This document shows positions 1 through 59,963 of a DNA stretch of 59,963 bases, one piece after another. Position 1 is the first letter of the stretch; the number at the start of each line of letters is the position of its first letter. The position numbers were made by a program, and so were the translations under genes. The stretch covers positions 8,374 to 68,336 of the forward strand of contig PLND01000051.1 of the NCBI GenBank assembly GCA_003141675.1. The letters are read 5' to 3'. Below the pieces are notes generated by a model. That model did not search any database. It was not told the origin of the DNA and was given only the letters and a program-made list of their open reading frames with translations. This DNA comes from Anaerolineae bacterium (GTDB lineage: Bacteria; Chloroflexota; Anaerolineae; Anaerolineales; RBG-16-64-43).

Positions 1-8
1 CCCCTCCT

Positions 9-51
9 CCCCTTCCCTTAAGGGAAGGGGTTAGGGGTGGAGAGGTTAGGT
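9..51. repeat. Palindromic CCCCTTCCCTTAAGGGAAGGGG/GGTTAGGT repeat (copy A, truncated by window start)
   Basis: Perfect 22-bp palindrome at 9-30 followed by GAGGTTAGGT, as in copies B and C. Confidence 0.75.
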
Positions 52-90
52 CAGGTAGGAAAAACTGTATAATCGAATGGAAGAGTTCCC

Positions 91-867
91 ATGACCCAAA
101 CCCCCGCTTTTTATTTCGATATTCTGGAAATTCTCTCCCGCGGCCGGTGCCCGGGGTGCGAGCTCACGCGGAGTAAGGCGATGCACTATATCGACCATGC
201 CCTCTATGGGCTGGTGACCGATCCCCACGCGCAAAATCAGTTTGCCGACACCGGCGGGTACTGCAGGAAACACGGCGAGATGCTATTGAAAATTCCCTGG
301 GGCTCGGCGCTCGGCGTGGCCATTCTCTACAATCGCCTGATCGAAGACGCGGTCGAGGAATTAAAAGCCGGCGGGGAAGAATTCGTTGCCGGGGAAAAGC
401 GGGGCGCTCCCACGTTGGGTTTTTTCCCGGTCAAAGGGCGCAAAAGACCTCTCTCGCGGGGCGACAACCCGGATTGTCTGGCCTGCAAAGTGGAACACGA
501 AACCGAGCAGGGCGTGCTGCACACGTTGACCGAATCTCTTCGCGCACTCGACCAGCGGATGCTCGAGGCAGTCAATGGGTCGGAGGGATTCTGCCTGTAT
601 CATCTGGATCTGGCGCTCTCGAATCCGCTTCCCGAAAAAGTGGAAACCGCGTTGCGGCTCCACGGTCTGCGCCGGGCCGAGCATCTTCTGGCCGAGTTGA
701 AGGAATTCATGCGCAAGAGCGATTACCGGTTCACGGGGGAGCCGATGGGCCCGGAGGGTGACAGCTGGACGCGGGCGGTGGCGTGGGTGACGGGGGTGAG
801 TCTGGAGAAGGAAGAAACGAACCCGCGGCCGGGGGATTTAAAAAGGAAGATGCGGGCCGAGCGATAA
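91..867 (+). CDS. DUF6062-like hypothetical protein (Cys-containing)
   Basis: 258-aa ORF; CPGCELTRSKAMHYIDHALYGLVTDP and CLACKVEHETEQ motifs resemble DUF6062-type proteins of Anaerolineae. Confidence 0.6.
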   Translation: MTQTPAFYFDILEILSRGRCPGCELTRSKAMHYIDHALYGLVTDPHAQNQFADTGGYCRKHGEMLLKIPWGSALGVAILYNRLIEDAVEELKAGGEEFVAGEKRGAPTLGFFPVKGRKRPLSRGDNPDCLACKVEHETEQGVLHTLTESLRALDQRMLEAVNGSEGFCLYHLDLALSNPLPEKVETALRLHGLRRAEHLLAELKEFMRKSDYRFTGEPMGPEGDSWTRAVAWVTGVSLEKEETNPRPGDLKRKMRAER

Positions 868-1083
868 CCGGATCCGGTATTCCATTCCAGCCACCTTCGA
901 AAAAAAATAGAAATTATAAAAAAAAGTGCGCACACTACGGGGATATTCACGGTTTTGCGGATTGTATTGCTCGGAAGATAGGATGATAAATTTCCTCGGT
1001 GAAATCCGTTTATTCCGTGTAATCGGTGTACAGGTTGTTGCATTGGAAATCACAGCCGTTGAATCCCGGCAAGCTCGAATCGC

Positions 1084-1111
1084 TTGACGAAATTTCAGAA
1101 ACGTCTATAAT
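1084..1111 (+). promoter_or_regulatory. sigma70-type promoter upstream of pyrC leader
   Basis: TTGACG (1084-1089), 16-nt spacer, TATAAT (1106-1111). Confidence 0.7.
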
Positions 1112-1120
1112 TCGCGCGGC

Positions 1121-1258
1121 ATGATAAACCAGCGACCCGCGACAATGCCCGGCGCCCGGAAGGGGCTCAGCCCCCGCGCGGGCGTTTTGTTTATTTCAAC
1201 CGTTCCAGAGAGCCGAAAGGCTCTCTTTTTTCATCTCCCGGGGGAGGTTGCATGCTGA
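1121..1258 (+). CDS. Putative 45-aa leader ORF preceding and overlapping pyrC
   Basis: ATG about 10 nt after the -10 box; reads [45 protein letters not shown], through the terminator, to TGA overlapping the pyrC start; below the ORF-track length cutoff. Confidence 0.45.
   Translation: MINQRPATMPGARKGLSPRAGVLFISTVPESRKALFFHLPGEVAC
1153..1184 (+). promoter_or_regulatory. GC-rich leader hairpin followed by U-rich tract (possible pause hairpin)
   Basis: CGCCCG...GGGGCTCAGCCCC...CGGGCG then TTTTGTTTATTT. Confidence 0.55.
1207..1231 (+). terminator. Intrinsic terminator / attenuator before pyrC
   Basis: AGAGAGCC-GAAA-GGCTCTCT-TTTTT, perfect 8-bp stem, about 20 nt upstream of the pyrC ATG. Confidence 0.85.
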
Positions 1259-2346
1259 CCCTCCCGGGTTTGATCGATCCGCACGTGCACATGCGCGAGC
1301 CGGGGCAGACGCACAAAGAGGATTGGCGCAGCGGCACAGCCGCTGCGCTTGCCGGCGGGTTCACTTGCATTCTGGCGATGCCCAATACCGACCCGCCAGT
1401 GACGGATCCGGCGTCGCTGGAGAGTGCAGAAGAGAGTGCGAGGAAGAGGGCTCTGTGCGATTACGGCCTTTTCCTGGGCGCGGGGGAAGATAACGTGGAA
1501 ACTGCGGCCGGCCTCGCGCCCAAGACCGTCGGGTTGAAGATGTACCTCGACCGGACGTTCGGTCCCTTGCGGCTCGGCGACCCCGGCGCAATAGCCGCCC
1601 ACATGACCAACTGGCCCGCGCAGAAGCCGATCGTTGTGCACGCCGAGGGAAAGCGCATCGCGCTTGCCATCCAGCTGGCCGCCCGGCTCGGGCGGAGCGT
1701 GCATATCGCCCATGTCAGCCGCAAGAAGGAAATCCTCCTGATCAAATTGTCCAAGGAGAAAGGACTCGCAGTCACTTGCGAGGTGACCCCGCACCATTTG
1801 TTCCTCACTAAGGAAGACATCCCGCGCATTGGGGCAGGGCGCAGTGAGGTCCGCCCCAAACTCGCAACCAAGGCCGACCAGCAGGCGCTGTGGGAAAACC
1901 TGGCGGTGATCGATTGCTTCGCCACCGATCACGCGCCGCACACAATCGCCGAGAAGGATGGCGAGAATCCGCCACCCGGATTTCCCGGCCTCGAAACCGC
2001 GCTGGCGCTCCTGCTCGGCGCGGTGCGCGAAGGGCGCCTGACCATGGAGGATATTCTCAAACGCATGGTCGACAACCCGCGCCGGATCTTCCATTTGCCG
2101 GAACAGGTGGATACTTTCATCGATGTCGATTTCGATGCCCAATGGACGATTCGCGGGCATTACCTGCAATCGCGTTGCGAATGGACCCCGTTTGAAGGGA
2201 TGCCCGTGCGGGGCAAAGTGGTGGAAGTGAACCTGCGCGGCAGGATCGTCTACCAGGCGCCGGATGTTCTTGTGCAACCGGGGTACGGAAGGGATCTGTT
2301 CGGCCCGGCGCTTCCGCCCGAGCCGATTAAACCCATCCCGATGTAA
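1252..2346 (+). CDS. pyrC: Dihydroorotase, CAD-like short form
   Basis: [87 protein letters not shown]. Confidence 0.95.
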
Positions 2347-2414
2347 AAGGGGCGGGATGCCATCCGCCGCTGCCCGGAGGAAACGGGCGCGGCGGAAATA
2401 GAAAGGATGCCACC

Positions 2415-3413
2415 ATGGCCATGTATGTTCCGCCGACGCAACGCCGCGAAAAGAGTCCGCACCTTCCCTTTGGTGATATGCGCCAGACGCCGTTCTATGG
2501 GAAAGATATTCTCTCCGTTTCGCAATTCGGTCGCGAAAATCTGGAATACGTTTTCGGCGTGGCCGAGGAGATGCGTTCGATGGTCGAACACGTCGGCACG
2601 TTTGACTTGCTCAAGGGGAAGATCCTCGCTAACTTGTTCTACGAGCCGTCCACCCGCACCTCGTCATCCTTTATGGCGGCGATGCAGCGGTTGGGGGGAA
2701 GCGTGATCCCGATCAACGAAGTGCGCTACTCCTCGGTGGCCAAGGGAGAATCCCTGCCCGATACGGTGCGCACGCTGGAATCCTACGCCGACGTGATCGT
2801 CATCCGCCACCCGGATGTGGGCTCCGCGGCGATCGCGGCGCTGTATGCGCGCAAACCGGTGATCAACGCCGGCGACGGCGTGGGGGAACATCCCACCCAG
2901 GCGCTGCTGGATCTGTTCACCATCCGGGAGGAGCTCGGCCGGACGGAGAATTTGACCGTGACGATGCTCGGCGACCTCAAGTACGGCCGCACGGTGCATT
3001 CGCTCTCTCGGCTCCTGGCGCAATTCCAGACGAAACTGCATTGCGTCTCGCCGGATATCCTGCGCATGCCGCCCGAGTTGGTGTCTGAGTTGAAAATCCA
3101 GGGGATGTCGATCCAAGAGCACACGACCCTGGACGAGGTCCTGCCGGATACCGACGTGCTCTACGTCACCCGCGTGCAGAAGGAGCGGTTCGAGGATCAG
3201 GCCGTGTATGAATCGGTCAAAGGCGCGTTCGTTGTCACGCCCGATACCCTGAAGCTTGCCAAGGATCAGATGATCGTGATGCACCCGCTCCCGCGGGTGG
3301 GTGAGATCGCGATGGATGTGGACACCGACCCGCGCGCGGCCTATTTCCGGCAAATGGAATACGGCCTCTACATCCGCATGGCGCTTCTGGCGATGGTGCT
3401 GGGGAAAGCTTAG
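2415..3413 (+). CDS. pyrB: Aspartate carbamoyltransferase catalytic chain
   Basis: [81 protein letters not shown]. Confidence 0.97.
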
Positions 3414-3414
3414 G

Positions 3415-3469
3415 GGACCATGGACCGTGGATGATTGACCATGGTCGATGGTCCATCGTCGATGGTCTA
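3415..3469. repeat. CCATGG/GATGGTC-type inverted/tandem intergenic repeat
   Basis: ggaccatggaccgtggatgattgaccatggtcgatggtccatcgtcgatggtc; alternating palindromic GACCATGGTC/GATGGTCCATC units between pyrB and pyrFE. Confidence 0.6.
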
Positions 3470-3496
3470 GCATCCCACAGGAAAGGGATCACTCAT

Positions 3497-4891
3497 ATGA
3501 CGAAATTCTCAAGCCTGCTGGATCAACGCGCCCATAAAGTTCAATCCCTGCTGTGTGTGGGCTTGGATCCGCATCCGGATCTGTTGGCTCAGCCGACGGC
3601 CGCAGCGGCGCTGGATTTCTGCCTGCGCATCATCCGGGAGACGTCGGATCTGGCCCTGGCGTTCAAACCCAACAGCGCGTTTTTCGAAGCGTTTGGCCCG
3701 GAGGGCACTCGCGCGCTGCAGGAAGTGATCGGCGCGTGCCGGAAACTGAGCGTGCCGGTGATCCTCGACGCCAAGCGCGGGGATATCGGCGATACGTCCA
3801 AGGCCTACGCCCGCGCGGCGTTCGAAACGCTCGGCGTCGACGCGCTGACGGTCAACCCGTATATGGGCGGCGATTCGATCGCGCCGTTTCTGGAGAAAGA
3901 AGAACGCGGCGCATTCGTGCTCTGCCGGACGTCCAACCCCGGCGCGGCCGATTTGCAGCTCCTGCGGGTGGACGGGGTGCCGCAGTATGAAAAGGTGGCG
4001 GCGCTCGCGCGCGAGTTGAACACGCGCGGCAACGTCGGGCTGGTGGTGGGTGCGACCGACCCCGCGGCGATCGCCCGCGTGCGCACGCTCGCCCCGGACC
4101 TGTGGCTACTCGTGCCGGGCGTGGGCGCGCAAGGCGGAGATCTGCGGGCCGCCGTGGATGCAGGAATGCGCGCGGATGGTCTGGGCTTGACGGTGAACGT
4201 CTCGAGGTCGCTGGCCCGTGCCGCGAGCCCGCGTGCCGAAGCCGAGAAAATAATCGCGGTCATGCGCGAGGCGATGCAGGCGACGCACCCGAAACCGTCG
4301 AGCGCTTCACCGGCGCAGCTTGAGGTGGCGGAAATCCTCAGCGCGTCGGGGTGCGTCAAGTTCGGAAATTTCACGCTCAAATCCGGGAAGCAATCGCCGA
4401 TCTACCTGGACTTGCGCCAGTTGGTGTCGAACCCGGAGATGTTGGCCCGGGCGGCGGCCGCCTACGTTCCGCTCCTGCACATGCTGACGTTCGACCGCAT
4501 CGCGGGACTCCCTTACGCCGCGCTGCCGATCGCCACCGCGATCAGTCTGCAGACGGGTTGGCCGATGATCTACCCGCGCAAGGAAGCCAAGGACTACGGG
4601 ACCAAGGCACAAATCGAGGGCGCACATGCGCCGGGCGAGCGCGTGGCGATGATCGATGATGTAGTGACTACCGGCGGCGCCAAGCTGGAGGCGCTCGAAA
4701 AACTGCACAGTGCGGGTTTGGTGGTGGAGGATCTGGTGGTGCTGGTCGACCGCGAGAGCGGCGGCGCGGAGAGCCTGCGCGAAATGGGCGTGGCGTTGCA
4801 CGCCGCGGCTCGTCTGCGCGACCTGCTCCCCATCTGGCAATCGCAGGGCAAATTGACCGCTGAGCAGGTGGGGCAGGTGATGAGCTCTTAG
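3497..4891 (+). CDS. pyrFE: Orotidine-5'-phosphate decarboxylase / orotate phosphoribosyltransferase fusion
   Basis: N-terminal OMPDC (LLCVGLDPHPDLL, ILDAKRGDIGDTSKAYA) then OPRT (GNFTLKSGKQSPIYLDLRQ, VAMIDDVVTTGGA). The ORF track starts at 3431, but the 22 upstream codons lie in the repeat; MTKFSSLL is preferred. Confidence 0.92.
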   Translation: MTKFSSLLDQRAHKVQSLLCVGLDPHPDLLAQPTAAAALDFCLRIIRETSDLALAFKPNSAFFEAFGPEGTRALQEVIGACRKLSVPVILDAKRGDIGDTSKAYARAAFETLGVDALTVNPYMGGDSIAPFLEKEERGAFVLCRTSNPGAADLQLLRVDGVPQYEKVAALARELNTRGNVGLVVGATDPAAIARVRTLAPDLWLLVPGVGAQGGDLRAAVDAGMRADGLGLTVNVSRSLARAASPRAEAEKIIAVMREAMQATHPKPSSASPAQLEVAEILSASGCVKFGNFTLKSGKQSPIYLDLRQLVSNPEMLARAAAAYVPLLHMLTFDRIAGLPYAALPIATAISLQTGWPMIYPRKEAKDYGTKAQIEGAHAPGERVAMIDDVVTTGGAKLEALEKLHSAGLVVEDLVVLVDRESGGAESLREMGVALHAAARLRDLLPIWQSQGKLTAEQVGQVMSS

Positions 4892-4921
4892 CCCAATCAA
4901 TAATCGATACCGAAAATAATT

Positions 4922-5015
4922 CGCGCGGGGATGAATCCCCGCGCTGGTACACGATGCCCCTTCGGGGCAAAATCCATCGTGCGTTCTTAGCCCGCGTAGG
5001 CGGGCTTTGTGTTTC
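4922..5015. repeat. Intergenic compound hairpin repeat between convergent pyrFE and pyrD
   Basis: GCGCGGGGATGAATCCCCGCGC, GCCCCTTCGGGGC and AGCCCGCGTAGGCGGGCT hairpins in series; likely also terminator function. Confidence 0.6.
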
Positions 5016-5061
5016 AGAGCGGCGAGCGGCCTGACCCGTTTATACGAAGGATCAATCGCGG

Positions 5062-5982
5062 CTACACCGCTTTCCCAATCAGCTCGCGGATCGATTTCGC
5101 ACCATGTTTCTGTAGATATTGTTGCATCCCCTTTGCCACAGTCTCAAACACATTTGGTTCGCGGAACATGGCCGTCCCGATCCCCACGCAGGTCGCACCG
5201 GCCAAGATGAGTTCCAGCGCTTCGGCGGCGCTCGTCACACCACCCAGCCCGATGATGGGAATATTGTTTTTCTTGCAGCAGGTTGTGTAACACTTATACA
5301 CCGCGTAGACCGCTACGGGATGGATTCCGATCCCGCTCAAGCCGCCGATCCGGTTGCCAAGCGCCGGTTTTTGCGTTTCCACGTCGATCGCCATGCCGCG
5401 CAGGGTGTTGATCACGCACAACGCGTTCGCCCCGCCGCGGATCGCCGCCTGGGCGATTGCAGCGATGTCGGTAACGTTGGGCGTCAGTTTCACGATCAGC
5501 GTCTTCCCCAGCGCGACCTTTCGCACGCGCACGACGAGATCTTCGAGTACCGACTCGTCGCAGCCGAACTCGATCCCGCCCTTCTCGACGTTCGGACACG
5601 AGACGTTGAGTTCGATCGCGTGAATTTCCTCACGGGTCGAGAGAATTTCCGCGCATTGGACGTACTCGTCGATCTCCTCTCCGGCGATGCTGGCGATCAC
5701 GGGCACCTCGAGCGTTCGCAGTTTCGGAATTTCCTCCGCGACGAACACCGCGATCCCCGGGTTCTGCAAGCCGATCGCGTTTAGCATTCCCGCGCGGGTT
5801 TCCGCGATGCGCGGCTCCGGATTACCCTGACGCGGGTGCAAGGTGACGCTTTTGGTCACGGCCGCGCCCAAATAAGGCCGGCTGGAGATGATGGTTTCAT
5901 AATCCAAGCCGTAGACGCCCGACGCCGAGAGCAGGGGGGTTTTCAGCCGCAACGATCCGAGTTGGGTTTCTAATCCTTCCAT
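5062..5982 (-). CDS. pyrD: Dihydroorotate dehydrogenase B catalytic subunit
   Basis: METGLETQL-type start (MEGLETQLGSLRLKTPLLSASG), IELNVSCPNVEKGG, VINTLRGMAIDVETQKPALGNRIGGLSG, IIGLGGVTSAAEALELILAGAT; start set at 5982, ORF extended to 6096. Confidence 0.95.
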   Translation of the reverse strand: MEGLETQLGSLRLKTPLLSASGVYGLDYETIISSRPYLGAAVTKSVTLHPRQGNPEPRIAETRAGMLNAIGLQNPGIAVFVAEEIPKLRTLEVPVIASIAGEEIDEYVQCAEILSTREEIHAIELNVSCPNVEKGGIEFGCDESVLEDLVVRVRKVALGKTLIVKLTPNVTDIAAIAQAAIRGGANALCVINTLRGMAIDVETQKPALGNRIGGLSGIGIHPVAVYAVYKCYTTCCKKNNIPIIGLGGVTSAAEALELILAGATCVGIGTAMFREPNVFETVAKGMQQYLQKHGAKSIRELIGKAV

Positions 5983-8900
5983 TGGATATCCCTCGCTGGG
6001 AAGACCGGCCCTTCGCGGCAAACCCGTTTGCGATAGACCTTGCCGTCCGGGCCGATCACCCGGGTGGTGCAGGAGTAGCAGGCGCCCACTCCGCACGCCA
6101 TGCGTGTCTCCAGGGAAACCTGGCAGTCCAGGGAATTTCGCGCGGCAATTTCCGCAACCTTACGTAGCATCCCCTCTGGTCCGCAGGCGTACAGGCAGAC
6201 GCTTTCGCGCGGAACGCAACCGTCCCGGAGGCCCTGCTCAAGCATTTCGGTGACCAGGCCCTTCTCGCCGAGCGATCCGTCGTCGGTGCAGACGGTCAGA
6301 ACCCGGGCGCCGATCTCGTCGAATTCGGATTGGATCGCATCGTACAGTTCCTGATCTCCGCCGGAATTGTCGATATCCATTCCGCGGCCCGAAGCGCCGA
6401 CGGCCAGGTTGAGCATTTCCTTTCTCACCGCGCCAAGATAGATCAGCACTTCTTTGCCGTGCTCTCGCAGCCGTTCAGCCAGTGCCGCGAGCGGTGCCAC
6501 ACCGATCCCGCCCGACACGATCACGGCCGTGTGCGAAGCGCACACGGAAAATCCATTTCCGCAGGGGCCGATCGCGCGCAGGACCGCGCCCTTGCGTGCA
6601 CGGCTCAGGATGTCCGTGCCTTCGCCGACCACCCGGTAAAGAAAATCGACCCGCGCCGGATGGCGGACGATGGCTTGGCGCATTTCATCCGGCAATTCCT
6701 CGGCGTGAGCCAACGCCGCGCGATGAAAACGGGGGTACTCCGCGCGGTGAATACTGAGCGGCCGCCGTAGGGTCAGCGGGTATGCGCGCGGTTTCCCGGC
6801 ATCCGGGTCGCACAGGAGGTGAAAAAACTGACCTGGAAGAAAATCCAGCTGAGCATTGGCTGGAAGTTCCAGTTCGATCAGGAAATGCCCTTCGCAGATT
6901 CTGCGGTTTTGCACGATCCTAAGTTCGAGATCCCGGAGACGCGACGATTTTTTCAAGGGGTCGGTCGTTTCCAGCTCGGGGAAATTATCGAAGGACGCCA
7001 GTTGCCCTTTGAGATCGGCTCCCGGCGCCGGGTGCTTATGGCGCCATTCGCAAAGGCAACGTTCCAGGTCAAGATAGGAAATATCGCCCCACTCGGAAGC
7101 GGTTCCATTTTCAAGATAACTTGCAATCCGAATTTCTTTTTTGCCGAGCGTGAAGCCGACACTCCGTTTTGCGGAAGTCTTCCAGGTAACTTCTGCGGGA
7201 GCGTTTTGCGAAAAGCGGGCGGAGTAGCCGAACGCTTTGCCCCAATCGCGAAGTAGTGCGGCGGTCCGTGTTCGCCGGTGACGCAGTATTTCAGCCGACC
7301 GCAGGTTTTGACCAATGGCATCTACGTCCTCCACCGTCAGGCCGTCACGGCCAAGACGTTGGGCCGCGAGCCGGCGGGCGGCGGCCGCGTCGCTCGGTCC
7401 TCCCGCCGAAAGCGATTCCGCATCGAGTACGATCCGACGCCAATTCAGCGGAATGTCTATTCTCCCCGCCACGACGCCTTTGCCTTTGCGGACGATAAGC
7501 CGGCCGTTCCGGTATTGCGCGAAGGAGGCGACCGCCTGAAGGAGTATTTCATCCATTGAGGATTTTTGAAGAGCGGCAATTTCCTGTTTATCCAAACGTT
7601 GATAAAAGGAACGCAGGATTTTGTCGGCGGTAATTTTCTTGCCGTAGATACCGAGCAGTTCGCGCGCCGTATTGGCCGCTTTTTTATGGAGGCTTGCCTT
7701 AGGAACCTCCATTGCCGTAATTGTTTGCTTTTTATTTACCGGCACGCGCACGAGGTAACCCCCGCCGGTTCGGGAACTTTTTCCTCCCGCCACTGGCTGG
7801 TAATGGATCTGCTCCGAGGGCAATCCGGCTGCCTCCAGAAGGCCCAGGAACTCCGGAAAAAACGTGGCGCCGGAGTTTGCACAGAACAGGTGCGCATAAC
7901 TTCCTTCCTTCGCGACCCGGTGAAGTCCGTGAAGAACGACCAACATCCGCTCGCGGTACTGCTCGACGCTCCGGCCGTGCTCCGGGGCGATGACAATTTC
8001 CCGGTTGTGATCAAATTCCATCTTTAGCCAAGCGGCTTGAATGGCCGGCAGGAAAATGTCGTTTTCAAAAAACTCAAATGGCGGTTCCGTCAAAACGTAG
8101 TCGATGGAACTCTCGGGAAGTTCATAGATCAACGCATCCTCGGCGGATTTGCCCAGGATAACCACATTTGCCTGGTGTGATTCCAACTCGCCGTAACCGT
8201 AGCCGATCGTGGCGTTACGCAATATAGCATTGCTTTCTTTCTTGCCTTCGTAAACCCTCCGGAAGTTCTCGGAAAATGTATCCCAGGGATTTGACACAAC
8301 GCATTTTTGCAACCCGCGTCGCCCGCCCAGCCTTTTTCCTTTTGAAAGAGATCCGCCGATTGCGGTTCCCGGAGGGGCGAGTGGACCCGGGCAATGACAC
8401 GCGGCCAAGGCGGATGCAAAAGCCAGTTTCATCACATCGCGGACCGCGGGTTCGGTGATATTGTTGATGGAATTCAGGATGATGGATAGGGCGGCAACCG
8501 TCCGGCGGCGAAGAAAATCGGCCGGATAGTTTATGTTCGCCGCCAAATCTGCCGGCAGGGGCAGGCTCGCCGGATGCCAGAAGGGAATGTCCGCATCCGC
8601 GTTCTCCGCTTCCACGCGCCGGTCGCCTGCATCCGGTTTTTTCCGAAGCCGGCCCGGCGAGCAGGAGCAGGAATAATCCAACCGGACGAGTTTCCCGTTT
8701 TCCCGGTGAAGGAAATTCACGACGCCTTTCTTTCCGCATTTGGGGCAGGCGGTCGCGAATAGTTCGGAGATCACATCCTGGCACTGTTCGCGGAGATCCT
8801 GGAAAGCCCATTCCAGGCGCGGCAGGCTGGCGGGAGTGAAAACGACTTGTGTAAAAAAGGACGCCAGGGGATTTGGGTCCGTCGTTACCGCCCGGCGGCC

Positions 8901-9107
8901 GAGGCGCAAGGCTTCGATCGCCGTAGTTCCATTGCCGCCGAAGGGATCGAGGACGACGTCGCCCTCCTTGGTATACGCACGGATGAGTTCCGCGACGACC
9001 GCGGGTGCTAAGTTGCCGCCCCGGGGATGCATGGCGTGGATTGGACCGGCGCCGGCGTTCGGTGCGGTTGGAATTCCCGTATCGATATGCCGGACGTTTT
9101 GTCTCAT
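5970..9107 (-). CDS. Fusion: DNA methyltransferase-like region + dihydroorotate dehydrogenase electron-transfer subunit (PyrK)
   Basis: Single 1045-aa frame. N-term VVLDPFGGNGTTAIEALRLGRRAVTTDPNPLA and DYVLTEPPFEFF; C-term GQFFHLLCDP, RRPLSIH, CGNGFS, SGGIGVAPLAALAERL, CGVGACYSCTTRV...C (2Fe-2S). Confidence 0.88.
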   Translation of the reverse strand: MRQNVRHIDTGIPTAPNAGAGPIHAMHPRGGNLAPAVVAELIRAYTKEGDVVLDPFGGNGTTAIEALRLGRRAVTTDPNPLASFFTQVVFTPASLPRLEWAFQDLREQCQDVISELFATACPKCGKKGVVNFLHRENGKLVRLDYSCSCSPGRLRKKPDAGDRRVEAENADADIPFWHPASLPLPADLAANINYPADFLRRRTVAALSIILNSINNITEPAVRDVMKLAFASALAACHCPGPLAPPGTAIGGSLSKGKRLGGRRGLQKCVVSNPWDTFSENFRRVYEGKKESNAILRNATIGYGYGELESHQANVVILGKSAEDALIYELPESSIDYVLTEPPFEFFENDIFLPAIQAAWLKMEFDHNREIVIAPEHGRSVEQYRERMLVVLHGLHRVAKEGSYAHLFCANSGATFFPEFLGLLEAAGLPSEQIHYQPVAGGKSSRTGGGYLVRVPVNKKQTITAMEVPKASLHKKAANTARELLGIYGKKITADKILRSFYQRLDKQEIAALQKSSMDEILLQAVASFAQYRNGRLIVRKGKGVVAGRIDIPLNWRRIVLDAESLSAGGPSDAAAARRLAAQRLGRDGLTVEDVDAIGQNLRSAEILRHRRTRTAALLRDWGKAFGYSARFSQNAPAEVTWKTSAKRSVGFTLGKKEIRIASYLENGTASEWGDISYLDLERCLCEWRHKHPAPGADLKGQLASFDNFPELETTDPLKKSSRLRDLELRIVQNRRICEGHFLIELELPANAQLDFLPGQFFHLLCDPDAGKPRAYPLTLRRPLSIHRAEYPRFHRAALAHAEELPDEMRQAIVRHPARVDFLYRVVGEGTDILSRARKGAVLRAIGPCGNGFSVCASHTAVIVSGGIGVAPLAALAERLREHGKEVLIYLGAVRKEMLNLAVGASGRGMDIDNSGGDQELYDAIQSEFDEIGARVLTVCTDDGSLGEKGLVTEMLEQGLRDGCVPRESVCLYACGPEGMLRKVAEIAARNSLDCQVSLETRMACGVGACYSCTTRVIGPDGKVYRKRVCREGPVFPARDIQWKD

Positions 9108-9835
9108 AGCGTATGCCTTCCCGCTTCCTGGGCGCGATGCGCTATCTTCATCCTGCAGAAAAACGAAAGGAAGACGGTATTAAGTGAATCGGTAATCCAT
9201 AGGATTGTTGTTTTGTATTGTGAGGGGGACATTCCGAGTTCGGACATGTCAGAGGTCAAAAATCCCAAATCGTATTTCCCGCACCGGCAAACCCAAACGG
9301 AATTTTATCTAAAATGATTATATCAGTTTAATCCACGGGGCCCCCGCGGGCTTGGCGGAGAACTTTTTTACAAACCTGCATGAATTTCTCCTTTGCCCAA
9401 CACTGGATTGGGTCGGCAGGGGGCGAGGAAATCCATCATGTTAGCCCTGACGATAATGTTCGGATACCTTTCATCGGTCGGTTTTCTCAGAAGTCGCATC
9501 GAAAAAAGAACGGATCTCATCCATGATCGTCCGCTATCACCAGCCTTCGGATAAATAGCGAGACGATCGGATAGAGTCTATTGCCAATCCTTTTACAGCA
9601 TCCGGTCTGTTCAAAACGCGAAGAACGTTAGCGGATACTGAGGATTGCTTTGTAAGGTCGAGCGCCGGAGTGAAAGAATTACAGCGATCCCACCCGCAGG
9701 ATTTTATAAATGCATCCAGCCGGCTGATGGTGACCACAAACTGGAAAGATCCACCCAGTGGATGCTTTCTCCCCGTATCCTCCATGGACTTGGAGTGGTT
9801 AAAAAACCTTTAAAAGTGGCACAAACCTTGCCCCA

Positions 9836-9863
9836 TTGACAAATAGAACGCATGTTCTATAAT
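9836..9863 (+). promoter_or_regulatory. Promoter with embedded LexA/SOS-type box
   Basis: TTGACA (9836-9841), 16-nt spacer, TATAAT (9858-9863); GAACGCATGTTC at 9846-9857 matches GAACRNRYGTTC. Confidence 0.7.
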
Positions 9864-9887
9864 GCTGAAAACTGTGGAGGTAGAGAG

Positions 9888-10517
9888 ATGCAAAACGCAC
9901 AAACCCAAAAACCGTTTCAATTTTCAGTAGCTTCTCTGATCCCCAATATCCGGTTTCCGGAGCGCGGCGCTTCCTTTCTTGGACTGATCGTCGGTGCCAC
10001 GGTTCTCTTTGAGGTCTTCAACTATAGCACCACCGAACACGCCCTCGGCGACGTAATGGGTGGGTTGCGGTTTTTGGAGATCCCCTGGGCGACCATACTC
10101 GCTCTGGCTTTCTGCGGCATCGATTTTGCCGGTATCGCGCGGCTGTTCTCTCCGGAGGAACGGGAGGGGAAGGAGCGCGTGGAAGGGATGTATCTTCTGG
10201 CGGCGTGGTTGCTGGCGGGTGTGATCAATGCGGCGATGACCTGGTGGGCGGTGACCGTGGCGCTTTTGGGACAGCCGAATATCGGCAACGAACTGGTTTC
10301 CCGTCAGGATCTTGTTCTTTATGTGCCCATTCTCGTGGCCGGCGCGGTCTGGCTGATCCGCATCCTGTTGATCGGGATGCTGACCATGTCGGGAGGAAAA
10401 ATCGACCAACCGGGCAAGTCTCCGGCGATTAAACAACCTCTACCCGTGCAATCTGTTCCGGTCCGGCAGGTTCCATCTTCAACCATGGTACGGCCTTTTA
10501 CCGGCGGCCGATCCTGA
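9888..10517 (+). CDS. Multi-pass membrane protein of unknown function
   Basis: About 4 hydrophobic segments; start MQNAQTQKPF preceded by ggaggtagag; ORF extends to 9852. Confidence 0.65.
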   Translation: MQNAQTQKPFQFSVASLIPNIRFPERGASFLGLIVGATVLFEVFNYSTTEHALGDVMGGLRFLEIPWATILALAFCGIDFAGIARLFSPEEREGKERVEGMYLLAAWLLAGVINAAMTWWAVTVALLGQPNIGNELVSRQDLVLYVPILVAGAVWLIRILLIGMLTMSGGKIDQPGKSPAIKQPLPVQSVPVRQVPSSTMVRPFTGGRS

Positions 10518-10634
10518 TAAAATTCCCGCAGCCCGAATTCTCAACGCCTCCCCGCACACAGGAAACGCAATAGTGCGGGGAGGCGCTTGAAGACGAACCG
10601 GCGCTTGGAAGGTATTTTCTTTTTCGGCAGACCC

Positions 10635-11264
10635 ATGAGCAAGCGACGCACTCGTTTGAACCCGTATGTGATGGCCAGAATGCTTCCCCTGATGGTCGGG
10701 ATGATTATTGTGGCGGCCATCTGCACCGCGACATCCGCCGTTGGCATCGTCGGGTCGGCAGCCAAAATCTTCGTAGCCAAAGAACGGCCGGTGGCGGATC
10801 TCTTTACTCCGCAAGTCCTCGCTTGGAAGCCGCAAATAATTCGGTGGTCGGAGGCCTTCGGGCTGGATCCGAATCTGGTGGCGACGGTCATGCAGATTGA
10901 ATCCTGCGGCAACCAGCACGCAGTCTCGCCCACCGGAGCGCAAGGCCTATTCCAGGTGATGCCGTTTCATTTCGCCGAAGGAGAGGAAATGCAGGATCCC
11001 GAGACCAACGCCCGGCGCGGCCTGGCTTACCTGGCGGAATCCCTTCTGCAATCGAAAGGCGACGTCCGCCGGGCGCTGGCTGGATACAATGGCGGACACG
11101 GCATGATCGGATTGGATCCCTCGCAATGGAGTTCCGAAACCCGCCGCTACGCTTATTGGGGCGACGGTATTTTTGCAGATGCCTCCGGCGGGCGGACGGA
11201 AAGTGCCCGGTTGGAAGAATGGCTGGCGGCGGGTGGAGAAAGTCTGTGCTCTCCTGGTGGATAA
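10635..11264 (+). CDS. Lytic transglycosylase SLT-domain protein with N-terminal TM segment
   Basis: FGLDPNLVATVMQIESCGNQHAVSPTGAQGLFQVMPFHF and LAGYNGGHGMIG. Confidence 0.88.
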   Translation: MSKRRTRLNPYVMARMLPLMVGMIIVAAICTATSAVGIVGSAAKIFVAKERPVADLFTPQVLAWKPQIIRWSEAFGLDPNLVATVMQIESCGNQHAVSPTGAQGLFQVMPFHFAEGEEMQDPETNARRGLAYLAESLLQSKGDVRRALAGYNGGHGMIGLDPSQWSSETRRYAYWGDGIFADASGGRTESARLEEWLAAGGESLCSPGG

Positions 11265-11354
11265 AATAAATACATGCGCAGCAGGGAAACGCAACCCTAG
11301 GAATTCACCAATGGAATTTCAACCCCCGATTGTCCCGCGATATGAGGAGATGCC

Positions 11355-11777
11355 ATGGAAAAGGAAGAAGCAATTCGAAAATCTCTCGAACTGGTCGAGA
11401 ACTCAAAAATCGCATTCCTGGGGACAAACGGCGACGCCGGCTATCCCCAGATCAAAGCCATGCTCGTCCCGGATCACGAAGGATTGAAACGCATCTGGTT
11501 CAGCACAAACACATCCTCCCGCCGGGTCGGCCAGATCCGGCGCGATCCAAAAGCATGCGTGTATTTTGTTGACTTGGCCGTATGGCAGGGGTTGATGCTG
11601 GTGGGGAAGATGGAATTCCTACAGGATCCGGAATCGCGGCGGCGGCTCTGGCATCCAGGCGATGAACAATATTATCCGCATGGCGTGGATGATCCGGATT
11701 ATTCCGTTTTGCGTTTCAGCGCGGAGTGGGGGAATTATTATCATGCGCTGTCAAATGTGACGTTTCCCATTGTATGA
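11355..11777 (+). CDS. Pyridoxamine 5'-phosphate oxidase-like (general stress protein 26-type) FMN-binding protein
   Basis: IAFLGTNGDAGYPQIKAMLVPDHEGLKRIWFSTNTSSRRVGQIRRDPKACVYFVD. Confidence 0.8.
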   Translation: MEKEEAIRKSLELVENSKIAFLGTNGDAGYPQIKAMLVPDHEGLKRIWFSTNTSSRRVGQIRRDPKACVYFVDLAVWQGLMLVGKMEFLQDPESRRRLWHPGDEQYYPHGVDDPDYSVLRFSAEWGNYYHALSNVTFPIV

Positions 11778-11782
11778 AAGAG

Positions 11783-11905
11783 GCACAACGGATTTCACGG
11801 ATAGAAAAAGCGATGAATTATGGATAGATCATTTTTTCAATAATACGGCAGCTAGTTAATTAATCGGTGTAATCCGGTTCTACTCCGAGTCATCCGTGGT
11901 AAGGA
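11783..11905. repeat. Dispersed 'ATTTCACGGAT...GTGTAATCCG...CCGTGGT' intergenic repeat
   Basis: Related stretches near 940-1030, 32752-32850 and 55807-55850. Confidence 0.55.
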
Positions 11906-11920
11906 TGTTCCCCGAAGATA

Positions 11921-13291
11921 TTATTCCTTCTTCAGCGGAAGCCAAACGGAGAACGTGGTTCCCTTTCCGGGTTCCGATGCCACCTCGATCCGGCCGTCGT
12001 GGCTCTGGGCGATCCATTGCGCGATGGAAAGCCCCAATCCGGACCCGCCGAGTGCGCTCCGGCTGCGGGATTTTTCCACCCGATAGAATCGGTCGAAGAT
12101 GTGCGGCAGTTCATCCGGCGGGATCCCCGGTCCATTATCGGAGATCGTGATGTGCACGCAATCGTCCACTACGCGCAGGGAAAGCAGAACGCGGCCTCCG
12201 GATTGAGTATATTGCAGCGCATTCACCACCAGGTTTAGCAGCAGCTGCTTCAGCCGGTCGCGGTCTCCGATGACAATCGCCTGCTCGAGGTTGCCAATGC
12301 TCACCTGCACCTTTCCCTGGGTCAGAACGATCGCCTGCTGCAGCACCTCCAGCAAGAGCGTGTCAATCACCACCGGAGTTTTGGAAAGCGGCAGATTGCC
12401 CGCCTCCGCCCGCGAGAGGAGTAATAGGTCGCCCACCAGACGGATCATCCGGTCCACTTCGGATTGCACGGCGTCGAGCGATTCCGAATCGGGGCCCATC
12501 CGGCGGATCAGATCAACATTTCCGCGGATGGAGGTGAGGGGCGTGCGCAATTCGTGGGAGACGTCGGCCAGGAACCGGGATTGGGCGGTGAAGAGCTTTT
12601 CCAGGCGCTCGAGGGTTTCGTTGAAAGCCTGGATCAATTTTCCCACCTCGCTCCCGGCGGGAACTTCGAGCGGAATGCGGCGGGAGAGATCGTCGGCCAG
12701 GGTGATCTGCAACGCGGTGGCGGTCACCGCATCGATCGGCTGCAACGCGCTGCGCACGATCCCGTTGCCGAGGAGGATGGACAACAGGACGGCCGATGCG
12801 CTTCCGATCAGAAGCACGAGCAGCAGGATGTATTGAGCTCGATCGACCACTATCAGCGGGGTACCTACTTCCAGCTGTCCGGCATACACGCTTCCAATTA
12901 AAATCGGTTTGGTCATCACGCGCAGATGAACGCCGCGGATGCGATTGTCGGTCAATTCTGGTTGCAGAATGGGAAGCGCTCGCGAGGCGAGCGGCTCGGT
13001 TACCCCCTGCAGATTGGGCGAGGAAACCAGCAGGGTGCCATAAGCGTCCCAGACCTGCACGTAAGCGTTGGAGGAGGAGAACGGGAGGGGCGCAAGGATC
13101 AGGAGTTGGAGATCTTCAACGTTTTGGATCGCTATGGAATTCCGAAGACTGTCGGCGGATTCCCCCAGCGCCTGATCGATTTGCTGGGTAAGTGTGTACT
13201 CGAGGATGAAATATATGCTGATGCCGAACAGCAGAAGCACCGTGATCAGAACGGTTGAATATCCAAGGATTAATCGCGCGCGGAGGGACAT
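11921..13291 (-). CDS. HAMP-domain sensor histidine kinase
   Basis: Two TM segments; FLADVSHELRTPLTSIRGNVDLI, LLLNLVVNALQYT, ISDNGPGIPPDELPHIFDRFYR, GGSGLGLSI. Confidence 0.94.
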   Translation of the reverse strand: MSLRARLILGYSTVLITVLLLFGISIYFILEYTLTQQIDQALGESADSLRNSIAIQNVEDLQLLILAPLPFSSSNAYVQVWDAYGTLLVSSPNLQGVTEPLASRALPILQPELTDNRIRGVHLRVMTKPILIGSVYAGQLEVGTPLIVVDRAQYILLLVLLIGSASAVLLSILLGNGIVRSALQPIDAVTATALQITLADDLSRRIPLEVPAGSEVGKLIQAFNETLERLEKLFTAQSRFLADVSHELRTPLTSIRGNVDLIRRMGPDSESLDAVQSEVDRMIRLVGDLLLLSRAEAGNLPLSKTPVVIDTLLLEVLQQAIVLTQGKVQVSIGNLEQAIVIGDRDRLKQLLLNLVVNALQYTQSGGRVLLSLRVVDDCVHITISDNGPGIPPDELPHIFDRFYRVEKSRSRSALGGSGLGLSIAQWIAQSHDGRIEVASEPGKGTTFSVWLPLKKE

Positions 13292-13296
13292 ACGGA

Positions 13297-13995
13297 TTAA
13301 TTATTCCCGGAGGGTTCGCTCTCTTCTCGAAGAACGTATCCCACTCCCCGCACGGTGAAGAGCAGCCTGGATTTGCTTTCCGTCTCCAATTTCTGGCGCA
13401 AATAACGGATATAGACTTCGATGATATTGCTTTCCCCGCCGAAATCATAACCCCACACGCGGTCGTAGATGGTTTCGCGGGTGAGGACTTTCCGCGGATG
13501 GCGCAGGAAGAGTTCCAGCAGATCGAATTCTTTGCTTGTCAGCTCGATCATCTTCTCCGCTCGATGGACCTGCCGGGTTCCGGTGTCCAGTTTCAAGTCG
13601 CCGAACTGCAACAGCTCTGGCTCTCCCGGTCCGGCTCGCCGGAGCAGGGCGCGGACGCGGGCCAGCAGCTCAGCCAGGGCGAACGGTTTGACCATGTAAT
13701 CATCGGCCCCGGCGTCCAGTCCCTGTACCCGGTCGGAAACAGAATCGCGCGCCGTCAGGACCAGGATCGGAAGCGAGGAGTTGGCCGTCCGCAGGCGCCG
13801 GCAAACCTCCAGCCCGTCCATGCCCGGAAGCATCAGATCGAGCACGACCAGATCCATCCGCGTTTCACGGGCCTTGGTGAGGGCGACGGCGCCGTCGGGG
13901 GCGACATCCACCTCGTATCCCTCATAGGCTAACCCGCGCCGAAGAAACGAGGCGATCTGTTCTTCGTCTTCCACTATCAAAATTTTCGGCGGCAT
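13297..13995 (-). CDS. OmpR-family response regulator
   Basis: [47 protein letters not shown], winged-helix C-term with [24 protein letters not shown]. Confidence 0.95.
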
Positions 13996-14110
13996 ATTTT
14001 TTGTCCCTGCGCCCTGAGTCTACGGATTTCCTTCTTCGAAAGGCCGTTCCCCGGCGGATCCTCTCGAAGCGGATCGCCGGTCGGATGAAATGAAAGGAAG
14101 GTTGCGCAAT

Positions 14111-16657
14111 CTACCCCGCGGAAGGTTGTCGGGCATCCGGCAATGGAGATCCGACCCGGACCGGCAGCAAAATGAAAAAGGTGGTCCCGTGACCGAGTTG
14201 ACTCTCCAGCCAAATGCGCCCTCCCATGGCTTCGGTGAGGGTGCGCGCCACCGCCATCCCCACGCCGGTGTCGCCCAGCCCTTCGATCAGGGGCCCTTCC
14301 GTCCGATAGAGCCGGGTGAAAACGCGGGGTTGATCCTCGGCGGCGATGCCGGGCCCGCTGTCCTTGACCGTAATTAGCATGGCCCGTTGATTTTGCACGC
14401 CCTGGGGGGAATGCGCGGTCAGGACGACTTCCTTTTCCGGCACCGTAATCAAAACCGCGTTTTGGATCAAATGGTTGAGGATTTGCTGCAGTGCATCGCG
14501 GTCGATCTCGACCGGGGGAAGATCGTCCGACACATCCAGGTGCAATACGAGATTCTTCTCGCGGACGATTTCGCTTACGCCGGTGATGGCGCTGTCGATA
14601 ATGCCGGCCACGTCCACCGGTTGCATCGGCGGAGCGGCGATCTTTTCCGGCAGCAGAAGCAGTTGCAGCAGGTCCTCGAATAGCGATTCGGTCCGCGTGA
14701 TGCTGGCGCGGATCCGGTCGAGGAATTTCCGTTGCATAGCGCCCAGTATCCCGGCGGATTCGGAGAGCAACAAATCGGTGTATCCCACCATGGAGGAGAA
14801 CGGCTGGCGGATTTCCGAGATCAGGCTGGTGACCATTCCAATATCCGCTTCGAAGCCCGGTTTTTTCCCGGTTTCCGGGGGCAGGAGCGGTTGAAGCAAA
14901 GCCGATTGCAGGTGGGCGTATTCGCTCAGGGTCTTGCGTAATTCGTTCTGGATTTTGGAGATTTCCTGCTGATAGCGATTCTCGGTTTCCTCCAGAGCCG
15001 TTCGCAATCCGGCCGCTTCGGTTTCAGCGGAGGCTTGCGCCGGGGAGGCTGCCGTGCCCGCCGCCCGGAATTGATCGAGTGCGGACTGCAGGGCGCGGTT
15101 TTCATTCTCCAGAGCCGAAGCGGCTGCGACCGTCTCGGCAAAACGCGCCGAATCGCGGCGCGAGTTTTCCAATTCCTCCCGCGTGTCCCGCAATTCCTGC
15201 TCAAGCCGGATAATCGAAGGATCCCCCAACCGCTCTCCTCCGGCTTCTCCTTCGGGCGCCAGGGCGTCCTGTTCCTTCACCAGGGAAGCCAATCCTTCGG
15301 CGCGTTGGCGTTCTTCGCGCCACGCCTCCTCGGCCTGTTGAAGTTCCGTCTCCAGGCTCATCTTCTCCGCCTGTAGGCGTTCGCTTTCCTCGGTGGCTTG
15401 GGCCAAAGTTCGCCGGTTCTTTTCCAGTTCCAGGCTCAGAGTATTGCGGGCATGAATTTGCTGGAAGGCGGCGGCGCAAGCCTCGGCGAATAGGCGCGCG
15501 GTGGATTCGTCTTCAGCGCGCCATTCCTCGCCGGAATAGGAAGCCAGCAATAAAATGCCGACGGCGGGTTCCTCGGAAAGCGCGAGGGGAACGAACAACA
15601 CCGGGCCGGCGTGGGCAAGCCCGGCCTTTTCGGCGACGGCTTGCAGGGTTGCGTCCCCCTCCGGCTTTTCCAGCCGCAGGATTTCCCGGCTACCGAGAGC
15701 GAAATGCAGTTGCGGAACGGCGTCGGATGTCAGTTGAAACGCGGGGAGCACGGCGGAACTGATCCGGTCGAAACCAGCGATGAAATCCACTCCATTCCCT
15801 TGCTCCGCGTTGGCTAGGAAGTAACTGGCTTCCACCCTCATCGCGCTGCAAATCCAGGCGGTCATCGCCTGTGGAAGATCAGGTTCCTCCAAGGTCAGGA
15901 TGAGGTCCGAAAGCGGCGGAATGGATTCGGAGGCGGCTTGTCTGGCCTGCCGGGCCTGGCTGCCCCCGCCGGTCAGGGTGGCGCCGAAAGCGGTGGAGAG
16001 CGTAAGCCGCATCGCCACGAACGGAAAGGCAAACAGGTCGAACAAACGGACCAGGCCGGGAAGATTGGTGGTGCCGTCCCCCAGCATCACTTGCAGGCTG
16101 GTTCCGGCAAGAAGGAGCAGCAGCGCCAGAACGGAAAGGCCCCATCCACCGGGGCGGCGGATCAACAAAAGCACGACCGCCGCGACAAACACGATCCAGC
16201 GGGCGGAATCCCAGATCAGGGAAAGAATATTGGCGTTGAAGGCGGTCGTGGCCGGATTGAGGGAAAGGAAGACAAACGAGAGGGCGGCGCCGACCAGCGC
16301 CAGAAGGACCGCACCGATCATTACTCCGTCGCCGGTCTTGCTCCTGCGCGGAAAGAGGAAGAACCACGCCAGCGCGAGGGCGACCAGGATTTCCAGCGCG
16401 CGGTCGCCGTTGGCTTGGAGGATCGGCAGTGAGGCTGAGTTCGAAATTGAGGGGAGCAGATCACCCACCAGGCCGATCGTTTCCAGAAGGATGATCGAAC
16501 CGGCCAGCAGCAGACCACGCTTCCATTCCCCACGGGGCTTTTTCGCCACGAGCAGGAACGCCGAAGCCAGCGCGGTGAGAAGGATCCAGGCGCGGAAAAA
16601 AATAAATCCGGGAACACCGAGTAAAAATACTTCGTAGGTGTGAAGTGACACGGCCAT
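14111..16657 (-). CDS. Membrane GAF/coiled-coil histidine-kinase-like protein; HisKA His replaced
   Basis: Hydrophobic N-term, GAF-like region, long coiled coil, ISEIRQPFSSMVGYTDLLL, HATPase VKDSGPGI and GDTGVGMAVARTLTEAMGGRIW. Confidence 0.82.
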   Translation of the reverse strand: MAVSLHTYEVFLLGVPGFIFFRAWILLTALASAFLLVAKKPRGEWKRGLLLAGSIILLETIGLVGDLLPSISNSASLPILQANGDRALEILVALALAWFFLFPRRSKTGDGVMIGAVLLALVGAALSFVFLSLNPATTAFNANILSLIWDSARWIVFVAAVVLLLIRRPGGWGLSVLALLLLLAGTSLQVMLGDGTTNLPGLVRLFDLFAFPFVAMRLTLSTAFGATLTGGGSQARQARQAASESIPPLSDLILTLEEPDLPQAMTAWICSAMRVEASYFLANAEQGNGVDFIAGFDRISSAVLPAFQLTSDAVPQLHFALGSREILRLEKPEGDATLQAVAEKAGLAHAGPVLFVPLALSEEPAVGILLLASYSGEEWRAEDESTARLFAEACAAAFQQIHARNTLSLELEKNRRTLAQATEESERLQAEKMSLETELQQAEEAWREERQRAEGLASLVKEQDALAPEGEAGGERLGDPSIIRLEQELRDTREELENSRRDSARFAETVAAASALENENRALQSALDQFRAAGTAASPAQASAETEAAGLRTALEETENRYQQEISKIQNELRKTLSEYAHLQSALLQPLLPPETGKKPGFEADIGMVTSLISEIRQPFSSMVGYTDLLLSESAGILGAMQRKFLDRIRASITRTESLFEDLLQLLLLPEKIAAPPMQPVDVAGIIDSAITGVSEIVREKNLVLHLDVSDDLPPVEIDRDALQQILNHLIQNAVLITVPEKEVVLTAHSPQGVQNQRAMLITVKDSGPGIAAEDQPRVFTRLYRTEGPLIEGLGDTGVGMAVARTLTEAMGGRIWLESQLGHGTTFFILLPVRVGSPLPDARQPSAG

Positions 16658-16699
16658 ATTCAGCGCGCCTCCGCGCGGAATCCCGCGGCAGGAATTTTC

Positions 16700-19183
16700 C
16701 TATTCTTTCGGATTTTCAGCGTGCATCGTGCGCAACGCCCACAAGGCTTCGAACGCCGGGCTGCGCACGGAATTCTCGCTGTCGCTTAACCCCATGCATA
16801 AATCTTGAAGGAAACGATTCTCAGCCATGGCTCCGAGCGCTTCAATCGCGGCGGCCCGCTGGCGTGGCTCCCCCTCGCGGATGGCGCGCTCCAGCATGGC
16901 CAAGGTCGGCGCACCGGGCGCCAGTCCGGTTTTTCGTTGCGTGGCAAACGACACTAGCCAGGGCAAATTCGCGGGGGAAGGCATAAGAACAAGCGGAGAT
17001 TCGGTTTCCCCATGCAGCCGTTCCACGGCTTGAGCCGCCGCCGACTTCACCGCCCATTGTCCGTCTTCCAGCTGCACCCGTTCGAGAATTTCCAGGGCCC
17101 AGGGTTGCCCGGTGCGCGCCAGGCCGAATACCGCTGCGCGGCGGACCAGGAGTTCTGCGTCTTGGATGGCTTCCCGCAGGATGCCGTGCCCTTCGACCGG
17201 ATCGAGCGAAAGCCCCTCGGCGACGGCGCGGCGCAGGTCATCCTCGCCCTGAAGGAGAATCTGGCCCAGGACGTCGATGGCGGCGTGGGAAGCGATCCGG
17301 CCGAGGGCCAGCGCGCCGGCCCAACGCAACTCCCGCGAATCGGATTCCATCTGTTTGGAGAGGAGCTCCACCGCGCTCTGATCGCCCATCGCACCCAGGC
17401 CCAACGCCGCAAGGATCCGTGCTTCCAGGTCGGAATCCGGAGAGGATAGAAGTTGTCGAAAGAGGGTGGTTGCAGACGCGTCCCGGCTGTTGAGGAATGC
17501 GCAAAGCGCCCGGGCGCGGAGCGGGAACGGCTGGCTGGGGGTGCGCACCACTTTCATCAGCCGGCGGAAAACCTCCACCCGCCAGCCGGCGGTGGGCGGG
17601 GCATCCCGCAGCCAGGCGGCAACGTGGAGCAGCTTCCACCCGTCTTCCACCATCGGGGGCATTTGCGCCTCGCCGGTGCCGGCGTCTTCTTCTTTTATTA
17701 CCGTTGGTGTGAGCCGGGCCGAGACGAGGGTTGAAACGTCGCCCTGCGCCGCCAGTGCGATGGCCGAAAGTTCCGCCAGCGGCGTGCGAGAATTGGAGAG
17801 AAAGGAGGACAGATTTTCCTCTTTGCCCAGTGCGAAGGAGGAGAGCCTCGCGGCGATGACCATATGGCCGAAGGTGACCCGCCCGGCGGGCCGTCTCCGC
17901 AGTATGCCATGCGCGACCATGTCATCGAAGAAATCTTCCACCGGCGGCAGCGATTTCTCCGAATGCGGCCAGGCCAGTGCCAGGGCGGTTTCCACCTGTT
18001 TGCGCGTGGGGGCGGAAACATTTTCCGCGATCATCTCCCGAACAACCTGGGCCAAGGCCTCTTCGGCAGCAGGAGGCAGATGGCGGGCAACATATGCTTG
18101 TTGGTCGGAAGCCGCCGTCGTACCCTGCAAATCTCCGCTGAAGGCCGCCCACGCCCGCAGGGTGATGTCGAGCGGTGAAAGGCCGAGCGTTTGCCGGGAG
18201 AGCCAGCCGATGAGTAATGCGGGATCCGCCTTTTCGGTTGTTTTCCGGTCCGATATTATGATTTCCTGCCAGCGCTTTCCCCATTGTTCCAGGAATGTCC
18301 GATGGTCTGCGGGAAGCCAGGGAGCCGGCGTCGCGGCGGCAAATCCCATCGGTCGCCAGTGATTGGTTTCCTCGGGATCGATCGTGACGATCAGCCGTGT
18401 TTTTGGATACTGGGCCATCAGCGTGCGCACCCAATTGCGGACTTCGTCCTGGGCGGGAAACGGGAGCTCGTCGACGGAATCCAAAAGCAGCAGCGAGCCT
18501 TCGCTCTTCAGGCTGCCTTTCAGGTAGGAGGGAATTTGCGCCGACGAAAGTGTTGAGGCGTAATGCGAGACGGCCGCCGCCAGCGGAACCAACGCATCCT
18601 TGGTGGAATTCGGGAGCGCCAGATCGTGGGCATTGACATAGAAAAGCGTCCGGGGGATTCCGGCGGCTGGGGGGTTCGTTTCCACCGACCGCCGCAGCCA
18701 CTCAAGGGTCAACGCGGCCAGTACGGTCGACTTACCGCTTCCCGGCAGACCGGAAAGCAGCAGGTGCGTTTTCAGCGGGAGCAACTGCGGGATGGGGATG
18801 CCGCCCGTGCCGTAGGATTCCGCGAGTTGCGGCCAGTCGGGTGTGAAAGGAAAGAGAGTGGGCGCGTCGTATTCCGGGGGCTGGTCAGGATCCAATGGAG
18901 GCGGGGCGGCGAGCACGCGCGGCGGAAGCAGGATTTCCTCCAGCGCGAATAGATGCGTCACGATATGCGCCGACTGGGCCCACCGCATCAAATCGTTGCG
19001 GTACCCTTGGGCGGCGGTTGTGGTCAAGGCTTCCAGGGCGGTCCGGTAGGATTCGCCCATCGCTTCCCGGAATGAGGCGATCCGCGTGCGGAGCCGGAAG
19101 AGCACAAGCCCCAGCAGGGCGGCGAAGATAAATCCGATCCAGAAGGAAAGCGAGTCGAATTGCCAGTCGGTGAGGAATTTCAT
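16700..19183 (-). CDS. Membrane-anchored NACHT/STAND-type NTPase with C-terminal HEAT repeats
   Basis: N-terminal TM; Walker A LLLSGLPGSGKSTVL; Walker B GSLLLLDSVDELP; HEAT-like AARILAALGLGAMGDQSAVELLSKQM... Confidence 0.8.
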   Translation of the reverse strand: MKFLTDWQFDSLSFWIGFIFAALLGLVLFRLRTRIASFREAMGESYRTALEALTTTAAQGYRNDLMRWAQSAHIVTHLFALEEILLPPRVLAAPPPLDPDQPPEYDAPTLFPFTPDWPQLAESYGTGGIPIPQLLPLKTHLLLSGLPGSGKSTVLAALTLEWLRRSVETNPPAAGIPRTLFYVNAHDLALPNSTKDALVPLAAAVSHYASTLSSAQIPSYLKGSLKSEGSLLLLDSVDELPFPAQDEVRNWVRTLMAQYPKTRLIVTIDPEETNHWRPMGFAAATPAPWLPADHRTFLEQWGKRWQEIIISDRKTTEKADPALLIGWLSRQTLGLSPLDITLRAWAAFSGDLQGTTAASDQQAYVARHLPPAAEEALAQVVREMIAENVSAPTRKQVETALALAWPHSEKSLPPVEDFFDDMVAHGILRRRPAGRVTFGHMVIAARLSSFALGKEENLSSFLSNSRTPLAELSAIALAAQGDVSTLVSARLTPTVIKEEDAGTGEAQMPPMVEDGWKLLHVAAWLRDAPPTAGWRVEVFRRLMKVVRTPSQPFPLRARALCAFLNSRDASATTLFRQLLSSPDSDLEARILAALGLGAMGDQSAVELLSKQMESDSRELRWAGALALGRIASHAAIDVLGQILLQGEDDLRRAVAEGLSLDPVEGHGILREAIQDAELLVRRAAVFGLARTGQPWALEILERVQLEDGQWAVKSAAAQAVERLHGETESPLVLMPSPANLPWLVSFATQRKTGLAPGAPTLAMLERAIREGEPRQRAAAIEALGAMAENRFLQDLCMGLSDSENSVRSPAFEALWALRTMHAENPKE

Positions 19184-19185
19184 GC

Positions 19186-19887
19186 CTATCCCATGTAAAG
19201 GATCCGTCCGCAATTACCGCATTGGATGATTTCCTGCCCGGAACGCGCGGAGTCGATGCGGGCCGATGATGGAGCCACTCCGCAGGCGCCGCAGGCGCCG
19301 CTTTCAAACCGGACGACTGCCATTCCATGTTTGCTCCGCCGCAAGGCGGAATATTTTTCCAGATCTTCGGCGGTCACGGCCGAGACCGCCGCTTCCCGCT
19401 GGTATCCGATCGTCTCGAGCGTAGTTTGCAGGAGGGCTTGTTCCGCGAGGAGCTTCTCGTCCTGCGCCGCTCGTAGCCGCTCCCGCTCCTCGCGCGCCGC
19501 TTGCGCGGCGGCCACGGCTTTCTCGGATTCTTCGCTCCGGATCATCGACTGCAATTGCCGTTCTTCGAGGACGGAGAGGTATCGGCGCAGGGCGGCGGAC
19601 TCATCTTGAAGGTCCTGCAATTCCTTGGGGTTGGAAACTCCGCCGCTATACAACGTTTTATCGGTTTCCGTAATCCGCTGCTGCTGCCCCCGGGTTTCCT
19701 CTTCGGCCCGGAGGAGATCCTTTTTAGCGTCCTCCAGCCGGGCGCGGGCGTTTTCCTCGTCCGCCCGGGCGCGATCCAGTTCCGGGTGATTCTTGAGGCC
19801 CGCTTCGATTTCCGACAGCCGAGCCTGATGGGAATCAATCTGACCGTCCAGGGTTTGCAGTCGGAAAAGGTTGGAAATACGCGTCAC
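19186..19887 (-). CDS. C4-type zinc-ribbon coiled-coil protein (DUF164/CdsZ-like)
   Basis: TRISNLFRLQTLDGQIDSHQARLSEIEAGL; SGACGACGVAPSS...IIQCGNCGRILY; probable GTG start at 19887. Confidence 0.82.
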   Translation of the reverse strand: MTRISNLFRLQTLDGQIDSHQARLSEIEAGLKNHPELDRARADEENARARLEDAKKDLLRAEEETRGQQQRITETDKTLYSGGVSNPKELQDLQDESAALRRYLSVLEERQLQSMIRSEESEKAVAAAQAAREERERLRAAQDEKLLAEQALLQTTLETIGYQREAAVSAVTAEDLEKYSALRRSKHGMAVVRFESGACGACGVAPSSARIDSARSGQEIIQCGNCGRILYMG

Positions 19888-19938
19888 GGGTTGAATTATA
19901 GGGCAAATAGGAAGCAAGTCAACACGCGATCCCTTGGA

Positions 19939-19967
19939 TTGACCTGACTTTTTCCGGGCGGTACAAT
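19939..19967 (+). promoter_or_regulatory. sigma70-type promoter for DUF3048 gene
   Basis: TTGACC, 17-nt spacer, TACAAT. Confidence 0.6.
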
Positions 19968-19997
19968 CCGAACGGTTTTTCCTATCGGAGGCAAAGT

Positions 19998-21227
19998 ATG
20001 AATCAACCCAAACAGTTTTTATTGCGCCGATGCGCCCCATTGTTCCTGCTCGTCCTTGCGCAAGCGTGCAATCTTGGAGTGCAGCGTCCTATGTCCACCT
20101 TGCTGCCCTTCCACGTAACGGAAACATCAGCCAAACTTGGGAACGTGACAGCAACGTCGGCGGCGGGTGCCACGGCAACCGGTACGCCGACCTCCATTCC
20201 ACCCACTCCGACCAAGACGCCGATCCCTCTGGTGTATCCGGTCGGGCCTTCGGGGTTCCCTTCGAACGTCGATCCCCTCACCGGACTAGTGGTGAGCGAC
20301 CCGACCCTCCTGGATCGCAGACCCCTGGCGATCAAAGTCTCCAATTTCCCGCGCACCGCCCGGCCGCAAGCCGGACTTTCGAAAGCGGATGTCCTCTGGG
20401 AGTTCTACACCGAGTTCGGCAACACGCGTTGGATTGCGATGTTCTACGGCCAGGATGCCGAGAAAGTGGGGCCGATCCGTTCGGCGCGCGTTCTGGATAC
20501 GCGGATCGTGCCTTTGTATGACGCCATTCTGGTCCACGTCCAGGCCTATGAGACCGTCTGGACGGAAATCAGCAAATCCGGGATTGATACGATCAACGAA
20601 TTCCCGGCCTCCTGTCCTGCTATCTGCCGCGATGCGAACGAACAGGTCGTGGAGAATAGCGCATTCGGAAATACCGTCGAACTGACCAAATACGCCAAAC
20701 GGATCGGTTTGCTCTCCGGTGGGCGGCCCAACCTCGACGGGATGGTGTTTGATCCGGCGGCGCCGGCCGGAGCCAATCCCTCCACCGGCGTGTTTATATA
20801 TTTTTCGTCCTCCGCGCAAGCGGAATGGAAATACGATCCCTCCAGCGGGCGCTATATCCGGCAGTCCGAAAAGGACATCACCGGCGCGATGATTCCGCTC
20901 ACCGATAGGACAACTGGAGCGCAGCTCGCGGTGGACAACGTCCTTGTCCTGGACGTCGACATCTTCGGATATGCCGGGAAGACGGGCAGCGGGGAACAAT
21001 TGGACATGGATCTGTCCACGTCCGGGACGGGATATTTCTACCGCGACGGGATTGTCGTGCAGGGAAAATGGAAGAGCGGAGGCCCCAACGCGCCGCTTCA
21101 ATTCGTGGATCAAAACGGTCAGAACTACCCGCTGCACCCGGGTACGACGTATATCGCCATTCTTGGGAACGGTTCCACGGGCGGCCGCACGGCGTCGACG
21201 GAATATCGGTTCTTCAACGTGCCGTAA
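19998..21227 (+). CDS. DUF3048 domain lipoprotein
   Basis: DPLTGLVVSDPTLLDRRPLAIKVSNFPRTARPQAGLSKADVLWEFYTEFGNTRWIAMFYGQDAEKVGPIRSAR; lipobox-like LAQAC. Confidence 0.88.
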   Translation: MNQPKQFLLRRCAPLFLLVLAQACNLGVQRPMSTLLPFHVTETSAKLGNVTATSAAGATATGTPTSIPPTPTKTPIPLVYPVGPSGFPSNVDPLTGLVVSDPTLLDRRPLAIKVSNFPRTARPQAGLSKADVLWEFYTEFGNTRWIAMFYGQDAEKVGPIRSARVLDTRIVPLYDAILVHVQAYETVWTEISKSGIDTINEFPASCPAICRDANEQVVENSAFGNTVELTKYAKRIGLLSGGRPNLDGMVFDPAAPAGANPSTGVFIYFSSSAQAEWKYDPSSGRYIRQSEKDITGAMIPLTDRTTGAQLAVDNVLVLDVDIFGYAGKTGSGEQLDMDLSTSGTGYFYRDGIVVQGKWKSGGPNAPLQFVDQNGQNYPLHPGTTYIAILGNGSTGGRTASTEYRFFNVP

Positions 21228-21367
21228 CTGGTGCGCGGCCGGGATAAAAAGGACGTTATTTACGGATCCCCGATTCTGGTGGATGAAAACGATGCCGTCC
21301 CGGGACGTTTCTCCCTCCCCGTATTTCCGCGCCATGTAGTACAAAGAAGGACATCGACTGGATAAAA

Positions 21368-22588
21368 ATGAACATCCGCAACGAGATCGCTCCGTTGCCA
21401 TCGTGGAAGCGAGGGAAGGCCGGTTTTCCCGCGCCGTGGCAAAAAATTTTTGTGTGGGGAGCTATCGGTTTCTTTGGATTGGCCGGATGCAGTTCGCCCG
21501 CTCGCACATCCATCTCCGAACCTGTGCAATCGGTGACGGATCAAACCACCGCGGCCACGGCATTCTCACCCACGGATACGCCAACCCCTATCGACATCGC
21601 TACGCCAACCCAGACCAATATGCCCGCGATCATCAATCCCCTCACCGGGCTTCCGGTCTCCGATGCATCGCTCATCCAGCGGCGTCCGCTGGCCATCAAA
21701 ATTTCGAATTATCCGCGCACGGCACGGCCCCAGGCCGGGCTTTCGTATGCGGACTTGCTGTTCGAGTTCTACCAGGAATATGGGTTGACCCGCTGGCAGG
21801 CGATTTATCTGAGCCGCGACGTGGACAAGGTCGGCCCGATCCGTTCCGGCCGGAGAATCGACGTGCCGCTGATGCGGGCGTACCAATCCATGCTGACCTT
21901 CTGCGCCGAGTTTGACACCACCTGGGATTACATGGATGAAGAGGGCGTTCGCAATCTGCTGTTGTATTACGGGCCGGTCGGCCCGCCGGCGATGTGGCGG
22001 GATAACGCCCAGATCCCGATCAACGGAATCTATGGGAATACCGCCGAGCTTCGCAAGGCGGCCAAATATCTGAAAATACCCGATATCGTTCCGGACCTCA
22101 ATGGCATGGTGTTTTCCGAACCCCCGCCCGCGATGAGCTCCAAAGGCTCCTTGCTGAGGGTGAGATTTCCCTCCGACACCGCGATCGCCGAATGGCAATA
22201 CAACCCTTCGGACGGGAAATACTACCGCTGGTCCGAAACCGACAAAGGCGGCATGGCGCCGCTCACGGACCGGCTGACCGGGGAGCAGCTTTCCGTTTCC
22301 AACCTGATCGTCGTCTACGTCAACTTCATCCAGCGCAACGGGGACCAGATATACGAGTTGGAACTTTTCGGCGAGGGGAAAGCGCTCTTTTTCCGGGACG
22401 GGATGGAGGAAAACGGAGGCTGGCGGCTTCCGAAAATCGACCGCCCGCTGCAGTTCTTCGGTCCGGACGGACCGTTTGATTTAAAACCGGGAGTATCCTG
22501 GATCGTTCTGGTGGAAGATTCCTCGACCGAAACCCAGACCGGGGACGCCTGGGAGGTTAAATTCGGCCAGCCCACCATGGGAACGTAA
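21368..22588 (+). CDS. DUF3048 domain lipoprotein (tandem paralog)
   Basis: NPLTGLPVSDASLIQRRPLAIKISNYPRTARPQAGLSYADLLFEFYQEYGLTRWQAIYLS...GPIRSGR; lipobox LAGC. Confidence 0.88.
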   Translation: MNIRNEIAPLPSWKRGKAGFPAPWQKIFVWGAIGFFGLAGCSSPARTSISEPVQSVTDQTTAATAFSPTDTPTPIDIATPTQTNMPAIINPLTGLPVSDASLIQRRPLAIKISNYPRTARPQAGLSYADLLFEFYQEYGLTRWQAIYLSRDVDKVGPIRSGRRIDVPLMRAYQSMLTFCAEFDTTWDYMDEEGVRNLLLYYGPVGPPAMWRDNAQIPINGIYGNTAELRKAAKYLKIPDIVPDLNGMVFSEPPPAMSSKGSLLRVRFPSDTAIAEWQYNPSDGKYYRWSETDKGGMAPLTDRLTGEQLSVSNLIVVYVNFIQRNGDQIYELELFGEGKALFFRDGMEENGGWRLPKIDRPLQFFGPDGPFDLKPGVSWIVLVEDSSTETQTGDAWEVKFGQPTMGT

Positions 22589-22685
22589 TAAATCTACAAT
22601 GTAATTCCTCAGCCACGCTTAGGTTGCTAAAAAAGATGTATGCGGATTCCGCAGATTCGAAAGAATACGCGGGTACTCCTTCGCT

Positions 22686-22711
22686 AAAAAAAAATCATAT
22701 GATGTTTTTTT
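22686..22711. terminator. AT-rich bidirectional palindrome between convergent genes
   Basis: AAAAAAAAATCATATGATGTTTTTTT. Confidence 0.4.
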
Positions 22712-22834
22712 ATTTTCCCTCCGCGGACCTGTTCTTCCTGTAAAGGGGGTTTAAAACATTTTCTAATATTCCAGAGTCAGATTTGTTGCCTTTGAATTAC
22801 CCCGGCAGATAAATCGTCCCCTTTCCCTGAAAAC

Positions 22835-25036
22835 TTAGGTAGGAATTTCCAGCGACGAATCGCCGATCGGCGGGAAGGGGTTGCGGATCGCCGGTAGGTA
22901 TAAATCGCGCACGTATTCCTTGAGCATCCGCCGGGTGTTGAAGGTCGGTGCGATCGTGCGGATGGATTCCTTGATCCGCGCGATCCATTCCAAGGGGATG
23001 TTGTCGGCCGAGCGGTTCTCGTAATAGAGAGGAACGATTTCGTTTTCCAAGAGGGAGAAAAGCGATTCCGTATCCTGGGTGTCTTGCACTTCGGCCGTCT
23101 GGTCCTGGTTATCCTCCCCGATCGCCCAGCCGTTTCGTCCGTTATATCCCTCGCGCCACCAACCATCGAGCACGGATAAGTTCAGCGCCCCGTTCAAGGC
23201 GGCTTTTTGTCCGCTGGTGCCCGATGCTTCCAGCGGCCTCAGCGGCGTGTTGAGCCAGACGTCCACCCCTTGGACCAGATAGCGGGCCAGATCGAGATCG
23301 TAATCTTCCAGAAAAATAAAACGGCCGCCGGATTCAAACCGTTTGGCGAACTGATACACCTCCTGCAACAGACGCTTGGCCGGCTCGTCGGCCGGGTGCG
23401 CCTTCCCGGAAAAAATGATTTGCACCGGAAGGTTGGGGCGGTTCAGGAGCGCCAGCAGCCGCTCTGGCCGATGCAGCAGCAACCCGGCCCGTTTGTAGAT
23501 GGTAAACCGGCGCGCAAAGCCGATGGTCAGCACGTTCGGATCCAGCAGGACTCCGGCGTTGACCACCTGGATCGGATGGAGTTTTCCCGACAACCATTGC
23601 TTGCGGGAGCGGTCGCGGATGTGGGCGGCCAGACGCCGTTTGAGATGGATGCGCGCCTCCCATAATTTCTCGTCGGGAATGTCGGAAATATGATCCCAGA
23701 CAGCTTGCTCGTCCATCCGCTCGCGCCAACCCTCGCCCAGATATTTATCGAACAGGTAGCCCATCCGGCGCGCGAGCCAAGTTTCCGTGTGGATTCCGTT
23801 TGTGATATGGCGGATCGGCACCTTGTCTTCTGGGAGAGAGGGCCAGAGGTGGTTGTACATTTTACGCGATACCCGGCCGTGAATCTCGGAAACTCCGTTG
23901 GCATGGTTCGAAAGGTGCAGGGCCAGTACCGGCATGCTGAACGTTTCACCCCAGGATTGGTGATGGCATGCCAGGTTGAGAAACGCATCGCGCTCCAAAC
24001 CCAGTTGGGGCCAGTACTGCGAGAAGAATTTGTCCATCAGCCAAAGCGGGAATTCATCCGCTCCGGCCGGTACGGGGGTGTGCGTGGTAAAGATCGTCGA
24101 TTGCTTGACGATATCCATCGCCTCCGGAAAGCTCCGGCCGGCGGCGACATACTCGCGGGCGCGCTCGAGGAGCGCGAACGCCGAATGCCCTTCATTGAGA
24201 TGCCAGGCGGTGGGGTTGTACCCGAGCGCGCGCAGCGCGCGCACGCCGCCGATCCCCAGGATGATCTCCTGCGATATTCTCTGTTCTAGTTCGGCGGTAT
24301 ATAAGCGCGCCGTGAGTTCGCGGTCCACGGGCGAGTTGCTCTCGACGTTGCTGTCGAGGAGGTAGAGCGGAACCCGCCCCACACGGACTTGCCATAATCT
24401 GGCGGCAAGGTCACGTCCTGGAAGGGAGACGCTGACGGTGAGCGGGTCGCCGTTGCGTCCCACAACCGGCCATACCGGAAGGTTGGCGAAGTCGAGGGGC
24501 TCATAGAGCGCTTCCTGCCAGCCGTCTTCGGTGATGGTTTGGCGGAAGTATCCGAGCGTATATAAAAAACCCAACCCCACCAACGGGATGCCCAAATCGC
24601 TGGCTTCCTTGATGTGATCTCCGGCCAGCACCCCCAGACCACCCGCGTACCCTTGAATTGATTCGTGCAATCCATATTCGGTGGAAATGTAAGCGATCGG
24701 CCGGTTAAGAAGGTCGGGATTTTCCCTCTGGTACCAGGTTTTGGAGGTGCTCAGGTAATGGTCGAAAAGCTCCATCACCCGGTCGTAGGTTTGAAGATAA
24801 TCCACGTTGGAAATTGCGGCGTTCAATTGCGGGCGCTTGATCTGCCGAAGAAATTGGACCGGGTTGTGATGGACTTCCTCCCACAGTGAGTAGTCGATCC
24901 GGCTGAATAGGTTTTGGGCTTCCGGATGCCACGTCCAGCGCAGGTTGTAGGCCAGGTCCGGCAATCTGCCGATCCGTTTGGGCAGCGAGAGCTCCTTGGC
25001 GATGGGGGGTTCGATCGCGAGGAAATCTTCCAGCAT
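22835..25036 (-). CDS. glgP: Alpha-glucan (glycogen) phosphorylase, DUF3417-containing
   Basis: LAYNLRWTWHPEAQNLF; WHLNEGHSAF; RPLEASGTSGQKAALNGALNLSVLDGWW (PLP-Lys region). Confidence 0.95.
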   Translation of the reverse strand: MLEDFLAIEPPIAKELSLPKRIGRLPDLAYNLRWTWHPEAQNLFSRIDYSLWEEVHHNPVQFLRQIKRPQLNAAISNVDYLQTYDRVMELFDHYLSTSKTWYQRENPDLLNRPIAYISTEYGLHESIQGYAGGLGVLAGDHIKEASDLGIPLVGLGFLYTLGYFRQTITEDGWQEALYEPLDFANLPVWPVVGRNGDPLTVSVSLPGRDLAARLWQVRVGRVPLYLLDSNVESNSPVDRELTARLYTAELEQRISQEIILGIGGVRALRALGYNPTAWHLNEGHSAFALLERAREYVAAGRSFPEAMDIVKQSTIFTTHTPVPAGADEFPLWLMDKFFSQYWPQLGLERDAFLNLACHHQSWGETFSMPVLALHLSNHANGVSEIHGRVSRKMYNHLWPSLPEDKVPIRHITNGIHTETWLARRMGYLFDKYLGEGWRERMDEQAVWDHISDIPDEKLWEARIHLKRRLAAHIRDRSRKQWLSGKLHPIQVVNAGVLLDPNVLTIGFARRFTIYKRAGLLLHRPERLLALLNRPNLPVQIIFSGKAHPADEPAKRLLQEVYQFAKRFESGGRFIFLEDYDLDLARYLVQGVDVWLNTPLRPLEASGTSGQKAALNGALNLSVLDGWWREGYNGRNGWAIGEDNQDQTAEVQDTQDTESLFSLLENEIVPLYYENRSADNIPLEWIARIKESIRTIAPTFNTRRMLKEYVRDLYLPAIRNPFPPIGDSSLEIPT

Positions 25037-25132
25037 TGGACGTCTCCAGTCCTATTCCCGGGGGAAATCCTTTTCCAAAGACTCGGGATAGGAGAATATA
25101 TCACACGGGCGAGGATTCCGCAGCCGGGTGGA

Positions 25133-26287
25133 TCATCCGGAGGGGAATTGCTTAAGGGCTTTCCAAAGGGCGATGAGCACCGTGTTGACTGATCCTTCGA
25201 TGGCCGTCTCCTGCGGGAGAAGAAATCGTTGCCGAATTTGCTGCGCGGATTCGCCAATCAGCAGCACGCCATCCGATCGAAATCCGTCGGCATCCTGCTG
25301 AAGCGTTACACCGACGGCGTGTGTAACTTGCCGCTCGATCCGCCACTGCCCGACGACGGCGGGGAAATCCTCCCGCTCGGTCCCGGTCAACACCAGGCCG
25401 CCGCAAAAAGACTCAGAACCTTCCCTGCTTAGAACCCCGGCGAGCATTCCGCCCGTCCTGCATTCGACTGATGCCAGAGCCGCTCCGGCGGGCAAGCAGC
25501 GCAATACCTGCCCGGCGAGTGTTTCCCCGTCGATTCCCAGGATATGGCCTTCCAACGCGGATCGAATGTCCTGTTCCGCAGCGGCAATCGCGGCCCATGC
25601 GCCGGCTTCGTCCTCTCCGCGGCCGGTGAGGCGCACGTCCGTCATCCCGGCGTGCGCCGCCAGACCTGCGGCGGGATTTTCCGAGCGCTCCCAGCGGCCG
25701 ATCCGGTCGTCGATTTGCGATTCACCCAAGCCCACAACGTGGATCGTCCGCGTGTGGATCACCTCCCCGCCGCCGCGCTTCGCAAGAAGGGGAAGTACCT
25801 GCTCACGGATCATCGCTTTCATCTCGCCCGGAACGCCGGGGACGGCGAAAAGAAGCGCTCGTCCGATCTCCATGGAGATTCCCGGCGCGGTTCCGTACGG
25901 GTTGGGAAGCGCCTCGGCGCCGGCGGGAAGAAATGCCTGCTGGCGGTTGTTTCCCGAAATGGGTCGGTTCAACCGGGCGAACCGGGCCCGGATCGCCTTC
26001 CATAATTCCGGGTGGAAAATTAATTCGACCCCGGCCGCGCGGGCGACCGCCTCGCGGGTGGGATCGTCCACCGTTGGCCCCAGCCCGCCGGTGGTGATAA
26101 GCACGTCCGCCCGGTCCGCGGCTTCGCGAACAACCGCGGTGATTTGTTCGAGGTTATCACCCACCACGGCAACCCGTTGCACTTCGAAACCGGAATCGCG
26201 AAGCATCCGGGCGATCGTTTGTGTATTTGTATCGACGATGGCTCCGGCGGTCAATTCGCTGCCGATGACGATGAGCTCTATGTTCAT
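25133..26287 (-). CDS. cinA: CinA-like protein (MoCF domain + degenerate deamidase domain)
   Basis: IELIVIGSELTAGAIVDTNTQTIARMLRDSGFEV; ITTGGLGPTVDDPTREAVARAAG; FAVPGVPGEMKAM; C-term ASVECRTGGMLAGVLS. Confidence 0.88.
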   Translation of the reverse strand: MNIELIVIGSELTAGAIVDTNTQTIARMLRDSGFEVQRVAVVGDNLEQITAVVREAADRADVLITTGGLGPTVDDPTREAVARAAGVELIFHPELWKAIRARFARLNRPISGNNRQQAFLPAGAEALPNPYGTAPGISMEIGRALLFAVPGVPGEMKAMIREQVLPLLAKRGGGEVIHTRTIHVVGLGESQIDDRIGRWERSENPAAGLAAHAGMTDVRLTGRGEDEAGAWAAIAAAEQDIRSALEGHILGIDGETLAGQVLRCLPAGAALASVECRTGGMLAGVLSREGSESFCGGLVLTGTEREDFPAVVGQWRIERQVTHAVGVTLQQDADGFRSDGVLLIGESAQQIRQRFLLPQETAIEGSVNTVLIALWKALKQFPSG

Positions 26288-26369
26288 GGTTGTTATTCCT
26301 CGCATTCGATTATATTGCGGTAACGATGGCTGTCAAAGGAGTTCGGCCTGCCTGCGTATTGGCGGCGGG

Positions 26370-26575
26370 GAAGGACTGTTCGTCATACCCGCATATCGCC
26401 TGCGCGCAAGGAATGTTTGTCATGCCCGCGTGTTTTAGGCCTGCCCTCGGGAGTTCTTCCCGGGGGCGGGCATCCAGTAAAGGCCCCGCAATCCTGGATT
26501 CCCGCCAAGTACACGCGGGAATGACGGAAGTCTTCGAGTTCGTCACACACGCATGTCGCTGGTGGGGAGGTCATT
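26370..26575. repeat. 'GGATTCCCGCC...GCGGGAATGAC' type intergenic repeats
   Basis: Repeated CATACCCGC / CATGCCCGCG / GGATTCCCGCCAAGTACACGCGGGAATGAC units; minus translation VIPACTWRESRIAG typical of this repeat type. Confidence 0.6.
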
Positions 26576-26613
26576 AGTCAAAGCCGTGTGGAATTTCTCG
26601 GTTTCCCCCTGCG

Positions 26614-26646
26614 AAAAAAAGAAGGAGCGGCGGAAAGCCACTCCTT
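26614..26646 (-). terminator. Intrinsic terminator of the plsX-fabF-membrane protein operon
   Basis: Minus strand AAGGAGTGGCTTTCCGCCGCTCCTTCTTTTTTT. Confidence 0.75.
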
Positions 26647-26700
26647 CGAATTGATTGTACGTTTGCGGATCCGGACCGTTGTTCCCGATTGCGCGGGCTT

Positions 26701-27402
26701 TTACTTTTTTCCGCCGGCGTATTCAATCACCTGCTGCATCTGTTCCAGAGTAAGCACCGGTTGCTTGGGCATACGCCGGATGTATTCTTTGAGCTTCGAC
26801 GCATGCAGCACGGGCAGGGGGGCGGTGTCGCATTCGACGCGTGTTTTCTCGTAGACGAACACGACAACCGGTTGGACCGGCGGCACATCATCAACCGCAA
26901 GGATCTTTCGGAGTCTCTTGCGCAGGCTGTCGGCTTCGGCTTCGGCGTCCAGGGCGGGGTTGCCCAGCGCTTCGGTGCCAAATAATTTCTGCAGCGAGGA
27001 GACTCCCGTTTGGCGCCATTTCTTCCCGTCGTAAGTGACCAGCCCGCGCTCGTACTTTGCCAGAATGGCGACGATCCCGTTCGGAGTGAACAGGGCATGG
27101 TCCGCCCCGAGGCGGAAGTGGACGAGCGTGTAATGGTCATCCAAGCCTTTGAGCAGATCGTCCACCGCCTGGTCGGGGGGCGGGACCCGTCCCCAGCGGT
27201 TGTTGAACGACGCGCCGATGTTGACCAGAATGAAACCGGCGATCAGCGCGATGTAGGGAAGCTCCAGCCGGTTGGGTAGGAAGTAGGAGGATGCGAATCC
27301 GCCGACCAGGATGAGCATCCCGCCGATCTGGCTGTAATTGCCGATCTGCTGGTTGCGGCGGATTAACTTCGGATTGGAGATTTTTTTCAATGTTCCTCCC
27401 AT
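26701..27402 (-). CDS. Membrane protein, possible NERD-like domain
   Basis: Two N-terminal TM helices, then LDDHYTLVHFRLGADHALFTPNGIVAILAKYERG. Confidence 0.5.
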   Translation of the reverse strand: MGGTLKKISNPKLIRRNQQIGNYSQIGGMLILVGGFASSYFLPNRLELPYIALIAGFILVNIGASFNNRWGRVPPPDQAVDDLLKGLDDHYTLVHFRLGADHALFTPNGIVAILAKYERGLVTYDGKKWRQTGVSSLQKLFGTEALGNPALDAEAEADSLRKRLRKILAVDDVPPVQPVVVFVYEKTRVECDTAPLPVLHASKLKEYIRRMPKQPVLTLEQMQQVIEYAGGKK

Positions 27403-28643
27403 TTGCGAAGGACCAGGCAGGCGTTCTGGCCGCCCAGGCCGAAAGAATTAGAAAGCGTGATGCGAACGTCGGAAGCCCGCTTAACATTCGGTACGTAATC
27501 CAGATCGCATGCCGGATCGGGGTCATCGGAGTTGATGGTCGGATGGATCATCCCGTGTTCCAGTGTGAGCGCGCAGACGACGGCTTCGACGGCGCCGGCT
27601 GCGCCCATGGGATGGCCGATCATCGATTTGGTGGAAGAGATGGGCACGCTTTGGGCGCGTGCGCCGAATACCTGTTTGATGGCGTTCGTTTCGGCCAGAT
27701 CGTTGGCCGGCGTGGAAGTGCCATGGGCGTTGATGTAATCCACTTCGTCCGGCGCGATCCCGGCGTCTGCGATCGCCCAGCGCATGGCGCGGCTGGCTCC
27801 GGAGCCAGTGGGGTCCGGCGCGGCGACGTGATACGCATCGGACGACGAGGATTGGCCCAGGATCTCGGCGTGGATCCGTGCGCTGCGTTTGCGCGCGCTC
27901 TCCAAGCTTTCCACGACCAGGATCGCGCAGGCTTCGGAGAAAATGAACCCTTCGCGGTTTTTGGTGAACGGCCGGGAGGCGCGCTGCGGATCGGCGTTGA
28001 AATTCACCGGCAAAGCACGCATCGCGCAGAAGGAGCCGATCATGAAGTCTTTCACGACCGCTTCGACGCCGCCGGAGATCACCAGATCCGCGGATCCGCG
28101 GCGTATAAGTTCAGCGGCTTCCCCCAAGGCTTGGGTTCCTGCTGCGCAGGCGGTGACGACGGTGTTCAGCGGGCCTAGGGCGTGATATTTTTGGGAGAGG
28201 TGGTGGGCGGGCATGTTGGCGATTGCGGACGGCGGGAGAAAGGGGTTGATTCGGTCGAATCCCTGCGAGCGCAAAACGGTCACCCCTTCATCGAATCGTT
28301 CCAGTCCGCCGACCGCCGTGCCAAGCACAACCGCCGAGCGTTCCGGGTCCGGCAGGCCCTCCGAGAGGCCCGCGTCTTCGAAGGCTTCCTGGGCGGTTGC
28401 CAGGACAAACTGCGAGCAGCGCGCCATCCGGCGGGCTTCCTTTACATTAATGTAGCGGGTGGGATCGAACCCCTTGACTTCGCCGGCGATCCGGCAAGGC
28501 AGGGTGGACGCGTCGAATTGCGTAATCGGCCCTACGCCGGATTTACCGGCCAGCAATCCATCCCATAATTCGGCGGCGGTCAATCCAAGCGGAGTGATCG
28601 CACCCATCCCGGTAATAACCACGCGGGTTCGTTTGTCGCTCAT
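27387..28643 (-). CDS. fabF: Beta-ketoacyl-ACP synthase II
   Basis: RVVITGMGAITPLGLTAAELWDGLLAGKSGV; TACAAGTQALGEA; NAHGTSTPANDLAET; KSMIGHPMGAAGAVEA. Confidence 0.97.
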   Translation of the reverse strand: MSDKRTRVVITGMGAITPLGLTAAELWDGLLAGKSGVGPITQFDASTLPCRIAGEVKGFDPTRYINVKEARRMARCSQFVLATAQEAFEDAGLSEGLPDPERSAVVLGTAVGGLERFDEGVTVLRSQGFDRINPFLPPSAIANMPAHHLSQKYHALGPLNTVVTACAAGTQALGEAAELIRRGSADLVISGGVEAVVKDFMIGSFCAMRALPVNFNADPQRASRPFTKNREGFIFSEACAILVVESLESARKRSARIHAEILGQSSSSDAYHVAAPDPTGSGASRAMRWAIADAGIAPDEVDYINAHGTSTPANDLAETNAIKQVFGARAQSVPISSTKSMIGHPMGAAGAVEAVVCALTLEHGMIHPTINSDDPDPACDLDYVPNVKRASDVRITLSNSFGLGGQNACLVLRKWEEH

Positions 28644-28644
28644 T

Positions 28645-29682
28645 TCATCCTTTCCCTGAATTGGGATCACTGCCGGAACCGTGCCGCGCCACTTCTCTGC
28701 GGATGAGCTCCTGCATGCCCGCCCGGGCAGCTTGCGATGCAACGCGCACGGCGCTTTGAACAGCCTGCGCGTCGGACCGGCCGTGGCCGATGAACACCAA
28801 TCCGTCCACTCCCAAAAGCGGCGCCGCGCCTTCCTCGCTTGGATTCATCAATTTGCGGACGTCGGCCATCGCTGGTTTGACCAGCAGCCCCCCGAGTTGC
28901 ACCCACGGAGGTGCGGATAGAATCTTCTCTTTGATCGTGTCGGTGATCAGCTTGGCGACCGCTTCCGAGGATTTCAGGAAGATGTTTCCGGAAAAGCCGT
29001 CGGTCACTACCACATCGGCCGCTCCGGCGTAGACTTCCTTGGGTTCGACGTTGCCGATGAAGTTCAAGGAGCTGGCCTGGAGCAGCGGCGTGGCTTCGCG
29101 CACCAGGAAATTTCCCTTGCCGGTCTCTTCGCCGTTGGAAAGCAGCGCCACGCGTGGATGGCTTACGCCGCGGACTGATTCCGCGTACATACTGCCCATG
29201 AGCGCGAACTCCACTAGATTCTGCGGGCGGATATCCGGGTTGATCCCGATGTCCAAGACGACGCAAAACCCCTTGCGGGTGGGAAATACGGGAGCCAGCG
29301 CGGGGCGCTCGATGCCCTGCAGCATCCCCAGCCGGAAGAAGGCGATCGCGGCGGCCGCTCCGGTGTTGCCCATCGTTACGAACGCGTCCGCTTTTCCGTC
29401 CTTGACCAGGTCGACCCCGATCGCCATGGACGTTTTCGGTTCCTTTTGTTTGGCTTTGAGCGCGAGCGCCAGCCCCTTTTCCTCCATGCTCAGCATTTCA
29501 GGCGCATGGATGAGTCGAACGGGGAGGTTGCCGGGTTTTTGATCCTCAAGCACCGGGCCGACGATTTTCTCGTCCCCGATCAGAATCACTTCATCGCCGT
29601 ATGCGCGCGCCGCGGCGACGGCGCCTTCCACGTCCGGATGGGGGAAGTTGTCGGATCCCATGGCGTCGAGAGCGATCTTCAT
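28645..29682 (-). CDS. plsX: Phosphate acyltransferase
   Basis: MKIALDAMGSDNFPHPDVEGAV; GNTGAAAAIAFFRLGMLQGIERPALAPVFP; DGFSGNIFLKSSE. Confidence 0.96.
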   Translation of the reverse strand: MKIALDAMGSDNFPHPDVEGAVAAARAYGDEVILIGDEKIVGPVLEDQKPGNLPVRLIHAPEMLSMEEKGLALALKAKQKEPKTSMAIGVDLVKDGKADAFVTMGNTGAAAAIAFFRLGMLQGIERPALAPVFPTRKGFCVVLDIGINPDIRPQNLVEFALMGSMYAESVRGVSHPRVALLSNGEETGKGNFLVREATPLLQASSLNFIGNVEPKEVYAGAADVVVTDGFSGNIFLKSSEAVAKLITDTIKEKILSAPPWVQLGGLLVKPAMADVRKLMNPSEEGAAPLLGVDGLVFIGHGRSDAQAVQSAVRVASQAARAGMQELIRREVARHGSGSDPNSGKG

Positions 29683-29738
29683 GCCATCTTCCTTTCCTGA
29701 TCGGAATGACCTTCCGGCAATTATATCCTTCCGACGGC

Positions 29739-29767
29739 TTGACACCGGGAGGAACCTCCGGTAAAAT
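29739..29767 (+). promoter_or_regulatory. Promoter upstream of argG leader; spacer contains near-dyad
   Basis: TTGACA (29739-29744), spacer CCGGGAGGAACCTCCGG (17), TAAAAT (29762-29767). Confidence 0.7.
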
Positions 29768-29781
29768 TCCGCCCAATTCCA

Positions 29782-29853
29782 ATGAACGCCATTCTCTTGA
29801 AGCCTCGCGCTCGTCGTATCTTCTCACACCCGGACAACGGGAAGGTGGGCTAG
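29782..29853 (+). CDS. Putative arginine attenuator leader peptide (23 aa)
   Basis: ATG...TAG reading MNAILLKPRARRIFSHPDNGKVG; Arg codons CGC, CGT, CGT within four codons; starts about 15 nt after the -10 box. Confidence 0.6.
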   Translation: MNAILLKPRARRIFSHPDNGKVG

Positions 29854-29886
29854 TTTGGCTTGGGCCGAGCGCGGACAAGCTAATCC
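29847..29886 (+). promoter_or_regulatory. Leader hairpin overlapping leader-peptide stop
   Basis: GGGCTAGTTTG pairs with CAAGCTAATCC (10 of 11 incl. wobble), inner GCTTG/CGAGC. Confidence 0.55.
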
Positions 29887-29899
29887 AGATGAAACCTTT

Positions 29900-29927
29900 A
29901 AGCCCTCCGATCCTGGAGGGCTTTTTT
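29900..29927 (+). terminator. Intrinsic terminator / attenuator before argG
   Basis: AAGCCCTCC-GATCCT-GGAGGGCTT-TTTT, perfect 9-bp stem, about 46 nt upstream of argG. Confidence 0.88.
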
Positions 29928-29973
29928 GCGCATATTCCCAGCGGTGATTCGAAGCAAGCAGAAGGAGACCAGT

Positions 29974-31230
29974 ATGGAAAAGAAGAGTGTCAAGAAGGCG
30001 GTACTCGCTTATTCCGGGGGTTTGGATACATCCATCATCGTCACCTGGCTCAAGGAGAATTACGGCTGCGAAGTGATTTGTTTCACTGCCGACATCGGCC
30101 AGGGCGAGGAACTCTCCTCGCTTCCCAAGCGGGCCAAAGCCTCCGGCGCCAGCCGCCTGGTTACGAAGGATCTGCGCGAGGAGTTCGCCTGCGATTATTT
30201 ATTCCCTCTGCTGCGCTCGGGCGCCATCTATGAAGGCAATTATCTGCTCGGAACTTCCGTCGCCCGGCCGTTGATCGCCAAATACCAGGTAAAGACCGCC
30301 GAGCAATTGGGAGCCGACGCGGTGGCCCATGGCTGCACCGGAAAGGGAAACGATCAGGTGCGCTTCGAGCTTACCTACATCGCGCTTAACCCGCGCCTGA
30401 AGATTATCGCCCCCTGGCGCGAATGGGACATCCGCTCGCGGGAAGACGCCGTGGCGTACGCGAAAGCCCGCGGGATCGCGCTTCCCTCCAGCACCGGCAA
30501 ATCGCTCTACAGCCGGGACCGGAACCTGTGGCACCTTTCCCATGAGGGCGGACCGCTGGAAAATCTCGCCAATGCACCGGAGGACGATCTCTTCCAGTTA
30601 ACCGTTTCCCCCGAGCAGGCGCCGGACGAACCGACGACGGTGGAGATCGGCTTCGAACGTGGCAATCCCGTTTCGGTAAACGGAAAAAAACTTTCTCCTG
30701 CCGCGCTGATTGAGCGGCTCAATACGATCGGCGGGAAAAACGCAATCGGCCGGGTCGACATGGTTGAAAACCGGCTGGTGGGGATGAAGTCGCGCGGCGT
30801 ATATGAAACCCCCGGCGGAACGATCCTCGTGGCGGCGCATCACGATCTGGAAAGCATCACCCTGGACCGGGAGACGCAGCATTACAAGGAGCAGATCGCC
30901 CTGCGCTACGCGGAACTGGTTTACTTCGGCCAGTGGTTCACGCCCCTGCGCGAGGACCTGCAGGCTTTCATCGACCGGACGCAGGAAAAAGTGACCGGAT
31001 CCATCCGGCTTAAACTATACAAGGGAAACATCATCCTGCAGAAGCGGTCGAGCCCCTACAGCCTGTATCGCGAGGATTACGCCACCTTCGGGCATTCGGC
31101 GGTATATGACCACAGCGATGCGGAAGGGTTTATCCATCTCTATGGATTGCCCTTGAAAGTGCGCGCGTTGATCGAACAGGGCGGTGAGGGCATTCCGCCG
31201 GTCAAGGTCGAGCAGGTTCAACGGGATTAA
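29974..31230 (+). CDS. argG: Argininosuccinate synthase
   Basis: [37 protein letters not shown]; preceded by agaaggagacc. Confidence 0.97.
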
Positions 31231-31283
31231 CTCGGGCGAAACTTGACTCGCATCTGGAGGTTCATCCTATGCAGGCAATCGAT

Positions 31284-31307
31284 CCTTCGCTTCGCTCGGG
31301 ATGACCA
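31284..31307. repeat. 'GATCCTTCGCTTCGCTCGGGATGA' intergenic repeat (PERSEGS type)
   Basis: Minus translation GHPERSEGS, a common dispersed repeat signature. Confidence 0.55.
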
Positions 31308-31319
31308 TCAAGGCAGTGG

Positions 31320-32726
31320 ATGGAGATTATGGGAAAGGACGCATATTCGATGAAGCAGCTGTGGACGGGCCGGATCGAAGGTGCGATGGATGAAGGCGCG
31401 GCCGCGCTGAACGCGTCGCTGGCGTTCGACATGCGCCTGGCGCTGCAGGATCTGCGTGGATCGATCGTCTGGGCGCACGCGCTAGCCAAGATCGGTATCC
31501 TGACCACGGACGAGGCGAACCAGATCGGACGGGGCTTGGATAAAATCGGCAAAGAGATCGCTGGTGGAATCTTCGCGCTGGCCGCGACGGACGAGGACAT
31601 TCACACGACCGTCGAACGGCGGCTGGGCGAGCTCATCGGAGAGGCGGCCGGAAAACTGCACACCGGCCGCAGCCGGAACGACCAGGTGACGACCGATTTC
31701 CGATTATGGCTAATGGAGGCGGACGACCGGCTTCATCACGCGATTCGCCGGCTGCAGGAATCGCTCGTGAACCGGTCGGAGCAGGATTTTGGAATCGCGA
31801 TGCCGGGATACACCCACACGCAGCGGGCGCAGCCGGTTCTGCTTTCGCACTGGTGGCTTTCGCATTTCTGGGCGCTGGACCGGGACGCCGGCCGCTTGAG
31901 CCAGCTTCGCGCGCGGACGGCGGTATGCCCGCTCGGGAGCGGCGCGCTGGCGGGGACGGCCTTCCCGGTGGATCGTGAGGCGATCGCGAGGGAGCTCGGT
32001 TTTGCGCGGCCGTCGGACAACAGCATCGACGCCGTCTCCGATCGGGACTTTGCCGCGGAGTTTCTTTTTTTCACCGCGCTGCTTGGCGTGCACCTCAGCC
32101 GGCTGGCCGATGCGCTGATCCTGTTTTCCACTTCGGAGTTCGGCTTTGTCGAAATGGACGACGCCTTTTCCACCGGTTCGAGTTTAATGCCGCAGAAAAA
32201 GAACCCGGACGTGCTCGAACTGGTGCGGGGAAAAAGCGGGAAACTGATCGGCCTGCTGACCGGATTGCTCTCCACGCTCAAGGGTTTGCCTTCGGCGTAT
32301 GATAAGGATCTGCAGGAAGACAAACAACCCGTTTTCGAGGCGGCCGACACTCTGGAGTCGATCCTTCCGGTCTTGGCGCGATTAATCGGGAGCCTCTCCA
32401 TCCACAAAGAAAAGATAACGGCGGCGATCGACGACGGAATGCTCGCCACCGATCTTGCGGATTATCTGGTGCGGAAGGGAATTCCCTTCCGCGCGGCGCA
32501 CACCGCAGCGGGCCGGGCCGTGCGCAGATCGATCGAACTCGGAATCCCGCTTACGCGGATGAAGCCGGAGGAATACCGGAAGATCGATCCCGGGTTTGGC
32601 GCGGATCTGGCGGAAGTATTCAACGTGGAAACTTCGATCGCGCGCCGCGGCGCAACCGGCGGTACGGCGCCGGAGTCGGTGAAGAAACAAATTCAGAAGG
32701 CCAGGGCGATACTTGCCGAGAATTAA
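31320..32726 (+). CDS. argH: Argininosuccinate lyase
   Basis: LWTGRIEGAMDEGAAALNASLAFD; LHTGRSRNDQVTTDFRLW; GYTHTQRAQPVLLSHW; GSSLMPQKKNPDVLEL; start could be 31320, 31329 or 31350. Confidence 0.96.
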   Translation: MEIMGKDAYSMKQLWTGRIEGAMDEGAAALNASLAFDMRLALQDLRGSIVWAHALAKIGILTTDEANQIGRGLDKIGKEIAGGIFALAATDEDIHTTVERRLGELIGEAAGKLHTGRSRNDQVTTDFRLWLMEADDRLHHAIRRLQESLVNRSEQDFGIAMPGYTHTQRAQPVLLSHWWLSHFWALDRDAGRLSQLRARTAVCPLGSGALAGTAFPVDREAIARELGFARPSDNSIDAVSDRDFAAEFLFFTALLGVHLSRLADALILFSTSEFGFVEMDDAFSTGSSLMPQKKNPDVLELVRGKSGKLIGLLTGLLSTLKGLPSAYDKDLQEDKQPVFEAADTLESILPVLARLIGSLSIHKEKITAAIDDGMLATDLADYLVRKGIPFRAAHTAAGRAVRRSIELGIPLTRMKPEEYRKIDPGFGADLAEVFNVETSIARRGATGGTAPESVKKQIQKARAILAEN

Positions 32727-32969
32727 CCGGCTAGTCGCCTGCCAGATGGAAAAATCCAAACCATGGATTTCACGGATGGCAAAAAGAATTCCAAATCATG
32801 ATCTATCCGTGAACTCTCTATATCATCTGTGTAATCCGTGGTAGAGGGTTTGTCGAAGACAGAAACGAGCTGTCACCGGGTTTCCCAAAAAGACCCGGGA
32901 ACAATCATGGCACAATGCATGTGCCAAAAAATGAGCGGCGCGGTCTGATGCGCCCCAAAGGAGAAGAAG

Positions 32970-33137
32970 ATGAAAGGCATGTGCCCGGAATGTGAAGGCG
33001 AAGTAACGATCCCGGAGGACGCGCAGAGCGGCGAGATCTTGGTTTGCCCGGATTGCGGCATTGAACTGGAATTAACCAGCCTCGATCCGATCCAATTGAG
33101 TCTGGCTCCGAAAGAAGCCGAAGACTGGGGCGAGTAA
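32970..33137 (+). CDS. lysW: LysW/ArgW amino-group carrier protein
   Basis: 55 aa [55 protein letters not shown]; two CxxC zinc knuckles and terminal EDWGE; missed by the ORF track (<60 aa). Confidence 0.95.
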
Positions 33138-33175
33138 ATGAAGGCGAAAGGGAAAACAACGGGAGGTTGCCGAAG

Positions 33176-34087
33176 ATGAAAATTGGCGTTTTGATGACCC
33201 GCTTGCGCATCGAGGAGAAGTGGCTGTTCGAGGCGCTCGAAAAACGCGGAATGGCCTACGAAAAGATCGACGATCGCGAGGTGCAGTTCAATCTGGATCA
33301 TCCCGGTGAATGGGATTCCTATTCGGTCGTCCTCGAGCGCAGCCTTTCCTACGGCCGCGGTTTGTACGCCTGCAAGATCCTGAACGGCTGGGGAATCCCG
33401 ACGGTAAACACCTCGGCCGTAGAGGACACCTGCGGAGATAAATTGTGGACATCCGCAGCGCTGAAGTTTGCGGGGGTTCCGCAGCCGGAGGTGAGGGTGG
33501 CCTTCACGCCGGAAAGCGCGTTGGCGGCGATCGAGGCGATGGGCTATCCAGTGGTCCTCAAGCCGGTCATCGGTTCGTGGGGGCGGATGGTCTCGAAGAT
33601 CAACGACCGCGACGCGGCCGAGGCGATCCTCGAACACCGCGAAGTGCTGGGGAACTACCAGCAGAACATCTTCTACATTCAGGAATACATCCAGAAGCCG
33701 GGCCGCGATATCCGCGCGTTCGTCGTCGGTGATAAAACCATCGCCGCCATCTACCGGACTTCGGAACACTGGATCACCAACACGGCCCGCGGCGGGCAGG
33801 GCTCGGCATGCGAGGTGACCCCGGAACTGGATAAGATCTGCGTCGATGCGGCGAGGGCCGTCGGCGGCGGAGTGCTGGCGGTGGACATCCTCGAGGATAA
33901 AAAACGCGGGTTACTGGTCAACGAGGTTAACCATACGATGGAGTTCCACACGTCGGTGCCCGTCACCGGAATCGACATTCCGGGATTCGTCATCGATTAC
34001 ACCATCGAGGTGGGAAAGAAGAAGGATGAATTCCGCGCGCAGTACCACCCGGTTCCGCACGCGTCGATCGTGGAGATATTGCGATGA
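33176..34087 (+). CDS. lysX: LysW--alpha-aminoadipate/glutamate ligase
   Basis: [88 protein letters not shown]. Confidence 0.94.
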
Positions 34088-35127
34088 GCGGCGAAGCGAA
34101 GGTATCCATCGTCGGCGCCTCCGGCTACACCGGCGGAGAGCTGCTGCGGGTGCTGCTGGGCCACCCGCGCGTGGAAGTGATCCAGGCTACGTCGGAGCAT
34201 CACATCGGCGAATACGTTTATTCGATCCATCCGCAACTGCGGAAGCGGACGACGATGCAGTTTGTTTCGCGCCAGACGCTGCAACTGTGTGACGTGCTGT
34301 TCCTCGCGCTTCCCCACGGCGAGGCGCAGAAGGAAATCGATCATTACGCTTCCCTCGCGGGAAAGATCGTCGACCTCTCGGCGGATTTCCGCCTGAAGGA
34401 TCTGGCGCTCTATAAAAAATGGTACGGGCATGACCACGAAGCGCCGGAATGGGTGGAAAAGTTCGTGTACGGTCTGCCGGAATTGCATCGCGCGGAAATG
34501 CGGACGGCTAGTTACATCAGCGGGGTGGGGTGTAACGCCACGGCGGCCAACCTGGCGCTTACTCCCCTAGTGAAAAACGGCCTGGTGGATACTTCCAAGC
34601 CCGTGATCGTCGAGGTGAAGGTCGGCTCTTCCGAGGCCGGCGCCAGTCCGAACCCCGGCTCGCACCATCCGGAACGGGCGGGAGTGATCCGCACCTACGC
34701 GCCGTCCGGGCATCGGCATACCGCCGAGGTGATCCAGGAAACGGGATTGACCGACGTGCATCTGACGATCACCTCCGTCGACCTGGTGCGCGGAGCGCTC
34801 GCCGCGGTCCACTCTTTTGCCAAACCCGGCGTGACCGAAAAAGATTTATGGCGGGCCTTCCGCGCCTTTGCCAAAGAAGAGCCGTTCATTCGCATCGTGA
34901 AAGAAAAGACCGGCGTGCACCGCGTACCGGACCCGAAAATTCTGGCCGGCAGCAATTACGCCGACGTGGGGTTCGAGCTCGACCCGGAAACGGGGCGGAT
35001 CGTGGCCATGGCGGCGATCGATAATTTAATGAAGGGCGCCTCCGGCTCGGCCATTCAGTCGATGAACGTAATGCTCGGATGGGAAGAAACCACCGGGCTG
35101 GAGTTCGGCGGATTGCATCCGATTTAG
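34084..35127 (+). CDS. argC: LysW-gamma-aminoadipyl/glutamyl phosphate reductase (ArgC/LysY)
   Basis: [75 protein letters not shown]. Confidence 0.95.
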
Positions 35128-35134
35128 TTTGATT

Positions 35135-35231
35135 ACCTAACCCCTCTCCCCGCCCCTCAGTACCTTCGGGGCACCCCTCCCCCCTTCCCATTATGGGAAG
35201 GGGGGAGGGGACGGAGGATGGGAGGTTAGGT
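35135..35231. repeat. Palindromic CCCCTCTCCCC/GGTTAGGT intergenic repeat (copy B)
   Basis: ACCTAACCCCTCTCCCC...CCCCTTCCCATTATGGGAAGGGG...GGAGGTTAGGT. Confidence 0.8.
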
Positions 35232-35251
35232 TGGTGAAAAGGAAATCATTC

Positions 35252-36055
35252 ATGCTTGTCGTAAAAATCGGCGGCGCGGCCGGAAACAACATGGATACCG
35301 TGTGCGAGGATATTGCCGCGCTGATAAAGCAGGGGCAGAAGGTAATCCTTGTGCATGGCGGTTCCGACGAGACCAACGCCGTATCGGAAAAGCTCGGTCA
35401 TCCGCCGAAGTTCGTCACATCCCCTTCGGGATTTTCCTCGCGCTACACCGACCGCGAGACGCTGGAAATTTTCGCCATGGTCACTTCCGGCAAGATCAAC
35501 ACTCTATTGGTTGAACGGTTGCAGAAGCTCGGCGTAAACGCCTTCGGACTTTCCGGAGTCGACGGCCGGCTCCTGGAAGCCAAGCGCAAGGAGGCGGTGC
35601 GCGCCGTGGAAAACGGGCGGGTGCGCATGCTGCACGACGATCACACCGGGACGATCCAGACGGTAAACGCGGCGTTGCTGCAAACGCTGATGGACGCCGG
35701 ACTGACCCCGGTCGTCGCGCCCCTGGCAATTTCCCCGGAAGGAGTGGCGCTGAATGTGGACGCGGACCGCGCGGCGGCGATGATCGCCGGCGCGCTCAAA
35801 GCCGAAAGTCTGGTTATCCTCACCAACGTTCCCGGATTGATGCGCCACTTCCCCGACGAGAGCACGCTGATGCCGAACATCGAACGCGCCAAGCTCGGGG
35901 AGGCGCTGAAGTTCGCCGAGGGCCGGATGAAGAAGAAAGTGCTCGGTGCCAGCGAGGCGATCGATCAAGGAGTGCAGCGCGTGATCTTCGCCGACAGCCG
36001 GGTGCACTTTCCGGTGAGTTCCGCGCTTTCGGGGAAAGGAACGGTCATCGCGTGA
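35252..36055 (+). CDS. argB: LysW-aminoadipate/glutamate kinase (ArgB/LysZ)
   Basis: [76 protein letters not shown]. Confidence 0.94.
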
Positions 36056-37174
36056 GCCAGGGAACGCTCGTCCTCGAAGATGGAACCATTCTTTCGGGAA
36101 CGGGTTTCGGCGCGGAAACCGACACCGTCTTCGAACTGGTGTTCAACACCAGCATGACCGGCTATCAGGAAATCCTCTCCGATCCCTCGTACCGGGGCCA
36201 GGGAGTGTTATTCACCTGTCCGCATATCGGCAACGTGGGCGTCAACCGCGAGGATTATGAATCCGAACGTCCGCAGATTTCCGCGGCGGTGGTGCGCGCG
36301 CTCAGCCCGGTCGTCTCCAACTGGCGCGCCGAGCAGCCGCTCGCGGATTGGTTGGCCGAGCACGACATCCCCGGGATCAGCGACGTGGATACGCGCTTCC
36401 TCACCCGCCGGTTACGCGATGGCGGGACTCAGAAGGCGGCGCTCTCCACGCAGGGGACCGATGCCGCCAAGCTTTTGGAGATGGCGCGAGCCTGGCCCGG
36501 GTTGGACGGGCGCGACACGGTCGGCGAAGTGGCCTGCTCGCGGAGCTACTCCTGGGAGGGCGATCCGGGCAGCCGCTGGGTGAAACGCAATCCCGGCGGT
36601 GCCATGAAGGGTAAGCACATCATCGCCTACGATTTCGGCATCAAGCGCAACATCCTGCGCCATCTGAGCGCCGAGGGCGCCAAGGTGACCGTGTTGCCGG
36701 CGTATGCACCCGCAAGCGAAGCCTTTGCTCTGAAGCCGGACGGCATTTTCCTTTCCAACGGGCCCGGTGATCCGCGCGGCCTGCCGAAAATCGTCGCTAC
36801 GGTGCGCGCGATCCTCGAGTGCGGCATTCCCACGCTCGGCATCTGCCTCGGGCACCAGTTGGTCGGTCTTGCGCTCGGAGGACGGATCACCAAGCTTAAA
36901 TTCGGTCATCACGGCGGGAACCATCCTGTGCGCGACGAGGAAAACGGCGCGGTATGGATCACCGCGCAAAACCATAATTACGTCGTTGAGAGCGACAGCC
37001 TGCCGAAGGGCGAAGCGGAAGTCACGCTGCTTTCGCTCAACGACGGTTCGGTGGAAGGGTTGCGGTTGAACAAGCGGCCGGTGTTCTGCGTGCAGTTCCA
37101 TCCGGAGGCGTCGCCCGGGCCGCACGACGCGCAGGGCGTATTCGCGCAATTCTTCACGCTCATCCAGAAGGGCG

Positions 37175-37182
<8 letters not shown>
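36052..37182 (+). CDS. carA: Carbamoyl-phosphate synthase small subunit
   Basis: [75 protein letters not shown]. Confidence 0.97.
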
Positions 37183-40435
<3,253 letters not shown>

Positions 40436-40441
<6 letters not shown>

Positions 40442-40544
40442 CCCTCTCTCCCCGCCCCTCTCCCCCTTCCCTTAAGGGAAGGGGGAGAGGGTGGCCGGAG
40501 CCTCGGTGGTTTTCCGAGGCGAAGGCCGGGAGAGGAGGTTAGGT
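40436..40544. repeat. Palindromic CCCCTCTCCCC/GGTTAGGT intergenic repeat (copy C)
   Basis: ACCTAACCCTCTCTCCCC...CCCCCTTCCCTTAAGGGAAGGGGG...GGAGGTTAGGT; left end overlaps the carB stop codon. Confidence 0.8.
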
Positions 40545-40560
40545 CAGTAGCGAGGACCGT

Positions 40561-41742
40561 ATGACCAATACCATCGAACTCGAAAACAAATACACTTCGG
40601 GCCTGATCGTCAAACGGCCGATCGTGCTGACGCGCGGGCAGGGGGCGTTGGTCTGGGATGAGAACGGCCGCGAATATATCGACTGTGTGTGCGGCCAGGG
40701 CTCGGGAAATCTCGGTCATTGTCACCCGGCGGTGGTCAAGGCGATCACCGAGCAGGCGCAAACCCTGATGATCTGCACCGAGATGTTCTACTTCGCCAAA
40801 CGCGCCGAACTGCAGGCGCGGTTGGTGGAAGCCGCCGGCGGCGGGATCAACCGCGTTTTCCTGTGCAACTCCGGAACCGAGGCGGTGGAGGGCGCGCTGA
40901 AACTCGCCCGCTATTCCACCGGCCGGACGGATTTCGTCGCCGCCATGCGCGGCTTTCACGGCCGGACGATGGGTGCGCTGTCCGCCACTTGGAATAAAAA
41001 GTACCGCGAGCCGTTTCTACCGCTGGTGCCCGGTTTTCACCACGTAGCCTACAACAATCTCGAGGCGCTGCGCGCGGCGGTTAATGAGACGACCGCCGGG
41101 GTGATCCTCGAGGTGGTGCAAGCCGAGGGCGGTGTATATCTGGGCACGCCGGAGTTTCTCCGCGGCGCGCAGGATGTCTGCCGGGAGAAGGGCGCGCTGC
41201 TTATTTTCGACGAGGTGCAAACCGGGTTCGGCCGGACGGGGAAGATGTTTGCCTACCAGCATTACGGCCTGCAACCCGATTTCGTCGCGCTGGCCAAATC
41301 GATCGGCGGCGGGATCCCGATGGGCGCGATCCTCATCGGCGAGCGCGTCCGGACGCTCGAGCCTGCCATCCACGCGAACACCTTCGGCGGAAACCCACTA
41401 ACCAGCGCCGCGGCGGTGGCGGCCATGGACGTTTACGAAGAGGAGAAAATCCCCGAAAAGGCCGCCGAGCTCGGGAAGTACCTGATGGCGAAACTCCAGG
41501 CGCTTTCCTCGCCGCTCATCCGCGAAGTGCGGGGGCTGGGGCTGATTGCGGGAATCGAAATCAAACACAAGGTGGCGCCCTACATCGCCGCGCTGGCCGA
41601 GCACGGGGTGCTTGCTCTGCCCGCCGGGATCAACGTAATCCGGCTGCTTCCCCCGCTGGTGATTACTCCCGCGCAGCTTGACCGCGTAGTGGAACAGCTT
41701 TCGATCGTGCTCGCCAAACCGATTGTTGAGGAGGAGGCCTAG
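40561..41742 (+). CDS. lysJ: LysW-lysine/ornithine aminotransferase (ArgD/LysJ)
   Basis: class-III aminotransferase: [81 protein letters not shown]. Confidence 0.92.
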
Positions 41743-41746
41743 CCTC

Positions 41747-43051
41747 ATGAACGCCGCGGAAAATCCAGACCGTTACCATCAATACCGCCCCCGTCCGCTC
41801 GAGGTGATCGACACCACGCTGCGCGAGGGCCAGCAGACTTCGCTCCTGCACGACCATCATAAATACTTCTTCACCGAACGCGACAAACTCGAATTGGTCC
41901 GCGCGCTGATCCTTTACGGGGTGAAGTTTATCGAGATGTTTTCGCCCAACGTCAGCCCGCAGGAACGGGAGGACCTGAAGGCGATCCAGCAGACGCGCGA
42001 CGAACTGGTTATCCAGAAGGGATACACGTTCCTCCTGGCGCATGTGCGCTGCCATCCGGCGGATGTCGAGGCGGCGATTCACGCCGGGTTCGACGGGTTG
42101 AATATTTACATCGGCACGTCGCCGCAATCCCGCACATACAACACCGGCAAGGATCTGGTGGATATCACCCGCTCGGCGCGCACGTTGCTGGAGGATCTGC
42201 GCCGAAACCATCCCAACCTGATCCTGCGCTTCAGCGGCGAGGATACATTTCGCACGCGGATGGAGGATCAATTTCAGGTGTACGACCAAGTGGCGCCGCT
42301 GGTGGACCGGCTCGGGCTGCCCGACACTGTCGGGGTTGCTGTGCCGGCCACCGTCCGTGAGCGCATCCGCGCTCTGCGCGAGCGCTATCCCGTCACCGAA
42401 TTCGAAGTCCACTTCCACGATGACCGTGGGTTCGCGTTGCCCAACACGCTGGAAGCGATCCGCGAAGGGGTGCGTTACGTCAACACCACGCTCTTGGGGA
42501 TCGGTGAGCGGTCGGGCATTACTTCGATGACCGCGCTGATGTTCAACCTCTATCTCGATCAGAAATACGATCTGCTCGAAGGTTACCACCTGCGCGGTTC
42601 CTATCCAATCAACGTCTTGGCGGCCGACAAGCTGCGCATGCTGGTTCCTCCCAAGGAACCTATTTCCCTTACCAACCGGACACATACCGCCGGAGTACAC
42701 CAAGGAGCGATCCTGAACGACGCAGCCACATACGAAGCCCATCCGCTGGACGTGTTTGGGGTAAGCGAAAGGGACATCCTGCTCGGACCGCTCTCCGGTT
42801 GGAACACCATCCACTACTTCCTCAAGGAAATCCATTACTTCCGACTGGACGAGGCCACATCCCGCGATATTACCGCGCGGTTCAAGGAACGGGTTTACCA
42901 GATCGACGCCGATCAATCGCCAGCGGAGCTGCTGCTGAGCATCGCCACTGAGGAATACCGGCTGCCCAAACTCCTGCTGCCGGAATCGGCGCGCAAGCAG
43001 ATCGTCCAACGGCTTGACGAGGAAGCGCCTCCCAAGGAGCAGGTGAAGTGA
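41747..43051 (+). CDS. Homocitrate synthase-like (alpha-isopropylmalate synthase family)
   Basis: [58 protein letters not shown]; context in LysW lysine cluster. Confidence 0.88.
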
Positions 43052-44949
43052 ACTCAGCGCGGACATTCGCCGAAAAGGCGCTGGCCCGCGCGGCGGGTGA
43101 ACCGGATGCCCGCGCCGGACAGATCCTGACGGTCCGCCCGCAGCGGATTCTCTCCCACGACAACACCGCCGCCATCGCCCAGATCTTCCGGTGCGAGCTG
43201 GGCGCGGAAAAAGTGCAGGACCCCTCGCGGTTGATCGTCGTCCTGGACCACGCTTCTCCCCCGCCGACCGCAAAGCACGCGCAAAACCATGCCGAAGCGC
43301 GGGCCTTCGTCCGCGACCAGTCCATCCGCGATTTTTTCGACATCGGACGCGGGATCTGCCACCAGGTGGTCGGGGAGGAGGCGTTGCTGCTACCGGGCCA
43401 ACTCATCCTTGGCGCGGATTCACACTCTACGCACCATGGCTGGATGGGCGCCTTCGGGGCCGGTGTGGGACGCAGCGAGGTGGCTGCGCTCTGGGCCACC
43501 GGCTCGCTCTGGCTGCGGGTGCCGCAAAGCGTGCGCATCACGCTCATCGGCTCCCTCCGGCCGGGCGTGACCAGCAAGGACCTGTGCCTGGCGCTGATCG
43601 GCGAACTCGGCGCCGACGGCGGGTTGTATCTCTCGGTTGAATTCGGCGGACCGGGCCTGCGGACGCTGTCGCTCGAGAGCCGGATGGTGATCCCTAACGT
43701 GATGGCCGAGTTCGGCGTGAAGAATGCGTTTCTCGCGCCGGACGATTCGGTTTTTGATTATCTCGCTTCGCGTCCGTCGCGACGGGCGAGCCGGAGCGAC
43801 TGTTCCTCCTCGGCGCTGTTTCCCGATCCGGGAGCGGAATATTTGGCGGAATACGAATTGGATCTGGAGGCGGTCGATCCGCTCGTGGCGGCTCCGCACG
43901 AAGTGGATCAGCGGCGGACGCTGACGGAAGCGGCCGGCCGGCCGATCGACATGGCCTTCATCGGTACCTGCACCAACGGGCGCCTGGAGGACTTGCGCGC
44001 CGCGGCGTCCGTCCTGCAGGGTAAGAAAGTGGCGCGCAGCACGCGCTTGCTGGTCAACCCGGCCTCGGTCGAGGTGTACCGCGCGGCGGTGGAGGAGGGG
44101 ATTCTTGGCACGCTGCTGGATGCGGGCGCGGTGATCGGAGTCCCGGGCTGTGGGCCGTGCATGGGGAATCATTTGGGAATTCCCGCCGCTGGAGAGGTCG
44201 TGTTCTCCACTGCGAACCGGAATTTCAAGGGTCGGATGGGCCAGCCGGAATCGGAAATCTATCTGGGATCGCCCGCACTAGTCGCGACGGGCGCGGTGCT
44301 CGGGCGGATTCCATCCCTGGTGGAATATGGTTTTCCCGCGGCGGGCGCGCGCGGTGGATTCCTTACTCTACAACGGGGGGAGGATCTGCGCACGCTGCGC
44401 GCCGGGAATCTTACAAGCTCAGCGGCTCAATCCACGGACGCGGGGAAAACCCGCTATACCGCCGACGGGAAGGCTTGGGTGTACGGCGACAATGTGAATA
44501 CCGACCAGATCTTCCCGGGAAAATATACGTATACGTTGCGGGCGCCGGAGGAAATCGCGGCGCATGCCCTGGAGGACCTCGATCCGGAATTCGCGCGCAC
44601 GTCCGAACCCGGCGACGTGATCCTTGCCGGTCGCAACATGGGTTGCGGCTCTTCCCGCGAACAGGCGGTGACTTGCCTCACCCGGCGCGGCGTGCGCGCG
44701 GTCGTGGCCTCTTCCTACGCCCGTATCTTTTACCGCAACGCGATCAACCAGGGTCTCCCGGCGATTGTTTGCCCGGAAGCCGTGGCGGCGGCCCGCAAAG
44801 GCGATCCGGTCAGGGTGAATCTGGAGCGCGGGGAAGTGCTGCTGCCGGCCGGAAGATTCACTTTTTCACCATTCCCGCCGAACGTGCGCGAGCTGCTCGC
44901 GGCGGGTGGATTGATTCCGTTTTTGATTGCCGGGATAAATCGGGATTGA
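43048..44949 (+). CDS. Homoaconitase-like, large and small subunit fusion
   Basis: LeuC-like [60 protein letters not shown]; LeuD-like [29 protein letters not shown]. Confidence 0.92.
43764..43798. repeat. 35-nt imperfect palindrome inside homoaconitase ORF
   Basis: CGCTTCGCGTCCGTCGCGACGGGCGAGCCGGAGCG folds into one about 15-bp hairpin with a 3-nt bulge; encodes [11 protein letters not shown]. Confidence 0.5.
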
Positions 44950-45031
44950 GATTAATTATCGACTCCTCCCTCAGCCCCTCCTAGCAACGGATACCGGAAA
45001 CGGAGAGTTTTAATCGGAGAATCGCATTGGA

Positions 45032-46090
45032 ATGATGTCGACATATGAAACACTCACGGGGTTGGTCGAACGGTTCAGCCCCACCCATTACGAAGCGGAA
45101 GCGGTCGCTTGGCTGGTCGGGCGCATGCTCAGCCTCGGTTTTGCATCTGCGCGGACCGACGAGGCGGGCAACGCGGTCGGGACGATCGGCGAAGGTCCGA
45201 ACCAGATCGTTCTGCTCGGTCACATCGACACGGTGCCGGGCAAAATCCCCGTCCGCGTGGAAAATGGAATCCTCCACGGCCGTGGGGCGGTGGATGCCAA
45301 AGGTCCGCTGGCTGCGTTTGTGGATGCGGCCGCGCAAACCGGCTTGGTCCCCGGTTGGCAGATTGTCGTGATCGGAGCGGTCGATGAGGAGGGTGATTCC
45401 GCCGGTGCCTGGCATGCCGCCGCGCGCTATCACCCGCGCTATGCGATCATCGGCGAGCCGAGCGGATGGAACCGAATCGCGCTGGGTTATCGGGGCATTG
45501 TGCGGTTCCGATTCCAAGCGCGGCAAACGATCGGACACTCGGCTGCGGGGCGGGACAGCGTTTGCGAGATGGCCGTGGATTTTTGGAACCGGCTGGTGGA
45601 ATTTTGCGCGCGGGAAAATCGGGCCGCCGAGCGGAAGTTCGATCAACTGACCCCGGTGTTGCAGGAGATGCACTCCGCCGGCGACGGATTTGTCGAGAAG
45701 GGCGAAATGTCCGGGAATGTGCGCCTGCCGCAGCGGATTGCTCCGGAGCGGATAAAGGATGTGCTGCGGGAAGCGGCTGCGGGTATCGGGACGGTGGAAA
45801 CCGAAGGCATCCCGCTGAACGCCTTCCGGGTGGAAAAAAGCACACCGGTCGTCGGGTCCCTGCTTTCAGGCATCCGATCGCTCGGTGGGGATCCATCGTT
45901 CAGCCTGAAACTGGGGACGTCCGATCTCAGCATCGTCGGTCCGGCATGGAACTGCCCCATGGCGGTTTACGGACCGGGCGATTCCACGTTCGATCACACG
46001 CCGGGGGAATGCATCTCACTGGAAGAATACGGGAAGGCTGCCGCCGTGCTGGTTGGCGTGTTGAAACGGCTGACCGCTGCGGTTCGATAG
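45032..46090 (+). CDS. lysK: [LysW]-lysine/ornithine hydrolase (M20 family)
   Basis: IVLLGHIDTVPGKIPVRVENGILHGRGAVDAKGPLAAFVDAA; IGAVDEEGDSAGAWH; AIIGEPSGWNRIALGYRGIVRF. Confidence 0.93.
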   Translation: MMSTYETLTGLVERFSPTHYEAEAVAWLVGRMLSLGFASARTDEAGNAVGTIGEGPNQIVLLGHIDTVPGKIPVRVENGILHGRGAVDAKGPLAAFVDAAAQTGLVPGWQIVVIGAVDEEGDSAGAWHAAARYHPRYAIIGEPSGWNRIALGYRGIVRFRFQARQTIGHSAAGRDSVCEMAVDFWNRLVEFCARENRAAERKFDQLTPVLQEMHSAGDGFVEKGEMSGNVRLPQRIAPERIKDVLREAAAGIGTVETEGIPLNAFRVEKSTPVVGSLLSGIRSLGGDPSFSLKLGTSDLSIVGPAWNCPMAVYGPGDSTFDHTPGECISLEEYGKAAAVLVGVLKRLTAAVR

Positions 46091-46143
46091 ACACCGGAAA
46101 CGCGCTCCCTGCGCTGCGGGTATAATTTCGACGGGAGATACCA

Positions 46144-47304
46144 ATGGCCGGAGAAGATCTGAAAAATCGCGTCGACTGGTTGGATGAAGAGCGGCGGAAA
46201 GACAAGGCGCAGCTGGCCAAGCTGGAAGAACGCCTGGCCGGTATGACCGCCGCATCGGAATCGCACGGCAAACAGTTGCAGGAACTGGGGGCGCAACTGG
46301 CGAAGGTCGGCGCACGGGTGCAATTGCAGAAAGTGGACGAACTCCTGTCGAAGAATCGCGAGGAGACCGGACGCGCGCTGGAAGCGATGGAAAAAAGGCG
46401 TCTGGAGCTGGAGGACCAGGTTTCCAAATCCCGGATTCTGGAAAAAGACCGCGTCGAAAAGACGATGGGAGAGTTTAAAAAGCAGATGGATACGCTGGCC
46501 GACATGCGCGAAATGATGGAAGCGCGCAAAGCCGAGCAGGCCCGCCAGGCTGTTCTTCTTCAGGAAATGCGCAAGACCCTGGACGCGATCCAAAAGCGCG
46601 ACGAAGAGCGCACGCGCATTGTCGCCACGGTCGAGGAAGGACGGCGGCAGGATATCCGCCGCATGGCCGACATCCAGGGCGAACATCAGACCATCCGGCA
46701 GAAAAGCGGCGAAATCGTTTCGAGGTTGGACGCCGTCGAGACTACTTCGACAAGGCTGGACGCCAAACTCCGCGAGGTCACGGCTCAGGAGCTCGAACGT
46801 CGGAATGCGATGGCCATCTGGCAGGAGCAGCAGCAGGCTTCCGCCACCGAGCGCGAACGCCAGTGGAAGATCTGGGAAAAGCAAAGCGCAGAATCGATCG
46901 CCCACATGAACGAATTCCTCGGGCAGATCGACACGTACCGGGAGCTCGAGCGCTCGATGGGCCAGGCGATCAAGGAATTCCACGAGATCGCGGAGCGTTC
47001 AGAACAGAAGCTGAAGGAGATGGCGGAAATTCAGCGCATCCAGGAAGACCGTCTGCGGCAGGATTGGAATGCCTTCCAGGCCGACGACCAGAAGCGGTGG
47101 ACGGCCCAAAACCTCACCTGGGAAGATGAATGGCGCGAACGCGACCGCAAGTTCACCAAGGTGACCGATAGGCTGGCGCGCCTGGAGGAACAGTCCGAGG
47201 AATTCGCGGACGCTCTGCGCTCCACGCAAGAGGGAGACCGGGCCCGTCTGGAAACCTTGGCCAACACCGTCCGCGAGTGGCTGGCGCGGATCGCCCCGAA
47301 GTAA
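46144..47304 (+). CDS. Coiled-coil hypothetical protein
   Basis: 386 aa, almost wholly Glu/Lys/Gln/Arg-rich heptad-like sequence. Confidence 0.6.
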   Translation: MAGEDLKNRVDWLDEERRKDKAQLAKLEERLAGMTAASESHGKQLQELGAQLAKVGARVQLQKVDELLSKNREETGRALEAMEKRRLELEDQVSKSRILEKDRVEKTMGEFKKQMDTLADMREMMEARKAEQARQAVLLQEMRKTLDAIQKRDEERTRIVATVEEGRRQDIRRMADIQGEHQTIRQKSGEIVSRLDAVETTSTRLDAKLREVTAQELERRNAMAIWQEQQQASATERERQWKIWEKQSAESIAHMNEFLGQIDTYRELERSMGQAIKEFHEIAERSEQKLKEMAEIQRIQEDRLRQDWNAFQADDQKRWTAQNLTWEDEWRERDRKFTKVTDRLARLEEQSEEFADALRSTQEGDRARLETLANTVREWLARIAPK

Positions 47305-47318
47305 ATCCCCACCCCCGC

Positions 47319-49205
47319 ATGCGCGTACTGGCCACCGCAGGACACGTAGACCACGGAAAATCCACTCTGGTGGAAGCCCTCACCGGCACGCACCCCGACC
47401 GGTTAAAGGAAGAACGCGAACGGGAGATGACCATCGATCTCGGTTTCGGGTATTTCACGCTGCCCGACGGGACGCTGACCGGCATCGTTGACGTCCCGGG
47501 ACACCGCGATTTCATCGACAACATGCTCGCGGGCGTGGGCAGCGTGGACGCCGCGCTGTTTGTCATTGCCGCCGACGAAGGACCGATGCCCCAAACCCGG
47601 GAACACCTTGCCATTCTTGATTTGCTCGGAGTGCGAGCGGGCATCGTCGCCTTGACCAAGATCGATCTGGTCCAAGACGCGGATTGGCTCGCTTTAATGC
47701 GCAAGGATGTCGAGAATTTACTGCAGCCCACTTCGCTTCGCGGCGTGGAAATCCTTCCCGTATCCGCGCGCACCGGGGAAGGGATGCCGGAATTAAAACA
47801 GGCGCTTGCCCGCTTATTAAAGGAATCCCCGACGCGTCCGGATCTCGGACGGCCGCGCCTGCCGATAGACCGTTCGTTTTCACTGACGGGTTTTGGCACT
47901 GTTGTGACCGGGACCCTGTTGGACGGATCCCTTTCAATCGGAGCGGAAGTGGAAATCCTTCCCGGCGGGAAGCACGCGCGCATCCGCGGGCTTCAGACTC
48001 ACGATCAAAAGATCGAACGCGCCGATCCGGGCGGACGCGTCGCCGTCAATCTTAGCGGAGTGGAGCCGGGAGAAATCCTGCGCGGCCAAGTGGTTGTTCT
48101 CCCCGGAACGTATGCTCCCAGCCGGAGAATGGATCTGCGTGTTCGGATGCTTCCGGATGCGGCGATGGCCTTAAGGCACGACAGCGAGGTGAAGTTATAC
48201 CTGGGGGCGGCGGAAACGATGGCCCGGGCGCGCATCCTGGGCGCGGATGCGATCGCTCCCGGAGATTCCGGTTGGGTGCAATTTATCCTGGCGGAGGAGA
48301 TGGTCGCGGCGCACGGGGACCGGGCGATCCTGCGCCGCCCGTCGCCGGGCTCAACCATCGGCGGCGGGACGGTGATCGAGCCGCATCCGGAAAAACTGCA
48401 CCGCCGCTTCGACGCCGCCGTCACGGCCCGATTGGAAGCGCTGGACAGTGGCGGGACGGCGGAGCGAATTCTGCAAACGCTCGCCGGTGCCGCGGTGACG
48501 GTATTGGAGGACGCGCTGCAATCGGCCGGCATGGGTCCGGAGGCGCAGCCGGCGGTTGCGCAATTGATCGAGCGCGGCGAGCTGTTGATTCTTTCTGGCG
48601 ATCCCTCCGAGCCGCGCGACGCGCTGGTTTGCTCGCGTGCTGCGTGGGAGCGCCTGACGGGCAAGATGGAAGCACTCCTCGGACAGTATCATCGCGAGCA
48701 TCCCTTGCGGGCCGGGATGCCGCGTGAGGCGCTGCGCGCCCGCGCAGGGATCCCGCCCAAAGCGGCCGGGCCGGTGCTGGCGCGCGCGGCCGCCGAAGGG
48801 ATGCTGGTGGAATCCGCGCACAGTGTTCGGCTGGCTGGATTCGAGAGGGTATTCACCCCGGCTCAGCGACAGATTGCGGACGCGCTGCTCGCGCACTTTG
48901 CGCAAAACCCCTTCCAACCGCCCTCCGTTAAGGATTGCCTGTCGGAGGCGGGCGAAGAGGTTTATACCGCGCTGGTGGAAGGCGGCAAAATAAAACCGCT
49001 TTCGGAGGAAGTTGTTTTTCTGCAATCCACATACGAGGAGATGACCGAACGACTCCGCGATGCACTCCGCACCCGTGAAAAAATCACCGTCGCCGAGGTG
49101 CGCGATTTATTTGGCTCCTCACGGAAATATATCCTGGCTTTCCTGGAATACCTCGACGCGCAGGGCGTCACCCGCCGCGAAGGGGATTACCGCAAATTGA
49201 AATAA
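47319..49205 (+). CDS. selB: Selenocysteine-specific translation elongation factor
   Basis: VLATAGHVDHGKSTLVEALTGTHPDRLKEEREREMTIDLGFGYFTLPDG; DVPGHRDFIDNMLAG; KIDLV; C-terminal winged helices. Confidence 0.93.
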   Translation: MRVLATAGHVDHGKSTLVEALTGTHPDRLKEEREREMTIDLGFGYFTLPDGTLTGIVDVPGHRDFIDNMLAGVGSVDAALFVIAADEGPMPQTREHLAILDLLGVRAGIVALTKIDLVQDADWLALMRKDVENLLQPTSLRGVEILPVSARTGEGMPELKQALARLLKESPTRPDLGRPRLPIDRSFSLTGFGTVVTGTLLDGSLSIGAEVEILPGGKHARIRGLQTHDQKIERADPGGRVAVNLSGVEPGEILRGQVVVLPGTYAPSRRMDLRVRMLPDAAMALRHDSEVKLYLGAAETMARARILGADAIAPGDSGWVQFILAEEMVAAHGDRAILRRPSPGSTIGGGTVIEPHPEKLHRRFDAAVTARLEALDSGGTAERILQTLAGAAVTVLEDALQSAGMGPEAQPAVAQLIERGELLILSGDPSEPRDALVCSRAAWERLTGKMEALLGQYHREHPLRAGMPREALRARAGIPPKAAGPVLARAAAEGMLVESAHSVRLAGFERVFTPAQRQIADALLAHFAQNPFQPPSVKDCLSEAGEEVYTALVEGGKIKPLSEEVVFLQSTYEEMTERLRDALRTREKITVAEVRDLFGSSRKYILAFLEYLDAQGVTRREGDYRKLK

Positions 49206-49241
49206 AAAAACTCCCGCGTTCTTTTCCGCGGGAGTTTTTTT
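49204..49241. terminator. Bidirectional intrinsic terminator between selB and parB
   Basis: AAAAAAACTCCCGCG-TTCTTTTC-CGCGGGAGTTTTTTT. Confidence 0.85.
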
Positions 49242-49258
49242 ATCCCCGAAGGAAAGGG

Positions 49259-50110
49259 TTACTTCCCTTTTAGAATTTGATTCGCGATCGCATCCAGTTC
49301 TTCATCGGAATAATAATAGAGCAACACCAAACCGCCGCGCTTGCCGCGCTTGATGGTCACGCGCGTCCCCAGGGCCTCTTCGAATCGTTTCTCGAGCGCG
49401 CGTAGGTCCGGCGGAAGGCGCGGCGGCGCCGGCCTCGGCGTGCGCTTGCCCGTCATCTTGCGTGCGAGTTCCTCCGTCTGGCGCACGCTCAGGCTGCGCT
49501 TGAGGACCGTATCCACAGCCGCCAGTTGTGCCTGCACCGTCGGCAGCGCGAGGATGGCGCGCGCGTGCCCCTCGGTAATCTGGCCGCTCCCCAGCGCCTG
49601 GCGCACGCGCTCAGGCAGTTTGAGCAGGCGCAGCGTGTTGGTCACCGACACGCGGCTCTTCCCCACGCGGCGGGAAACGTCCTCGTGCGAAAGGCCGAAC
49701 TCCTCATGCAGATGCCGGTACGCTTCGGCGGTGTCAAGCGGCGAGAGATCCTCGCGCTGCAGGTTTTCGATCAGCGCCAGCTCCAACCGCTGCTGGTCGG
49801 AGGCATCGCGCACCAGCACCGGCACGCGCTCGAGACCGGCGAGCTTGGACGCCTCCAGGCGGCGTTCGCCGGCGATCAAGGTATAGTATTCGGATTCCGG
49901 CCCGCGGGTGACGATCAGCGGCTGCAGCACGCCGTGCTCGCGGATCGAAGCGGCGAGCTCCTCGAGTTCCCCGCTTTCGATCGTCGCGCGCGGCTGGCGC
50001 GGGTTGCGCCGGATCTTCCCAACCGGTACCAGCATTGAATCGGCGGAAGTGGTTTCCGCCGGAAGCAATGCATCCAATCCGCGCCCCAGTCCGTGCTTTT
50101 TTGTGCTCAT
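49259..50110 (-). CDS. parB: ParB/Spo0J chromosome partitioning protein
   Basis: GLGRGLDALLP; IRRNPRQPRATIESGELEELAASIREHGVLQPLIV; YTLIAGERRLEASKLAG; LSHEDVSRRVGKSRVSVTNTLRLL. Confidence 0.95.
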   Translation of the reverse strand: MSTKKHGLGRGLDALLPAETTSADSMLVPVGKIRRNPRQPRATIESGELEELAASIREHGVLQPLIVTRGPESEYYTLIAGERRLEASKLAGLERVPVLVRDASDQQRLELALIENLQREDLSPLDTAEAYRHLHEEFGLSHEDVSRRVGKSRVSVTNTLRLLKLPERVRQALGSGQITEGHARAILALPTVQAQLAAVDTVLKRSLSVRQTEELARKMTGKRTPRPAPPRLPPDLRALEKRFEEALGTRVTIKRGKRGGLVLLYYYSDEELDAIANQILKGK

Positions 50111-50114
50111 CGTT

Positions 50115-50903
50115 TCACCCTTTTGCCCGGATGCGGACTCCGTCGGATCGCAGGATCTCCTCCGCAAGTTCACGGTATGCCAGTGCCCCCATCGAAGAGG
50201 GGGCGTACGTGGAAATCGGAATCCCGTGCGAGGGCGCTTCCGCCAGGCGGATGCTGCGCGGGATTACGCTGGAGAACATTTTTCCGGGGAAGTGCCGGCG
50301 CACTTCCTCGATCACCTGGGTCGAAAGATTCGCGCGCCCGTCGAACATCGTCATCACCACGCCGCGGATTTCCAGCTTCGGGTTGAAGGAGGAACGCACG
50401 CGGCCGACGGTTTGCGTCAGCTGGCTAAGGCCCTCCAGCGCCAGATACTCGCACTGCACCGGGATGATCGCACCGCCGTCGGCCGCCACCAGCGCGTTGA
50501 GCGTGAGAATTCCCAGCGACGGCGGAGAATCCACCAGGATGTAATCGTATGAGGGGAGGATTTCCCCCAGCGCGTTGCGCAGCCGGAATTCGCGGCCCTC
50601 CTCGTCGATCAGTTCCACCTCCGCGCCGGTGAGGTTCGGCGAAGAAGGCAGCAGGCTGAGTCCGAGTTGCTCGTTTTGAAGGATGGCGGCCATGGGGGTG
50701 GAGGAACCAATCAGCACCTCGTAGGCGCCGCGGTGAACCTCGCGTTTGTCCACCCCCAAGCAGGAGGTGGCGTTGGCCTGTGGATCGAGGTCGACCATCA
50801 ACACGCGCTGGCCCATGTCCGCAAAGTTGGCCGCCAGGCTGATGGTGGTTGTGGTCTTCCCCACCCCGCCTTTCTGGTTGACGAACGCATACACTCTGGT
50901 CAC
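50115..50903 (-). CDS. parA: ParA/Soj ATPase
   Basis: VYAFVNQKGGVGKTTTTISLAANFADMGQRVLMVDLDPQANATSCLG; ILVDSPPSLGILTLNAL. Confidence 0.96.
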   Translation of the reverse strand: MTRVYAFVNQKGGVGKTTTTISLAANFADMGQRVLMVDLDPQANATSCLGVDKREVHRGAYEVLIGSSTPMAAILQNEQLGLSLLPSSPNLTGAEVELIDEEGREFRLRNALGEILPSYDYILVDSPPSLGILTLNALVAADGGAIIPVQCEYLALEGLSQLTQTVGRVRSSFNPKLEIRGVVMTMFDGRANLSTQVIEEVRRHFPGKMFSSVIPRSIRLAEAPSHGIPISTYAPSSMGALAYRELAEEILRSDGVRIRAKG

Positions 50904-51754
50904 GGAGATTTCTCCGCGCGTTTACAGTCCAGGATTTCCTCGCGCGTCGGCACGCCCGAGAGCCCCAACCGGGTGACCGAACGCGAAGCCAGAACGGTGG
51001 CCATGCGCGCCGCTTCCCAGGCGTTGCCGGTTTCTTTCAGGCGCAGGAAAAACACAGCCGCGAAAATATCGCCCGCGCCGGTCGGGTCGATCTCCGGCTG
51101 CGGCGGCGCCCGGAAGGCCTGCACCTCGCCTTTCCAAAAAACGCGGCAGCCCTGCGCCCCGTCGGTAACGGCGCAGGCTGGGCACATTCGCGCCAATCGT
51201 TCGGCTGCCGTCACGTCACCGTCGATGTCATCCACGCTGAATACCGCCGCATCCGCCCCGCGCGCCGCAAGTTCCGCTTCCGGCTTAACGGCGTGGCGCA
51301 CTTTTCCGTCGGCATCCAATGCGCGCATCCATCCCTGCAGCGTCACGCAGCGCAGCGAATGCTGGAACAGATCGAGCAGTCCGGGTTTGACCTCGCCGGC
51401 GACGGGCGCCAAGTGGATGATGAAGGACGTTAACCAAGCTTTGGGGATGTGCACCGGGCTGAGGCTTTCCGCCACCGAACGGATCCATTGTTCCCGTACT
51501 CCGTCTTGGTAGCGGTTTTCGAAAATCGTCTCGCGGCCGGAGAGCACCTTCTGGATCTGTATTCCGTCGAGCGAGGAGAGGTCGCATCCCGGCGAACAGG
51601 AAGTCACCAGCGCCGTACTCGCCCCCCAGGCGAGCGCAGTGAGGCCGGCGTAAGCGGCCGTTCCGCCCGGCCGCTCGCCGCCAGGGACGATATCTTTGGT
51701 GACGTGGCCGATGATCAAGTATTCGGGCGCGCGGTCCTCGGTGGTGGATGGCAC
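50900..51754 (-). CDS. PfkB-family carbohydrate kinase
   Basis: PGGTAAYAGLTALAWGASTALVT; PEIDPTGAGDIFAAVFFLRLKETGNAWEAARMA. Confidence 0.88.
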   Translation of the reverse strand: MPSTTEDRAPEYLIIGHVTKDIVPGGERPGGTAAYAGLTALAWGASTALVTSCSPGCDLSSLDGIQIQKVLSGRETIFENRYQDGVREQWIRSVAESLSPVHIPKAWLTSFIIHLAPVAGEVKPGLLDLFQHSLRCVTLQGWMRALDADGKVRHAVKPEAELAARGADAAVFSVDDIDGDVTAAERLARMCPACAVTDGAQGCRVFWKGEVQAFRAPPQPEIDPTGAGDIFAAVFFLRLKETGNAWEAARMATVLASRSVTRLGLSGVPTREEILDCKRAEKSP

Positions 51755-51846
51755 GGATGGAATTATACTATCCGCCTCGACCCTCTACCCAAATCCCCAT
51801 CCCGATTTTCCCGGTGAGGCTGGGGAGAGGAGCGGGGAGAGGGGTC

Positions 51847-52686
51847 ATGCCTGAATTACCTGAAGTAGAGACTATTGCGCGCAAGCTGCGCGAGGGATGC
51901 GGCGCGGACCCCTCGATTCTCCGACGCGAGATTCTCTCGGTGGAGATTCGCCATCCCAAGCCGGTTGCATTCCCCGCTGTGGAGGTTGCGCGCGAGCGGA
52001 TGCGCAGCCTCGTGTTCGAGGAAATTTCCCGTCGGGGAAAATTTCTCGTCTGCCGGCTCTCGCACGGATATTTGCTCATCCACCTGCGCATGAGCGGGGA
52101 TTTGCAGGTGCTTCCCGCCGGGCAACCGCCGCGAAAGCACGATCACGTGATCTGGCATCTTTCCGGCGATGCGGACCTGCGTTTCCACGATCCGCGCCGG
52201 TTCGGCCGGATCTGGCTGGTGGAATCTCCGCAGGATGTACTCGGGCCGCTCGGGCCGGAGCCGCTCGGGCCGGATTTTACCGAAGCGCGGCTGGGGGAAA
52301 TGCTGCGCGCCCGTAAGCGGCTGATCAAGCCGTTGCTCCTGGATCAAACTTTTTTAGCCGGGCTTGGAAATATCTACACCGACGAAGCGCTGCATCGCGC
52401 GCGGCTGCATCCGCTCCGCCGCAGCGACACGCTACACAAGGATGAGGTGGCGCGGTTATGGCACGGGATCCGCACCGCGCTGCGGGTCGGGATCGCACAG
52501 GATGGAGCCAGCATCGACTGGGTCTACCGCGGCGGAAATTTCCAGAATCACTTCCGGGTCTACGGGCGCGAAGGCGAACGCTGTAAAAAGTGCGGCGCAA
52601 AGATACGCCGGATCATCGTGGGACAGCGGTCGACGTACTTCTGCCCTCGGTGCCAGAGAGCAGGGAGAAAAAGCAAAGGTAAATAA
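51847..52686 (+). CDS. mutM: Formamidopyrimidine-DNA glycosylase
   Basis: MPELPEVETIARKL; LIHLRMSGDLQ; HDPRRFGRIWL; GLGNIYTDEALHRARLHP; zinc finger CKKCGAKIRRIIVGQRSTYFCPRCQ. Confidence 0.96.
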   Translation: MPELPEVETIARKLREGCGADPSILRREILSVEIRHPKPVAFPAVEVARERMRSLVFEEISRRGKFLVCRLSHGYLLIHLRMSGDLQVLPAGQPPRKHDHVIWHLSGDADLRFHDPRRFGRIWLVESPQDVLGPLGPEPLGPDFTEARLGEMLRARKRLIKPLLLDQTFLAGLGNIYTDEALHRARLHPLRRSDTLHKDEVARLWHGIRTALRVGIAQDGASIDWVYRGGNFQNHFRVYGREGERCKKCGAKIRRIIVGQRSTYFCPRCQRAGRKSKGK

Positions 52687-52821
52687 ATGGCTTGTAGAAT
52701 AAGTTACTTCATCCGTGGAATTTTCTTTTTATGCCGTATTCGCTTCAGGAATTATCCACCACCCGAATGTAGTAAACTGAAATGCGAATGGGCGGTATTC
52801 CATTGTCGATCGGAATGAGAG

Positions 52822-54003
52822 ATGCTTTCTAAATTGATTCGCCGATCAATCGTCTCTGCATTTATTTTGCTGATGATTGGTTGCTTGCGTTCCAACTCGG
52901 ACTCGTCCGCATCGCCAACCGGCGCACCAACCGCATCTGCATCCGCAACGCCGCCCGCAGGTTCTGTACTCACGACCTCACCATCTCCAACTTTGGAAAA
53001 CGTCACTCTGACATCAACAATATCTTCCCTGTCGCAAGCCGGCCATGGTGTCGGTCAACTGGCGATGGACGATAATTACATCTACTGGACCGCCGATGGA
53101 GGCGGGGATATATTCCGTTATCCCTTTCACTCTTCCGGGGCCGCGCACAGCGAAATATTTGCCTTGACCCAATTCAATCAAGGCAAGATCTATATGTCTC
53201 CGTCGGATAATCTCATCCGATCCGGAAATTGGCTGGTTTTCGCCGATAACCAAATCCGCGAACGTCGATGGGAGCTGCGTGCGATCAACATGGCGGATGG
53301 AACGGAGCGGAGGATCGCGGAAGGCGCCTTTCCGCAAGTTCTGCTCTCTTTCTCTTCGGATGGAATCTGGGTGGCTTGGGCGACGGAAGATGAACAAATT
53401 ATTCAAAACCCGCAGACGGGTCTGACGATATACAATTTTATTACAGAGCAGAAAACGCAATTGGAACATCCCGCATCCATGCAAAATGCCTGGTATGAAA
53501 CCCGCGTTGCTTCGGGGCGATTGGCGGCGGACCGACAAACGCCGGGCGGATCGGAGGTAGACCTGTTTGATTTGATATCCGGCCTGAGCCGGCCGATTGC
53601 ATTGGATCGAACTGGAACGATGCACGGGTTGGCTTTCGACGGTCATTGGATCGCTTGGATTCCGGGTGCGGCGGATACCGGGCCGACAATGTTATATGAT
53701 CTGCAAACGGGCCTTTCCGAGATTGTGCCTCATTCGGATGAAAACAATAGCGGAACTTCTCCATTGCTTGCTGGCCATTGGCTTACCTGGAACTTTTCCC
53801 CCGGCCAGCCGCTGATCGTCTACGACCTGGATACAAGGGAATATCTCACGATCGCAGAACCGCAAGCGGGCGACGAATTGACGAGCCCCGCCATCCATGG
53901 CAACGAAATTGTCTGGTGCCGATTGCGCGCGTATCATCCCACTCCTGCGGCGACCGAGTGGAGCTTTGACAGCACTATAGAGTGGCGCGCCTTGCCAGGG
54001 TGA
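52822..54003 (+). CDS. TolB/beta-propeller-like lipoprotein
   Basis: Lipobox LLMIGC; repeated WLVFADNQ / WVAWATED / WIAWIPG / WLTWNFS / IVWCRL propeller-like blades. Confidence 0.7.
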   Translation: MLSKLIRRSIVSAFILLMIGCLRSNSDSSASPTGAPTASASATPPAGSVLTTSPSPTLENVTLTSTISSLSQAGHGVGQLAMDDNYIYWTADGGGDIFRYPFHSSGAAHSEIFALTQFNQGKIYMSPSDNLIRSGNWLVFADNQIRERRWELRAINMADGTERRIAEGAFPQVLLSFSSDGIWVAWATEDEQIIQNPQTGLTIYNFITEQKTQLEHPASMQNAWYETRVASGRLAADRQTPGGSEVDLFDLISGLSRPIALDRTGTMHGLAFDGHWIAWIPGAADTGPTMLYDLQTGLSEIVPHSDENNSGTSPLLAGHWLTWNFSPGQPLIVYDLDTREYLTIAEPQAGDELTSPAIHGNEIVWCRLRAYHPTPAATEWSFDSTIEWRALPG

Positions 54004-54037
54004 TAAATCTTTTTAGCGCGAAGTTTCCGCCCGAAGA

Positions 54038-54823
54038 ATGGAAAATAGTTTGAAACGATTTTTATTGCTGATTGGACTTCCGTTCTTTTTGATCGCTTGC
54101 TCCACAAAGCCGCGCTGCAGCGATCATCCTTCCGAGAAATGTACGCGCATACTATTTATCGGCAATAGTTATACCTTCGCGAATGACCTGCCCGGAATGT
54201 TCACCGAGTTGGCAAGCTCCGGCAAGCATCTGGCCGAAACGCAATCGTTGGCCCAGGGCGGGTGGACACTCACGGATCATATGAACGATAAAAACACGCA
54301 ACCGACAATCCAATCCAAAAAATGGGATTTTGTCGTACTTCAGGAACAAAGCGAAATTCCCGCCTTCGAACAGTCCCGCGCGGTGAGCATGTATCCGGCG
54401 GCGAGAACTTTGGTTCGGATGATCGAAGAAAACGAATCGGAACCAATATTCTTCATGACCTGGGGATACCGGGACGGGGACAAGCAATACGGATATAACG
54501 ATTACGACACCATGCAGAATCAACTTGTCGTCGGCTATCTGACCATCGCACGCGAGCTGGGTGTTCCGGTGGCGCCCGCGGGATACGCCTGGTGGCGTAC
54601 TAGGAAACAGAATCCGAAAATTGAACTCTGGCAGTCGGATGGAAGCCACCCCAACGAAAACGGCACCTATCTGGCAGCCTGCGTATTCTATGCTGCGATA
54701 TTCCGGGAAAGCCCGGAAGGCCTTACGTATACCGCGCAAATACCCGGAAAAACAGCGCAGGCATTGCAATCCATCGCCGCGGGGGCGGTGTTGGATGAAC
54801 CGGAAAAGTGGAATCTTCGATAA
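54038..54823 (+). CDS. SGNH/GDSL hydrolase-like lipoprotein
   Basis: Lipobox FFLIAC; ILFIGNSYTFANDLPGMF; WQSDGSHPNENGTYLAACVFY. Confidence 0.75.
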   Translation: MENSLKRFLLLIGLPFFLIACSTKPRCSDHPSEKCTRILFIGNSYTFANDLPGMFTELASSGKHLAETQSLAQGGWTLTDHMNDKNTQPTIQSKKWDFVVLQEQSEIPAFEQSRAVSMYPAARTLVRMIEENESEPIFFMTWGYRDGDKQYGYNDYDTMQNQLVVGYLTIARELGVPVAPAGYAWWRTRKQNPKIELWQSDGSHPNENGTYLAACVFYAAIFRESPEGLTYTAQIPGKTAQALQSIAAGAVLDEPEKWNLR

Positions 54824-55177
54824 GGGAATTATAGGGATTAATTATCAGACCAGCCCCTCCGAATTTCCCGGATGGTTCTATTTCGTTCCATCGATAAAAA
54901 AAGATTTATCCATCCTGCTTTGAGTCACCGAATGAGAGGTCCATTCCCTCCATCGCTTTCATAATAAATAAATTCACAGAGACCATGGTCTTCGGACCGG
55001 GATGGTCGAACCGTCCATTGATCCTCATCTCCGGTTAATTGGAAACAGTGCTAGTCTTCTATTACGTTCCTCTTATAGATAGGCTCTAGACTGTAAATAG
55101 AAGGCACGTGGCAGAAGGTTCACATTTGCCGGGAAAGGTTAAAATTTCAGAAAGAATGGTTGCGAGAGGAGGATCCG

Positions 55178-55654
55178 ATGAAAACAAGTAGATTACTTCC
55201 AGTCTCTTTGACGGCGCTTACCTTTATCCTTGTTAGTTGCAGCGCGGCAACAACTTCCATTTCCACGCAAACTCCCGTTCCACCTACTCCGTCCATTACA
55301 CCGCTCCCAGAGGTAACCGTCACACCCACGCCCTTGCCTCCGTCAGGCACTACCGATACCTTGTCGCCGGCGGCTACCAACACTCCTGCGCCGGGGGTGG
55401 CGGGTACAGTGGATGTCAAGATTGCGGGCTTTGCCTTTGATCCCGCGAGCGTTACGGTTAAAGTGGGCACGCCCGTGCGATGGACGAACCAGGACAGCGC
55501 CACTCATAGCGTCACCAGCGATACCGGAGTCTGGGATTCGGGCAGTATTGCCAAGGGAGAAACGTATACCCGGGTGTTTGATACGGTTGGAACTTTTGCC
55601 TACCATTGCGGTGTCCATCCGTCGATGAAAGGAACGATTACCGTCACTTCCTAA
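55178..55654 (+). CDS. Plastocyanin/amicyanin-like cupredoxin lipoprotein
   Basis: VDVKIAGFAFDPASVTVKVGTPVRWTNQDSATHSVTSD...GTFAYHCGVHPSMKGTITV; H/C/H/M copper ligands. Confidence 0.92.
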   Translation: MKTSRLLPVSLTALTFILVSCSAATTSISTQTPVPPTPSITPLPEVTVTPTPLPPSGTTDTLSPAATNTPAPGVAGTVDVKIAGFAFDPASVTVKVGTPVRWTNQDSATHSVTSDTGVWDSGSIAKGETYTRVFDTVGTFAYHCGVHPSMKGTITVTS

Positions 55655-55723
55655 ATCCCAATTATTTGCGATGAAGCCGGTCAGGCTCCGTCGATGGTGT
55701 TAATCGCTTCAAGATATCAGAAT

Positions 55724-55765
55724 AATAATCGGCGGGAAGGAATATTCTTTCCGCCGATTATTTTT
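55724..55765 (+). terminator. Strong intrinsic terminator after cupredoxin gene
   Basis: AATAATCGGCGGGAAGGAATATTCTTTCCGCCGATTATTTTT. Confidence 0.8.
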
Positions 55766-55901
55766 ACAGTTGACACCGGGATTCCACCGGGCGAATAATA
55801 TTATTTCGATGTCTTCCGTGGTTTTTTCCGTGTAATCTATATTCAGCAAGTCCGGTCTGGATAAAAAAGGCGATACGAGGAGTGAATCCGATTTCCAACG
55901 A

Positions 55902-56369
55902 TTGCACGGCTTCACAGGGTTGATCACTTTCGCCGCTATAGTCTTTTGGATCTTCTTTCAAATCAACAAGGGCGGCCCGTTTCCCGAGATTAATCCCTTC
56001 GGCGTGGATCCGTATGACGCCGTCGGATCGTTCGACTGGACCTTGGTCCGTGTGCCTGCCCAAAAAGTGGGCAATCTCCTGCCGCGACGTTTCGTCGATT
56101 GGGCTGACCGGTTCCGGATCGACATGCTGTTTACAAGAGTACGCTGGGTTCACCCGCGTTTCCATCCGTGGCGGTTTGCCGCCGCGCTCGGCCTGCTGGC
56201 CGGGATTGCCCTCATCATCCCGCAATTGCAAGAGGGGCTTCCGCCCAGCCTGGCTACTGGACTTCTTGCGACAGGAATCTTTATTTCCGCAGAATTTTCC
56301 GCGACCCTTGTTGGATTTGCCGTGTTCGGAGGGTTCCTAGGATTGCAACCGCCGCTGAAAATCCCTTGA
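55902..56369 (+). CDS. Hypothetical membrane protein
   Basis: 155-aa ORF with N-terminal TM and two C-terminal hydrophobic segments; start uncertain. Confidence 0.5.
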   Translation: MHGFTGLITFAAIVFWIFFQINKGGPFPEINPFGVDPYDAVGSFDWTLVRVPAQKVGNLLPRRFVDWADRFRIDMLFTRVRWVHPRFHPWRFAAALGLLAGIALIIPQLQEGLPPSLATGLLATGIFISAEFSATLVGFAVFGGFLGLQPPLKIP

Positions 56370-56498
56370 TCGGAAAAATCCGGTATCATTGAAAATCTAT
56401 CCAATGAAAAAAGTATTCGGGAAAAAAAGAAAATAGATTTGTTGATGTTATAATCTTCAGGCCACTTTCCGCATTTTTCTTCCATGGACGGTTCCGAT

Positions 56499-57734
56499 AT
56501 GAAAAGGGCAATCCCGCGCCTGGTAAAAAGCCTGTCGATATTATTCCTGGTCCTCCTGGCGATGTGCATCGGCGGGTACATCGCGATCGACCTCCGGCCA
56601 TCGCTTGGAGCCCAGGGAGCCGACGTGCTACGAAAGGTGGTCGGCGATCAGTCGGTCGCTTGGCTGGAAGGCGCGGTTTTTCAGGCGCAGGATAAGGTCC
56701 ACCAATGGGAATATAGTCTGGGCATGCGGCCTGCCGCGCCTTGGAACGCAGCGCCTTCAAATATCCCTTCGCCGTCCGACAGCCTTACTCCCGCAATCCC
56801 GACCGCCGCATCCATCGCTCCCTCCACAACGCCGGAAATCACAACGCCCGAACCGACCGTCGAACCTTCACCCACGCTCACCTCCACTCCTATCCGCTGG
56901 CCCCCGGCGTCCATCCCGGCCGTTGGCACGCTGCCGGGCGAGGGCCAGTGGGCTCCGTATTTCACCGATTCGTATGGGCATCAGGTCGCTTACCGGACAT
57001 TCGTGCAACCGGACCCCACCCGAGCCTATACAGTCGCAGCGATTGTGGCGGTTGATCTCACACAAACGCGGCTGCATTACATGCTCGGATTTACCGAGCC
57101 CACGTCCGGAGTGACCGTGCCCCGGACGGGAATCATTCCGGGGGAGGATAAAAAGCCTGGGATTTTGCTGGCCGTGTTCAACGGCGGCTTCCAAACCGTC
57201 CATGGCGCTTATGGGGTCATGGTGGATGGAAAAACGTTGCTGCCGATGCGCAATGGTTTCGGGACGCTGGCTATTTTTCAGGACGGCCGGGTGCAGATCG
57301 GCGCCTGGGGAACCGATTTCACTTCGTACGATGGCATTGCCGCGCTACGGCAGAACGGGCCGATGATTATCGAAGATGGAACGATTAACCCGCAGACCGG
57401 CAAGGATCTGCCGGAATACTGGGGCTACACCTTGCACGGCGAGGTGGCCACTTGGCGCTCCGCGGTCGGACTCAGTGCCGACGGAAAGACGCTTTACTAT
57501 GCCGTTGGATCCAGTATGACCATCTTCGCGCTGGCCGAGGCGCTGAAAGCGACGGGCGTGGATGCGGCTATTCAATTGGATATCAATTATTATTGGACTC
57601 TTTTTTGCGCGGTCCGTTTTGAGAATAACATCCCCACCTCGCTGCCGTTGCTAGCCGAAATGAAAGACAATGTCAACCGGTATCTCCACGCTTCGGCCCG
57701 CGATTATTTCTATCTAACCACGGCCGCGGGGTAG
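56499..57734 (+). CDS. Phosphodiester glycosidase (NAGPA-domain) family protein
   Basis: LLAVFNGGFQTVHGAYGVMVDGKTLLPMRNGFGTLAIFQDGRVQIGAWG...LRQNGPMIIEDG...DAAIQLDINYYW; N-terminal TM. Confidence 0.82.
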   Translation: MKRAIPRLVKSLSILFLVLLAMCIGGYIAIDLRPSLGAQGADVLRKVVGDQSVAWLEGAVFQAQDKVHQWEYSLGMRPAAPWNAAPSNIPSPSDSLTPAIPTAASIAPSTTPEITTPEPTVEPSPTLTSTPIRWPPASIPAVGTLPGEGQWAPYFTDSYGHQVAYRTFVQPDPTRAYTVAAIVAVDLTQTRLHYMLGFTEPTSGVTVPRTGIIPGEDKKPGILLAVFNGGFQTVHGAYGVMVDGKTLLPMRNGFGTLAIFQDGRVQIGAWGTDFTSYDGIAALRQNGPMIIEDGTINPQTGKDLPEYWGYTLHGEVATWRSAVGLSADGKTLYYAVGSSMTIFALAEALKATGVDAAIQLDINYYWTLFCAVRFENNIPTSLPLLAEMKDNVNRYLHASARDYFYLTTAAG

Positions 57735-57778
57735 GGCTCGGTCCGCGAATAATTTCCGAATCCGATTCATTCCATCTG

Positions 57779-59794
57779 CTATTTTTCCCCGCAATCATAC
57801 AATCGGGTACCCGCGCCCGATCCACCGGAACCGGAAAGGTCCGCGGCATCCACCAGTGTGCAATTCTGCTGCACCCAGGCCGATATTTCCTGATGCCGTT
57901 GATTCTCCTGCCCAAAAAGGACAAAGCGCAGAAGCCCGTTTTTCACAAGCATCGCAAGTTGCGTCACCGACACTTCATCGTATTCCGCTAGAAATCCGCC
58001 GAAGGTTAATACCGGCCTGCCGGTTGCGAGGATATAGGGAGCGGAATCGCTGGCGCGCTCCGTGGCCAACAGGTACGTGTCGGGCGAAGTATACGCAACC
58101 AAATACGCAAGCAGGGGCACGCCGTTCCCGTATCCGCCATTTTGTCCGGCTCCTCCCGGCATTTCTTCACGCTGGGAAGGACCGGCATAGGGGAGGCCGC
58201 CGTTCGGATTGGAATTGAAGGTCGTCAATGTCGACCAGAGCGCCGGGGCAACGAGCATCGCAGCGAGTAAAGCGGTCAGTGCCGCGGATTGAAAGGCCCC
58301 ACGCGACCTGCCAAGCAATGCAAAAACAATTCCCAGCAAAAGCATCAATCCGGAAAGCACGAGTGCTCCGGATGCCGCCGTTGTCTTCCCCCATAAGAGA
58401 TTCACCTGAAAAATCAATGTAACGGCGGTCAACACAAACGCGAGGATCCATCCCGCGCGAGCATGTGCACGAATAATTTGCCACAATGACCAGATGGTCG
58501 TCGCCGTCAGCGCCGCGATTGGTGGTCCCATCATGATCAGATAATATGCATGCATTAACCCCTGGCTATAAGTGAAGTATACGGCCTCCGGGAGGAGCCA
58601 GAGTGCAAAGAAAATCAGGGAGATGTGCTGCGTGCCGAAGGGCCTTCTCCAAAGGACGGCGGCTGATAGGGCGAATCCGCCGATGACCAGCGGCAGCAGC
58701 CAGGATACCTCGCTGGCGAGTGGTTCGGTAAAAAGGCGCGTGGTTCCGGCGGTACCGAAATCCATGCTGCCCGGTTGATTGTTCGGGCGGATGCCGTTGC
58801 CCGAACCTTGGATGATTCCGGTCCCGATCGGCGGTTGGGGAAGAGTCCGTCCAGCCGGCGGTTGCGGGGGATTTCCGTCAGGGGGGAAGCCTTGAGGCCT
58901 GATGGATCTATCTCCGGATGGGATCGGAAAACCGTCCGCTCTATCATCCAATCCAACGGCTTGCCGTAGATTGATCAGCCGCTCGATTCCATTGTGACCG
59001 AAAATCAATTCCAGGACGGAATTTTCCGCGGTGCTGTCCACATAAGGCCGGTCGGAAGCGGGAACGAGGTCTACAACTACCGCCCAGGATAGAGAGACTG
59101 CGAAGAGAATAATCGTCGCAGCGACTAAGTGGAACATCTTTTTCCACCAGATCTTTTTTACCCCGAAGAAATACACTGCGTAGAATGCCGGCAGGGGCAG
59201 AAAGGCTTCCAGCATTTTGATATTAAACCCGACCCCCACCAACAGGGTTCCCACCAGGAGCCAGCGGATGCGGCCTGTGTACGCCGCTTGCAGAAAGGCC
59301 CAAGCCGCAAGCAGAAGCACCATCACCAGCAGCCCGTCGATGGTATTGTTGCGTTCGGTGGAAATGGCGACCGGCATGAGAGCCAAAGCGAGGGCCGCGA
59401 TCAGGCCGGCCCAGGTTCCGAAGGGGCGGCGGATGAGAAGATATACCATCAGCATTGAGATGATCCCGGCGATCGCGTTCGGCAATGCTATAGCAAACCC
59501 GTTCAACCCGAAGATGCGCGCAGAAATCGCCTGGAACCAGAATCCAACCGGCGGTTTATCCACACTGAGTGAACCCCCCGGATCGAAGGCGGCAAAGAAG
59601 AAGTTCTTCCAGGACATCAGCATGCTCTTTACGGTTGCCGCATAGTAGGTATTTCCGACGCCTGCTTCCCCGAGGTGATAGAAGCGCAGGAACCCGCCGA
59701 GAAGCAGGATCGCCAGCAGCAATGCGGCCGTTGCGATCGAGCGGCGGTCCCGAAAGAAGGAATGGATTTTTCCGGAAAGGATGGATGCCTTCAC
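57779..59794 (-). CDS. GT39-type membrane glycosyltransferase
   Basis: LLLGGFLRFYHLGEAGVGNTYYAATVKSML, AAFDPGGSLSVDKPPVGFWFQAISARIFG, many TM helices. Confidence 0.88.
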   Translation of the reverse strand: MKASILSGKIHSFFRDRRSIATAALLLAILLLGGFLRFYHLGEAGVGNTYYAATVKSMLMSWKNFFFAAFDPGGSLSVDKPPVGFWFQAISARIFGLNGFAIALPNAIAGIISMLMVYLLIRRPFGTWAGLIAALALALMPVAISTERNNTIDGLLVMVLLLAAWAFLQAAYTGRIRWLLVGTLLVGVGFNIKMLEAFLPLPAFYAVYFFGVKKIWWKKMFHLVAATIILFAVSLSWAVVVDLVPASDRPYVDSTAENSVLELIFGHNGIERLINLRQAVGLDDRADGFPIPSGDRSIRPQGFPPDGNPPQPPAGRTLPQPPIGTGIIQGSGNGIRPNNQPGSMDFGTAGTTRLFTEPLASEVSWLLPLVIGGFALSAAVLWRRPFGTQHISLIFFALWLLPEAVYFTYSQGLMHAYYLIMMGPPIAALTATTIWSLWQIIRAHARAGWILAFVLTAVTLIFQVNLLWGKTTAASGALVLSGLMLLLGIVFALLGRSRGAFQSAALTALLAAMLVAPALWSTLTTFNSNPNGGLPYAGPSQREEMPGGAGQNGGYGNGVPLLAYLVAYTSPDTYLLATERASDSAPYILATGRPVLTFGGFLAEYDEVSVTQLAMLVKNGLLRFVLFGQENQRHQEISAWVQQNCTLVDAADLSGSGGSGAGTRLYDCGEK

Positions 59795-59963
59795 AAGTCA
59801 CCTCTTTGAGTTTATTTTAATGAAGGGTATCTGACAATTGTTTAGATCCTGTTTAGAGAATTACGGTAAGCGATGAAGATTCCGATTCCAATGTATTATT
59901 TTGAGTATTGACGGAGGGCAAAACATTAAATCGAATTCGGAGAAAAATAATCCGATAATCAAT

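Follow-up and report, generated by a model that had tools for sequence, protein, structure and literature searches.

The window analyzed here, a 59,963-nucleotide stretch of DNA from an Anaerolineae bacterium of the order Anaerolineales, carries a gene in which a region derived from a DNA methylase is joined in one frame to PyrK; the fusion is genuine and is conserved in a small group of Anaerolineales. The explanation considered probable, taken as a whole, is that the product is a working PyrK that is partnered with PyrD and carries a retained, non-catalytic methylase-fold domain. According to this explanation, the gene would yield one long protein, whose C-terminal 320 residues would serve as the electron-transfer subunit of an NAD-dependent class 1B DHODH, pairing with the PyrD encoded directly downstream in an overlapping frame, and whose N-terminal 690 residues would trace back to a restriction-modification-type N6/N4 DNA methylase. 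The fusion event would predate the split of the window's genus from a sister genus, or would have spread early between them. Methyl-transfer chemistry would since have been lost in the sister genus, and probably in the window species too, and the domain would be under selection as a folded module anchoring PyrK, and through it probably the DHODH complex, to a further partner, possibly DNA, SAM, a nucleotide or a second copy of the domain. Against this explanation stand the small number of carriers, three genomes in all, a PyrK that scores below the NCBIfam cut-offs, and the intact-looking motif I of the window copy. The features discussed are collected in Table 1.

Table 1. Positions in the window of the fusion gene, its parts and pyrD (residues numbered along the 1045-aa product).
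Feature	Position	Strand	Remarks
GGGAAGG, Shine-Dalgarno-like, 5' of first ATG	9116..9122	minus	duplex energy -6.5
Fusion gene, 1045 aa	5970..9107	minus	methylase-derived region, middle region, linker, PyrK
Methylase-derived domain, about residues 30-470	7698..9020	minus	PF01555, PADLOC MTase_II, homology to standalone methylases, predicted fold
Motif I, DPFGGNGTT, residues 54-62	8922..8948	minus	degraded in G003 and G001
Zinc-ribbon-like segment, residues 121-149	8661..8747	minus	C121, C124 and C147 invariant in 13 aligned proteins
Motif IV position, TEPPF, residues 340-344	8076..8090	minus	DPPH in standalone methylases, SVPPS in G003, SAPSL in G001
Middle region, residues 471-690	7038..7697	minus	helical part, then beta-rich part
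Linker, residues 691-726	6930..7037	minus	variable, mostly low predicted confidence
In-frame TTG, codon 718, proposed internal start	6954..6956	minus	would yield 328 aa
PyrK module, residues 727-1045	5973..6929	minus	FAD domain with RRPLS, NAD domain, 2Fe-2S
PyrK insertion, about residues 787-812	6672..6749	minus	
PyrK insertion, about residues 903-926	6330..6401	minus	
2Fe-2S cysteines C1005, C1010, C1013, C1030	6018..6095	minus	invariant in the three fusions
pyrD, class 1B DHODH	5062..5982	minus	Shine-Dalgarno energy -7.0 at start

An intact fusion gene and its distribution

The initial annotation had described a single uninterrupted frame of 1045 codons, and this is confirmed: the frame running from 9107 to 5970 contains no stops, and the longest open run in mononucleotide shuffles of the same DNA was 335 codons. 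The 13-nt overlap between the fusion stop and the pyrD ATG (ATGGAAGGATTAG), also reported at that stage, is real and recurs with identical layout in the two relatives introduced below. The overlapping gene encodes a class 1B DHODH (365 bits against NCBIfam PRK07259, cut-off 269; NF005574, E 2e-109). The immediate neighbors of the fusion gene are pyrD and one divergent gene, and the local cluster also holds pyrC- and pyrB-like genes, as judged from their translations. At window positions 3431-4891 lies a pyrF-pyrE fusion (orotidine decarboxylase and orotate phosphoribosyltransferase), a fusion type already known.

When the same architecture was sought in 60 relatives, the full-length fusion was found in two MAGs that share the window's family and belong to a different genus, G003 (record JAFGCU010000015.1, an Anaerolineales MAG) and G001, neither of which encodes the two parts as separate genes. 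Their products of 1024 and 1001 aa are stop-free and 47-48% identical to that of the window over the full length, and G001 keeps synteny with pyrC-pyrB-pyrFE. A frameshift or chimeric assembly is ruled out because the uninterrupted fusion recurs in two MAGs of another genus. Among the three fusions, identity reaches 66-81% in PyrK. Within the methylase part, columns 49-160 show 46-58% and the remainder 40-46% and 30-37%; the middle region stands at 42-50%, and the linker, roughly 33 columns long, at 6-30%. Third codon positions are the most changed in the methylase, middle and PyrK segments, which indicates coding constraint on all three; the linker does not consistently follow this pattern. 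It has to be considered whether the N-terminal half is a functionless, decaying passenger captured by chance, as the degraded catalytic motifs of two of the species and an N-terminal identity below that of PyrK might suggest. However, about 690 codons have persisted with neither stop nor frameshift across three species with about 50% divergence, and the methylase and middle regions bear the codon-position pattern of purifying selection, making a passenger highly improbable.

The distribution of the fusion is narrow. About 400 genomes of the order yielded it in only three (the window genome, G003 and G001), 396 genomes sampled from the class yielded it only in the window's own genome, and about 790 further Anaerolineae genomes in all provided no match to the architecture outside the three already known. 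Scanning 84,980 species for the pattern brought up solely the known relative (JAFGCU010000015.1), a first scan of genome contigs using the single fusion protein as query gave no match, and among plasmids no record covered at least 80% of the query, the matches listed being separate methylases or separate PyrKs. The two remaining genomes in the family lack the fusion. DHODH classes vary inside this one family: in one of those two, G004 (contig C47, locus L090), which belongs to sister genus g3, a quinone-type DHODH directly adjoins pyrFE, as opposed to the class 1B enzyme of the window, and a PyrK-type Fe-S gene was looked for in that genome and not found.

The PyrK module and its translation

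A methylase-like N-terminus joined to a PyrK C-terminus had been proposed from the translation, and domain searches bear this out (PF01555 and DHODB_Fe-S_bind, respectively). The PyrK module starts near residue 727, past the variable linker; within it, DHODB_Fe-S_bind (PF10418) matches residues 1000-1041 (E 2e-14) and NAD_binding_1 is also matched. NCBIfam PyrK models match at E 1.6e-40, the best of them scoring 139 bits against a curated cut-off of 219, although such equivalog cut-offs are naming thresholds and not functional features. Because it scores under these cut-offs, the PyrK of the fusion is, by sequence, a divergent member. Comparison with PyrK from Lactococcus lactis (1EP1-1EP3) gave a profile match to 1ep3 at E 8e-29, and the predicted PyrK fold superposes on 5ksw_B with a target-normalized TM of 0.80. 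The fusion shares with the L. lactis system the FAD and NAD domains, the four-cysteine 2Fe-2S motif and an adjacent class 1B pyrD, but differs from standalone PyrKs in its approximately 690 extra N-terminal residues and in two insertions. The three fusions share the positions of both insertions, neither of which occurs in the standalone PyrKs used for comparison, and it is possible that they contact the N-terminal half.

PyrK-like modules within larger redox polypeptides have precedents in the PyrK-like/glutamate synthase fusions (NCBIfam PRK12778 and PRK12779), but there the partner is another redox enzyme, whereas here it is a methylase-derived domain. The initial annotation knew of no described methylase-PyrK fusion, and that statement holds for the open-licence literature searched, in which no report of a PyrK or DHODH electron-transfer protein fused to a methylase was found; a survey of metabolic gene fusions likewise contains no methylase-PyrK case (PMC4921024).

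No other PyrK or DHODH that could cover the function was found in the window genome. Two candidates were examined and rejected: a second PF10418 protein is instead a sulfhydrogenase-gamma-like subunit, and a second DHODH-like gene adjoins pyruvate-ferredoxin oxidoreductase. Since the fusion is the only PyrK of the genome, it is probably the long protein on which pyrimidine synthesis relies. Put more strictly, because neither another PyrK nor a covering DHODH was found, the role of PyrK, provided that the class 1B enzyme is functional, would have to fall to the long protein or to a piece cut from it, and we infer that it is the full-length protein that does so.

The long protein could nevertheless be a minor or precursor product, with PyrK made separately through internal initiation or through proteolysis in the linker. 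For the former, the TTG at 6956 had been put forward as a start releasing a normal PyrK. This codon exists and would indeed give 328 aa, but it occurs in the window only, is not conserved in G003 or G001, and lacks a ribosome-binding site: its Shine-Dalgarno energy of -3.3 is about that of the background (median duplex energy -2.8, lowest 10% at -6.3), compared with -6.5 for the first ATG and -7.0 for the pyrD start. With neither conservation nor a Shine-Dalgarno signal above background, the proposal of release from this TTG is not supported. G001 has a TTG of its own four codons beyond the junction, and the linker, being variable and predicted to be disordered, is compatible with cleavage. 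In G003, however, no in-frame ATG, GTG or TTG is found from 39 codons before to 23 codons after the junction, leaving that species with no usable start nearby. There is thus no conserved internal start for a separate PyrK as far as the sequences tell, and separate production is unlikely.

A methylase fold with decayed catalytic motifs

The front half of the protein descends, on the evidence of homology, from a restriction-modification-type N6/N4 DNA methylase. Pfam N6_N4_Mtase (PF01555) matches residues 36-77 (E 1.1e-12; 48.8 bits, cut-off 26.7), PADLOC MTase_II matches residues 41-405 (E 7.6e-18), and PADLOC type II methylase models match both the fusion and standalone methylases of 563 aa. 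The methylase similarity suspected at the outset is therefore present. The structure predicted for residues 1-726 includes a confident methylase core with blocks near 90 pLDDT; a Foldseek search with the predicted N-terminal structure returned methyltransferases as its best PDB matches, but weakly (best E 1.1e-3). The middle region matches no family, and nothing convincing corresponding to it was found in the approximately 750-aa proteins described below.

The SAM-binding motif I (FxGxG) is kept in the window and destroyed in both relatives, where DPFGGNGTT is replaced by DPLSECGMG (G003) and DPFSICGAT (G001). Motif IV of active enzymes reads (D/N/S)PP(Y/F/W), a pattern seen in none of the three fusions: the position is TEPPF in the window, SVPPS in G003 and SAPSL in G001, and DPPH in the standalone methylases. 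In G003 and G001 both motifs have been lost although residues 40-150 or so remain 46-58% identical, and since these two species lack them, methylation cannot be why the fusion has been conserved. The N-terminal domain is probably a repurposed, non-methylating methylase fold, judging by this pattern of decay.

A bifunctional protein in the window, in which an active N6/N4 DNA methylase joined to PyrK couples DNA modification to pyrimidine supply, has to be weighed against this. The window fusion retains motif I, an acidic TDPNP and the zinc-ribbon cysteines, its motif IV reads TEPPF, and its methylase core is predicted to be folded. Motif IV nevertheless has E where D, N or S is expected, motifs I and IV are gone in both relatives, and no restriction endonuclease or companion gene was found among the locus neighbors adjoining the fusion, unlike the standalone relatives with their companion of about 370 aa. 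An active methylase is accordingly quite unlikely, and the functioning DNA-modifying enzyme of the initial annotation is not supported, given the destroyed motifs of the relatives and the non-canonical motif IV of the window; with its intact-looking motif I and TDPNP, the window copy may still bind SAM or even methylate.

A retained fold with a non-catalytic role thus appears the better account of the domain, and possible roles include those of a tether, DNA or ligand binding, regulation and oligomerization. A bolder version, which is unlikely, has the methylase domain built permanently into the pyrimidine pathway as a component that does not methylate and would sense SAM, DNA or nucleotides or place the DHODH complex on DNA; if it is true, the supply of nucleotide precursors would be controlled at the chromosome. 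Evolution has here kept a DNA-modification fold connected to a redox enzyme of core metabolism, a combination undescribed in the open literature searched. With its fold retained and its catalytic motifs lost, the protein is well suited to exploring the capabilities of an inactive methylase domain, and it raises the question of whether pyrimidine synthesis is regulated or localized through a methylase-fold domain. Annotating such proteins as just a DNA methyltransferase or just PyrK is misleading.

Candidate sources of the methylase domain

Phylogenetically, the three fusions group as a single clade on the catalytic-methylase side of the tree, and 12 sequences of the order-wide 750-aa family split from them at 100/100. 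Because the fusions attach to neither side decisively (93/90) in a tree whose root is not fixed, more than one methylase donor is compatible with it. The nearest standalone relatives of the methylase region, N6/N4 methylases of 563 aa from Anaerolineae (e.g., L086, 6991-8679), are about 25% identical to the fusion (E 2.6e-44) and have the same order of motif I, zinc ribbon and motif IV, but they carry DPFCGSGV and DPPH where the motifs of the fusion are damaged. They also form a two-gene, restriction-modification-like unit with a companion of about 370 aa, which the fusion lacks. At each of the five loci examined (L086, L087, L088, L089 and L113), this companion (L086, 5874-6977; SDFNAIRKLYDDDRFVELLHHPNGIFWLKLRSISR...) comes directly after the methylase gene; the one companion tested had no convincing Pfam or PADLOC match, and it is possibly an undescribed restriction enzyme.

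The protein of about 750 aa that occurs throughout the order is, like the fusion, methylase-derived, with the zinc ribbon mostly retained and motifs I and IV lost, and hhalign relates it to fusion residues 28-494 at 99.1%. It is, however, separate from PyrK, and the window genome has its own copy (G000:C43:29337-31682). Descent of the fusion from this family was rejected, given that separate copy and the 100/100 split in the tree. The family is nearly universal, with members in 67 of 81 good Anaerolineales genomes at E<=1e-20 (loci L045-L051 and L102-L105, with L106 and L108 both denoting the window genome's copy). It matches no convincing Pfam family, and its members combine degenerate motifs I and IV with an extra C-terminal region, LPGGRAGL..KL.RDPRL..GW.FLKFRHVRRL.
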